Assembly: GCA_009692825.1 (NCBI GenBank)
Contig: SHYL01000006.1
Location: 1-43,327, forward strand
Reading direction: 5' to 3'
DNA length: 43,327 nt
From: Dehalococcoidia bacterium
Lineage (GTDB): Bacteria > Chloroflexota > Dehalococcoidia > SHYB01 > SHYL01
Shown here: positions 1-43,327 of the stretch, piece after piece
Layout of the letters: each line of letters opens with the position of its first letter
Numbering within the stretch: position 1 is the stretch's first letter
Position numbers and translations under genes: made by a program
The notes under the pieces: generated by a model
Seen by the model: only the letters and a program-made list of their open reading frames with translations
Database searches by the model: none
Told to the model about the DNA's origin: nothing

Positions 1-1
1 C

Positions 2-604
2 ATCGGCGCAATCATGGACCTTGTTACCTCATCCAGAGGTGAATATGTAAAGATGGAGTACTTGGACTCTAAACCAGCGCAGGTAGGAGACCGTGAAAAC
101 TCCGAACCCGCAAAGGACCCGCGAGTATTGCTAGCCTACAAGGTTCCTCTGGCGGAAGTACTGGTGGATTTCTACGATCAGTTGAAATCTCGAACACAGG
201 GATATGCATCGCTGGATTACAACGTAACTGATCACCGTCCCAGCGAACTTGTAAAACTGGATATCCTAGTGAACGGTATACCTGTAGACGCGTTGTCCAG
301 AATCTCGCATAAGAGTGATGCCTATCAACAGGGAAAGGCTCTAGTTGAAAAGCTTAAGGAGCTCATACCCAGGCAATTATTTGATGCGCCTATACAAGCC
401 GCAATCGGCAGCAAGATTATCGCGAGAGAGACCGTAAAGGCTAAACGCAAGGACGTGCTCGCCAAATGTTACGGCGGCGACGTCTCACGCAAACGCAAGC
501 TTTTGGAAAAACAGGCCGAGGGCAAGAAACGAATGAAGATGGTGGGCAGTGTAGAGATCCCTCAGGAAGCATTCCTGGCGGTTCTTAAAATGGAGAGAGA
601 GTAA
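2..604 (+). CDS. lepA: Elongation factor 4 (LepA), C-terminal part, cut by window start
   Basis: This is the last ~200 residues of the ribosome back-translocase GTPase LepA/EF-4. The frame is open from base 2, so the ATG at 14 given in the ORF track is internal; the GTPase, beta-barrel and domain III lie outside the window. What remains is the end of the EF-G domain V-like region followed by the LepA-specific C-terminal domain. Family signatures include the SRGEY block, [20 protein letters not shown], and the basic tail [18 protein letters not shown], which is nearly invariant in LepA. It converges on galU with one base between the two stop codons, so no separate terminator fits between them. 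Family assignment is secure; the 5' part is not visible. Confidence 0.96.
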
Positions 605-605
605 G

Positions 606-1481
606 CTAGTCCTTGGGCTTGCTTAGCAGGGACTTAATGTATTCTCTGAATTCTCCGCTAATATTCTTGTCTTTCAGCGCAAATGCGACCGACGCCTTCA
701 GGAGTCCCAGAGGATTGCCGACATCAAACCTCGTTCCAGTCAACTCACAAGCGTAAACACTTTCCTGACTAATAAGCGTGTTTATGGCGTCCGTAAGCGG
801 TATTTCGCCCAGTGCGCCTGTCTGCTTTACCTGAAGCTTCCGAAAGACCTCAGGCGATAGTATGTACCGGCCGACGATACCTAAATCTGACGGCGCCTTA
901 TCTGCGGACGGCTTCTCTGTCATGCTCATAACGCGGTATGTCTTATCAGACAGCTTTTTGGGCTTTATGACACCATAAGCACTTATTCTTTCCATTGGAA
1001 CACGCTGAACAGCAACGATTGAGCCACCAAGCTTGCCGTAAACGTTTAAAAGCTGCTTAAGGGCTGGTATCTCCGCATCGATAATATCGTCTGGCAAAAG
1101 TAAGGCAAAAGGCTCATTACCTATCGAATCCTTTGCCATCAGAACCGCATGCCCAAACCCAAGCTGCTCAGTCTGCTGCACAAAGTGGAACTCTGCCATT
1201 TTAGATATAGCACGAACCTGTTCCAATAACTCCGGCTTTTTCGAGAGAGCTTTTTCCAAAGCGGGAGAAGGGCTGAAGTAGTCCTGCATGGAATTTTTAC
1301 CTGCGTTTGTGACAACAGTGATATCGCGTATTCCACACATGACTGCTTCTTCTACAACATAGTGAATCATCGGGCGGTCCAGCAGCGGGAGCATCTCTTT
1401 CTGAACAGATTTGGTGGCGGGCAGGAACCGTGTTCCCATGCCTGCGGCAGTTATTACCGCTTTGCGTATCACGTTAGGCAT
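606..1481 (-). CDS. galU: UTP-glucose-1-phosphate uridylyltransferase
   Basis: GalU makes UDP-glucose from UTP and glucose-1-phosphate, feeding surface polysaccharide and glycolipid synthesis in the cytoplasm. The 291-aa protein has the usual family length. The N-terminal nucleotide-binding signature AAGMGTRFLPATKS is followed by KEMLPLLDRPMIHYVVEEA, with the Mg-binding LLPDD motif near residue 130 and the TEKP and FDVGNPLGLLKA blocks further on. The ATG start overlaps the 3' end of the MscS-family gene by 8 bp, so the two are probably cotranscribed and translationally coupled. The stop codon lies 1 bp from the convergent lepA stop. The glycosyltransferase and GalT-like genes near 39 kb may use the same sugar nucleotide pool, but that link is inference. 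Confidence 0.95.
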   Translation of the reverse strand: MPNVIRKAVITAAGMGTRFLPATKSVQKEMLPLLDRPMIHYVVEEAVMCGIRDITVVTNAGKNSMQDYFSPSPALEKALSKKPELLEQVRAISKMAEFHFVQQTEQLGFGHAVLMAKDSIGNEPFALLLPDDIIDAEIPALKQLLNVYGKLGGSIVAVQRVPMERISAYGVIKPKKLSDKTYRVMSMTEKPSADKAPSDLGIVGRYILSPEVFRKLQVKQTGALGEIPLTDAINTLISQESVYACELTGTRFDVGNPLGLLKASVAFALKDKNISGEFREYIKSLLSKPKD

Positions 1482-2625
1482 GTTTTTGCTCAGTGTTTCT
1501 ATTTGGGTAACTATTGGGAGTGCCTGGAGTCGGGACTTCTATCTCAGCTTGATCGAAAGCCCTTTTAAGCCGCAGCCTGTATTCTCCGGCAACATCCCAT
1601 CGCTTTGTCGGAAGAGTTTCCACGATGACTTTCATTTCAACACCAGTCGATGAAAAATTTTCTACGCGCAGGAAATATATGGCTTCATTCATGAAAGGCC
1701 CCCATTTGGGATCCATCTTCATCTCTTCACCAACCGCATCTATTATCTCGATGCATTTAGCTAGGTCTTCGCTATACGCAACAGTAATATTCAAATTCAC
1801 GCGTGACCTGAACCTGGTCAGGTTGCTACTGGTCTTTATCTCCCCGTTCGGCATCGAATGAACCGTTAAGTCGAAGTCTCTAAGTACCGTACGCCTGAGG
1901 TTGAAGTCTTCAACGAGTCCCGATACGCCTGCGATACTCACAACATCGCCTACTCTAAACTGATCCTCCATCACTATAAATACTCCTGCAAGCAACTCGC
2001 GTACCATGTTCTGCGCCCCGAATGCTAGAGCTAGGCCGATAATGCCTGCGCCAGCCAGCAGTGGTGCAATGTTAACTCCCAGCTCGGAAATGATCATGAA
2101 GAAGGCCATCATGATCACTACTGTCGAAACAGCAGAAGATACCACACGCTCTGGAGTCGCTATACGCTTAGCGACATCTTCAGGTCTGTCATCATTACCG
2201 TTTACCGTGACGGCATGCCTTACAAACTGCGGGATAAACACCTTCACCACTCGCATGATAACTATGCTAACCAGCCCAATTCCAATTATGGTTATAAGCC
2301 GCGACGCCAGCCATCGCCCAAAATCAGCAGCTAGATTGCCAATATTGCTAAGCGAATTGGATGTGTCTACCACGAGAGTATTTGCTACAGAAAATCCAGC
2401 CGCAGTCAACACAAAGGCTGAAATCAAGAAAAGAAGAATGCGGGTGGTTCCTTTTTTATACGCTGAAAGGTCCGCGTGGATAAGGTCATCCCTCCACTGA
2501 TAAAATGCCTCGACTCTTTTTAGGAGGACCCACCAAACGATCAAGATAACCGCGGCCAAAAGTCCTCCGGCTACACCGATCCACCAAAGTGGACGCGCAT
2601 TCTCAAGAACTAGAACAAGTTCCAT
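1474..2625 (-). CDS. MscS-family mechanosensitive ion channel
   Basis: A small-conductance mechanosensitive channel protein of 383 aa, in the inner membrane, expected to release solutes on hypo-osmotic shock. An N-terminal hydrophobic helix (residues ~12-34) and two more membrane segments (~60-85 and ~105-130) precede the pore-lining helix around AGAGIIGLALAFGAQNMVRE, the glycine/alanine-rich TM3 typical of MscS. The cytoplasmic beta domain follows (VMEDQFRVGDVVSIAG, then MPNGEI), and then the C-terminal alpha/beta domain. It ends inside the start of galU (8 bp overlap). No osmotic-response element could be recognised in the 160-bp upstream gap that also holds the tRNA-Arg leader. Confidence 0.93.
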   Translation of the reverse strand: MELVLVLENARPLWWIGVAGGLLAAVILIVWWVLLKRVEAFYQWRDDLIHADLSAYKKGTTRILLFLISAFVLTAAGFSVANTLVVDTSNSLSNIGNLAADFGRWLASRLITIIGIGLVSIVIMRVVKVFIPQFVRHAVTVNGNDDRPEDVAKRIATPERVVSSAVSTVVIMMAFFMIISELGVNIAPLLAGAGIIGLALAFGAQNMVRELLAGVFIVMEDQFRVGDVVSIAGVSGLVEDFNLRRTVLRDFDLTVHSMPNGEIKTSSNLTRFRSRVNLNITVAYSEDLAKCIEIIDAVGEEMKMDPKWGPFMNEAIYFLRVENFSSTGVEMKVIVETLPTKRWDVAGEYRLRLKRAFDQAEIEVPTPGTPNSYPNRNTEQKHA

Positions 2626-2786
2626 GTCAGACTCCAGTCGGCATAGCTTAAATAACCCGAGGATTCAGTTGATTGAAAGTTACAGGAAAATCAGGATAAC
2701 CGTAAAGGTAAATCAAGCTAAATTATAAACCAACGTTTAGGGCAAGACCGCGTTTATGCAATGCAAGTATGTAAAATAGTCCTTGC

Positions 2787-2863
2787 GCGTCCGTAGCTCA
2801 ATTGGACAGAGCATCAGACTTCGAATCTGAGGGTTCAGGGTTCGAGTCCCTGCGGGCGCACCA
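2787..2863 (+). tRNA. tRNA-Arg (anticodon TCG), CCA encoded
   Basis: A 77-nt cloverleaf. The acceptor arm is GCGTCCG with CGGGCGC (one G-U pair). The anticodon stem TCAGA/TCTGA encloses loop CTTCGAA with anticodon TCG. The T arm CAGGG/CCCTG has loop TTCGAGT. The discriminator is A and the 3' CCA is encoded. The anticodon reads CGA arginine codons. It stands alone between two reverse-strand genes; the ORF predicted across it on the minus strand is an antisense artefact. Confidence 0.95.
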
Positions 2864-2876
2864 CATAGGTATCTAG

Positions 2877-3761
2877 CTAGTCTTTGTGCTTGAATGTGCT
2901 TCTCAGAATATCCATGAACCACATGACCGGCTTAGACAATGTTTTCCCGTGCAGAGTTACAGTTCCAACCTGATCTACAGGCATAAGAGTCCCAAGATTG
3001 ATCACGCCAACTTTATCTCTATCTTCGTGTTCTATACTTAGGCGCGGTCCCACAGAGATTCCCATGCCCAAAGCTACGTAGCGCTTTATCATATCCATAC
3101 CGTCTAACTCCATAACTATTTCATAGTTAAGGCCTTTTCGCTTGAACTCTTCCTCCAGCATCGTCCTAGTGTACGTTCCGCGGCCCATCAAAATCAGAGG
3201 CCACTCGGCAATCTGGTCAAGCCTGGTGATCTGCTGCTTAAGCAATGGATGCTGCGCAGGGGTAATAATCACGCGTTCATAAGGAAATAGCCCTTCGAAA
3301 TCAAAATCTCGTTTGCGCTCATGCCCGGGAAGTATGCCTACATCAGCCTCGCCATCAGAAAGCATCTGTAAGATTTCGGCGCGCGTGCCTGAGCGCACGA
3401 TCAACTTAACGTGAGGGTGCTCTTCGATAAATTTCTTCGATACACTTAGCAGGGCATGCGAAATGATTTCATACGTGGAGCCAATCCGGACCGGGCCCTG
3501 TTCTTCAGCAGATGCCGTTTTCGCAGCAAGGCCATCTATACCCTGAAGCAAAGGCTCAACAAGCTCCATCAGTTTGATAGCTGCAGAAGTAGGCTGAAGC
3601 GGACGCTTAACCCTGTCAAACAGCAGGACGCCGAGTTCATCCTCAAGCTTCTTGATGTGCATTGTTACGGTTGGTTGGCCAAGTCGAAGCTGCTTAGCTG
3701 CTTTAGAAACGCTTTTAAGTCTCCCGACCGCATGAAAGCTTTTCAGTTCTCTGATTTCCAT
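2877..3761 (-). CDS. LysR-family transcriptional regulator
   Basis: A LysR-type regulator of ~294 aa. Residues 1-60 form the winged helix-turn-helix (SVSKAAKQLRLGQPTVTMHIKK, then LEDELGVLLFDR). From about residue 90 comes a periplasmic-binding-protein-like effector domain (VRIGSTYEI, ADVGILPG, GMGISVGPR). The effector is not predictable from sequence, though the fold resembles CysB/CbbR-type members. The ORF track starts at a GTG at 3767; the ATG at 3761 is preferred because AGGTG lies just upstream, although that spacing is short and the start stays uncertain. It is divergent from a 54-aa ORF, and the shared 115-bp intergenic region contains a T-N11-A LysR box. That arrangement is typical of a LysR regulator controlling the adjacent divergent gene. 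Confidence 0.93.
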   Translation of the reverse strand: MEIRELKSFHAVGRLKSVSKAAKQLRLGQPTVTMHIKKLEDELGVLLFDRVKRPLQPTSAAIKLMELVEPLLQGIDGLAAKTASAEEQGPVRIGSTYEIISHALLSVSKKFIEEHPHVKLIVRSGTRAEILQMLSDGEADVGILPGHERKRDFDFEGLFPYERVIITPAQHPLLKQQITRLDQIAEWPLILMGRGTYTRTMLEEEFKRKGLNYEIVMELDGMDMIKRYVALGMGISVGPRLSIEHEDRDKVGVINLGTLMPVDQVGTVTLHGKTLSKPVMWFMDILRSTFKHKD

Positions 3762-3808
3762 ACTCACCTGCTATATCAGAAATATATATAGTGTTTATTA
3801 GTTCATAT

Positions 3809-3830
3809 CTATTGACATGATAGTATCTAT
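3809..3830. promoter_or_regulatory. Candidate LysR (T-N11-A) operator
   Basis: CTAT-N7-ATAG at 3809-3823 is an inverted repeat containing the T-N11-A core typical of LysR boxes. It is followed, sharing the ATAG half, by ATAG-TAT-CTAT at 3820-3830. The box overlaps the -35 element of the forward promoter. It sits between the lysR gene and the divergent 54-aa ORF, so it could serve autoregulation or control of the small gene. The assignment rests on motif and position only. Confidence 0.55.
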
Positions 3831-3840
3831 AAACGACAAT
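3812..3840 (+). promoter_or_regulatory. Sigma70-type promoter for the 54-aa ORF
   Basis: A perfect TTGACA (3812-3817) is followed after 17 bp by GACAAT (3835-3840, four of six consensus bases). Transcription would begin about 30 bp upstream of the AAAGGAGGGG ribosome binding site of the small ORF. The -35 is embedded in the LysR inverted repeat, so regulator binding should affect polymerase access. Confidence 0.6.
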
Positions 3841-3875
3841 TAAGTCAAATCTCAAAGAAAGGAGGGGTTCAACAA

Positions 3876-4040
3876 ATGTTCAAAGAACTCTTGACTCAGA
3901 TAAACAAGTCTCGCAAGTCGGAGCTCGAAGCCTACCTGATGGATATCCATCGAATGGGCTTACAGGGAGCTCCTTCATTAGAAGATGCGCGCAAAGACTA
4001 CATCAAAAGTCGCGATCTAATGACAATTAAGATCATCTAA
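3876..4040 (+). CDS. 54-aa protein of unknown function, divergent from lysR
   Basis: This ORF is too short for the track. It starts at ATG 3876, ten or fewer bases after a near-perfect Shine-Dalgarno (AAAGGAGGGG), and ends at TAA 4038-4040. The 54-aa product begins MFKELLTQINKSRKSELEAY and is charged and predicted helical, with no membrane segment, signal peptide or cysteine. It is followed within 6 bp by a strong hairpin terminator and preceded by a TTGACA promoter overlapping a LysR box. It therefore forms a complete single-gene unit facing its likely regulator. I do not recognise the family. A DNA- or protein-binding peptide is possible, but nothing in the sequence proves it. Confidence 0.75.
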   Translation: MFKELLTQINKSRKSELEAYLMDIHRMGLQGAPSLEDARKDYIKSRDLMTIKII

Positions 4041-4045
4041 AAACC

Positions 4046-4084
4046 AATTCCCGCTCGCTGAAAAGTGAGTGGGAATTGTTTTAT
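4046..4084. terminator. Bidirectional Rho-independent terminator
   Basis: A 13-bp stem (AATTCCCGCTCGC with GTGAGTGGGAATT, two G-U pairs) and a 6-nt loop are followed by GTTTTAT on the plus strand. On the minus strand the same hairpin is followed by GGTTTTTAG. It can end both the small ORF (stop 4040) and the btu-cob operon (stop 4130). Confidence 0.85.
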
Positions 4085-4129
4085 GTAGAAGTTCACGAAA
4101 AACGTTCGCATCCCTAATAATTTCCAAAC

Positions 4130-4693
4130 TCAAAACTCCATGCCCGGTTGAGCCTTTATTCCCTGGTCCCTGTAAGGATGCTTGATTTCTCGCATCTCAG
4201 TGACGAGATCTGCATAATCTATAAGCTCCTGCGGGGCTCCGCCGCCCGTAATGATCACATGCATCATGGGTTTCCGTTTTTTCAAGGTCTCAATCACTTC
4301 TTCGACTTTTATCCAGTCATATTTGAGCGGGTAAGTAAATTCATCAAGAATAATTATGTCTTCCTTGCCCTCTAAGATGGCATTTTTGCATTTTTCCCAT
4401 TGAGCCCTAGCTATTTCGCTCGTGTTATCTATGTCTTTAGACTTCCACGTGAACCCGTCCCCCATTGCCTCTATCGTTATGTTTAGTTTCTTGGCAGCCC
4501 TGTGCTCTCCAAACATCGCCCCTGTGTGCTTAAGAAACTAAAACATGTGCACATTCATATCGCGACCCCAAGCTCTGAACAGAACCCCAAGTGCAGCTGA
4601 AGTTTTCCCCTTCCCGTTCCCGGTATTTATGATTACAAGGCCTTTTTTAGTCCGAGGCCCCTTAACCTGCTGATGTTCATGTTCCTCTGTCAT
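4130..4693 (-). pseudogene. cobO: Corrinoid adenosyltransferase (CobO/BtuR) interrupted by in-frame TAG
   Basis: ATP:cob(I)alamin adenosyltransferase of the CobA/CobO/BtuR family, which attaches the adenosyl group to imported or synthesised corrinoids. Reading from ATG 4693 (preceded by AGGTGAG) gives 187 codons, the normal length. The P-loop [12 protein letters not shown] lies at residues ~23-34, and the LDEFTYPLKYDW and HVIITGGGAPQELIDYADL family blocks follow. Codon 52 (4538-4540 on the plus strand) is TAG, exactly where the family has Q in a QFLK motif, so a single C-to-T change explains it. The ORF-track entry 4130-4516 is only the downstream restart and lacks the P-loop. There is no other frame damage. 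It is the last gene of the riboswitch-controlled cobalamin operon, 24 bp after btuD. It could be a nonsense mutation, a base error in the assembly, or amber readthrough. Confidence 0.88.
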
Positions 4694-4717
4694 ATCTCAC
4701 CTGTTATAAAATAAGGT

Positions 4718-5536
4718 CTAATTGTTTGCTTGTGGAATCTGGCGTATCACGCTTAACGCCAGTGAATTGATAACCGAATCTGTATAGACGTTGACCTCCA
4801 CACCGAAAGCCAACGCTATATTCTCGTACGTAAGCACATCCTTTGGAGTTCCGAAGGCCAGCATGCTGCCGCGGTTCAGAATCAGGAGTTTATCGCAATA
4901 TCTGGCAGCTAGCGAAATATCGTGGATTGCGGCTATTGCACTCATGCCTGAAGATGTTAGGCCCTTCACTATCTGAAACAGCTTAAGCTGGTGACTAATA
5001 TCCAGGTTGGCTGTGGGCTCATCCAAAAGCATAACTCTGGGCTGCTGTGAAAGTGCCCTTGCTAAAAAGACTCGCTGGCGCTCGCCCCCTGATAGAGTAG
5101 CCATAGTCCTGTCCATAAATTGCTCTGTATCCGTTGCACGCATGGCTCCCAGGGCAATTTTCTTATCGAGCGTACTTTCTACTTGCAGTCTGCCCATAAA
5201 CGGATAACGCCCCATCATGACTATTTCAAAGCAGGTGAAGCCGAATGTAAAACCTGGAACCTGAGAGATTAGTGCAACCTTTTTTGCAACCTCCTTGACA
5301 CTCATGTCAGAAATTGAGGCCCCGTCAATCAATACAGAGCCTGACTTCGGCTTTAGAATGCCCGCCATCAACCGGAGCAACGTTGTTTTACCAGCTCCAT
5401 TGGGGCCTATGACACCCAGCAGTTCACCTGGCGAGATCGTGATGGAAACCTCGTTCAAAAGACGTTTACTTTCGACTTCAAAAGTTAGATGTGAAGCATT
5501 CAGTGTTTCTGTTGATTTCTCAACGTGGATATTCAT
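4718..5536 (-). CDS. btuD: Cobalamin/iron-siderophore type ABC transporter ATPase
   Basis: ATP-binding subunit (272 aa) of a FecCD/BtuCD-type importer, which powers uptake through the BtuC permease on the inner face of the membrane. Visible motifs are Walker A GPNGAGKTTL (residues ~43-52), the signature LSGGERQRVFLARAL, Walker B VMLLDEPTANLD and the H-loop AAIHDISLAARYCD. ATG 5536 overlaps the btuF stop as ATGA, so the two are translationally coupled. Siderophore and cobalamin ATPases cannot be separated by motif. The upstream cobalamin riboswitch and the downstream cobO decide for corrinoids. Residues 1-10 look like a variable N-terminal extension. Confidence 0.93.
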   Translation of the reverse strand: MNIHVEKSTETLNASHLTFEVESKRLLNEVSITISPGELLGVIGPNGAGKTTLLRLMAGILKPKSGSVLIDGASISDMSVKEVAKKVALISQVPGFTFGFTCFEIVMMGRYPFMGRLQVESTLDKKIALGAMRATDTEQFMDRTMATLSGGERQRVFLARALSQQPRVMLLDEPTANLDISHQLKLFQIVKGLTSSGMSAIAAIHDISLAARYCDKLLILNRGSMLAFGTPKDVLTYENIALAFGVEVNVYTDSVINSLALSVIRQIPQANN

Positions 5537-6561
5537 CTCGGAAAACTGAACTCCTGGTATTGTTTATCTTTAAGCTCAGGCCAGATAATTTTCGCCGTCT
5601 CCTCTGCGCCACGAAGATTCCAAAAGGAAAGTGTGGTGAAATACCTGGGAACCGCAACATAAATCCTATTGTTTTTTACCGCCGGTACTTCCGCAAGCAC
5701 CTTGTTGGTCCGCAATTTCTGTATGAACTCACTCGCGCTGGGCTCAGGTTCCGTAACAAGAATCACGTCTGGTGACATAGCAATTACGCTCTCCAGACTT
5801 ATGATGGGGTTATGCTCAAGACCAGCCTCTGACGCCAGGTTGACGGCTCCAGCCATTTCTATGATTTCACCTTCGGTCGAGTCCTTGCCAGCTGTGTAAA
5901 TTTTGTCTGAAAATGAAACGAGTGAAATAACACGCGGTTTTACTCCCGTCTTGCCTTTGACAAACTCTGATAACTCTTTACTCCTATTTGTTACTTCGAC
6001 AGCAAACGCGAGTGCGCGTTGCTCCTCTCCGTAAATGTATCCCATCAAAAGAATGTCATTAACACGGCCATCAAAATGGTTGTTTAGCTCAGTCTGAACA
6101 ACCAGGATACCGACATTATTCAGTGATGCTACCAACTCTGGTTTGGAGTAAGCGCTCACGATCACTATGTCCGGATTGAAAGATGTAATTCTTTCCGGGT
6201 CTCGAGTGACAACCGGAAGGTCCTTGGACATCTTAGCTACGTTGGAGTACTCATCTTTTTTAGTAAATTCACCCACTGCAACGACTCTTTGCGCAGGAAC
6301 CAATGCATAGGTAACTTCATCATGGCCAAGGGAAACCGTAAGTATCCGCTGGGGTTTGGACGGGATAGTAACTTTGCCGTTAAGAACTTCGACAGTCCGC
6401 GGCCAGCCGTGGTTATCCGGGTCAACGATTCCTTTAACCGCCGCGAATGGGTTACTTGATGCAACCGCAGTAGGGACAGTTCTTGAATCACCGCATGCAG
6501 ATGACCCAAGGGAAGCGAAAATCAAAATTGCAGCCAATGACAGTTTCAGTACGTTAAACAT
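5533..6561 (-). CDS. btuF: Cobalamin-binding lipoprotein of ABC importer (BtuF-like)
   Basis: Extracellular substrate-binding protein (342 aa) of the class III helical-backbone fold, expected to deliver corrinoids to BtuCD. The N-terminus is a lipoprotein signal peptide with lipobox SSAC (Cys ~23), so the mature protein is membrane-anchored. This is followed by a TonB-independent FecB/BtuF-like domain: RILTVSLGHDEVTYAL, FNPDIVIVSAYSKPE, AGAVNLASEAG and MSPDVILVTEP. The start has an appropriate GGAGAAT upstream. It lies 9 bp after btuC and overlaps btuD by 4 bp. Binding of iron-siderophores is the alternative, disfavoured by the riboswitch. Confidence 0.92.
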   Translation of the reverse strand: MFNVLKLSLAAILIFASLGSSACGDSRTVPTAVASSNPFAAVKGIVDPDNHGWPRTVEVLNGKVTIPSKPQRILTVSLGHDEVTYALVPAQRVVAVGEFTKKDEYSNVAKMSKDLPVVTRDPERITSFNPDIVIVSAYSKPELVASLNNVGILVVQTELNNHFDGRVNDILLMGYIYGEEQRALAFAVEVTNRSKELSEFVKGKTGVKPRVISLVSFSDKIYTAGKDSTEGEIIEMAGAVNLASEAGLEHNPIISLESVIAMSPDVILVTEPEPSASEFIQKLRTNKVLAEVPAVKNNRIYVAVPRYFTTLSFWNLRGAEETAKIIWPELKDKQYQEFSFPR

Positions 6562-6570
6562 TATTCTCCG

Positions 6571-7644
6571 TTAAAAACTTCCGGTATTACGTTTATTTGC
6601 TATCAAAAGAAACAGGAAAAATGGCGCGCCTATCAGAGAAGTGATTATCCCGACACTGAATTCCGCCGGCTCGATTATGATTCTTGCCAGTGTATCCGCA
6701 AGAATCATAAAGACAGCCCCGCCAAGCGCGCTGACGGGCATGAGAATGCGGTGGTCAGGGCCAACTACAAGCCTGATAATATGCGGCACTATCAAACCAA
6801 CAAAGGCGATAGTCCCGCTTACAGATACAGCTACACCAGTGATTAATGAAGCGAGGACAAGCAATATGGGTCTCACTATGTTCAAAGATATGCCCATGGA
6901 CCTGGCCTCATCATCCCCAATCATGAGAAGGTTTAATTCGCGTGACATCAACATAAGCAATGTTGAGCCCGTAAGAATAAAGGGAGCAGAAATTTGTACG
7001 TGTTCCCAGGTGCGCGAATCCAGTCCACCGGCAAGCCAGAAGACTATTTCCCGCAGAGAGTTAGTATCAGGGACAATAATAAGAACCGTCGAAATTATCG
7101 CCCCTAGAAAAGAGCTTACGGCTATGCCTACCAACAGGAGAGTCGACATTGAAAATCTACCCCCTATGATGGAAAGGAAGTAAACAAGGAACGCTGCACC
7201 CATAGAGCCCGCAAACCCCAAAAGTGGTTGCGCCAAATAAAAATTGCCGCTAAAACCAAGGGCAATGGACAAAACAGCGCCGGCAGCACCCCCTGCAGAA
7301 ACGCCGATTATCCCGGGGTCTGCCATTGGGTTGCGGAACAGCGCCTGCATAGTCGCTCCAGAGAGCGCCAGGGCCAAGCCGACCATGCCAGCGACGATTA
7401 TTCGCGGCAAACGTATGTAATCTATGATTCGCCTATCCGTGACTCCAACATCAACTCCAGTAGGTATACCTAAGTGACTCAAGATAACTGAAACTGTAGC
7501 TGAAAATGGAATACTGACAGGGCCCAAGCTTACCGCAATAATTACAGCAATCATGAGTGCCGCAATAAGTAAACTTAATGCTAGGGCAAGTCTTGAGACC
7601 AGCGATGTATGCTTTGAAATTTTTAGCAGGCTAACGATGCTCAC
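6571..7644 (-). CDS. btuC: Cobalamin ABC transporter permease (FecCD/BtuC family)
   Basis: Membrane permease of the FecCD family with about ten hydrophobic helices; typical blocks are RLPRIIVAGMVGLALALSGA, MADPGIIGVSAGG, GTIAFVGLIVPHIIRL and LGGAVFMILADTLAR. The track starts at TTG 7701, but GTG 7644 is better: GGGAGG stands 5 nt before it, family homology begins soon after, and the GGGAGG is paired in a local hairpin (7650-7675) that would serve as a translational switch. This gives 357 aa, a usual length. It is the first gene of btuC-btuF-btuD-cobO and lies downstream of the cobalamin riboswitch. Confidence 0.92.
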   Translation of the reverse strand: MSIVSLLKISKHTSLVSRLALALSLLIAALMIAVIIAVSLGPVSIPFSATVSVILSHLGIPTGVDVGVTDRRIIDYIRLPRIIVAGMVGLALALSGATMQALFRNPMADPGIIGVSAGGAAGAVLSIALGFSGNFYLAQPLLGFAGSMGAAFLVYFLSIIGGRFSMSTLLLVGIAVSSFLGAIISTVLIIVPDTNSLREIVFWLAGGLDSRTWEHVQISAPFILTGSTLLMLMSRELNLLMIGDDEARSMGISLNIVRPILLVLASLITGVAVSVSGTIAFVGLIVPHIIRLVVGPDHRILMPVSALGGAVFMILADTLARIIIEPAEFSVGIITSLIGAPFFLFLLIANKRNTGSF

Positions 7645-7649
7645 AACAA

Positions 7650-7675
7650 CCTCCCAGCCACGGCGCACTGGGAAG
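7650..7675 (-). promoter_or_regulatory. Hairpin sequestering the btuC ribosome binding site
   Basis: On the minus strand CTTCCCAG and CTGGGAGG form an 8-bp stem (one G-U) around a 10-nt loop. The 3' arm contains GGGAGG, the Shine-Dalgarno of GTG 7644. This is the natural off-state element of a translation-controlling riboswitch whose aptamer lies about 70 nt upstream. It also supports GTG 7644 over the track's TTG 7701. Confidence 0.7.
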
Positions 7676-7745
7676 CTAAAGCGAAAACCCAATTTAATCA
7701 AGGTTTTATAGCTTTGCTCTGTGCGGCGCAGAGGCAGCCAAATTT

Positions 7746-7899
7746 TTCTGGGCAGGTCTCCTGGCTTACGGATCTTCGCTCTCAGACCCTTCCCGTCACA
7801 CCTAGGCGGACAGTAGTTTTACTGATGCGCTCCCCGAATACAGTGGCGCGACCACGGCGGATTCTAACCGCCTTCCCTATAAAGCTTTCGCACCCAGAA
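7746..7899 (-). promoter_or_regulatory. Cobalamin riboswitch (B12 element)
   Basis: The minus strand carries the B12 box AGCCAGGAGACCTGCC (complement at 7751-7766). It also has the conserved core GGGAAG...GAATCCGCC, then GCCACTGTA. Closing stem P1 is TTCTGGG with CCCAGAA (plus-strand 7893-7899 and 7746-7752). The aptamer begins ~12 nt after a TATACT -10 and precedes btuC. Cobalamin binding is expected to lower btu-cob expression. A small CTCTG-N7-CAGAG hairpin lies between the aptamer and the RBS-sequestering hairpin and may form part of the switch. Confidence 0.95.
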
Positions 7900-7910
7900 C
7901 TCGAATCGTT

Positions 7911-7916
7911 AGTATA
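7911..7916 (-). promoter_or_regulatory. -10 element of the btu-cob operon
   Basis: TATACT on the minus strand (plus strand AGTATA) lies just upstream of the riboswitch aptamer, so transcription would start around 7904. The -35 region (GTTCAT at 17-bp spacing) is weak. Confidence 0.5.
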
Positions 7917-7972
7917 GTAGCACGTTAGTATGAATGAACCAAAATGGCGGAATATTCATCAGGCCAAAACGC

Positions 7973-8001
7973 TTGTTCATTCGCCACGTCTTTACTAGAA
8001 T
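7973..8001 (+). promoter_or_regulatory. Promoter of tRNA-Ile2
   Basis: TTGTTC (7973-7978), a 17-bp spacer and TAGAAT (7996-8001) lie 15 bp before the tRNA, giving a very short leader. The -10 matches five of six consensus bases; the -35 matches only the TTG half. Confidence 0.5.
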
Positions 8002-8016
8002 AGCTATGCCCTTCTG

Positions 8017-8091
8017 GGGCTCGTAGCTCAGTGGTAGAGCGGACGACTCATAATCGTTTGGTCGCAGGTTCGATCCCTGCCGAGCCCACCA
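8017..8091 (+). tRNA. tRNA with CAT anticodon, probably tRNA-Ile2 (lysidine substrate)
   Basis: A 75-nt cloverleaf. The acceptor is GGGCTCG/CGAGCCC, the anticodon stem GACGA/TCGTT encloses loop CTCATAA with anticodon CAT, and the T arm is GCAGG/CCTGC. The discriminator is A and CCA is encoded. CAT can be elongator Met, initiator Met or Ile2. The acceptor is fully paired, which argues against initiator. The anticodon arm and variable region (GACTCATAATCG, TTGGTCGC) resemble E. coli tRNA-Ile2, and C4-G69 fits TilS recognition. tilS is in this same window at 15.1 kb. A recombinase relic overlaps it on the other strand. Confidence 0.9.
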
Positions 8092-8300
8092 TTCAGTACC
8101 ATAGGCAGAACTTCTGACTGGCTCCCTTCCTCCGCGGATAGGAAGCTTGGCAACGTGTATTTAATCGTCACTTCGCCGCCAATCACCTTGATATTATTTT
8201 GATGAATGACCTCAGAAAAGACTTACGTTTAAGAAACGACCATAGCTCTAATATATCCCGCAGGTTCTCCAAGTAATTAACGACATCAGCAGGGTCGATA
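8028..8300 (-). pseudogene. Serine recombinase C-terminal relic, frameshifted, ending inside the tRNA
   Basis: Two adjacent minus-strand frames together resemble the C-terminal end of a large serine recombinase. The segment YLENLRDILELWSFLKRKSF plus LRSFIKI is in the 8183-8422 frame. After a 1-base shift near 8190-8196 comes IKVIGGEVTIKYTLPSF, then SEVLPMVLNGG. The helical stretch followed by a beta strand of the type EVTIKYTLP is characteristic of that family's extreme C-terminus. The frame runs on antisense into the tRNA and stops at 8028-8030, as expected if the element had integrated at the tRNA 3' end. The catalytic domain and zinc ribbon are absent. The identification comes from recognising the pattern; no alignment was run. 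Confidence 0.6.
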
Positions 8301-8715
8301 GCCGCTCTTCCTGATCCATGTTCATATGAGACGAGCATGATGTGGGCGTTCTTCTTGAGGAAAGAACTCGTCCTGAAGCCAGCGACCAGTGCCTCTTTCC
8401 TATAGTTTATGATGTTCAGCACGAGCCTTTCTTCGCTGCATAGCTGCCCCGGGAGAGGCGTTTCACGGGCGTCGACTTCAACTCCACACCTGCTTCTGCA
8501 AAGTCGGGTGTTGATTCGTTGTCGGGATTGATGCCGTAGTAATAACGTTCGAGTAGGTGAGCAAATGAACCTCGCGTATGCCCGCCGATGCCGGTATCGA
8601 GCATTTCGTCTGGGATAGCTTTCATGCCAGGTGTCAGCCTAAGAGTAGTTCCGATGAGGCATTGGCCATAACGCTCAATGTCTTTCAACCTGGTTTGCTC
8701 GTAAAGTGTCGACAT
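8297..8715 (-). pseudogene. Sau3AI/MutH-like restriction endonuclease, frameshifted and truncated
   Basis: The N-terminal ORF (8416-8715) carries FAHLLERYYYGINPDNES and PDFAEAGVELKSTPVK. The D-x6-E-x-K arrangement matches the catalytic core of the MutH/Sau3AI nuclease family (GATC recognition). The reading frame then breaks at AAK. One missing base near 8420 restores ERLVLNIINYRKEAL and SSFLKKNAHIMLVSYEH, which continue the Sau3AI-type sequence in the 8183-8422 frame. Around 8300 homology stops and recombinase-like sequence begins, so the C-terminal half is lost. No partner methyltransferase is present. This is a dead restriction gene inside an element scar, not a mismatch-repair MutH, since no mutL/mutS lies nearby. 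Confidence 0.8.
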
Positions 8716-8877
8716 ATCCGGGGATTCTATCAGAAAAATATCTGCCTGAATCGTCCGATTTTGGGAAGTTCGTCAATGCCTGAAGTGTCCGACGATTTTT
8801 AACAGTTGAGCAATGTTGTGGACAAAGGTGAACTTGGAGGAGCGGTATGATCTGCCGATAACTATGTTGGACGCTGT

Positions 8878-9309
8878 CTATGTGGCTGTTGCAAAAACAG
8901 CTTTTGCCTTCTGGGACCACCACAGCTTCTGAGATGGATTTACGCCTACAAGACGGCATTTCTCTTTTAGCGACTGCCAGAAAGCAAGAGTATGGCCGAT
9001 CTGGTTTTTTATCATGTGCATATACATGTGTACCATCTCGTGCAAGAGCACTTCGGGAAATTCCTTATAGTGCGCAAAGTCGGTGTACAGCGTAATGTGC
9101 TTTGTACGGTGATCATAGTAGGCGAGAGACTTTGACCTGCGCCTTACGTGGCGGAATCTGAAACGGCTCTTAGTAATAGGCCGACGTTTGCCACGAACAT
9201 GGAGCGGCGGCTCATCAGGCAACTCATTAGAAAAAGCAAGCGCATTAAACTCCTTATACAGGCTGAAGGCCATTTGCTTATAAAATTGGTCTTTTTCAGA
9301 GTCCGGCAC
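8878..9309 (-). CDS. SprT-like zinc metalloprotease domain protein
   Basis: A 143-aa protein of the SprT/Spartan-like family. The zinc motif HEMVHMYMH (H90, E91, H94, H98) fits HExxHxxxH. An upstream YDHRTKHITLYTDFAHY block and the C-terminal GHTLAFWQSLKEKCRLVG helix are typical of the domain. Spartan-type proteases cleave DNA-crosslinked proteins; the bacterial SprT substrates are not established, so the function is inferred. The usual C-terminal zinc ribbon is missing. The GTG start overlaps the Smr gene stop (TAGTG), and the gene is downstream in the fmdB-smr-sprT unit. Confidence 0.88.
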   Translation of the reverse strand: MPDSEKDQFYKQMAFSLYKEFNALAFSNELPDEPPLHVRGKRRPITKSRFRFRHVRRRSKSLAYYDHRTKHITLYTDFAHYKEFPEVLLHEMVHMYMHMIKNQIGHTLAFWQSLKEKCRLVGVNPSQKLWWSQKAKAVFATAT

Positions 9310-9578
9310 TAACGTTTCTTCTGCTCAAGATTTACTATCGTCGCGCCAAAGGAGCCCTCCCATTCATAACCAAGACGATAACTGTTAACCAACGGGTGAC
9401 CTGAGAGATGTGCCCAGACTGCCTTCCTCACACGCCCGCCACCTTTGCCGTGGATCACCCTCACCTGCCAGAGGTCGGCCATGAAAGCGTCGTCCAGATA
9501 TTCATCAAGCTTGTTAACGGCATCATCAACGGTGAGGTGCCTTAGAAATAATTCCCGTGGTACGGATAGCCGTTTCAA
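9309..9578 (-). CDS. Small Smr-domain protein
   Basis: An 89-aa stand-alone Smr domain, homologous to the C-terminal domain of MutS2. It opens with LFLRHLTVDDAVNKLDEYL (equivalent of the LDLRG-x-DEAL helix) and contains VRVIHGKGGGRVRKAVWAHL, the conserved HGKG-x-G-x-LR motif, around residues 40-55. Smr domains act as nicking endonucleases on nucleic acids, or as RNases in stand-alone forms. The protein starts at TTG 9578, two bp after the fmdB stop, with a plausible GGAAG upstream. Its small size and the lack of a MutS2 core argue for an independent nuclease-like protein. It is translationally linked to SprT downstream. Confidence 0.86.
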   Translation of the reverse strand: MKRLSVPRELFLRHLTVDDAVNKLDEYLDDAFMADLWQVRVIHGKGGGRVRKAVWAHLSGHPLVNSYRLGYEWEGSFGATIVNLEQKKR

Positions 9579-9580
9579 AA

Positions 9581-9934
9581 TTATTCTTCCGAACTGGAGC
9601 CGCCCATTTCAGCAGGCATCTCTCCGCCTTCCATGCGCTCCACCATCGTATTGAACTCAGTGCCCAGATCTTCGCCGCCCTTTGACTGCATTTTGCGGGC
9701 AAGCTTCGCCAGGCTGCGCGGGTCATCCTGATCGACGCCTTCCATCTTCCGCTGCATATTGTCGTAATCGTCATCAAGGCTTTGATTCCGTCCATGGACG
9801 ACCGCGAAAGAGGAGATTATCTTGTCGACCGATTCACTGCCGCAGTGCTTACAAACAGGCTTTTTGAGAGTGCTGCGCATCAGTATGGCGGACACCTTCC
9901 TGCACTGCTTGCATCGGTACTCGTAAATAGGCAT
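9581..9934 (-). CDS. FmdB-family zinc-ribbon protein
   Basis: A 117-aa protein with an N-terminal FmdB-type zinc ribbon: MPIYEYRCKQCRK followed by PVCKHCGSESVDKIISSF, giving two CxxC pairs in the first 35 residues. The remainder is a low-complexity charged tail (EGGEMPAEMGGSSSEE at the end). FmdB-family proteins are putative regulatory or metal-binding proteins of uncertain role. It starts at ATG 9934 with AGGATAG upstream. It is the first gene of a compact fmdB-smr-sprT set, 4 bp from the yraN pseudogene stop, so the whole block from rnhB down may be cotranscribed. Confidence 0.88.
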   Translation of the reverse strand: MPIYEYRCKQCRKVSAILMRSTLKKPVCKHCGSESVDKIISSFAVVHGRNQSLDDDYDNMQRKMEGVDQDDPRSLAKLARKMQSKGGEDLGTEFNTMVERMEGGEMPAEMGGSSSEE

Positions 9935-9938
9935 AAGA

Positions 9939-10308
9939 CTATCCTACCACGGCATTTTGGATGCTATCTATGCGTCGAACCTCATCCCTGGAGTTAACTT
10001 CGATCGCCACAACATCGATACGCCAGTCCGAAGACTCGATACCCTTGTCCTGAAGATACGTTTGCGCAGCTTTTACCATCTTCGGTTGCTTTATCGAACC
10101 GATGCTCTCTTCAGGCGTGCCAAAGGCTCGCCTTTTTTGTTCTGACCTCAACAAAAACAAGCTGATAATCATCCTTTGCAACTATATCTATTTCGCCGTA
10201 TCTGCACCTGTAGTTCGTAGAAACTATTTCACATCCCTTATCTTTAAGGAATTTAACAGCTGTGGATTCTCCGAAATCACCCAGCTTCTTACGGGCGTTA
10301 GTCTTCAA
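9939..10308 (-). pseudogene. yraN: YraN/UPF0102 endonuclease-like gene, single-base frameshift
   Basis: The UPF0102 (YraN) family has a PD-(D/E)xK nuclease-like fold of about 120 aa and unknown substrate. The first part (10111-10308) has LGDFGESTAVKFL, NYRCRYGEIDIVAKD and LVFVEVRTK, then goes out of frame. The second part (9939-10181) resumes with RRAFGTPEESIGSIK and WRIDVVAIEV. The break lies at a run of six A residues on the minus strand (T6 at 10133-10138). Removing one A gives VRTKRRAFGTPEES, the family consensus. The TTG start at 10308 lies inside the end of rnhB. The cause could be assembly indel, real mutation or slippage at the A6 run. Confidence 0.88.
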
Positions 10309-10963
10309 ACTTAGGCCTCATTAGGATTTCACTGGCTGGGAAAAATGTTTTCCTGTGTATCTCACAAACGCCGATTTGGTAGATCCGCTGCATGTGCTCC
10401 GCTGTGGCGTAACCCTTGTGCTGTGCGAAGCCATATTCAGGATAGCGCTTGTCCATTTCAGTCATTATCTCGTCACGCGCCACCTTGGCTATCACGGAAG
10501 CGGCCGCGATGCTAAGGCAGAGGGTATCGCCATCAGGCACGGCCGTATGTGGAAGGCCTATACCTCTCAGCTTCACGTTATCAGTCAGGACATAGGCGGG
10601 TTTCAAAGCCAGACTTCTAATGGAGCGTACAGTTGCCAGCATAGTGGCTTTCGCAATACCCATCCTATCAATCTCTGAGACAGAGACTATGCCTATACCG
10701 AACGCTAGAGAATCGCGGCGTATCATCGGAGCCAGAATGGCTCGTTTCGCGGCACTAAGCAGCTTGCTGTCGCGCACATCATCAAACCAATCCAATCGCA
10801 CGCTGGGTAGAATGACAGCCCCTGCCATCACCGGCCCTGCCAACGGTCCGCGTCCCACTTCATCCACGCCCGCTATGACAGCATATCCCTGGGATATAAG
10901 CGTCTCTTCCCGCGCATATGTAGGTATTCGTTTGACTGGCGCGCGCTTCTGTTTTTTGGACAT
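10298..10963 (-). CDS. rnhB: Ribonuclease HII
   Basis: RNase HII removes ribonucleotides and RNA from RNA-DNA hybrids in the cytoplasm. The 221-aa protein has the catalytic N-terminal motif VIAGVDEVGRGPLAGPV (D and E of the DEDD set), the LSAAKR segment, the third acidic cluster VLTDNVK and the C-terminal KGYATAEH region typical of the family. ATG 10963 is preceded by AT-rich sequence. Divergent from the small membrane protein gene at 11101, it probably shares a ~137-bp promoter region with it. It overlaps yraN by 11 bp. Identity is secure; the length fits the family. Confidence 0.95.
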   Translation of the reverse strand: MSKKQKRAPVKRIPTYAREETLISQGYAVIAGVDEVGRGPLAGPVMAGAVILPSVRLDWFDDVRDSKLLSAAKRAILAPMIRRDSLAFGIGIVSVSEIDRMGIAKATMLATVRSIRSLALKPAYVLTDNVKLRGIGLPHTAVPDGDTLCLSIAAASVIAKVARDEIMTEMDKRYPEYGFAQHKGYATAEHMQRIYQIGVCEIHRKTFFPASEILMRPKFED

Positions 10964-11100
10964 TAAGAATCTCTTATCTGGAGAAGAAAGATAATTTCCT
11001 ATATGTTACCGCGCTCATTGTTTTGAAAAATAGGTCGTAACGCCTTATTTCTATGACTTTTGGTTGCTATAATAAAAGTGAACCTGATTAAAGGACAAAT

Positions 11101-11439
11101 ATGCCATCTCACAGGATAGCTTCCAGACAAGCAGAACTAGCACGCAAGAAGCGCAAGCACCATGATGCGCATCCCGAAGGGGAAGCTTTGCAAGCAAGTG
11201 CTGGAACCACATCTGAACCTACCGTAGCCACAGCTCCAGTCCCAGAAGAGGTACGTGCAAGGCCGTCTCTTATGTCATCATACAGAGCTGTCTCAACGCC
11301 CGACTCGGCTAAAAAGACGACTGTACGCAGTATTTCGACTGCACAAGCCGAATACTTCAGCGCGGATATAAGACGCCTGCTGGTAACGATAAGCATCTGC
11401 GCCGTACTCCTGGTAATACTAACCTTCGTTTTACGGTAA
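11101..11439 (+). CDS. Small single-pass membrane protein of unknown function
   Basis: A 112-aa protein with a highly basic N-terminus (SRQAELARKKRKHH), a proline/serine/alanine-rich disordered middle and one C-terminal transmembrane helix (~93-111). This tail-anchored topology suits a membrane-associated small protein with a cytoplasmic basic head. I cannot name it; no domain or catalytic motif is visible. A TATAAT -10 precedes the ATG by ~30 bp, and AAAGGA lies 5 bp upstream. Its position between rnhB and uvrC may mean shared regulation with uvrC, which starts 63 bp downstream. Confidence is fair because of the good start signals and the separate promoter. Confidence 0.7.
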   Translation: MPSHRIASRQAELARKKRKHHDAHPEGEALQASAGTTSEPTVATAPVPEEVRARPSLMSSYRAVSTPDSAKKTTVRSISTAQAEYFSADIRRLLVTISICAVLLVILTFVLR

Positions 11440-11502
11440 TAAATTCCAATAACTATTTCAGTTCCTACGCCGCATCAGTGATAAACTTTCACTACTAGCA
11501 CT

Positions 11503-13371
11503 ATGGAAACACACCTCCTCGAAGAACGACTAAAAAACGCTCCAACTTCACCGGGCGTTTATCTGATGAAAAATGAATCAGGCGTCGTTCTTTACGTGGG
11601 TAAAGCATCAAACCTCAGAAACCGGATACGCAGCTATTTCGGCTCACCCTGGAGCATGATAGATAAAGTTCAACGGCTCACCGCCCGCATAGACGATTTT
11701 GAGTTCATGGTCACCCACTCCGAGCAGGAGGCGCTGCTTCTTGAAAACAGCATGATCAAGAAGCACAAGCCCAAGTACAACGTACGCCTCAAGGACGATA
11801 AGACATATCCGTACATGAAGATCAGCCTCCAGGAAGATTTCCCGCGCGTTGAATTTACACGGCGTATCGAGAAGGACGGCGCAAAGTATTACGGCCCGTT
11901 TGCCAGCGCTAGCTCCCTGCGAAAGACGATGGATGCACTGAAAAAGCTGTTCCCATACCGATCATGCAACCGTGTTATCACCGGCAAGGACGCGCGTCCT
12001 TGTTTGGACTATTACATCCACAGATGCGTAGGCCCGTGCATAGGCGCCGCGTCTACAGGCGAATACCGCCAGGTCATCGATCAGGTCGTCAAGTTCATGG
12101 AGGGGAAAGACGAAGATGTCCTGACAGAGCTGAAAGCGAAGATGGAAGACTCCGCAGAAAAGCTCGAGTTTGAGCGAAGCGCCGTTTTACGTGACCAGAT
12201 TACCTCCATACAGCGCGTGACCGAGCGGCAGCGCATATCGATGGTCAACAAGCAGATGGATGCTGATGTCATAGCGCTTGCCCGGCGCAAGGATATAGCC
12301 TGGGCCGAGGTGTTCTTCATACGCCAGGGTAAGGTAATCGGAAGGGATAACTTCCTGCTCGAAGGCACCGCTGACGAAACCGATTCCAGCGTGTTATCCA
12401 GCTTCCTAAAGCAGTTCTATTCTTCCGCGTCTTACATCCCTGCTGAAATACTCCTGCCAGTAGAGCCGGAAGAATCAGAGTTAATCAGTGAGTGGCTCCA
12501 AAGCAAACGTGAAAAGAATGTCGAAGTATTAGTCCCTGAACGAGGCGATAAGAAGCAACTTATAGAGATGGTCGCCCAGAATGCGGAGCAGGGGCTGAAA
12601 GAGAAACTGATAAAGGAATCAGCCGACCAGGATTCGCTTGGCAAAGCGATGGACGAGTTGAGGGAGCAGCTGAATTTACCTCGTCTGCCAAAACGTATGG
12701 AGTGTTACGACATATCAAATATTCAGGGCACAAACTCCGTAGCCAGCATGGTGGTTTTCGAAAACGGCCAGCCTAAAAAGGCTCACTACCGTCGCTTCAA
12801 AATAAAAACGGTTGAAGGCGCAAACGATTTCGCTTCCATGCAAGAGGTACTCAGGCGCAGGTTCGCCAGATTCAATAAGGATACGATCGTGTCCAGCAGC
12901 GACACTGAAACGCTCGACAGCCAGAAGAAAGAGGCGGCATGGAAAATCGTGCCGGACCTTGTGCTCATAGACGGCGGCAAAGGCCAGCTTAATGCGGCGC
13001 TGGAGGTCTTCCTGGAGATGGGATTGAAGGATGTCCCGCTCGCGAGCCTTGCAAAGCAGTTCGAGGAGCTCTACGTGCCGGATAACACAGAACCTATCAT
13101 CCTGGACCGCAAGTCGCCTGCGCTATACATGGTCCAGCGTCTTCGCGATGAAGCACACAGGTTTGCTATATCCTTCCACAGGGACCGTCGGTCCACAGGC
13201 GCATACGAAAGCCAGATGGATTCGATTCCAGGCATTGGCCCTAGGCGCAAGCGCGCGTTGCTGCGCAAGTTCGGCTCGCTCGAAGGGATCCGCGAAGCGT
13301 CCGTAACAGATATAGCAGCGACTCCTGGTATGACCACCACGACCGCACAGAAACTGAAGCAGATGCTATAG
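11503..13371 (+). CDS. uvrC: UvrABC system protein C
   Basis: UvrC makes both incisions in nucleotide excision repair after UvrA/UvrB load it at a lesion. The 622-aa length is typical. Domains in order are the GIY-YIG nuclease (SPGVYLMKNESGVVLYVGK, residues ~16-34), a cysteine region (CNRVITGKDARPCLDYYIHRC-VGPC), a UVR motif (EKLEFERSAVLRDQ, ~210-225), the UvrC C-terminal RNase H-like endonuclease (MECYDISNIQGTNSVASMVV; VLIDGGKGQLNAALEV), and a terminal helix-hairpin-helix (SIPGIGPRRKRALLRKFG). The start has no clear ribosome binding site. M48 protease begins 7 bp downstream. Confidence 0.96.
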   Translation: METHLLEERLKNAPTSPGVYLMKNESGVVLYVGKASNLRNRIRSYFGSPWSMIDKVQRLTARIDDFEFMVTHSEQEALLLENSMIKKHKPKYNVRLKDDKTYPYMKISLQEDFPRVEFTRRIEKDGAKYYGPFASASSLRKTMDALKKLFPYRSCNRVITGKDARPCLDYYIHRCVGPCIGAASTGEYRQVIDQVVKFMEGKDEDVLTELKAKMEDSAEKLEFERSAVLRDQITSIQRVTERQRISMVNKQMDADVIALARRKDIAWAEVFFIRQGKVIGRDNFLLEGTADETDSSVLSSFLKQFYSSASYIPAEILLPVEPEESELISEWLQSKREKNVEVLVPERGDKKQLIEMVAQNAEQGLKEKLIKESADQDSLGKAMDELREQLNLPRLPKRMECYDISNIQGTNSVASMVVFENGQPKKAHYRRFKIKTVEGANDFASMQEVLRRRFARFNKDTIVSSSDTETLDSQKKEAAWKIVPDLVLIDGGKGQLNAALEVFLEMGLKDVPLASLAKQFEELYVPDNTEPIILDRKSPALYMVQRLRDEAHRFAISFHRDRRSTGAYESQMDSIPGIGPRRKRALLRKFGSLEGIREASVTDIAATPGMTTTTAQKLKQML

Positions 13372-13377
13372 GCAGGC

Positions 13378-14508
13378 ATGACCAATCTCGACCCTGAACG
13401 CCAGAAAAAGGCGAAGGAACTCTCCAGGATCAATCACCGTCTTTACTGGCTGGACATGGCCATCGGCCTCGGCGCGATGCTGCTGCTTGTGCTTACTGAC
13501 CTATCCCTGAATCTACGAGCGGCTTTGGATGTCAACCGCTGGCTCCAAATTCCGGCGTATGCGGCTGTCGTGTTTGGCAGCATTATGGTTCTGACGTTCC
13601 CGCTTACCGTGTACAGCGGATACATTTTCCCGAAGAGGTTCGGCCTGTCCCCGCAATCGCTTAAGTCATGGTTATGGGACAGAATCAAGGGCGGACTGCT
13701 CGGCGCAATCATTGGGCTGCCAATCTTGCTCCTGGTCTATTACCTGCTGGCAAACTTTCCGGGCACATGGTGGCTCTTCGCATGGGGCGCCATAGTAGCG
13801 GTAAGCGTACTGATGGCTATAATCCTTCCCGTTTTCCTCATACGGGTGTTCTTCAAATTGAAACCGCTGAATGATCAGGAATTAAATAACAGGATTAACT
13901 CTCTGGCTGACAAAACCGGAGCAAGAGTAAAAGGCGTATTCACCATCGATTACAGCTCCAAAAGCACAGGCGCTAATGCGTTCGTGGCCGGCCTTGGTGG
14001 CACGCGGCGCATCGTATTAACCGATACGATGATCCAGCAATATACGCCGCAGGAAATCGAGGTGGTGCTTGCTCATGAGCTTGGCCATCACGTCCATTGG
14101 GACGTCCCCAAAGGAATACTCATCACCTCATTGCTGACGCTTGTTGAGTTATATCTTGCATACTTATTTCTGAAATGGGTCATTCCGCATACAAATTTCT
14201 CAGGCATAGATGACGTTGCAGCGTTGCCTTTGCTTGCGATTGTCTTTGGGACAGTTGCGTTTATATCGAGGCCCGCGCTTAACTGGAACAGTCGTCGCAT
14301 CGAAGCGGACGCGGACCGATTTTCGATAGCTGTCACGCGAGATCTGCCGTCCTTTGAGAGCGCAATGGTACGCCTCACAGACCAGAATCTATCCGACGCG
14401 GAGCCCAGTGCCTGGGAAAAAGCTTTGTTTTACAGCCACCCGCCGTTTCCGGAACGCGTGCGCCTGGCCAGAGCGACTATGTCGAAGCTTGGCGCTTCTT
14501 CTAACTGA
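13378..14508 (+). CDS. M48-family zinc metalloprotease (Ste24-like)
   Basis: A 376-aa integral membrane zinc endopeptidase with HELGHH (H233, E234, H237) and the third ligand region EADADRF near residue 309. Multiple hydrophobic segments lie in the first 155 residues and again around 245-300, and a C-terminal YSHPPFPERV motif is typical of Ste24/CAAX-protease-like M48 members. This differs from HtpX in the longer N-terminal membrane part. Prenyl substrates are not expected in bacteria, so a role in membrane protein quality control is inferred. It begins 7 bp after uvrC and its TGA overlaps the ATG of the histidine phosphatase gene by one base. Confidence 0.9.
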   Translation: MTNLDPERQKKAKELSRINHRLYWLDMAIGLGAMLLLVLTDLSLNLRAALDVNRWLQIPAYAAVVFGSIMVLTFPLTVYSGYIFPKRFGLSPQSLKSWLWDRIKGGLLGAIIGLPILLLVYYLLANFPGTWWLFAWGAIVAVSVLMAIILPVFLIRVFFKLKPLNDQELNNRINSLADKTGARVKGVFTIDYSSKSTGANAFVAGLGGTRRIVLTDTMIQQYTPQEIEVVLAHELGHHVHWDVPKGILITSLLTLVELYLAYLFLKWVIPHTNFSGIDDVAALPLLAIVFGTVAFISRPALNWNSRRIEADADRFSIAVTRDLPSFESAMVRLTDQNLSDAEPSAWEKALFYSHPPFPERVRLARATMSKLGASSN

Positions 14509-15133
14509 TGACTGCCCTACGACTGCTGCTAGTACGTCACGGACAGACGCCATATAACCGCGATCTAAAACTACAGGGTAAAAACGACGAAGACCTCACG
14601 CCTTTGGGAATCAGCCAGGCTACCGCCGCTGCACAAGCACTCAAAAAGGAAAGCCCTGCAGCGATATATTCCAGCCCTTCAAAGCGAACATTGCAAACTG
14701 CCCACTTTATATCCTCCGTGCATAAAATTACTCCTATAACAAATCTAGGGCTAGCAGAGATGAATACCGGGCTGTTGGACGGCCTGACTTATGCGGGAAT
14801 AGCTGAAAAGTTCCCGGAATTCGCAAAGCTTTTGGAATCCGATCCAATAAAAGCCGTTCCTCCGTCAGGAGAATCACTGCCACATCTTCACCAGAGATGC
14901 TGGATGCAATCGGTGAAATTGCGCAAATTCACACGGAAGGGACAGTGTTATTGGTAAGCCACTCATTCTCTATTGCGTCGATAATATGCAAAGCAATCAA
15001 CCTGCCTCTATCTTCTTTTCGAAGCCTGCGTATAGATTTAGGAAGCATTACAGAGCTTTCGCTGTACGATAACGTAGCGATACTCTCGCGATTAAACGAC
15101 ACCAACCATTTGAACGGACTTAAAGCCAAATGA
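14508..15133 (+). pseudogene. Histidine phosphatase (phosphoglycerate mutase-like), frameshifted
   Basis: A histidine-phosphatase superfamily member, probably a phosphatase rather than a glycolytic mutase. The first part has LLVRHGQTPYNRDLKLQGKND with the catalytic His in RHG, then YSSPSKRTLQTA and the GLLDGLTYAGIAEKFPE block. After GESLPHLHQR the frame breaks at about 14897. One inserted base gives LDAIGEIAQIHTEGTVLLV, then SHSFSIASIICKAINL, which carries the second catalytic His (SHSFSI). So the two halves of the active site fall in different frames. The second frame ends at 15133, and TGA overlaps the tilS ATG (15130). Either a real pseudogene or a sequencing indel; the protein would be about 207 aa if repaired. 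Confidence 0.85.
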
Positions 15134-16551
15134 ATCCACTCGAAAAACACATAAAGTCTTCCCTTGAGCAAAATGGTTTTGCGGGCATAGAAAGACTTCT
15201 TCTTGTAGGCGTATCCGGCGGCCCGGACTCCGTGTGCCTTCTGCACGCTTTGCACGCCATCGCGAAAGATTCAGGCTTGCGAATCCATGTTGCGCACCTT
15301 AATCATGGCCTACGCGGTAAAGAGTCCAAGGCGGACGCTAATTTCGTACAGTCGCTCGCAAAAACACTTGGATTGCCGTCCACAATCAGGCTTGCCGACA
15401 CGCTGGCATTTAAAAAGGCTTACAAACTCACAACCGAGCAGGCTGCTCGCGAGCTCAGGTATCGTTTCTTCTACGCCCTTGCGAAAGAGCTAAAAGCAGA
15501 TGCAGTCGTGCTCGGGCATACCGCAGACGATCAGGCCGAAACAGTCCTTATGCACATGATCCGTGGCGCAGGTCTAAAAGGCATAGGCGGCATGTCGGAA
15601 ATGTCAGACTGGCGTATGAAGAGCAGCACACCTGCAATTACTATTCTGCGCCCTCTACTGCATATCACTCGAAAAGAGACGCACGACTACTGCGATAAGT
15701 TGAAGCTGGACCCGAGAACAGATTCTTCCAACCAATCGCTGGAATTCTGGCGCAACCGTATACGACTGCAGTTGATGCCGGAGCTAAGGAAACACAACCC
15801 CGAAATTGTTAGCTCGCTTCGACGCCTGGCAACTTTGGCGAGAGAAGGCAATGACTTTATCAACGTTGCGGCCCAAAATGTAATCAACTCGTTGGGCAGT
15901 GCGAGCGGGAATGGAATAGCGTTTCGCACCGACCGATTTCAACAGGTACATAAAACCGTTCAAGGCGCCGCTGTACGGATGGCAATAAAAACCGTCTCAG
16001 GCAGTCTTGATGATATTGAAGAGACCCACGTAGATGCTGTTTTGAGCCTCTTGAACGCCAGAGCCGGGTCAGGAGCCAATATCAGCCTCGGAATGCATGC
16101 TGTGCGCCTTTACAACGAGCTATGGCTAGGTTCAGGCGAACCTCCGTCGCCCTGGCCGCCGCTCAAGAAGTCATATGTCATCAAAGTGCCGGGCACAACT
16201 AGGGCGGGTCCATGGGATGTATTAGCGGAATCGTCAGGCCTAAAGAGCATCCGTAACGGCCATGATCGCATGCAGGTAAGCCTGCGAAAAGATGCGCTCA
16301 AAGGCAAACTAACCCTACGCCCATGGGGAGCTGGCGACATGATCGTCCCGCTGGGCATGAAGGGGCACAAGAAGTTGCAGGATGTCTTCGTCGACGAAAA
16401 AGTCCCTCGCCACTGGCGTAAAAATATCCCGGTATTATGCGATGACGATAAGGTATTATGGGTGACGGGCTTCAAAACAAGCGAGGAAGCTAAAACTACG
16501 AAAGAAACTAGGGAAGTCATAACGATATCCCTCCAGAAATCAGGACGGTAA
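15130..16551 (+). CDS. tilS: tRNA(Ile)-lysidine synthetase
   Basis: TilS converts C34 of the CAU-anticodon tRNA-Ile2 to lysidine, so it reads AUA. The 473-aa protein has the N-type ATP pyrophosphatase P-loop VSGGPDSVCLL (residues 28-38), HLNHGLRGKES, the HTADDQAETVLMHMIRG block and the LRPLLHITRKETHDYC region, and ends with a TilS C-terminal domain (LRPWGAGDMIVPLGMKGHKK). It starts at ATG 15130, overlapping the end of the upstream phosphatase reading frame, so the two are probably coupled. Its likely substrate tRNA is present at 8017 in the window. Confidence 0.95.
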   Translation: MNPLEKHIKSSLEQNGFAGIERLLLVGVSGGPDSVCLLHALHAIAKDSGLRIHVAHLNHGLRGKESKADANFVQSLAKTLGLPSTIRLADTLAFKKAYKLTTEQAARELRYRFFYALAKELKADAVVLGHTADDQAETVLMHMIRGAGLKGIGGMSEMSDWRMKSSTPAITILRPLLHITRKETHDYCDKLKLDPRTDSSNQSLEFWRNRIRLQLMPELRKHNPEIVSSLRRLATLAREGNDFINVAAQNVINSLGSASGNGIAFRTDRFQQVHKTVQGAAVRMAIKTVSGSLDDIEETHVDAVLSLLNARAGSGANISLGMHAVRLYNELWLGSGEPPSPWPPLKKSYVIKVPGTTRAGPWDVLAESSGLKSIRNGHDRMQVSLRKDALKGKLTLRPWGAGDMIVPLGMKGHKKLQDVFVDEKVPRHWRKNIPVLCDDDKVLWVTGFKTSEEAKTTKETREVITISLQKSGR

Positions 16552-16562
16552 AAGAGATTAAT

Positions 16563-17162
16563 ATGCCTCCTACACTAAAAATAGGCGAAGTAATAGAATC
16601 GACTACCACCACCTTCTCGGCGCAGTGCAAGCTGCACCAGCCGCCACCGTTCGGTTCATTCGTAGTTAGCGGTGGGGACATCACGACGATAGCGGTCGTC
16701 TCGCGGGTAGAGACGAAAAGCGTAGATCCAGGACGTTTGCCGATGGCATTAGGTGATGATTTATCAAATCAAGACGATGTCTACAAAAACAACCCACATC
16801 TTGACCAGCTGCTGCGCACCGATTTCCATGCGCTTATCGTTGGACATAAGGCCCGCAACATATGGCATCAGACCTTACCACCAACCCCTCCTAAGCTCCA
16901 CAGCTTTGTTTTCGTGTGCGCTGAGGTCGACGTTAAAGCATTTACATCAAACCTGGATTTCCTCAAGACTATTTTGAACGCTGGAATCCCAGCCACTGAC
17001 GCTCTCCTTGCAGCCATGCTTAATTACTCCTCATCAACCCAAAGCGACAGGGATGCTTTTCTATTCAACTCTGGTAAAAAACTGGCTTCGTTGCTTCCGA
17101 GGGAAGTATCCAGACTCACATCCATTCTTAAACAACTTACAGCAAACGCTTCTCCGGTCTGA
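16563..17162 (+). CDS. HerA-associated protein, possible HAS-barrel domain
   Basis: A 199-aa protein of unconfirmed family. Its N-terminal 70 residues (LKIGEVIESTTTTFSAQCKL, FGSFVVSGG, TIAVVSRVET) look like a small beta-barrel of the HAS type found at the N-terminus of HerA ATPases. It has no nuclease motif and no transmembrane helix. The C-terminal half is helical, with many Leu and Ser residues. It lies 26 bp upstream of a HerA-like ATPase on the same strand, so joint function in DNA end processing is a reasonable inference. It does not resemble NurA, the usual HerA partner. Naming it further would be speculation. Confidence 0.55.
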   Translation: MPPTLKIGEVIESTTTTFSAQCKLHQPPPFGSFVVSGGDITTIAVVSRVETKSVDPGRLPMALGDDLSNQDDVYKNNPHLDQLLRTDFHALIVGHKARNIWHQTLPPTPPKLHSFVFVCAEVDVKAFTSNLDFLKTILNAGIPATDALLAAMLNYSSSTQSDRDAFLFNSGKKLASLLPREVSRLTSILKQLTANASPV

Positions 17163-17188
17163 GACAGAAGTGGTTGTATAATCCAGCC

Positions 17189-18841
17189 ATGTCTACCACA
17201 GACCCATTCGATACCAAGGAATCTTTACAAAACCAGCGGCTGGGCGTTATCGTCGGCGGCTCGCTTTCTGAGGGCCTGATAATAAGGCTTGACCCACAGA
17301 TAGCAGTTGAGGACATGGCCGTCGGGCGGTTCATCACGATGCAAGGCGCTGGGAAGCGATTCATCGGCCTGGTTGCGGACGTATCGCTGGCAGACGACCC
17401 ATCACTCAGCCAGGCTGCACCAGAGGCAAACAATCCATTTATCTCCAAAGTCCTGTCCGCAACCTACGGCTACAGTGTTATAAAAGTAAAGCCATATCTG
17501 ATAATCGGCGGAACCGCGGAGGCAATCCTGGACGGACCTCAGCCAGCTAAAACGATTCCGGGACTGTTTACCGCCGCGGCCGAAGCATCGCAATCAGACG
17601 TTGAAACAATATTCGGTAAAGATGACGACAAGCACCTGTGGATTGGCAGCCCGCTCGATATGGAATGCAACCTCAACCTGAATGTCGAAGAAGCGGTTAG
17701 GCGCTCAAACGGGATTTTCGGCAAGAGCGGCACCGGTAAAACATTCCTGGCTCGCATATTGCTAGCGGGCATCGTACAGAAGGGGCGCGCTGTAAATCTA
17801 GTCTTCGATATGCACAGCGAGTACGGCTGGGGGGGGAAGAGGGAAGACGGCACGCAGGTTAAGGGACTGAAAGCCTTGTTCAGCTCTAAGGTGGCGGTAT
17901 TTACTCTCGACCCGGACCGTATGCGCGCCCGTGGCGTAAGCGCTGACCACGACGTCACGATCAGCTATGACGATATAGAGCCGGAAGACATATCTCTGCT
18001 AAAGAACACGTTGAACCTGTCGGACCCTGCCGCTGATTGCGCTTATGTACTCGCAAACCGTTTTGGCAATAAATGGTTCTCAAAATTCATGGCGATGGAC
18101 ACCGGCGACTTTGAGACTTACGCCAAGTCCATCAACGTAAACGAGCAGGCGCTTCGTACGCTGCACCGCCGCCTGCAGCAACTAACCCGACTGAAATTCC
18201 TGCGCCCGGATTCACGCAGCGATTCTGTTAATGCCATCCTGTCGAACCTCAACGGCGGACGCCACGTAGTCTTGGAATTCGGAGGCTATGGGGATGACCT
18301 CAAGGCTTACATACTTGTGGCCAACCTTCTCACGCGACGTATCCATGAGAAATACAGGGAACAGGTGGAAGCTGCCATGGGCGAGCGCTCCAAAGAACCC
18401 ACGCCGCTTGTTATAACCATCGAGGAAGCACACAAATACCTGACCCCAGGAATCGCTGGACAGACCATATTTGGAACCATCGCACGTGAAATGCGTAAAT
18501 ACAATGTCACGCTGCTTATCGTTGATCAGCGGCCGTCCGAAATAGACGATGAGGTAATGAGCCAGCTGGGAACGAAGTTCACCTGCCAGCTCGACAATGA
18601 GAAAGACGTGGACGCTGTGCTTTCCGGCGCATCTGGCAGGAGCGAGCTAAGGTCCGTGCTGTCACGCCTCGAGAGTAAGCAGCAGGCGCTAGTGTTCGGG
18701 CATGCTGTACCTATGCCTGTAGTAGTGCGCGTACGTGATTACGGAACTCTTGATTCTTACAAATCCTTTGGGTGGAAAGAACAAGCGGAGGCCATGAAGC
18801 AATCGAAGTCGGAAGTGGATAAGCTCTGGGGGAAATCGTAG
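17189..18841 (+). CDS. HerA-like (DUF87) ATPase / DNA translocase
   Basis: A HerA/FtsK-superfamily ATPase of 550 aa, expected to form hexameric DNA translocases that feed NurA-type nucleases in end resection. The N-terminal HAS barrel is residues ~15-120 (GVIVGGSLSEGLIIRLDPQI; GRFITMQGAGKRFIGLVADV). Walker A GIFGKSGTGKTFLARILLAG lies at 178-185, the acidic FDMHSEYGW at ~208-216, and ITIEEAHKYLTPG (DEXH-like Walker B) follows, then IVDQRPSEIDDEVMSQLGT. The track starts at TTG 17174; ATG 17189 is preferred. A TATAAT lies only 6 bp before that ATG, so a leaderless transcript is possible. No nurA follows in the window. Confidence 0.88.
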   Translation: MSTTDPFDTKESLQNQRLGVIVGGSLSEGLIIRLDPQIAVEDMAVGRFITMQGAGKRFIGLVADVSLADDPSLSQAAPEANNPFISKVLSATYGYSVIKVKPYLIIGGTAEAILDGPQPAKTIPGLFTAAAEASQSDVETIFGKDDDKHLWIGSPLDMECNLNLNVEEAVRRSNGIFGKSGTGKTFLARILLAGIVQKGRAVNLVFDMHSEYGWGGKREDGTQVKGLKALFSSKVAVFTLDPDRMRARGVSADHDVTISYDDIEPEDISLLKNTLNLSDPAADCAYVLANRFGNKWFSKFMAMDTGDFETYAKSINVNEQALRTLHRRLQQLTRLKFLRPDSRSDSVNAILSNLNGGRHVVLEFGGYGDDLKAYILVANLLTRRIHEKYREQVEAAMGERSKEPTPLVITIEEAHKYLTPGIAGQTIFGTIAREMRKYNVTLLIVDQRPSEIDDEVMSQLGTKFTCQLDNEKDVDAVLSGASGRSELRSVLSRLESKQQALVFGHAVPMPVVVRVRDYGTLDSYKSFGWKEQAEAMKQSKSEVDKLWGKS

Positions 18842-18850
18842 CTCAATTAG

Positions 18851-19027
18851 CTACTTTTGAATATCTTTCGGCGCGTCCATTATGTCAATCCAAGCCCTGG
18901 CAAAGCTGTCCTCTTCGTCCTTAGGCATCCCACACGTACTTAGATAAGATTTTCCGATGCTTACTTTCACCCGCGATTCAGCAAGACCAAATAGGTTTTC
19001 CAGCAACTTAATTGTCGACTTGAACAT
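18851..19027 (-). CDS. Small 58-aa ORF, unknown function
   Basis: Missing from the track because it is shorter than 60 codons. ATG 19027 to TAG 18851-18853 encodes 58 aa beginning MFKSTIKLLENLFGLAESRV, with a charged acidic middle (PKDEEDSFARAWIDIMDAPK). No signal peptide, membrane helix or motif could be recognised, and no good ribosome binding site precedes it. It lies 34 bp downstream of nfo on the same strand, so it may be cotranscribed. It could also be a remnant of a longer gene. The open frame fills most of an otherwise empty 220-bp gap, which is the main argument for it. Confidence 0.45.
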   Translation of the reverse strand: MFKSTIKLLENLFGLAESRVKVSIGKSYLSTCGMPKDEEDSFARAWIDIMDAPKDIQK

Positions 19028-19061
19028 ACTACAAATTTACATCAAATCTGGTGACGCGGTG

Positions 19062-19919
19062 CTAAGTCTTCGCGCCTATTCTAGATCGGATATCTTTCAA
19101 TATATTCACGTTTTTCTGGTCTGGACCCTGGTCCTCGAAACCGGGTACTTCTAGAAGGAATGGTACATCGGCGAAAGCGGGGTGCGACATTATCGATTCG
19201 AACCCTGATATTCCTATCTTCCCCTCACCAATGTTCTCATGCCTATCTATACCCCATCCAAGCTCACCTTTTGAATCATTGGCATGCACAGCAACAAGGT
19301 TTTTTATCCCAATCTCTTTATCGAAATCTTCCATAACCTTTACGATTGCATCTTTATTCGCAAGGTTATAGCCTGCGGCAAACGCGTGTTCGGTATCCAG
19401 GCAAACCTTCACTTGCGGACTGTCTATCTCTCTCATAACCGTGCCAATATCAGCAAACTTGGCGCCGATATGCTGGCCCATGCCAGCGCAGTTCTCGATA
19501 ACGAGAAAGATGTCCTTTGGGGCGCGTTCCAGTACTGTGGTCATGCCGCCTGCCACCTGCTTCAGCACAGCATCATACCCTGCGCCTTTGTGGCTCCCGA
19601 TATGAAATATGACACCCTTGGCACCTATGGCTGAACCAAATTCCATATATTGGACTAGCGAGTCTATGGCCTTCCCAAGGTTTTCCTCAGTCTTCGTAGC
19701 CATGTTGATCAGGTATATAGCGTGTAGGAAAGTGTGATCTATTTTTGCATCATGCGCCTTCTGCTTATATTCAGCTGCTTCCGCATCTGTGACCATCTTG
19801 AACCGCCAGCTTTGAGGACCTGAAGCGAATATCTGAACAGCCTCCGCGCCGATCAGATTCGCGCGCTCAACGGCCTTTGTAATGCCGCCAGCAGTGGAAA
19901 CATGAGCACCGATTCGCAT
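19062..19919 (-). CDS. nfo: Endonuclease IV (AP endonuclease)
   Basis: Nfo cleaves abasic sites during base excision repair; it is a TIM-barrel enzyme with a trinuclear zinc centre. Motifs are MRIGAHVSTAGGI (N-terminus), LHAIYLINMATKTEEN, GVIFHIGSHKGAG, ENCAGMGQHIGAKF, VCLDTEHAFAAGYNL and HANDSKGELGWGIDRHENIGE, with the metal-ligand His, Asp and Glu residues in place. The ORF track starts at 19940, but ATG 19919 is preceded by AGAGGTG and aligns with the family N-terminus; this gives 285 aa, the usual size. It is divergent from pabB, with a 68-bp shared gap. Confidence 0.95.
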   Translation of the reverse strand: MRIGAHVSTAGGITKAVERANLIGAEAVQIFASGPQSWRFKMVTDAEAAEYKQKAHDAKIDHTFLHAIYLINMATKTEENLGKAIDSLVQYMEFGSAIGAKGVIFHIGSHKGAGYDAVLKQVAGGMTTVLERAPKDIFLVIENCAGMGQHIGAKFADIGTVMREIDSPQVKVCLDTEHAFAAGYNLANKDAIVKVMEDFDKEIGIKNLVAVHANDSKGELGWGIDRHENIGEGKIGISGFESIMSHPAFADVPFLLEVPGFEDQGPDQKNVNILKDIRSRIGAKT

Positions 19920-19987
19920 GAGACACCTCTGTAAAACCAATCAAGAATATAATCTCTCGGTAAGGTAGTTTATCAGACAGTCATTAA

Positions 19988-21445
19988 ATGAAAAATGTAT
20001 CAGCAGTTTCTCCAATTGTTAACAAGATTCCATGGACTGAGCCTTCTGCTCTTTTCAAAGCAGCCGCGTCCAAAAAACATACCTTTTACCTCAACAGCAG
20101 CTTAAACTCGCCAAAGCTTGGACGGTATTCATACATAGGGTTCGAACCGTTCCTCACATTTTCTGCCAGCGGACCATCCATACGACTAGAGCAGAATGGC
20201 AAAATCAGTCAATCGAAGGGCGATCCATTCGAAGTACTCGAATCCTTGATGGCAAAGTACAGAATGCTGGGCTTAACTGAGCCGATTCCATTTACCTGCG
20301 GCGCAGTTGGGTATCTTGGCTATGAATTAAGACATTTTGCGGAAAAACTGCCCGAATCGAGCAAGGCTCCGTCGTCGGGTTATGCCGATGCGTGGTTTGG
20401 GTTCTACGACGCGCTTTTTGCCTTCGACCACTTGCTCCATAACATGTTCGTGATATCTACTGGATTATCTGCGCAGTACGAAGCAAGAAACGATGTGGCT
20501 ACGGCAAAAGCAGATGGCTTGTCGAAATTTGCCGGCCAGATCGCTGTACATAAATACAAGAATGAGCAGCCTGTAACTTTTCCAGCAGGGAAGATGCTAA
20601 CCAATATGTCCAAAGATGAATATGCTGGAATGGTAAACAAAGCCAGACAGTACATCGAAGAAGGCGAAATCTATCAGGCTAATCTATCTCAACAATTCAA
20701 ATGTAAAATAGGCGCGTCAGCTGAACTGCTGTACCTGGGACTGTGCGCCAGAAATCCTGCTCCTTTTAGCTGTTATATAGATACCGAAGAGATTCAAATC
20801 CTTAGCTCTTCGCCTGAGCGATTCTTGAAAATCGATGGGAAACACATAGAAACAAGACCGATCAAAGGCACTATGCCGCGCGGGTCCACTCTTGAAGAAG
20901 ACAATCGCCTTATTAACAAGCTGAAAGCCAGCACTAAAGATAAGGCAGAACACATCATGATCGTTGATCTTGAACGCAATGATTTAGGCAAGGTCTGCTT
21001 ACCTGGCAGTGTGAAGGTTGACGAACTCATGGCCCTGGAAAGCTACGCGACAGTACATCACCTCACATCTACCATTACGGGAGAACTCAAGCCTGAAAAG
21101 AGGCTAGACCAAATACTTAGGGCATGCTTCCCTGGAGGCTCGATAACTGGAGCGCCCAAGATTAGAGCAATGCAAATCATCGATGAACTTGAACCAACGA
21201 ATAGGGGCATCTATACAGGCTGTATTGGTTACCTTGGCTTCGATGGCAACCTTGATTTGAACATTGCAATACGCACGATAGTGATTCAAAGGGGTACAGC
21301 AATCTTCAACCTTGGCGGCGGTATCGTTTACGACTCCGACCCGGAGAAAGAATATCAGGAAACGCTGGACAAAGGCAAAGCTATATTTGAGCTGCTTACG
21401 TCATACCAACCGGGCGCGGCGGCCGCCAAAAGCGACATTGCATAG
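19988..21445 (+). CDS. pabB: Aminodeoxychorismate synthase component I
   Basis: This 485-aa member of the chorismate-utilising family makes 4-amino-4-deoxychorismate for folate synthesis. It is assigned to PabB rather than TrpE by the PIKGTMPRG motif (K293), where TrpE has an alanine, and by YIEEGEIYQANLSQQF. Other blocks are IMIVDLERNDLGKVC, HHLTSTITGEL, FPGGSITGAPKIRAMQIIDE and GIYTGCIGYLGF. pabC follows immediately. There is no pabA glutaminase gene nearby, so it must use free ammonia or a PabA/TrpG encoded elsewhere. No ribosome binding site is evident; TATAAT lies about 34 bp upstream. Confidence 0.93.
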   Translation: MKNVSAVSPIVNKIPWTEPSALFKAAASKKHTFYLNSSLNSPKLGRYSYIGFEPFLTFSASGPSIRLEQNGKISQSKGDPFEVLESLMAKYRMLGLTEPIPFTCGAVGYLGYELRHFAEKLPESSKAPSSGYADAWFGFYDALFAFDHLLHNMFVISTGLSAQYEARNDVATAKADGLSKFAGQIAVHKYKNEQPVTFPAGKMLTNMSKDEYAGMVNKARQYIEEGEIYQANLSQQFKCKIGASAELLYLGLCARNPAPFSCYIDTEEIQILSSSPERFLKIDGKHIETRPIKGTMPRGSTLEEDNRLINKLKASTKDKAEHIMIVDLERNDLGKVCLPGSVKVDELMALESYATVHHLTSTITGELKPEKRLDQILRACFPGGSITGAPKIRAMQIIDELEPTNRGIYTGCIGYLGFDGNLDLNIAIRTIVIQRGTAIFNLGGGIVYDSDPEKEYQETLDKGKAIFELLTSYQPGAAAAKSDIA

Positions 21446-22318
21446 ATGAAACCCACCGTATACCTGAATGGCAACTTTGTGCATGCGGATAAAGCCAGCG
21501 TCTCATCGATAGACACAGCATACCTATACGGCTACGGGATATTCGACTCACTGCGCATATATGGCGGAGTGCCCTTCTTGCTGGATAGACATCTAGCCCG
21601 GCTTGCAACTGGCGCCGACTTCCTTGGAATAGACAGGCCAAACCCAAAAACGATCGCAAATGTTGTTCACGAGCTCATAAAACGAAATGGGGACACTGAG
21701 GCGAGGGTCCGAATTACCTTATCCATGACAGGAATCGGAATAGTACCCACGCTGCCTGAAAAGCGTATCGCAACATTATTTATAGCCATGATGCCATTGG
21801 ATGTCCATTCCATAGAACAAGCCCAGAGTAAAGGGGTGCGGGCCATCATCTCGCATAAAGCCACCCGGACCACTGGACCACTATCCGCTATTAAAGGAAC
21901 GGCTCAGGCATTAGGAATCATAGCGCAATCTGAGGCCCATGACTCTGACGCGGACGAAGCGATCTTGCTGAACGATAAGGGAATGCTCGCTGAAGGGTCA
22001 TTCTCAAATCTTTTTATAGCAAAAAATGGAGTTCTGATTACTCCAGACTTAAAAAGTGGGATATTACCGGGCATAACCAGAGAAGCTGTTATAGCGTCAG
22101 CTAAGCGCAACGGCATACCCATTGAAATGAGACAGGTAAAGCTTAACGAAGCCGTTAAAGCTGATGAGATATTCCTCACTAATTCAGTAAGAGAAATAGT
22201 TCCTATTATCGCGCTGAACGCCAAAGCCGTAGATAACGGTAAGCCTGGGGTCATAACAAAACGACTTCTTACAGCATATAAAGCCCTGGCTAAACGAGAG
22301 ACGAACCGAGCAGATTAG
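21446..22318 (+). CDS. pabC: Class IV aminotransferase, probable aminodeoxychorismate lyase
   Basis: A 290-aa PLP-dependent fold-type IV enzyme. It opens with VYLNGNFVHADKASVSSIDT, contains FDSLRIYGGVPFLLDRHLARL, has the likely catalytic lysine in SAIKGTAQALG (K150), and ends with LAEGSFSNLFIAKNGVLITP plus LPGITREAVI. Sequence alone cannot separate 4-amino-4-deoxychorismate lyase from branched-chain or D-amino acid transaminase. Its ATG directly follows the pabB stop (zero spacing), so PabC, which converts aminodeoxychorismate to PABA, is the best call. It ends convergently with secF in a 4-bp overlap of the two stop codons. Confidence 0.85.
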   Translation: MKPTVYLNGNFVHADKASVSSIDTAYLYGYGIFDSLRIYGGVPFLLDRHLARLATGADFLGIDRPNPKTIANVVHELIKRNGDTEARVRITLSMTGIGIVPTLPEKRIATLFIAMMPLDVHSIEQAQSKGVRAIISHKATRTTGPLSAIKGTAQALGIIAQSEAHDSDADEAILLNDKGMLAEGSFSNLFIAKNGVLITPDLKSGILPGITREAVIASAKRNGIPIEMRQVKLNEAVKADEIFLTNSVREIVPIIALNAKAVDNGKPGVITKRLLTAYKALAKRETNRAD

Positions 22319-23331
22319 GCCTTGCCTGCAGCCGTTGGTGCGGTATGCGCAGGCTGACCTTTTTTAGAAGACTTAAGCCATGGCATAAAGTTACGGTACT
22401 CTCTCTTCTCCCAGACCACCAGTATTTGGGCGGCATTGAAGATAGAGCTGTACGTTCCAATCGATACGCCTACCAGAAGTACCAGCATGAAGTCTCTCAG
22501 CGTCGATCCACCGAACAGGAGAATGGCCAGAATCGTAAACACCAGCGTCATGCTTGTGCTGATAGAGCGCCCCATGGTCTCTATGATACTGGCGTTAACT
22601 GCGCCTTCGTAGCTTCCGCCCACACCCTTGTTAACATTCTCTCTTATACGGTCGAAAACCACGATCGTATCGTGGACGCTGAAACCAACTACGGTGAGAA
22701 TACCAGTGATAAACATCAGGTTAACTTCAGCATTTATGAGTTTACCGAATATTGAAAAGGCGCCGATTGTAATCATGACGTCGTGGGAAAGAGTGATTAT
22801 GGCAGCAACGCCATACCTTAAGGAGTTCTTTATTTTGTGGAATGCCCATGTGATATACAAAAGGATACCGATAGCCGCTACGACCACAGCAAGAAAGGCT
22901 GCGGTAACAACTTTGCGGGCTACCAGAGGCGATACTGTCTCAAATGATGACGTCTGTATATCCCCAAACTTAGCAGTAAGCGCTTCGCGAAGCAGCGTTG
23001 CTTCACCTTTTACGGACACATTCCCTGTAGCGTCACGCTGGTCTTGCGTCAGCTCCCGGGTTCGAATGAAATACGTATTTGCATCTACCCCTTGGACTAT
23101 GGCATCTCTGTAGCTAAGAACGGAAAGCTCATCATGGATGGCTGCGCTATCAACAGGCTTTTGAAAATGAAGTGTAAATGAAGAGCCGCTGGCAAAATCA
23201 ATTCCGATCCTAAGTCCAGGAGGTATCATGAGGGAAATGATTCCAGGAATAATCAACAAGGCGGAAAACAAAAAGTACCAGTACCTTTTGCTTACAAAAT
23301 CGATTGTCCGTTTTGTCTGATTCTGCTGCAT
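22315..23331 (-). CDS. secF: Protein translocase subunit SecF
   Basis: SecF works with SecD to use proton motive force in late protein export. The 338-aa protein has an N-terminal membrane helix (~20-38), the SecF-type GIDFASGSSFTLHF periplasmic start, then five hydrophobic helices. The conserved DVMITIGAFSIFGKLINAEV and VGFSVHDTIVVFDRIRENV motifs are visible. It follows secD by 2 bp in the same reading direction, and the pair is downstream of cca and def. Length and motif order fit the family. A short hydrophilic tail (KSSKKGQPAHTAPTAAGKA) is variable. No nearby yajC was seen. Confidence 0.95.
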   Translation of the reverse strand: MQQNQTKRTIDFVSKRYWYFLFSALLIIPGIISLMIPPGLRIGIDFASGSSFTLHFQKPVDSAAIHDELSVLSYRDAIVQGVDANTYFIRTRELTQDQRDATGNVSVKGEATLLREALTAKFGDIQTSSFETVSPLVARKVVTAAFLAVVVAAIGILLYITWAFHKIKNSLRYGVAAIITLSHDVMITIGAFSIFGKLINAEVNLMFITGILTVVGFSVHDTIVVFDRIRENVNKGVGGSYEGAVNASIIETMGRSISTSMTLVFTILAILLFGGSTLRDFMLVLLVGVSIGTYSSIFNAAQILVVWEKREYRNFMPWLKSSKKGQPAHTAPTAAGKA

Positions 23332-23333
23332 GG

Positions 23334-24659
23334 TTAAGCTCTGAACAGCGCCGTGTTCCTGGCAAGCCTGCTATACAGCAGGACCCTCAGAAACGTGCGC
23401 GTAATGAATATAGCGGTTAACATACTGATAATTACTCCGATGAACAAGGTCAGAGCGAAACCCGTGATTACGCTTTCGCCAAGCCTCTGACCAAACCAGA
23501 ATAATATGGCCGAGATAAGAATAGTGGCAAAATTGCTATCCCTGATTGAAGGCCATGCTCTATCAAATCCAGCCTCCATAGCAAGTAATATCGGCTTCCC
23601 GGTGCGTATCTCTTCTTTCGTCCGTTCGAATATCAGGATATTAGCGTCTATGGCCATACCTATGGATAGAATAAATGCAGCGATCCCAGCCAGAGTTAAG
23701 GTTACCGGGACAGTTTTGAATACGGCAAGAGCAATAACCGCATAAATGACAAGCGAAGCGCCGGCAATAACCCCGGGCAACTTGTAATTCATGATCATAA
23801 ATAACAATACCAACGACAGCCCGACTGCACCGGCAATAATGCTTTTGTCCAGTGAGTCCTTGCCCAGAGTAGCGTCAACAGTCTGCTCCTGAACAATCGT
23901 TATGGGCACTGGAAGTGCGCCGGCATTAAGTTGTATGGAAAGCTGTTGAGCCTGTGTAGCGGTGACGCCGGTTATTTCTCCCTGGTTTGTAATAACCGCC
24001 TGAACCGTAGGAGATGAAATCAGTTGACCGTCCAAAAAGATACCGAGAGGCTGTCCGCGCAAACGAGTGGTAATTTGCCCAAACATGCGGCCGCCTTCAC
24101 CGTTGAACTCAAACAGGACCACGGGCAGGCCAGTGCTCTGGTTAGTCCCGAGTGTAGCTTTCGTTAAATAGCTGCCGTTGAGGTGAACGGTCTCACCCTG
24201 ATCGTCACGGGCTGTTGCGGGGATCCATGAAGCTCCGTTGTTGGGATTTGTCGCTGGGTCAAGCTGACGGAAATCCAGGACTGCCTGCTTGCCTATCAGG
24301 CTTTTCGCTGCCTCAACATCCTTAACACCAGGCAACTGAACTAGTACCCTGTCAGTGCCGAGACGCTGAATGATTGGCTCTGTAACTCCAAAGCCGTTTA
24401 CGCGCCGCTGGATACTTTCAATAACGCCTGCGATATCCTGGTCGGTAAGCTGTCGTCCTTCAGGCGGCTGGGCCTGATAAACCAAATGTGTGCCACCTTT
24501 CAGGTCCAAGCCGAGGCGGAGTCCCAGGAACGTATCTGTATCACCCCTGTCCCAGTTACCGACGTGGAACGTCTTCGCAGCGACTAAGTAGGCAGCAAGC
24601 GAGGCTATTACGAGTACAAATATGAAAGACCACGTAAGCGGTCTACGAAATATTTTCAT
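23334..24659 (-). CDS. secD: Protein translocase subunit SecD
   Basis: The partner of SecF in the RND-like export complex. The 441-aa protein, at the small end for SecD, has an N-terminal membrane helix, the LGLDLKGGTHLVYQ signature, a QRRVNGFGVTEPIIQRLGTDRVLVQLPG P1-like domain with LIGKQAVLDFRQL, then GALPVPITIVQEQTVDATLG. Six C-terminal helices include GMAIDANILIFERTKEEIRTG. ATG 24659 overlaps the stop of cca by four bases (ATGA). The reverse-strand order typA, def, cca, secD, secF suggests one long transcript with spacings from overlap to ~85 bp. Confidence 0.95.
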   Translation of the reverse strand: MKIFRRPLTWSFIFVLVIASLAAYLVAAKTFHVGNWDRGDTDTFLGLRLGLDLKGGTHLVYQAQPPEGRQLTDQDIAGVIESIQRRVNGFGVTEPIIQRLGTDRVLVQLPGVKDVEAAKSLIGKQAVLDFRQLDPATNPNNGASWIPATARDDQGETVHLNGSYLTKATLGTNQSTGLPVVLFEFNGEGGRMFGQITTRLRGQPLGIFLDGQLISSPTVQAVITNQGEITGVTATQAQQLSIQLNAGALPVPITIVQEQTVDATLGKDSLDKSIIAGAVGLSLVLLFMIMNYKLPGVIAGASLVIYAVIALAVFKTVPVTLTLAGIAAFILSIGMAIDANILIFERTKEEIRTGKPILLAMEAGFDRAWPSIRDSNFATILISAILFWFGQRLGESVITGFALTLFIGVIISMLTAIFITRTFLRVLLYSRLARNTALFRA

Positions 24660-26176
24660 TTAATATTTAATCCTGAGTTATCGGCACCGGGAGCCGGTTT
24701 CTTAGAAAATTCTCTTTTAGCTAACGCTATAGCGTCTTCTCTGGTTTTTATTTTCCCCACCGCTTGCGCCTCTCGCACGGTTTCCAGTAACTCACCTACG
24801 ATCGGCCCTGGCGTCAGGTTTAAGGACTGCATTATGGAGTTGCCGTCAATGAGCCTTTCAGGAGTAACCACCTTAGGCTCATCAATCCCAGCAAATGTGT
24901 ACCGCACTTTTGCTGAGTAGCGCTTCCATTCTTCTATCTCAAGCAGCGGTCCCCTAGCTGCCAGGTAGTCCGCCAGATTCATGTAGAGAAGGTCGATGCT
25001 TACCGGTTTTGTATCCCTGTAATACCTGTATACCGCACGCCTGGTTGGTAATTCCAAGTTTCCGTTGATAAGTCCCGGTCGAAGGTGGTACTTAACAAGC
25101 TTCTCTACAAATTCAGTCTCTTTACCGCTGAAGCGCAACCGCCTCATTATAGCAATTATTTTCTCGGCTCCCTGCTCTGGATGCCCGTAGAAATGCATCT
25201 TGCCCTTTTCATCAACCATTTTCGTCTCTGGCTTAGCTATGTCGTGGAAGAGGGCGGCGAGCTTAATCAATCCTATCCTACTTATTTCTGCGCCCACTGG
25301 CGTTTGAAAATATGCTTCCACTTCCGGATTCCAAACAATCTCCCGTATAACATTTGCGCTGGTAGTGATGCCTGGTATGCGCAGGACTACCTCTGTGAAA
25401 AATACAGTCTCCACGCTGTGTTCAAAGACATCCCAGTAGTGTTCAGGGGGCTGCTGCACATCTTTAGCATCTTTAAGCTCAGGTATTATCGGCAGAAGGA
25501 GTCCCAGTTTATCCAGGGCCCTTATGGATGAAGCCGCCTTAGGAATTTCCAGAATGCGTGCCAACTCGTCTCGAACCCGCTCTCCAGGCGACCGAATAAT
25601 CAGATGGGCGTCCACTTTGATTTGCTTGCTCGTTGACGGATCCAGCATAAAGCCAAGCTTTACGCTAAGCCTCACTGCACGCAGCATACGGACTGGGTCA
25701 CTTTGAAAAACGGTATCGCTGCAGCTGCGAATCTTTTTACTAGTTAAGTCTGCAATTCCGTTAAGCGGATCGATGACTTGTACTTGAGAAATTTCGCTCA
25801 GCGGCTCAACAAGAGATATAGCCATAGCGTTGATAGTGAAATCTCTTCGAGAAAGGTCTTCCAGCAAATTGCCTTGCATCGCCGCGAAGTCTATACGCCA
25901 TTCGCGCCCGTCTGCATGAAGAATAACGCGCGCTACCTGGTGCTCATCATTTAGAGCAACAAACGCTCCGCCGTTAGCATCCGCAAATTCACGGGCCAGC
26001 GTTAGTGCAGGACCTTCGACTGCCAAGTCAATATCATGTGTCCGTATGCCTAACAGACCATCACGCACGGTGCCGCCAACCAGGTAACCCGAAACACCCC
26101 TTGAGGATAAAAATGCTGCCGCCTTGTTGATAACGGTGGATAATTCAGAAGAAATTTTGAGAGCTTTAACGGGCAT
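24656..26176 (-). CDS. tRNA nucleotidyltransferase / poly(A) polymerase family, HD domain
   Basis: A 506-aa class II nucleotidyltransferase. The N-terminal catalytic site is GYLVGGTVRDGLLGIRTHDIDLAVEG (GG plus DxD), followed by the RRDFTINAMAIS motif and the RMLRAVRLSVKLGF stretch typical of CCA-adding enzymes and poly(A) polymerases. A C-terminal HD phosphohydrolase domain has LAALFHDIAKPET near residue 310. The choice between CCA addition and polyadenylation cannot be settled by motif. Since both tRNAs in the window already encode CCA, CCA repair or poly(A) tailing are alternatives. It overlaps secD by 4 bp. Confidence 0.88.
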   Translation of the reverse strand: MPVKALKISSELSTVINKAAAFLSSRGVSGYLVGGTVRDGLLGIRTHDIDLAVEGPALTLAREFADANGGAFVALNDEHQVARVILHADGREWRIDFAAMQGNLLEDLSRRDFTINAMAISLVEPLSEISQVQVIDPLNGIADLTSKKIRSCSDTVFQSDPVRMLRAVRLSVKLGFMLDPSTSKQIKVDAHLIIRSPGERVRDELARILEIPKAASSIRALDKLGLLLPIIPELKDAKDVQQPPEHYWDVFEHSVETVFFTEVVLRIPGITTSANVIREIVWNPEVEAYFQTPVGAEISRIGLIKLAALFHDIAKPETKMVDEKGKMHFYGHPEQGAEKIIAIMRRLRFSGKETEFVEKLVKYHLRPGLINGNLELPTRRAVYRYYRDTKPVSIDLLYMNLADYLAARGPLLEIEEWKRYSAKVRYTFAGIDEPKVVTPERLIDGNSIMQSLNLTPGPIVGELLETVREAQAVGKIKTREDAIALAKREFSKKPAPGADNSGLNIK

Positions 26177-26261
26177 AATAGAAAATGTTAAGGAAATAGA
26201 CCTTCTTAATAAAGGGCTCAGGCGCGGAATTGAGTAGGATAGGGCTGAGTTTACTGGGAAG

Positions 26262-26789
26262 TTATTTGCTTACAGCCTTGTCGTCATCCACGAGTTCAAA
26301 CAGCTTATCCGGGCTTTCCAGAAGGTCGATATATAGCTCGCCTTTAAGGTGCCCTATTTCGTGCTCTATCGCTTCTGCAAGCAACCCCCCTGTTTTTATG
26401 CGGTAGGCTTTGCCGTTGCGGTCCAATGCCCTCATTACGACTGTCTCAGCACGTTTTATTTCGCCCCTATAACCTGGAACGCTCAGGCATCCCTCTTCAA
26501 GGATACGCTCACCCTCTTTTTTAATGATCTCAGGGTTTACGAGAACATACTCCTTGACTTCGCCTTCCTCTTCTTCAGGAGGGATACCGATTACGGCAAG
26601 TCTTAGAGATTTCCCTATTTGAGGAGCGGCTAAACCGACGCCGTGAGCATCGTACATTGTCTCAAACATATCGTCGATCAGATTCTGCATCGCTTTGTCC
26701 TTCTTAAGGGAATCGCCGATGACGCTGATCTTCTTGGCTTTTTGACGAAGCACTGATTCCGGAAATTTACGAATAGGAATGATGGCCAT
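26262..26789 (-). CDS. def: Peptide deformylase
   Basis: Removes the formyl group from nascent peptides at the ribosome. The 175-aa protein has all three family motifs: GVGLAAPQIG (residues ~50-59), EEGCLSVPG (with the metal Cys, ~99-106) and EHEIGHLKG (H143, E144, H147). Motif three departs from the usual QHEIDH at two places (E for Q, G for D), while the metal-binding HExxH is intact. The insertion PEEEEGEV near residue 70 is acidic and unusual in length for a short PDF. The gene lies 66 bp downstream of typA and upstream of cca. Confidence 0.94.
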   Translation of the reverse strand: MAIIPIRKFPESVLRQKAKKISVIGDSLKKDKAMQNLIDDMFETMYDAHGVGLAAPQIGKSLRLAVIGIPPEEEEGEVKEYVLVNPEIIKKEGERILEEGCLSVPGYRGEIKRAETVVMRALDRNGKAYRIKTGGLLAEAIEHEIGHLKGELYIDLLESPDKLFELVDDDKAVSK

Positions 26790-26855
26790 GACAGGTCCTT
26801 AATTCAAATTCGTTTGGATTATAGCGATGAGAGAGCGAAGTGTAAATTCTCGGCC

Positions 26856-28724
26856 TTAGGCCTCGTTCAACACTTCTTCTTTGGATTCCTTAGAACCTGA
26901 TGATTTGCCATGCCGATACCTATCGTCAAACGAAAGTATCTTCTTGCGCATGCGCAAGTTCTTTGGTGTAACTTCAAGCAGTTCGTCACGCTCGATGAAA
27001 TCAAGACACTCTTCAAGACTGAACTTGACCGCAGGTGTTAGCCTTACGCCAACATCTGATGTAGACGAGCGCATATTTGTAAGTTTCTTCTCTTTGCAGA
27101 TATTGACGACCAGGTCTTTCTCACGGGCGTGCAGGCCTACTATCATGCCTTCATAAACAGGCGTGCCCGGCTCCACAAATGTACTGCCGCGCAGCTGAAC
27201 CGCATTAATACCGAAGGCCACCGCTATGCCGGGTTCATGCGCGACTAGAGCGCCACCCCTGGTTTGCCGAACCTCGCCCTTGATGGGCTCATAGTCCAGG
27301 AACAGTGAGTTCATGACGCCTCGTCCACGCGTGACCTGTAAAAAGTAGGTGCGGAATCCCACAAGCCCTCTCGTAGGTATTTTGTACTCCATGCGCACGT
27401 TGCCACTTCCGTCGTTATACATGTTTGTCATCTGTGCCAAACGTGACGAAAGGTTCTCAGAGACCGCGCCTATAAAGTCTTCGATCGTATCCACGATAAG
27501 CTGTTCATACGGCTCCATCCATTTGCCGCTGATCATTTTTGTTATGGCTTCCGGCTTGGAAACTTCGAACTCAAAGCCTTCCCGACGCATCGTCTCAATA
27601 AGTATCGAAAGGTGAAGCTCACCTCGTCCTGCTACCATGAACGTATCCGCGCTGTCAGTTTCCTCTACGCGCAAGCTGACGTTCGTGAGAAGTTCACGAT
27701 TCAGGCGCTCGCGGAGCTGACGTGACGTCCCCCATTTGGCATCCTTGCCAGCAAACGGAGACGTATTAACACCAAAGCTCATTTTTACAGTTGGCTCTTC
27801 TATGGGGATGCCTGGCAGGACTTCTGGTGTTTCGGTTGCGGCGACTGTCTCCCCAATGTAAGCCTTCTTAACGCCGGCAAATGAAATAATCTCGCCCGCG
27901 GGAGCTTCTAGTATTTCTTTGCGGTCAAGCCCTTGGAACACATACATTCGCTCAATCGTGTATGGGGTGGTCTCACCACTGGCTTCTATTCTGACCACGC
28001 GCATGCCCTGTACAGCCTTACCGCGAACTACCCTTCCGACAACTATTTGACCGAGGTGGTTATCGTACTCAAGTGCTGCCACCAAGAATTGAAATGGTGC
28101 GTTCACATCTGCTGAAGGGGCTGGTATATGCTTCACTATCGCTTCAAAGAGGGGTTCCATGCTCTGATGCGGGTCGCTCAGGTTATTTATCGCGATTCCC
28201 TGCTTACCTATCGCATATATGACGGGAAAATCCAGCTGATCTGCGTCTGTTACTAGGTCAAGGAACAGGTCCTGTATAAGCTTTAATACTTCTTCCGGCC
28301 TCGCCATCGGCCTGTCGATTTTGTTTATGACAACAATGGGCTTCAAACCCTTTGCTAGCGCTTTCTTGAGGACGAACCTCGTCTGGGGCATTGGCCCATC
28401 GAAAGCATCAACCAACAACAGGCAGCCGTCAGCCATATTCAAAACGCGCTCTACCTCGCCGCTGAAGTCAGCGTGACCGGGCGTATCGATGATATTTATC
28501 TTGATGCCGCGATAGGTTATTGACGTATTCTTAGCAAGGATCGTTATACCGCGCTCTTTTTCCAGAGCGTTGCTGTCCATAATCAGTTCGCCAACGTGCT
28601 CATTTTCGCGGAAGATATGGCTTTGCTTTAACATAGCGTCTACCAGCGTCGTCTTGCCGTGGTCGACGTGGGCTATAATTGCTATATTTCTTAAATTAGA
28701 TTGTGGAGTAAGATTTTCAGGCAT
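26856..28724 (-). CDS. typA: Ribosome-associated GTPase TypA/BipA
   Basis: A translational GTPase of 622 aa involved in ribosome assembly and stress responses. It has G1 IIAHVDHGKTTLVDAML, the G2 effector block RGITILAKN, G3 DTPGHADF, and NKIDRPMARPEE for G4. Elongation-factor domains II, III and V follow (LLTNVSLRVEETDSADTFMV; GRGELHLSILIETMRREGFE), then the TypA-specific C-terminal domain (GVMNSLFLDYEPIKGEVRQT). It is divergent from the LLM oxidoreductase gene across a 109-bp gap and starts the typA-def-cca-secDF series. Family identity is unambiguous from length and motif order. Confidence 0.96.
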   Translation of the reverse strand: MPENLTPQSNLRNIAIIAHVDHGKTTLVDAMLKQSHIFRENEHVGELIMDSNALEKERGITILAKNTSITYRGIKINIIDTPGHADFSGEVERVLNMADGCLLLVDAFDGPMPQTRFVLKKALAKGLKPIVVINKIDRPMARPEEVLKLIQDLFLDLVTDADQLDFPVIYAIGKQGIAINNLSDPHQSMEPLFEAIVKHIPAPSADVNAPFQFLVAALEYDNHLGQIVVGRVVRGKAVQGMRVVRIEASGETTPYTIERMYVFQGLDRKEILEAPAGEIISFAGVKKAYIGETVAATETPEVLPGIPIEEPTVKMSFGVNTSPFAGKDAKWGTSRQLRERLNRELLTNVSLRVEETDSADTFMVAGRGELHLSILIETMRREGFEFEVSKPEAITKMISGKWMEPYEQLIVDTIEDFIGAVSENLSSRLAQMTNMYNDGSGNVRMEYKIPTRGLVGFRTYFLQVTRGRGVMNSLFLDYEPIKGEVRQTRGGALVAHEPGIAVAFGINAVQLRGSTFVEPGTPVYEGMIVGLHAREKDLVVNICKEKKLTNMRSSTSDVGVRLTPAVKFSLEECLDFIERDELLEVTPKNLRMRKKILSFDDRYRHGKSSGSKESKEEVLNEA

Positions 28725-28833
28725 AGTTCTATATGGAAATTAAAATGTGCGCCATTAATTCTAGCACGGGATAAGCGAGTTATGTTGTCTGTTCCACGAC
28801 AACAAGCAAATTAGTGCCAAGGAGAAATTAACA

Positions 28834-29757
28834 ATGAGCGGCAAACTGACAGTCGGCGCCTTAATTCCAAACTGGTATATAGGACAACCGCCCACCGGTC
28901 CTGATATCTCCAAATACAGCGCAGCCGCTGAAGATTTAGGCTTTGATTCGATATGGGCAATAGACAGGCTTTTTGGCCCACATCCCGTGCTTGAACCTTA
29001 TACAGTCCTAACCTGGGCAGCCGCCTCAACAACGCGCGTGAGGATCGGAAGCACGGTTATACTGGCAGCCCTCCGCAATCCCGTGTGGCTTGCCAAGGAG
29101 ATAGCTACGCTGGATTACATGTCTGGCGGTAGGATTGACCTGGGCATATCACTGGGCGGCACCGAGCAGGCGTACACATCTGTTGGCGTGCCGATGAACC
29201 AGCGCGCGGGGCGACTTGTAGAAGGCATAAAGATTATGAAAAAGCTGTGGAGTGAGGATAACGTTACATGGCAGGGAAAATATCAACAGCTGAAAGAGGC
29301 TACTATCCTGCCTAAGCCCATCCAGAAATCGATCCCAATCCTCATCGGTGCGACCAATGATAATGCCTGCGCCCGCGCTGGGCGTATCGCCGACGGCTGG
29401 ATTGCCAACGCCTTCAGCTCACCCGAGCAGATCAAACAGAGGTGGCAGAAGGTTCAGGATGGAGCTAAAACGGCAGGCAGAGACCCGGGTTCACTAAGCT
29501 GTAGCAAACTTTTGTATCTCTGGGTGGACGATGACGAAGAAAAGGCGAAGAAAATTGCGTTCGATTTCTACCAGTCTCAATACCCGAGTATCAACGTTAT
29601 GAACTTCATGGCGTGCGGTCCTGCCGACAAATGCTCGAAATTCATTCAAGCTTATCTTGACGCTGGCGTTACTAACATCATCCTGGGACCAACAGGGCTG
29701 GATATAAAACAGCTGGAGACAATCAAGAAAGACATAGTGCCTAAATTACACATATAG
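28834..29757 (+). CDS. LLM-class flavin/F420-dependent oxidoreductase
   Basis: A 307-aa luciferase-like monooxygenase superfamily TIM barrel. Sequence blocks include YSAAAEDLGFDSIWAIDRLF, TVLTWAAASTTRVRIGSTVI, WLAKEIATLDYMSGGRIDLG and IPILIGATNDNACARAGRIA, typical of the LLM F420-dependent subgroup. The substrate is unknown. The presence of two PPOX-fold proteins nearby favours F420 as the cofactor; FMN is the alternative. AAGGAGA stands 8 bp before the ATG. It ends convergently with the Lhr helicase gene, with a 17-bp overlap of the coding ends. Confidence 0.88.
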   Translation: MSGKLTVGALIPNWYIGQPPTGPDISKYSAAAEDLGFDSIWAIDRLFGPHPVLEPYTVLTWAAASTTRVRIGSTVILAALRNPVWLAKEIATLDYMSGGRIDLGISLGGTEQAYTSVGVPMNQRAGRLVEGIKIMKKLWSEDNVTWQGKYQQLKEATILPKPIQKSIPILIGATNDNACARAGRIADGWIANAFSSPEQIKQRWQKVQDGAKTAGRDPGSLSCSKLLYLWVDDDEEKAKKIAFDFYQSQYPSINVMNFMACGPADKCSKFIQAYLDAGVTNIILGPTGLDIKQLETIKKDIVPKLHI

Positions 29758-32700
29758 TGAGTACGGGCCGCTGAACTACCCCCACCTGACTCAGTCGCGG
29801 CTCCAACAATCGTTTCGCTTGTGACATGGTCTGTTCGTCCGCCTGCGTGATTACCCGCAAATCGCCGCCCTCCAGGGAAACTATCGGCACGCCTGCCCTA
29901 AACGCAATCTTGTTACCGAATATGGCGGGTACCCTGTGACCGGGCGTAAGCACTCCCACAATATTAAGCGGGTCGCACGCCGATATCTCTACCATCTGCG
30001 GCTCGTTCTTGTCCTTCTTAAGCTTGCGCAGCGCTTCCACAGCCTCAGGCAGGGCGAACTGCTCGCCGATGTAGCTCGACACGAACCGCCCGCCGCGGAT
30101 CTCGCCGCGCGCCTCCATCCTTCTGTAGGTATACAGAAGGTCTCTCCATCGAGGGGCCATCGGCTCCCTGGCCAGCATCTCCCAGAAGACTATCCCGTAG
30201 CGCCTCAGAAGCTGTACAGCCCTCTGCTCCAGCGCATCATCCGAGGGTTCACCCGCATCTAGCAGGAACCAGCGTCCGCCGGCATGGTCGCGCAATCGGC
30301 GGTGGAAACGTGAGATGCGGGTTGAGCGCTTAGCCAGCGGCGACAGCAGTCGTCTCAGCGCGGTAAAGCCATCGGCTGATACGTATCCAGCTGCTATAAG
30401 CTCACGGAGCGCATCCTCTACCTGCACAGGCAGTATGTGGGAGGCAGTAATGAGGTCGGGAATAAATGTCGCGCCCTTGTCAGTGAGTATCTTCAATATT
30501 GTTTTGGCATCGCCGCTCAGATGCGCATCCTTGGGTGTGGCGTCCAGCAGCCAGCGCAGGTCCTCCCTGACCGCCAGCGATAGCGATGCGGTACGGGTTA
30601 GAGCCCTAAATGCCGCGTCGTCGGCAGGCTGTTTGCGACGTGAGAACCGCCCCCAGACAATCTCGCCTGTTAACGATAGCTTGTCCAGCATCAATGACGC
30701 GTAATCAGCTACACGTTGTGGCAGTATCTCGGCTTCCCACGCGATCGCCGGCGCCTCAAACCCCTGTAGCTTGTCAATGACTTCCGCTACGCCTGCCTCA
30801 CCCGTGATACGAGTGCTCTGGTATGCGTTTTGCCAGTGGAACAGGAAATCAATAAATGCCGACGGCGGCACAGGCTCGATCTCTTTGCGCAGGCGGGCCA
30901 TTGTGCCTCTGTGGATTCGCTCCAGCACCCGCCTATTGCAGAACTCATCTTCGTGAACGCCAGCAGTAAAGTGCCCGCGCATAATCGAGCCGCCTGCTTC
31001 TACAGCAGCAACCGCTATCTTTACCGGGCCTTCTCGCAATCTTAGCTGATCCGCCATTGACGCTATGGTGAAAGGCCCGATGCTTTCGGCACGAGTCTTA
31101 ACGAATGTTATTACTGATTCTTCCTGCTCAGGAAGATCACCCTTTATCTTGAAATCAGAGGATGGTTCAAGTTTGGCACCGGGATAGACCGCCCTTGCAA
31201 GATTACCGCTCTCTGTCGCTATCCAGAAAACATCGCGATCTAAAGTAGTAAGTGTTTGCGCCCGTCCTGCCCGCTTGAGTACATCAAACCATCCCTGATA
31301 TTCCTGGACATCACCTTTGCACCGTGTTTCAACGTCTTTGAAAGGTAGAGCGCCCAGCGTTAGCAGCATATCATGCAGTTCATCCGCATCCCGTGCCACA
31401 GGCCACGCTAGGTCAGATTCCTCCGCGATAACTTCCAGGCTCAAAGCGCCCAGGTCACGCGAGTCGGTGGTCAGAGCGCGAGGAAGGGTGACGGCGCGTG
31501 CTCGACGCTCCTCGAGCGGCGCATCATCCAAGAAAGCGTACGGCATCGCGTTGAGTATCTGGTGTGAGAACGCGGACGGCTGGACTGTGTCGCGTGCCAT
31601 TATCTGGATATCGCCGTCCTCGATTAATTTCAGCACGTCCTTCAATCCCGCCACGTTCATGGCTTCAGTCAGGCAATCGCGCATCGATTCAAATACAAGC
31701 GGGTGGTCTGGCACTTCGATATCGCCTGGGTTATTGTCCTGGCAGCCCGTCTGTGCCGGAAACACAGCCGCCAGTAGATCGTTGGCGCGCATGCGCTGGA
31801 GTGGCGCAGGCACCTTACGGCCGCCGCTGTGCCTTAGCAGCATCAGAGCGCGGGATGAAGTCCATCGCCACCGCGTACCGAACATCGGCGAGGCCAGGAC
31901 TGCTTGCTCCACCGCATCTTCAACTGTTCTAGTGTCTACTAGCAACATTATGTCTTGTAGTGGGGCCGAGTGCTGGGGTCCAAGAGACAGATTGATACCA
32001 TCGTCAGTCGCTGCCGCCTGCAATTCGAAATCGAATGACCTGCAGAAACGCTTCCGCAAAGCCAGTCCCCACGCGCGGTTTATGCGGCCGCCCAGTGGAG
32101 AGTGAACCACCAGCTGCATGCCTCCACTCTCATCGAAGAAGCGTTCAGCTACAATCTTGGAGCTTGTAGGCACGACTCCAAGCACGCGCTTACCTTCCAC
32201 GATATATGCGACCGCCTGGTGCGACGCCTCGATATTTGCACCAGACTGCTCCTGCACCCATCTTTCGGCTTCAGCAGGCTTATCTAGCCTTTCATCGATG
32301 CCTTCTCTTAGCTCGGACACCTGCGCCGAAAGTTCGTCGGTACGGGCTGGCGCCTCTCCGAGCCAGAAGGGGACGGTAGGCGAAGAACCCTGGGCATCTT
32401 CCACCCAAACCTTACCGCTTTCAACACGCCTGATCTTCCACGAAGCGTTCCCAAGCAGAAATACGTCGCCGGCAAGACTTTCTACCGCAAAGTCCTCATT
32501 CACTGTGCCCACAAAAGTTCCTTCAGGCTGAAGAAGTACCTGGTAATCGGCATTGTCGGGTATCGCGCCGCCGCTGGTGATAGAGATCAATCGTGAGCCC
32601 CTGCGGCCCTTAAGCGTCCCGTTGATGGCATCTCGATGGATATGCGCGGCACGGCGTCCCTGGCCGCGGTCTATGCCTTCGGAAAGCATTTCCAGAACGG

Positions 32701-34063
32701 AGTCATAACGCTCTTTCGGCAAATCTCTGTACGGATACGCGGTTTTGCACAGGTCATAAAGGTCGCTTTCGCTTATCTCTTCGCACGCGCAAGTGGCCAC
32801 CATCTGCTGTGCGAGCACATCCAAAGGCCAGTCGGGTATACGAAACGCGTCTAATTTCTTCTGACGTATCGCTCGCAGCAAAGCTAGGCACTCGATCAAT
32901 TCATCGCGTGTAAGCGGGAGCAACCGGCCTTTGGGTAAGCCACCCAGGAAGTGGCCTGATCGACCTACACGCTGGAGCAGCAGGCTTATGGAGTGGGGCG
33001 ACCCTATCTGGCATACGAGATCAACAGAACCAACGTCTATGCCGAGCTCCAGGGATGCCGTGGCGACGCACACCTTCACTTCGCCTTTCTTGAGTTTCTG
33101 CTCCGCATCTTTGCGTGTCGCTCGCGATAGGCTGCCGTGGTGTGCCACAACCATCGATTCGCCGAGCTTCTCTGAAAGCATGTGCGCCACGCGCTCAACT
33201 AGACGGCGTGTATTCACAAATAGAAGCGTGGTCTTATGCTCTTTGACCATTTCGGCTATACGCTCGATTGTTGCGTCCCATAGCTCGTGAGAGGCAATTG
33301 GACCGAGCTCAGACTCGGGCATCTCAATCTCAAGGTCCATCTCTCTGGAGTGTCCGGTATCCACGATGAGGCAGTCGGCTTTCCCATCTTTTGAAATATG
33401 CTTATTGCCTACTAGGAACCGCGCCATCTCCTCGATGGGCTTCTGCGTAGCGGACAGTCCTATGCGTGTAATCGGCGCGTCGGCAAGCCGGCATAGGCGC
33501 TCGACTGTTAGCGTCATGTGCGAGCCTCGCTTGGTGCTGGCGACGGCGTGTATTTCATCCAGGATAAGTGTCGCGGTGCTCTTTAGCGCCTTTCGTCCGC
33601 TCTCGGATGTCATCAGGATATACAGAGATTCAGGCGTCGTGATCAAAATATGGGGCGGCTTTTTCGCCATCGATAGCCGCTCGCTGGCAGGCGTGTCGCC
33701 CGTGCGTACTGCAGTGCGTATCTCCTGTAAAGGCACACCCATCTTTTCGGCGATAATTCGCATCTCGGCAAACGGCTCAGCCAGATTCTTTTGTACATCC
33801 GCCGAAAGTGCCTTCAGCGGCGATACGTAAACAACCTCAGTTTTGTCCTGTAGTGTGCCTGCCACCGCAGAGCGTATTAATTTGTCCAGACATATGAGGA
33901 ATGCCGCCAGTGTTTTACCTGAGCCGGTAGGCGCGGCGATAAGCGTATGCCTGCCCTGCGCGATAGCCGGCCAGCCTTGCTCCTGCGCAGGGGTCGGCTG
34001 GGCAAACCGCGATACGAACCACTCACGAACTATGGGATGGAATATTTCGAGTGAAAACGGCAA
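29741..34063 (-). CDS. lhr: Lhr-like superfamily II DNA/RNA helicase
   Basis: Large helicase-related repair protein of 1440 aa. Superfamily II motifs are Q-motif PTPAQEQGWPAIAQG, Walker A APTGSGKTLAAF (residues ~44-55), the LDEIHAVASTKRGSH DEIH box, LSATQKP and QRVGRSGHFLGG. The Lhr core continues with the winged-helix region, and the long C-terminal part (from ~residue 850) has the winged-helix domains of the Lhr CTD type. The start is TTG 34063, preceded by AAAAGGTGA at good spacing; no better ATG is upstream. Lhr proteins act as 3'-5' helicases in repair. It follows the PPOX gene by 23 bp. Confidence 0.94.
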   Translation of the reverse strand: MPFSLEIFHPIVREWFVSRFAQPTPAQEQGWPAIAQGRHTLIAAPTGSGKTLAAFLICLDKLIRSAVAGTLQDKTEVVYVSPLKALSADVQKNLAEPFAEMRIIAEKMGVPLQEIRTAVRTGDTPASERLSMAKKPPHILITTPESLYILMTSESGRKALKSTATLILDEIHAVASTKRGSHMTLTVERLCRLADAPITRIGLSATQKPIEEMARFLVGNKHISKDGKADCLIVDTGHSREMDLEIEMPESELGPIASHELWDATIERIAEMVKEHKTTLLFVNTRRLVERVAHMLSEKLGESMVVAHHGSLSRATRKDAEQKLKKGEVKVCVATASLELGIDVGSVDLVCQIGSPHSISLLLQRVGRSGHFLGGLPKGRLLPLTRDELIECLALLRAIRQKKLDAFRIPDWPLDVLAQQMVATCACEEISESDLYDLCKTAYPYRDLPKERYDSVLEMLSEGIDRGQGRRAAHIHRDAINGTLKGRRGSRLISITSGGAIPDNADYQVLLQPEGTFVGTVNEDFAVESLAGDVFLLGNASWKIRRVESGKVWVEDAQGSSPTVPFWLGEAPARTDELSAQVSELREGIDERLDKPAEAERWVQEQSGANIEASHQAVAYIVEGKRVLGVVPTSSKIVAERFFDESGGMQLVVHSPLGGRINRAWGLALRKRFCRSFDFELQAAATDDGINLSLGPQHSAPLQDIMLLVDTRTVEDAVEQAVLASPMFGTRWRWTSSRALMLLRHSGGRKVPAPLQRMRANDLLAAVFPAQTGCQDNNPGDIEVPDHPLVFESMRDCLTEAMNVAGLKDVLKLIEDGDIQIMARDTVQPSAFSHQILNAMPYAFLDDAPLEERRARAVTLPRALTTDSRDLGALSLEVIAEESDLAWPVARDADELHDMLLTLGALPFKDVETRCKGDVQEYQGWFDVLKRAGRAQTLTTLDRDVFWIATESGNLARAVYPGAKLEPSSDFKIKGDLPEQEESVITFVKTRAESIGPFTIASMADQLRLREGPVKIAVAAVEAGGSIMRGHFTAGVHEDEFCNRRVLERIHRGTMARLRKEIEPVPPSAFIDFLFHWQNAYQSTRITGEAGVAEVIDKLQGFEAPAIAWEAEILPQRVADYASLMLDKLSLTGEIVWGRFSRRKQPADDAAFRALTRTASLSLAVREDLRWLLDATPKDAHLSGDAKTILKILTDKGATFIPDLITASHILPVQVEDALRELIAAGYVSADGFTALRRLLSPLAKRSTRISRFHRRLRDHAGGRWFLLDAGEPSDDALEQRAVQLLRRYGIVFWEMLAREPMAPRWRDLLYTYRRMEARGEIRGGRFVSSYIGEQFALPEAVEALRKLKKDKNEPQMVEISACDPLNIVGVLTPGHRVPAIFGNKIAFRAGVPIVSLEGGDLRVITQADEQTMSQAKRLLEPRLSQVGVVQRPVLTICVI

Positions 34064-34086
34064 ATGTCACCTTTTGATCTAAGAAA

Positions 34087-34491
34087 CTATTTAGAAGCGG
34101 ATCCGGCAACCTTATCAGGTCTTATCGTAATTTTAACTCGTACGTCTGCTGAATCAGTGTTTACGTATTTGTCCAAGCCACGGTACTTTTTGGCGAACGT
34201 ATCGGCGTGAGTCTGCCCATTTTTCGCGTCCATGTCTATAACGGTACCCTGTATCCAGAGAGTGTTGTAGTTATTCTGCGGGTCGACTACGGAAAGCGCT
34301 ACGTTTGGATTTCGGCGCATGTTCTTTGCCTTCAGACGGTTCTGCTCTGTATTTATGAACAGATTCGTGCCGTCAGTGTCTATCCACAAAGGCGTAACTT
34401 GAGGCGTTCCATTCTTCATGATCGTCGCTAAGTGTGCGAGGACTGGCTTCTTTAGAAGCTCCACCGCTTTTTCCGATAATTTGGCTGCCAT
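34087..34491 (-). CDS. PPOX-fold putative F420-dependent oxidoreductase
   Basis: A 134-aa split-barrel protein of the pyridoxamine 5'-phosphate oxidase-like superfamily. It has AHLATIMKNGTPQVTPLWID near residue 20 and NRLKAKNMRRNPNVALSVVD around 58-78, the arrangement found in PPOX class F420-dependent enzymes of actinobacteria and Chloroflexota. Substrate is unknown. ATG 34491 is preceded by AAAGGAAG. The gene ends 23 bp upstream of lhr on the same strand, so it may be cotranscribed with it. F420 use is inferred from subfamily resemblance; FMN cannot be ruled out. Confidence 0.82.
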   Translation of the reverse strand: MAAKLSEKAVELLKKPVLAHLATIMKNGTPQVTPLWIDTDGTNLFINTEQNRLKAKNMRRNPNVALSVVDPQNNYNTLWIQGTVIDMDAKNGQTHADTFAKKYRGLDKYVNTDSADVRVKITIRPDKVAGSASK

Positions 34492-34571
34492 TTGACTTCC
34501 TTTATTAGACCAAACGTTTCAATAATTATATGCCTTATCCATGCAGATCCGCAATAACTTCCCTTCAAACA

Positions 34572-34601
34572 AAAGAGGGGCAGCTTACGCTGCCCCTCTT
34601 T
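34572..34601 (-). terminator. Rho-independent terminator of the solute-binding protein gene
   Basis: A perfect 13-bp stem (AAAGAGGGGCAGC with GCTGCCCCTCTTT, 4-nt loop) starts 20 bp after the stop of the ABC binding-protein gene. It is followed on the minus strand by TTTTGTTTG. It separates that gene from the PPOX-lhr pair and shows that the binding protein is monocistronic at its 3' side. Confidence 0.9.
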
Positions 34602-34621
34602 CTGATTTAACGGATTAAAAG

Positions 34622-36418
34622 TTACGGAGTTGTTCTTGGAGCGTCCGTAAGCCAGATGAATTCCTGAGGCCCTGTAAAGTTACGACCTGTCCTGACAACG
34701 AAGTTACGTGTTCTAGGACTGAGTACTGTGTAACCAGGTTCAGCGCCTGACCAGATGTTGTACACGTTAGTCATCTCGAAGTCCCACAACTGTTTTGCCT
34801 GCGTCCTTTGCTTTGCCGGGTCCACCGTCACCCTGATGTCCTTCAATAGCTGGTTGATCGCCGGATCATCTATGAATGACGTGTTGTGAGCTGAAGCTGG
34901 CGCAAACTTATATTGCGCGACAGCGTTCAAGCTAAGGTCGCCAAGAAGGAAGTGGTTCATGGTGAGCTCTGAATAGGTGCGCAGGAACCACTTGGTGTAG
35001 TAGCTCTGCGTGTCCAGCTGGGTCAGTTCAAACTCAAATCCATTGTCCTTCCATAGCTGCTGCATCACCTGAGCTAATGGAATGTAGCTGGAGCTGGCTC
35101 CAAATTCCAGTGACCCTGGCGCTTTAAATTTACCGCCGACCATTACTCCGGCATCTGTGAGCAATTTCTTGCCTTCAGTCGGGTTGTACTGGCCGTACTG
35201 GCCAAAGTCAGCAACTGTAAGCGGCTTGCCTGAGAAGAGGGGTCCCGGTACCGGTCCACCCCATACCCAGTTGCCTGTGATTGAAAGCTGCTTTGCGGCC
35301 TTTTCTTTGTCGAAGAGCATGCTGATACCTCGGCGTACTCTTATATCGTTCCACGGTGCTTTCTTTGTGTTGAACGCCAGCGCATTGAAGCTGGGCTGGC
35401 CTGAGAAGAAGACTCGCACATCTGGATTGGACTTGCCGAGCTGCTGGATGTGCTGCGTGCCGAGGCCGCTTCCGAAGTCAAGCTGGTTTGTTCTCATTGC
35501 CGCCAGGATTGTACCTGGATCCCCCATAACTATCATTGCGCTCGTGTCAAGGTAAGGAAGCGTCTTGCCATTGCCGTCCTTACGCCAGTAGTCCGGGTTG
35601 CGAATGAATGTTGCGCTGGCCCTGAATTTATATTCTTTCAATATGAACGGACCTGTGCCTATCATCATTGCAGCAGCGTGCCCGTTGCTTGCATTTATGA
35701 ATTCCGGAGACTCAATAACCTGTTGCGCTCCAAACAATTCGTTAAATGCCCAGGCGTTAGGCTCTTTCAGCTTTAGGACCACGGTATATTTGTCAGGAGC
35801 CGTCGCAGACTCAATCTGTGCATAAATTGCTGTTTGTACGGCATCCTTATCACTGTATCTCTTAATGTTAAAGAGGACGTCGTCAGCAACCATTTCCCTG
35901 CCTGTAGACGGAGCGACATTCTGAAACTTAATGCCCTTTCTCAGGTTGAAGGTATATGTCTTCAAATCGTCGGAAATGGTCCATTTCTCAGCGAGGGTCG
36001 GAGCGAAGTGTGTGAGGTCATCATTCAGGTTTGGCTCAAATGCGACCAGCTTCTCCGCTGCGTAGCGTGAGAAATAGATTATCGGGGAGCCGTCCTGATA
36101 TTTGGGATCGAGATCACCTAGTGAGTAAGTGCCGGACTCCGTATAGGTACCGCCATACCTAACGTTCTCGATTTCCGGCTTGGCTAAGGTCGCCCTGTCG
36201 ATAATAGTTCCTGTTGAACCAGATGGCGTCGGGACCTGCGAAATTGCAGTAGCTACCGCAGTTGTCGATGGCGCAGGCGCCGCTGTAGCCGCTGATGTTG
36301 CTTTCGCGGTTGGCTGTGGAGCCTGAGTGGCTTCCTCACCACCACCGCCGCATGCTGATAGCAATAGCGCCAGCAAAGAAGCGCAGGATGCTACAAGTAA
36401 AATTGACTTGCGTCTCAT
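34622..36418 (-). CDS. ABC transporter substrate-binding lipoprotein, family 5 (oligopeptide type)
   Basis: A 598-aa extracellular solute-binding protein of family 5 (oligopeptide, dipeptide, nickel, glycoside type). The N-terminus is a lipoprotein signal peptide with lipobox LSAC (Cys ~23) and a following GGGGEE. A Thr/Ala/Pro-rich linker (~30-65) tethers the mature domain. The SBP5 signature is seen in LAEKWTISDDLKTYTFNLRKGIKFQN, IRVRRGISMLFDKEKAAKQL and FNTKKAPWNDIRV. No permease or ATPase gene lies beside it, and it has its own terminator, so partners must be encoded elsewhere. GGAGGC is 8 bp before the start. Substrate is not predictable. Confidence 0.93.
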   Translation of the reverse strand: MRRKSILLVASCASLLALLLSACGGGGEEATQAPQPTAKATSAATAAPAPSTTAVATAISQVPTPSGSTGTIIDRATLAKPEIENVRYGGTYTESGTYSLGDLDPKYQDGSPIIYFSRYAAEKLVAFEPNLNDDLTHFAPTLAEKWTISDDLKTYTFNLRKGIKFQNVAPSTGREMVADDVLFNIKRYSDKDAVQTAIYAQIESATAPDKYTVVLKLKEPNAWAFNELFGAQQVIESPEFINASNGHAAAMMIGTGPFILKEYKFRASATFIRNPDYWRKDGNGKTLPYLDTSAMIVMGDPGTILAAMRTNQLDFGSGLGTQHIQQLGKSNPDVRVFFSGQPSFNALAFNTKKAPWNDIRVRRGISMLFDKEKAAKQLSITGNWVWGGPVPGPLFSGKPLTVADFGQYGQYNPTEGKKLLTDAGVMVGGKFKAPGSLEFGASSSYIPLAQVMQQLWKDNGFEFELTQLDTQSYYTKWFLRTYSELTMNHFLLGDLSLNAVAQYKFAPASAHNTSFIDDPAINQLLKDIRVTVDPAKQRTQAKQLWDFEMTNVYNIWSGAEPGYTVLSPRTRNFVVRTGRNFTGPQEFIWLTDAPRTTP

Positions 36419-36514
36419 AAATAACCGCCTCCAAAATTTAGACTATAAAACCCTGGCCATATTTTAGACTGTTACGTTACTATGAAAGAATTTGAAAGTC
36501 AATTTGACGAGTAA

Positions 36515-36523
36515 TGTTATACT
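36515..36523 (+). promoter_or_regulatory. Extended -10 promoter for the NIPSNAP-PPOX pair
   Basis: TGTTATACT forms an extended -10 (TGn before TATACT) 27 bp upstream of the NIPSNAP ATG. A -35 at 17-bp spacing is poor, as is common with extended -10 promoters. The AAGGAGG ribosome binding site follows. Confidence 0.5.
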
Positions 36524-36550
36524 CGCCCAAACTCTCGACAAGGAGGCTTA

Positions 36551-36877
36551 ATGATCTACGAATATCGCATCTATCATCTGATCCCCGGCGGCATGGCCAA
36601 AGAGCACGAACGTCTTGCGAAAGTAGCGTTTCCCCTTTTCGAAAAACATGGAATGAAGGTCGTAGGGTGCTGGACGAACCTCATCGGCGGTTCCAGCAAC
36701 CAAATCATCTATATGCTTGGCTACCCTGACCTGGCAGCACGCGAAAAATCATGGATGGCTTTCCAGGCTGACCCGGATTGGCAGAAAGAGCTAGCTGCGG
36801 CTGCAGCCAATCCACCTTACGTAGATCGCATCGATAACGTCATGCTGCGGCCAACAGCCTATTCCCCGATGAAGTAA
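36551..36877 (+). CDS. NIPSNAP-family protein
   Basis: A 108-aa ferredoxin-like alpha/beta barrel of the NIPSNAP type. It has the MIYEYRIYHLIPG start, KHGMKVVGCWTNLIG, and the MLGYPDLAAREKSWMAFQAD helix; each NIPSNAP family feature appears in order and the length fits a single domain. Bacterial members are often next to oxidoreductases but have no proven activity. A strong AAGGAGG lies 4 bp before ATG 36551. The next gene, another PPOX-fold protein, starts 7 bp after the stop, so the two form a small operon. Confidence 0.87.
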   Translation: MIYEYRIYHLIPGGMAKEHERLAKVAFPLFEKHGMKVVGCWTNLIGGSSNQIIYMLGYPDLAAREKSWMAFQADPDWQKELAAAAANPPYVDRIDNVMLRPTAYSPMK

Positions 36878-36883
36878 GAAGAC

Positions 36884-37279
36884 ATGTTTACTGAAAAAGA
36901 GATAGAGTTCCTGAAATCGCACCACACATTACGCCTTGCCACAGCATCCAAAACCGGCCAGCCAGACGTAACGCCGGTAAGTTACCATTTCGACGATACT
37001 TTTATTCAAGTTGGAGCGGTGGGCCGCGAAAAGACATTTAAGTACAAAAATGCCCTGGAAAATCAGAAGGCATCATTTGTAATTGATGACGATGTCCCCG
37101 CCGACACCTGGAAATCTGTAGGACTGAAGGTTCACGGCAATATAGAACTAGTCAATCTGCCGGACTGGCGCGGGCGTGCCCCTCACTTGCGTATAACACC
37201 GTTAGTTCACTGGAGCTGGGGCATCGATACGCCCGTTCTTATAGGGGGCAGGCCTTTTTTCAAAAGGACTAAGTGGTAA
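36884..37279 (+). CDS. PPOX-class F420-dependent protein (second copy)
   Basis: A 131-aa split-barrel protein. HHTLRLATASKTGQPDVTPV near the N-terminus and HLRITPLVHWSWGIDTPVL near the C-terminus match a PPOX class F420-dependent subfamily known from mycobacteria and Chloroflexota. It is distinct from the PPOX gene at 34 kb, so this is not a recent tandem duplicate. It is coupled to NIPSNAP upstream (7-bp gap). Its substrate is unknown. It ends 5 bp before the convergent thiDE fusion gene. Confidence 0.82.
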   Translation: MFTEKEIEFLKSHHTLRLATASKTGQPDVTPVSYHFDDTFIQVGAVGREKTFKYKNALENQKASFVIDDDVPADTWKSVGLKVHGNIELVNLPDWRGRAPHLRITPLVHWSWGIDTPVLIGGRPFFKRTKW

Positions 37280-37284
37280 GCATT

Positions 37285-38349
37285 CTAAACAGACGGTATC
37301 GGCTTAGGTTTCGGCAGTTCTTTTTTGAACATTCCGGCTAGCTTCGCTGCGCTGCCACGTACGTCTTTCTGAGACACTACCGCGCTTATGACGGCAGCCA
37401 TGTCCGCACCGTGTTTCAAAACTGACGGTAAGTTACTCTCGTTAATGCCGCCGATCGCTGCAACAGGCACGCTCACAGCTCGCTTTATCTCTTGCAAACG
37501 GGTGAGATCTGCAGGACGAGTGTCGTGTTTAGAGGTTGTGGGAAACAACCTGCCTACTGAAACATAGTCTGCCCCATCTGCCTCCGCCTGTTTAGCTTCA
37601 CTCACATTGTTTGTAGATACCCCAACCATGAAGCCTACCGGCGCAATCTTACGAACTTCTGCCAATGGCATATCCTTTTGTCCCACATGTACACCGTCAG
37701 CGCCTGACGACAATGCCAGGTCCAAATGGTCGTTCACGAAGAAGAGAATGCCTGATCCCTTGGTTAATTTTGCAATCGCCCGCGCAATCACAAGTTGAGC
37801 ACCTTTTTCGTTGGCCTTATCTCGCAGCTGAATAACTTTGGCTCCGCCTTCAATCGCCAGCGTAGTGATCTTGATGGGGTCACCCACACAAACTGAGGGG
37901 TCTATAATGACATAAAGGCCTTTCAGTTTCAGGCGGTTCTCAGCACGAAGGCAGATGCCAAACAATATCTTCTCAATATCGTAAAGCTCGAAGCGACACT
38001 TCTTTAAATCCTTAGCCGCCGGCCCATGGATAACTGATTTGATTTTTGACATTTCTTCGAGCGAGCGTAATGCTTCTTCAACACGTTTGGCATTAACCGT
38101 AACAAGCGTGGGCATCGAACCTGTGCGGGACTGCTGTTCTTCCGTGATAGCTCCAGGGTCGCCGGTTGCATCGCGTGCGCTTAATAAGGCGGCCGTCTGC
38201 TCGGAGTAAGCTATCCGCAAGAAATGGCGTATATCGGCGATGCGTGATGAAATTTCCTTGGAGGAGACAGCAAACCTTGCTACGTCTTCCAGAACACGCA
38301 ACCCTTCACTCGCACGATTAAGGTTAGCGTCTAATAGGCGTTCATGCAT
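37285..38349 (-). CDS. thiE: ThiD2-ThiE fusion: thiamine phosphate synthase
   Basis: About 354 aa. The N-terminal half (HERLLDANLNRASEGLRVLE, EEALRSLEEMSKI) matches the ThiD2-type domain often fused to ThiE, proposed to phosphorylate HMP-P. The C-terminal half is thiamine-phosphate synthase: GLYVIIDPSVCVGDP, AKVIQLRDKANEKG, FFVNDHLDLALSSGADGVHV, GQKDMPLAEVRK and PVAAIGGINESNL. The track's TTG start at 38367 adds six residues; ATG 38349 is preferred, but the upstream ribosome binding site is weak. The gene is convergent with the second PPOX gene. No TPP riboswitch is visible upstream. Confidence 0.9.
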   Translation of the reverse strand: MHERLLDANLNRASEGLRVLEDVARFAVSSKEISSRIADIRHFLRIAYSEQTAALLSARDATGDPGAITEEQQSRTGSMPTLVTVNAKRVEEALRSLEEMSKIKSVIHGPAAKDLKKCRFELYDIEKILFGICLRAENRLKLKGLYVIIDPSVCVGDPIKITTLAIEGGAKVIQLRDKANEKGAQLVIARAIAKLTKGSGILFFVNDHLDLALSSGADGVHVGQKDMPLAEVRKIAPVGFMVGVSTNNVSEAKQAEADGADYVSVGRLFPTTSKHDTRPADLTRLQEIKRAVSVPVAAIGGINESNLPSVLKHGADMAAVISAVVSQKDVRGSAAKLAGMFKKELPKPKPIPSV

Positions 38350-38390
38350 GGAAGAATTGTAGTACAAACAGGCACATCTAAAACCCTATG

Positions 38391-38603
38391 TCAGCTTACA
38401 GGCAGTGAAAATGAGAATGTGGAACCCTTATTTATCTCGCTGTCCATCCAGATGCCTCCATGCATCAACTCCACAAGACCTTTGACGATATACAAGCCTA
38501 GACCGGAGCCTGGAATGTCCCTTGTCTCAGGACGGCTGATGCGCTGGAATACAGCGAATATCCGGTCGCGGTCTTTAGCCGATACTGATTTATTAGTCTC
38601 ATT
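38391..38603 (-). pseudogene. Sensor histidine kinase C-terminal relic
   Basis: The minus strand codes for the tail of a HATPase_c domain: [37 protein letters not shown] (G2 box) and [20 protein letters not shown], then TGA at 38391. The G1 box expected just upstream (DxGxG) is degenerate (ETNKSVS), and stops bound the frame before it, so only about 70 codons survive. No HisKA, sensor or response-regulator gene is adjacent. It is a decayed fragment of what was probably a two-component locus; the fragment itself cannot be functional. Confidence 0.83.
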
Positions 38604-38722
38604 TTATCTCTATTTACTCAGCTGCTTGAGAATTAATCCCATTCTAACTCGTAGTTCCAATAATATGCTTGACACAGCTTTCATTCAATGTCGAATAGAA
38701 CATCGCCCTAACACCTAAGAAC

Positions 38723-38775
38723 TTTATATAACTAAAAGAGCCCTCCGATTCGGAGGGCTCTTTTAGTTATATAAA
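38723..38775. terminator. Perfect 25-bp inverted repeat, bidirectional terminator
   Basis: The left arm TTTATATAACTAAAAGAG plus CCCTCCG (38723-38747) is exactly complementary to 38751-38775, with a 3-nt loop (ATT). The inner GC-rich stem is followed in both directions by TCTTTTAGTT, so it can terminate on either strand. It lies 10 bp after the glycosyltransferase stop and is unusually long for a simple terminator. Confidence 0.85.
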
Positions 38776-38785
38776 GGTAAATTCG

Positions 38786-39547
38786 CTAACTCTTTTGAGA
38801 GATTCCTTCTTTTGACATTGTGGAGTCTACAGGCTTAGGAATACCACGAAACCTGAGCCGCATCAGACCTTCAATATCCGTTCGCACGGTACGGACTATC
38901 CGAACGCGCGTATCAGGATCATCCACCCACGTAACTGGTATTTCCTTGATTCGGTAACCATTTTTCGCGGCAATGATTAACAGTTCTGTATCCAGAAACC
39001 ATGTGGTATCCTTAACAAGCGGAATCAACTCATTTACGACACGCCTATTCATCGCTTTGAATCCGCACTGGGCATCTCTGAAAGATGTGAAAAACGTCAT
39101 ACGGATGAGAAGGTTGTAGCACCTTGAAATAAATTCGCGCTTCAGACCTCGTGTAACTCGCGAGCCTTTTGTCAGCCGGGACCCGATTGCGATGTCATAG
39201 CCTTCTTTATCAATTGCGTGAATCATGGGAGGGAAAGATTCGAGGCGTGTGCTAAGGTCTATATCCATAAAGCTAACAATATCAGCATTGCTTTCAATCC
39301 ACGCCTTCTTTAACGCCCGGCCGCGCCCTCTTTCCGGAAGGTGGTTGTAATCGATCTTGCCAGGGTATTTAGCCTTGTAACGCTTAGCAATCTCAAGGGT
39401 ACCGTCCGTGGAACCATTATCGGCGACTACTATCCGCCAATGATAGGCTCCCATGTTAGCCTGAAGAAAAGCATAGAGTTTATCTAGGCTAACCGGAAGG
39501 TCCTTCTCTTCATTTAATACTGGCAGAACTATATCTACAGAAGTCAT
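38786..39547 (-). CDS. Family 2 glycosyltransferase, dolichyl/polyprenyl-phosphate sugar synthase type
   Basis: About 253 aa from ATG 39547. The track starts at 39667, but the family's N-terminus (MTSVDIVLPVLNEEKDLP) begins at 39547, and a TATAAT lies 9 bp upstream. GT-A motifs are VVADNGSTDGTLEIAKRY, FMDIDLST (DxD), IAIGSRLTKGSRV and QCGFKAMNRR, typical of the dolichyl-phosphate-glucose/mannose synthase branch. It has no C-terminal membrane domain. It probably transfers a hexose to a lipid carrier. The upstream GalT-like gene and galU at 1 kb suggest nucleotide sugar use, but the acceptor is unknown. Confidence 0.87.
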   Translation of the reverse strand: MTSVDIVLPVLNEEKDLPVSLDKLYAFLQANMGAYHWRIVVADNGSTDGTLEIAKRYKAKYPGKIDYNHLPERGRGRALKKAWIESNADIVSFMDIDLSTRLESFPPMIHAIDKEGYDIAIGSRLTKGSRVTRGLKREFISRCYNLLIRMTFFTSFRDAQCGFKAMNRRVVNELIPLVKDTTWFLDTELLIIAAKNGYRIKEIPVTWVDDPDTRVRIVRTVRTDIEGLMRLRFRGIPKPVDSTMSKEGISQKS

Positions 39548-39635
39548 ATCAGACTGATTATAGGCTAAATATCGCTCTCGGCCTAATGCTGAGCAACTGT
39601 TAGCGCGTTTTACTGCTATCTGGTAGACCAGCAGC

Positions 39636-40730
39636 TTATAACATGGCCTCTTTGAGCGCGCGTGCAACTACAAATGGGTCGCTTGATATGACCGGCTGCG
39701 CAAATAGCTCCATAGCGCCAATGTCGGACATTCGGCTCTTAGTGTCGCCACGGTCCACAAGATGGACCATAACAGGAAAATCGCTCCAGTCTTCAGCTAC
39801 AGCGGCTATTGGAGGCATGTGTACGGCTACATTGAAAGACACCACACCAAGATTTTCACGGTAGCAGACCATCGCATCGTACATTGCGGATTTAAGCTCA
39901 TCATCAAAGCGGTCCGCAATCAGAGTTACACCCTTCTCTTTAACGGGAGTTAGTGGAGCGACTACTCGGACCCCTTTTCTTTCGAAACCACATCCCAAGG
40001 ATTCATGTATCAGATAAAAATCATCAAAGTACTTGGATTTCGTTCGGACGTTGTACTCATTCGCGCAACGCCTCAAATACTCAACCGCTGCGTAATGCAT
40101 ACCGTGGCTCAGTGTCATCTGCATGTGGCCGTGGATAATCGACGCGCCTGCTCTCCAAAGACAGTTCCACATCAGGAAATAGTAACGGGCGGCAGGATCA
40201 GAGGCAGCCGCTTTTTCAGCCCACTGCTGGGCAACATCTATATAGTCCGAGACTTGCTCCCGGGTGAAATTAAGAGGGTTTGATTCATTGAAAATCACCA
40301 GCCCGTGAAATCCATCGTATTTAGCGATATTGCTGGCCGTAACGGAATGCTTGCCGGTCACACGCCCAAATACATCTTCCGGTGTGCCATTTACAGGGTC
40401 TCGGAAAGTATCACCTGAGGCAAGCTCTGTAAGAGCAGCCTCCACACCGCTGCGGTCTCGGAACTCGATTGGGCGAAGAGCGCGAAGCTCATTAAACAAA
40501 GCGCCTTGAAAGGTAACTATGTTGGTTACTTTAACTACTTTCTGATTTTCGACTGCTTCAAGAGAGCCGAACTGCTTTTTAACCCACTCATGCATTGATT
40601 TTGGCGCTATTAGTGACCCTTCGGCAATGCTGACGTGAAACATCTGGTTAAACCTATCTCGGTCGCGTTTTGCCAGGCCTGCGACAAGTTTGTCCAGCTC
40701 CATCACGCTTGGCCGTTCAGAAATTCGCAC
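39636..40730 (-). CDS. GalT-like HIT-superfamily nucleotidyltransferase/hydrolase
   Basis: A 364-aa protein with IIHGHMQMTL (H200-x-H202-x-Q204), a HIT-superfamily catalytic motif, similar to HPHxQ in galactose-1-phosphate uridylyltransferase. The surrounding GLVIFNESNPLNFTREQVSD and YYFLMWNCLWRAGASIIH blocks look like the GalT fold, but the zinc site of classical GalT is not clear. The start is GTG 40730 with AAAGGAGA at good spacing. The glycosyltransferase gene follows 88 bp downstream on the same strand. I would call it a sugar nucleotidyl transferase of unproven substrate rather than GalT proper. Confidence 0.7.
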   Translation of the reverse strand: MRISERPSVMELDKLVAGLAKRDRDRFNQMFHVSIAEGSLIAPKSMHEWVKKQFGSLEAVENQKVVKVTNIVTFQGALFNELRALRPIEFRDRSGVEAALTELASGDTFRDPVNGTPEDVFGRVTGKHSVTASNIAKYDGFHGLVIFNESNPLNFTREQVSDYIDVAQQWAEKAAASDPAARYYFLMWNCLWRAGASIIHGHMQMTLSHGMHYAAVEYLRRCANEYNVRTKSKYFDDFYLIHESLGCGFERKGVRVVAPLTPVKEKGVTLIADRFDDELKSAMYDAMVCYRENLGVVSFNVAVHMPPIAAVAEDWSDFPVMVHLVDRGDTKSRMSDIGAMELFAQPVISSDPFVVARALKEAML

Positions 40731-40900
40731 TATAGTCTCCTTTAAGCCTTAACAATGAGTCTCCTTCAGGATGATAACGAAACTTATTATTCAAAGTAAC
40801 GAGTAAATTTGGAGTCACTACTTCAACTATACACATCAGAAGTTAGGGACTTGTAAACAGTTGTTACGTCAATCGTTTAGCTGATGGCGATGAGTTTTGG

Positions 40901-42418
40901 CTAATGCCTAAAGTGGCGAACGCCTGTAAACACCATAGCTGCGCCTGATTTATCAACCGCCTCAGTGACTTCTTTATCGCGTATGGAGCCTCCCGGCTGA
41001 ACAATCGCTATTACACCACCGGAAAGAGCGAGTTCCACCCCATCAGCGAACGGGAAGAAGGCGTCCGATGCGAGAACGCTGCCCTTAGCCTTATCGCCAG
41101 CGGCCTTCAATGCCAAATGGACGCTGTTCACGCGGTTCGGCTGACCAGCTCCCATTCCTAGCAATGTTCGGTCTTTTATGAGCACGATTGCGTTGGACTT
41201 GATATGCTTCACGACTTTCCAAGCGAAACTTAAGTCTGCAAGTTCCGTCGCTGTGGGCCTGCGCTTCGTTGCTGGTTTCCAGGCAGACGCGTCTTCGTCA
41301 ATGTAGTCAGAGCTTTGCACTAGCAATCCGCCAGAGACTTTGCGGTAGTCTATCGACTGGGCAATCTGGTTTGCGCCTTCAACTTTCAGGATTCTGAGGT
41401 CTTTCTTCTTTTCCAGTATCTGCAACGCTTCCGGATCATAATCAGGCGCTATGACTATCTCATAGAAGATCTTGGAAACTTCTTGCGCAGCCTCTTTGGT
41501 CAGCTTGCGGTTGAAAGCAACAATGCCGCCGAATACCGAGACAGGGTCCCCGGAAAACGCGCGCTTGTAGGCTTCAAGCTGGTCACTATGGCTGGCAAGG
41601 CCTGCCGGGTTAGTGTGCTTAATGATGGCGACCGTGCAATCTAGGAAATCTGATGCTGCTGACCAGGCCGCGTCAGCGTCAAGAATATTGTTAAATGACA
41701 GTTCTCGTCCGTGAAGCTGCTTAGCACCTGCTATGCCGCCTCCAAAACTCTCCTGGTAGAACGCGGCCTTCTGGTGCGGGTTTTCACCGTATCGCAAATC
41801 CTGAATTTTTTTGAGACCAACTGTTAATTCTTCCGTGAAATTGATGTTGTACTTATTCAAGTATTGAGCGATATACGTGTCATACAGCGCGGTGTGCTGG
41901 AACGCCTTCTGCGCCAGTTGACGCCTCTGGTCAGCCGTAGGCCCGCTTTCCTTGAGCCACCCCAAAACGCGCTCGTAGTCGGAAGGGCTCACCACTACAG
42001 TTACGTCTGGGAAGTTCTTGGCCGAAGCGCGTATCATCGTTGGGCCGCCGATGTCGATATTCTCGAGAGCATCGTCCAGCGAAACGTCTGGCTTGCTCAC
42101 GGTCTGCACAAACGGGTAGAGATTTACGCAGACTATATCGATCAAATCGATATTAAGCTTAGCGATCTGCTCCAGGTCAGCCGCACGGTGTCTGCGGGCC
42201 AGGATTCCACCGTGGACGGCTGGGTGCAGCGTTTTAACACGTCCGTCCATTATTTCTGGGAACCCGGTCAGCTCCGAGATGGTGTGAACTTTTACGTTAG
42301 CCTGCTGAAGGGCTTTGTGCGTGCCGCCTGTACTGTAAATATCAATGCCTAAAGCATTAAGACCTTTCGCAAACTCTATCAGCCCTGTTTTATCGGAAAC
42401 GCTAAGAATTGCCCTCAT
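40901..42418 (-). CDS. purH: Bifunctional AICAR transformylase / IMP cyclohydrolase
   Basis: PurH catalyses the last two steps of IMP synthesis. The 505-aa protein has the N-terminal MGS-like cyclohydrolase domain (RAILSVSDKTGLIEFAKGLN; IYSTGGTHKALQ; GFPEIMDGRVKTLHPAVHGG) and the C-terminal AICARFT domain (LRYGENPHQKAAFYQES; IIKHTNPAGLA; SDAFFPFADGVELALSGG). It is 25 bp downstream of purM on the same strand. Between it and the GalT-like gene lies a 170-bp AT-rich gap with no gene or clear terminator. Length and motif order are normal. Confidence 0.96.
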   Translation of the reverse strand: MRAILSVSDKTGLIEFAKGLNALGIDIYSTGGTHKALQQANVKVHTISELTGFPEIMDGRVKTLHPAVHGGILARRHRAADLEQIAKLNIDLIDIVCVNLYPFVQTVSKPDVSLDDALENIDIGGPTMIRASAKNFPDVTVVVSPSDYERVLGWLKESGPTADQRRQLAQKAFQHTALYDTYIAQYLNKYNINFTEELTVGLKKIQDLRYGENPHQKAAFYQESFGGGIAGAKQLHGRELSFNNILDADAAWSAASDFLDCTVAIIKHTNPAGLASHSDQLEAYKRAFSGDPVSVFGGIVAFNRKLTKEAAQEVSKIFYEIVIAPDYDPEALQILEKKKDLRILKVEGANQIAQSIDYRKVSGGLLVQSSDYIDEDASAWKPATKRRPTATELADLSFAWKVVKHIKSNAIVLIKDRTLLGMGAGQPNRVNSVHLALKAAGDKAKGSVLASDAFFPFADGVELALSGGVIAIVQPGGSIRDKEVTEAVDKSGAAMVFTGVRHFRH

Positions 42419-42443
42419 TGGACCTTAACCTCTTCAAACATAT

Positions 42444-43327
42444 CTAGTCGAGCTTTACACCATCGCGCTGTTCTACTCTGCCGATGATAACGGACCCCTT
42501 CACACTATCCAGAATCTTTGTACTGTTCTCCGGGCTGGTGAAGATGACCATGCCCATGCCCATGTTAAATACGCGGTACATCTCATGTTCGGTCGCCTCG
42601 CTCTTGCCGTGGATGAGCTTAAACAAAGGCGGCACCTCCCACGCTGAGGTGTTCACGACTGCGCCGAGTCCCTTAGGCAGTACCCTGGGAATGTTATCCT
42701 GGAACCCGCCGCCGGTGATATGCGCCATACCCTTGATGTAAGGCAGGAGCGGTTTCAGCATGTCGTAATAGCTGACATGAGGCTCCAGCAATGCCTCGCC
42801 TAACGTTCGGCCAAGCTCAGGCATACGTTTGCTGAGAACTGCAGGGTTCGCATCGATATCCAGCGCTTTACGCGCTAACGAATAACCATTCGTATGCAAG
42901 CCGCTTGAGGGTACACCTACGAGAACGTCTCCCGCGATGATATTTTTGCCGTTGATAATCTTATCCTGTTCGACGGCGCCTACAATAAAGCCGGCAACCT
43001 CCACATCGCCCTCTTTGTAAGTTCCAGGCATCTCGGCCGTCTCGCCGCCTATAAGCGCACAGTGGGCCGCTTTGCACGCGACAACCATGCCTTTTACCAA
43101 GTCCTCACAAACCTTCGAGTCCATCTTTCCCAGGGCTATGTAATCCAGGAAGAACAGTGGGTCGGCGCCGCCGACAAATATATCGTTCACACAGTGGTTA
43201 ACGATGTCCATACCGACGGTATCGAACTTACCCATGAGCGATGCGATGCGCATTTTTGTGCCAACCCCGTCTGTGCTAGCAACGAGTATCGGGTTCTGGT
43301 AGCCGGACATCTTGAACATGCCGCCAA
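42444..43327 (-). CDS. purM: Phosphoribosylformylglycinamidine cyclo-ligase, 5' cut by window end
   Basis: AIR synthetase (PurM), the fifth step of purine synthesis. The visible part starts with GGMFKMSGYQNPILVASTDG, so the frame continues past 43327 and the ORF-track ATG at 43319 is internal. Further motifs are VNDIFVGGADPLFFLDYIA, ALIGGETAEMPGTY, GVPSSGLHTNGYSLAR and HITGGGFQDNIPRVLP. The last ~294 codons are present; the N-terminal ~50 lie outside. Followed by purH after 25 bp, it belongs to a purine operon that extends beyond the right edge. Confidence 0.95.
   Translation of the reverse strand, partial: GGMFKMSGYQNPILVASTDGVGTKMRIASLMGKFDTVGMDIVNHCVNDIFVGGADPLFFLDYIALGKMDSKVCEDLVKGMVVACKAAHCALIGGETAEMPGTYKEGDVEVAGFIVGAVEQDKIINGKNIIAGDVLVGVPSSGLHTNGYSLARKALDIDANPAVLSKRMPELGRTLGEALLEPHVSYYDMLKPLLPYIKGMAHITGGGFQDNIPRVLPKGLGAVVNTSAWEVPPLFKLIHGKSEATEHEMYRVFNMGMGMVIFTSPENSTKILDSVKGSVIIGRVEQRDGVKLD

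Follow-up and report, generated by a model that had tools for sequence, protein, structure and literature searches.

LysR-type regulators with very small proteins as their targets are known from few systems. VtlR, the LysR regulator of Brucella and Agrobacterium, directly activates the genes of the tiny hypothetical proteins BAB1_0914, BAB2_0512 and Atu1667, and it also controls the AbcR sRNAs (PMC7486931). In Methylomonas sp. DH-1 the LysR regulator WatR controls WatS1-5, smORFs of about 50 aa, of which WatS1-4 are each predicted to span the membrane once and WatS1 seems to modulate an RND pump (PMC10355033). Very short proteins are also represented by DUF1127 (PF06568), which is widespread, often below 50 aa, present several times per genome and acts by binding PhoR (PMC12501420). 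Here we analyzed a 43,327-nucleotide stretch of DNA from a Dehalococcoidia bacterium of the phylum Chloroflexota (the window), which by its sequence contains a small-protein gene that is paired with lysR and belongs to a protein family not described before. The proposed pair resembles VtlR in that a LysR regulator has tiny proteins as targets, but it comes from another phylum, the small gene lies divergently beside lysR and its family has no Pfam or NCBIfam match. The likeness to WatR and WatS lies in unannotated proteins of about 50 aa, present in several copies and linked to a LysR regulator; the window family, however, is hydrophilic and its copies occur in varied contexts, and hydropathy revealed no single transmembrane segment of the WatS kind, the GRAVY values of the ten members examined being near zero or negative, mostly negative. 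With DUF1127 the family shares very short proteins in several copies per genome, whereas its net charge is not consistently positive (-4.5 to +4.5 in the same ten members), and identity with DUF1127 was rejected as PF06568 matched none of 30 members in the Pfam scan. The family is also reminiscent of two short helical bacterial modules, HAAS (PF22564) and permease prefix domain 2 (NF038404). Homology to HAAS, prompted by a helix-G-P-EAR pattern, was rejected at an hhalign probability of 0.2%, below that of column-shuffled controls, and permease prefix domain 2 was likewise discarded, as it matched one of the 30 members, partially and with 17.2 bits against a cut-off of 35. Since no match to the VtlR-target, WatS or DUF1127 systems was obtained where this was tested, we set the family apart as undescribed.

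The initial annotation had proposed, opposite lysR, a frame of 54 codons preceded by a Shine-Dalgarno sequence, and both are present where it had placed them (Table 1). When the 54-aa sequence was used as a single query only weak matches were obtained, one of which (L004) was a short ORF with the same core; further members came from reading the spacers of orthologous lysR genes, followed by iterated profile searches. The members are 40-65 aa long and share the core FExYYxxL, then 8-12 residues, then P(S/T)xxEARxDY. In the alignment of 30 members Tyr20 and Ala38 (window numbering) are invariant and Pro33, Glu37 and Asp41 nearly so. Against a profile built without it the window protein scored 27.9 bits (E 7.6e-8), while 20,000 shuffled sequences reached at most 12.2 bits, and a profile made from members not linked to LysR detected all seven LysR-linked ones with E values of 1e-5 to 8e-9. 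Scans of Pfam, NCBIfam and PHROGs gave no convincing family for the small protein, and a phage search with it gave no match. At a permissive threshold of E<=0.1 the class yielded members in 32 of 245 genomes, the weakest of these matches being at chance level. At E<=1e-3 one family within the class had members in 23 of 44 genomes, with as many as five copies in a genome, and in a draw of 400 genomes from the whole phylum 16 had them, two of which (G247 and G446) are marginal. Most members are remote from the window protein (15-30% identity). The window comes from an incomplete MAG that alone represents its taxonomic family here, and its comparisons use relatives from beyond that family; in pairs of related members from outside the window's genus dN/dS was 0.15-0.50, with 0.20 for the LysR-linked pair G643/G696, while one nearly identical pair had no amino-acid change and falls outside this range. 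Frame-disrupting substitutions, which by the initial annotation would speak against the gene, were seen in no family member found. The search among relatives thus shows the small gene to be real and kept at the protein level. Judged from these comparisons, positions 3876-4040 are almost certainly a genuine protein-coding gene, whose product is a member of an undescribed family that extends beyond the window's class to others of the phylum.

Table 1. Features of the lysR/small-gene region, in positions of the window
Feature	Positions	Strand	Basis and remarks
LysR-type regulator, 294 aa from ATG 3761	2877..3761	-	HTH_1 and LysR_substrate; orthologues, tree
Divergent intergenic region	3762..3875		Sequence; compared between orthologous loci
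Sigma-70-like promoter TTGACA-N17-GACAAT for the small gene	3812..3840	+	10/12 consensus bases; not above chance by count
Candidate LysR site GACATGATAGTATCTAT, core ATGATAnTA at 3817-3825	3814..3830	+	Core in 5/10 orthologous promoters; overlaps the -35
Shine-Dalgarno AGGAGG	3860..3865	+	Sequence; 10 nt 5' of the ATG of the 54-aa gene
54-aa small protein gene	3876..4040	+	ATG...TAA; member of the FExYY / P(S/T)xxEARxDY family; homologues, leave-one-out profile, dN/dS
Terminator hairpin, 15-bp stem, T run on both sides	4045..4078		Sequence, folding; probably shared with minus-strand cobO

The facing gene encodes a LysR-type regulator with clear Pfam matches to HTH_1 (PF00126, 3.8e-19) and LysR_substrate (PF03466, 8.6e-43). 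Because the relatives begin at MEIRELKSF, ATG 3761 is a likelier start for it than GTG 3767, and this choice gives a divergent spacer of about 114 bp. A locus search of genome contigs with the window LysR returned remote relatives only. The close orthologues, 14 in number, were taken at E<1e-80 from two genome sets sampled within the class, of 245 and 393 genomes and in part overlapping, plus a contig-end fragment in G156, and LysR orthologues are 49-57% identical to the window LysR. Seven of the 14 face a family member divergently, namely those of the window, G001, G156, G082, G657, G643 and G696, and in the tree these seven LysRs belong to a single clade of 11 (support 82/79). The small-gene homologues of the six relatives have intact frames and ribosome-binding-like sites. 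The outer neighbours of the pair vary, being cobO in the window, a HAD-like gene in G001 and ftsY in G156 and G657. In G167 lysR directly faces ftsY, and this order, kept as in G156 and G657 save for the small gene, suggests that the latter was lost there.

Relatives with this LysR and without the ORF, which by the initial annotation would also speak against the gene, do in part occur, as no family member faces the orthologous LysR in G700, G638, G167, G010, G068 and G096. No small ORF facing LysR was found in G700. In G010, G068 and G096 lysR is faced by another small ORF, some 46-52 aa long and with the conserved C-terminus ASVDRIVALNANLLAAA, which occupies the place of the small gene together with a terminator-like hairpin, and in G638 a 60-aa zinc-ribbon-like ORF (CPRC...CLQCG) stands in its stead; the small ORFs in G010/G068 and G638 were undetected by the family profile. 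A divergent 57-aa ORF in G009 (FEHWMSGV...) has a half-related look, and it was rejected as a member and left out of the counts because the profile fails to detect it. Conversely, many family members adjoin TetR, rimO, folD or metabolic genes and have no LysR beside them, and elsewhere in the phylum the small gene adjoins assorted metabolic genes. In family f3 of the class the small gene, with neighbours assigned by eye, is flanked by a UbiB/ABC1-like kinase gene on one side and on the other by a TetR-type gene, behind which comes an MMPL-like pump; in another arrangement rimO and scpB flank it. At the loci with the kinase and TetR genes (L113-L116) small genes also adjoin P450-like genes, and G197 carries two tandem copies. 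Synteny with lysR therefore holds as a repeated divergent pairing with the same LysR clade, which is preferential and not obligatory, since some LysR relatives lack the ORF and the family occurs without LysR. As the pairing is not universal and many members lie in other contexts, the function of the small protein does not require this LysR, and the variety of these contexts implies that it is not tied to one pathway. Distant LysR paralogues face CoA-transferase, MetE-like, ferredoxin, substrate-binding-protein-like and Rieske-type genes (named by eye), so that the small gene sits in the usual position of a LysR target. Its repeated divergent pairing with the same LysR clade suggests that it is probably the target of the adjacent LysR.

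The initial annotation had further proposed a TTGACA promoter with an overlapping T-N11-A operator. The promoter lies where it was put, with a 17-nt spacer and a weak -10, GACAAT (3835-3840), behind TTGACA at 3812-3817, but promoter-like sites are no commoner in the small-gene region than in shuffled sequence (3 found against 4.3 expected). The T-N11-A operator was rejected, as such pairs occur in the lysR/small-gene spacer at chance level (15 against a shuffled mean of 12.5, not significant). We noticed instead a different shared motif, ATGATAnTA, overlapping the -35, which occurs in five of ten orthologous spacers and is missing from the other half, against 0.14 expected by local shuffling and a maximum of 3 in 2000 shuffles, a count that is optimistic because the motif was chosen by inspecting the same spacers. 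An unbiased word search also placed the ten spacers above every one of 200 local shuffles for words of width 11, 15 and 17. The window contains two copies of the motif in 43 kb, one of them being that over the -35. LysR would most likely control the small-gene promoter by binding ATGATAnTA over its -35, and control of the small gene by LysR appears likely from the arrangement of the locus. It could be argued that the small gene is independent and lies beside lysR by chance, with a constitutive promoter of its own, and that LysR regulates itself or distant genes. The consensus -35, the operator motif in only half of the loci and the many family members with no LysR beside them would fit such an arrangement. 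We nevertheless hold it to be unlikely, though the strongest of the alternatives, as half of the close LysR orthologues keep the pair although the outer genes differ, chance adjacency is very unlikely when few genomes carry the family, and the LysR paralogues face probable targets in the same arrangement.

Downstream of the small gene a terminator had been described as dedicated to it. The hairpin is indeed present there, with 7 GC pairs in its stem and a folding energy of -27 kcal/mol, but a T run also flanks it on the minus-strand side (GGTTTTTAG). Since T runs flank both sides and the small gene and cobO converge at this point, the hairpin is probably a bidirectional terminator common to both genes, and the term dedicated is not supported. 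Terminator-like sites as a class were not above shuffles in the small-gene region (2 found against 3.0 expected), and as the counts of the promoter, terminator and T-N11-A signals do not exceed shuffles these signals alone prove nothing. The converging cobO (cob(I)yrinic acid a,c-diamide adenosyltransferase; 4127-4693, minus strand) has an in-frame TAG at codon 52 (VHMF*FLKHTG). Amber recoding was rejected as its explanation, because TAG ends 16 of 37 longer ORFs of the window; TAG being an ordinary stop in the window genome, that of cobO stems either from a nonsense mutation or from an error in the assembly. Further on the minus strand (4718-7912) a cobalamin riboswitch (7734-7912) lies upstream of genes for an ABC permease, a binding protein and an ATPase, apparently a corrinoid uptake operon with cobO at its end.

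AlphaFold2 modelled the window protein as two helices with a mean pLDDT of 63, and a better-covered relative with a two-helix core at a pLDDT of about 85; a Foldseek search with the better model and a PDB sequence profile search gave nothing significant. None of the ten members examined contains Cys. From their composition the small proteins look soluble, without marked hydrophobicity or conserved charge, and since they look soluble, are Cys-free and vary in charge we infer that a conserved nucleic-acid-binding or membrane role is disfavoured and protein-protein contact favoured. The small protein, a predicted two-helix hairpin, would then most likely act as an adaptor or inhibitor, attaching to some other protein and tuning the activity of that protein in the presence of the LysR ligand; as the initial annotation had suggested, it may be a small regulatory or effector protein. 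Taken together, we favour with fair though limited confidence the reading that the window carries a real gene of an undescribed family, controlled by LysR, whose product is a soluble two-helix adaptor or inhibitor acting by protein contact. A broader idea, that phylum-wide two-helix micro-regulators plug into different one-component regulators (LysR and TetR clades) as protein-level effectors or feedback partners, is doubtful at present. It is still less probable that the partner of the small protein is LysR itself, with which it would form a feedback pair in the role of co-regulator or anti-activator, and that the TetR-linked copies do likewise for TetR; adjacency to LysR in one clade and the apparent order of small gene and TetR beside the MMPL-like pump in family f3 point that way, but many copies have no adjoining regulator, and LysR orthologues persist without the small gene in G167 and G700. 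That the functional product is an RNA, a LysR-controlled sRNA of the kind VtlR controls in AbcR with the ORF incidental, is scarcely credible: the short predicted transcript, the strong terminator and the precedent of a LysR regulator of an sRNA (PMC7486931) would suit it, but amino-acid-level conservation across classes with dN/dS of 0.15-0.5, the Shine-Dalgarno sites of the relatives and the lack of an Rfam match within the small-gene interval argue against it.

Under the favoured reading of a LysR-controlled adaptor or inhibitor, the window pair is a further, independent example beside the few LysR regulators known to target tiny proteins. It also brings to light a family of conserved, very short proteins from a large and mostly uncultured phylum, which the curated libraries that were searched appear to have missed, probably owing to the small size of its members (40-65 aa). 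The pairing with LysR offers a handle on the function of this family, as it joins one regulator, one promoter motif and what would be a single small target.

Follow-up and report, generated by a model that had tools for sequence, protein, structure and literature searches.

A 199-residue protein with a predicted HerA-like HAS barrel, hereafter HAS199, and the HerA ATPase encoded downstream of it probably make up two of the three components of a HerA-NurA DNA-processing machine that is characteristic of Chloroflexota, with HAS199 as its accessory subunit or adaptor. The two genes lie on the 43,327-nucleotide stretch of DNA analysed here (hereafter the window), part of a Dehalococcoidia genome (G000) of 1.17 Mb in 62 contigs that is 76% complete. 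HerA-NurA is usually described as a two-protein machine, in which a six-fold motor is mismatched to a two-fold nuclease. The literature searched, with partial coverage, yielded no description of a third component, and an earlier mention of a stand-alone HAS-barrel protein is possible. To that extent the original prediction of an undescribed module holds, in the form of a conserved HAS-barrel protein associated with HerA.

HAS199 sits between tilS and herA, and 11 bases separate it from the gene on either side:

15130..16551, + strand: tilS (Pfam ATP_bind_3 and TilS_C), not part of the machine
16563..17162, + strand: HAS199, the 199-aa HAS-barrel accessory protein and putative third gene of the HerA-NurA set (open reading frame with ATG; family alignment; model)
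17174..18841, + strand: herA, HerA ATPase of the Chloroflexota type (open reading frame, 555 aa from TTG; Pfam; model)

Both reading frames are present as originally described, and a scan of the window next to the pair found no adjoining nurA. tilS and HAS199 are probably cotranscribed. The 555-aa reading of herA begins at TTG, and an ATG at 17189 would give 550 aa; the TTG start (17174-17191) is probably too early, the ATG suiting the N-termini of relatives better. Further out, a loose repair-gene cluster is formed with uvrC (11503-13371) on the upstream side and a TIM-barrel gene of the AP endonuclease 2 family (19062-19940) on the downstream side. Another DNA-repair-type gene, on the minus strand (29741-34063), encodes an Lhr-type large helicase of 1440 aa with DEAD, WH_Lhr and DEAD_assoc domains.

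The larger reading frame encodes a genuine HerA. It matches the Pfam DUF87/HerA central domain (7.3e-28) and the Pfam HAS barrel (1.2e-6; 28.9 bits against a cut-off of 25.2), and the PDB matches listed for its structural model, which is of moderate confidence (pLDDT 72), are all HerA or HerA-like chains (best 3.8e-20). Its barrel and ATPase motifs map as follows:

17237..17509, + strand: HerA's own HAS barrel, residues 22-112 (Pfam HAS barrel; strands and helix in the model)
17720..17743, + strand: HerA Walker A, GKSGTGKT, residues 183-190 (24 relatives share G183, K184 and G186-K189 without exception)
18407..18433, + strand: HerA Walker B stretch, LVITIEEAH, residues 412-420 (all 24 relatives keep EEAH)

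Judged by sequence, this HerA is a member of the HerA superfamily outside the NF040819 equivalog, 'DNA double-strand break repair helicase HerA', for which it scores 82.2 bits, below the cut-off of 970.

As a single sequence, HAS199 matches the Pfam HAS barrel (PF09378) marginally (12.3 bits, E 0.19; cut-off 25.2 bits). Among its relatives, 13 of 28 match at E<=0.1, the best at 4.1e-5. The fold agrees: an AlphaFold2 model based on 28 family members (mean pLDDT 93.8) finds HerA chains or HerA-like TdpA in all 50 of its 50 listed Foldseek matches to the PDB (best 3.8e-7), the HerA N-terminal folds of 4d2i and 9x1m being the closest among those listed. The HAS-like N-terminus originally proposed is therefore backed by family and fold together. 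Four strands, helix alpha1, a long strand, a linker strand and a helix follow one another in the order seen in residues 22-147 of the HerA model, and by this order of strands and helices residues 6-118 of HAS199 correspond to HerA model residues 22-137. The parts of HAS199 are:

16578..16916, + strand: residues 6-118, predicted HerA-like barrel strands, docking-helix position and linker strand (model; Foldseek)
16755..16811, + strand: residues 65-83, acidic loop and helix alpha1, the position that binds NurA in known HerA HAS domains
16959..17144, + strand: residues 133-194, predicted C-terminal helical bundle replacing the ATPase domain (model)

On this model, HAS199 is a HerA-like HAS-barrel domain plus linker, capped by a helical bundle of ~60 aa in the place of the ATPase. 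Consistent with this, Pfam found no ATPase domain in its 199 residues, and the Walker-bearing motor domain is missing. Sequence searches elsewhere returned little. NCBIfam, PADLOC and plasmids gave no match to HAS199. The family profile found no significant relative among PDB sequences, only chance-level RapA matches (best E 1.1), and the C-terminal ~60 residues are helices with no recognised relative in that search. An hhalign comparison with the HerA family of the window type was weak (probability 1.6%, E 0.033) and collinear over barrel and linker. HAS199 is nonetheless a family whose members share 35-46% identity in this class and outside it, and because of this conservation its pairing with herA is not a matter of chance.

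HAS199 tracks one type of HerA across the phylum. The named genomes closest to the window's HerA in an alignment search are Dehalococcoidia and other Chloroflexota metagenome-assembled genomes, and among 60 relatives we found HAS199 in 40, a HerA match in 43 and NurA in 40. We then compared three independent searches, for HAS199, HerA and NurA, over a phylum sample of 251 Chloroflexota genomes, defining window-type HerA by E<1e-50. Of the 102 genomes with a window-type HerA, 97 encode HAS199, as does 1 of the 149 without one (98 of 251 in all, after one marginal match, G106 at E 4e-4, was dropped). The Fisher p value is about 3e-62, a statistic that ignores relatedness. The sole genome with HAS199 and no window-type HerA (G072) is 57% complete. 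The five HerA genomes counted without HAS199 include one with a divergent copy beside herA, recovered by a broader profile (G094), one whose HerA lies at a contig edge (G227) and two that lack both HAS199 and NurA, as if one linked locus were missing (G081, G286). Of the 98 HAS199 genomes, 97 also have NurA. Conversely, HAS199 was found in none of 36 genomes that have NurA and only a distant HerA, six of which were read directly and hold plain nurA-herA pairs (G209, G253, G159, G148, G257 and G208). HAS199 therefore follows a particular HerA type rather than NurA generally.

The original prediction had HAS199 paired with HerA instead of NurA, as an alternative partner or loader. HAS199 does adjoin herA in the window's genome where nurA does not, and nine other genomes among the matches listed have the same linkage. 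A search of this genome with PF09376, however, returned one match over the cut-off, on a separate contig (G000:C50:17770-18624, E 4.9e-27). The translated reading frame matches NurA across the whole domain (3.1e-26) and carries the acidic and histidine motifs D-G-S, D-G and E-A-H common to 20 relatives; it has no match among PDB sequences at E<=0.01. With an intact nurA in the same genome, NurA in nearly every HAS199 genome, a common gene order that includes nurA, and no nuclease-like fold among the top structural matches of HAS199, the replacement of NurA by HAS199 is extremely improbable, and we rejected it. Since the genome holds one HerA over the Pfam cut-off and one NurA, the simplest pairing is of the window's HerA with this NurA.

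Loss of NurA through an assembly gap was also rejected, as both genes are internal to their contigs, nurA on one of 35 kb and herA on one of 43 kb. Rather, nurA has been relocated in the window's lineage. Its neighbours there are unrelated to repair (identities judged by eye), and neither HAS199 nor herA is beside it. The genome also encodes SbcD, of the Mre11 family (G000:C61:15921-16721; L242), unlinked to herA and nurA.

The NurA of this class has a peculiarity of its own. A four-cysteine motif is inserted in all 21 of 21 alignable class members (L093:7519-8736, the NurA of the window's genome and relatives) and in none of seven checked NurAs from genomes without HAS199, which suggests a metal or iron-sulphur site. 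As a marker of the three-gene type the motif was rejected: it is common in Dehalococcoidia, and the pattern is missing in 21 of 90 HAS199-bearing loci, some of which differ by spacing only.

Gene order in relatives places HAS199 between the two known components. In named-genome loci, gathered with the HerA alignment as query, all 33 of 33 that hold the three genes within the fetched stretch have them in the order nurA-HAS199-herA on the same strand. nurA is often directly upstream of HAS199, and in some of these loci one to three other genes lie between them. Of the two observations that were to refute the original prediction, one was made, nurA adjoining the 199-aa gene in relatives, while the other, a 199-aa gene that does not occur together with herA, clearly was not. 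NurA accompanies the pair and is not replaced. No fusions among nurA, HAS199 and herA were found in the named loci; apparent ones, considered as proof of contact, were discarded because long open frames near some matches are stop-to-stop artefacts.

Linkage, scored within 4 kb in 97 genomes, varies more: HAS199 is near both partners in at least 51, near nurA only in 29, near herA only in 10 (the window's genome included) and near neither in 7. With the 4-kb limit and the NurA matches listed, these figures are lower bounds for linkage. One genome scored as unlinked (G103) nevertheless has nurA adjoining HAS199, and G226 holds all three genes together. Four genomes of the same order as the window's, in a sister family (G001-G004), have nurA together with HAS199 and carry herA on a separate contig; in the window's genome HAS199 has stayed with herA, and nurA is elsewhere. 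The break can therefore fall on either side of HAS199, with all three genes retained. These breaks bear on whether HAS199 is simply an unrelated small protein that chanced to settle between nurA and herA. Adjacency alone could produce a conserved order, yet co-occurrence persists where one linkage has been lost (39 genomes among the matches listed) or neither is seen, and the fold of HAS199 is that of HerA's own NurA-docking domain; we consider operon inertia hardly credible. Pairwise distance correlations among the three genes, all 0.73-0.79, reflect plain vertical inheritance and single out no partner, so that as a measure of co-evolution they were uninformative beyond it.

What could a HAS barrel do without a motor? 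In Thermococcus kodakarensis, the HAS domain of HerA contacts NurA through alpha1 and the loop that precedes it (PMC12977600), and NurA binding by Deinococcus radiodurans HerA requires three acidic residues on its docking surface (PMC9960219). Residues 65-83 of HAS199, equated with this position by the order of secondary-structure elements and not by residue-level superposition, include the most acidic 13-residue stretch of the family, and in the family alignment P78 and L83 are invariant and L80 nearly so. By analogy with these complexes, HAS199 could occupy the junction between NurA and HerA, and we infer that it is a physical subunit there. Its barrel might stack on, or join, the ring of HAS barrels of the HerA hexamer, and its acidic loop and alpha1 might bind NurA as HerA's HAS domain does. 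In this position HAS199 might adapt the two-fold NurA dimer to the six-fold motor, or control how or when NurA is loaded. The assembled machine would then drive duplex DNA into the nuclease, which would process its ends or degrade it.

The same features would also suit a regulator or decoy that covers the docking surface of NurA, or joins the HerA ring, and restrains the nuclease until it is needed. HAS199 keeps the NurA-docking position and has no motor, and roughly one genome in three links it to nurA alone, as such a role might have it. These data fit the adaptor role equally well, and we regard restraint as a credible but unlikely function. Returning to the adaptor, we can offer a stronger version only tentatively: that a motor-less, HerA-like HAS-barrel subunit may be obligatory in Chloroflexota for joining the hexameric pump to the dimeric nuclease.

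HerA-like motors also serve in anti-phage defence, with partners such as SIR2 and DUF4297 that bear effector functions (PMC12977600), and HAS199 could in principle be an odd effector of such a system. PADLOC HerA models do match the ATPase (best 1.8e-30), and for the archaeal HerA-NurA complex a part in defence has been proposed (PMC12977600). The NCBIfam anti-phage HerA models, however, give the ATPase 87.3 and 66.5 bits, far short of their cut-offs of 800 and 850. Those neighbours that were tested (uvrC, tilS and the AP endonuclease family) have housekeeping roles, nurA, HAS199 and herA correlate in the manner of vertically inherited genes, and an effector domain was looked for and none found. 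A defence locus is very improbable. In SIR2-HerA, DUF4297-HerA and TdpAB, as here, a HerA-like motor has a partner protein; HAS199 differs in being itself a HAS-barrel protein, a fragment of HerA in form.

Parallels also lie among the HerA-NurA complexes. The D. radiodurans complex (PMC9960219; PDB 7wrw, 7f6d) likewise has a HerA with HAS barrel, RecA-like ATPase and helical insert, a NurA encoded in the genome, and a HAS domain as the NurA docking surface, whereas the Chloroflexota pair is accompanied by a third protein and its HerA and NurA are divergent. Archaeal HerA-NurA with Mre11-Rad50 (Sulfolobus; Thermococcus, PDB 9x1l) provides the HerA N-terminal fold closest to HAS199 among the listed matches and shares the Mre11-family gene, which in the window's genome is on another contig; a separate HAS-barrel gene is not described for it in the literature surveyed. 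Within the phylum, other Chloroflexota (e.g. G209, G253 and G148) have two-gene loci with nurA directly upstream of herA, but their HerA belongs to another subfamily, matching the profile at E about 1e-22 to 1e-26, and HAS199 was not found.

DNA end processing is the role usually assigned to HerA-NurA. The authors of the T. kodakarensis study doubt it and propose that HerA-NurA destroys foreign DNA (PMC12977600). For HAS199 itself, the present analysis supplies a functional hypothesis for a conserved family that NCBIfam leaves unmatched and Pfam matches only marginally. Some of its hosts are likely thermophiles (e.g. a Thermoflexus record, L157), which would aid reconstitution. If HAS199 should prove an obligatory adaptor, it would represent an assembly principle undescribed for the two-component archaeal and Deinococcus complexes. 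A companion of one HerA type that is near-universal throughout a phylum, built from the domain on which NurA docks, offers a handle on how HerA and NurA are coupled and controlled.
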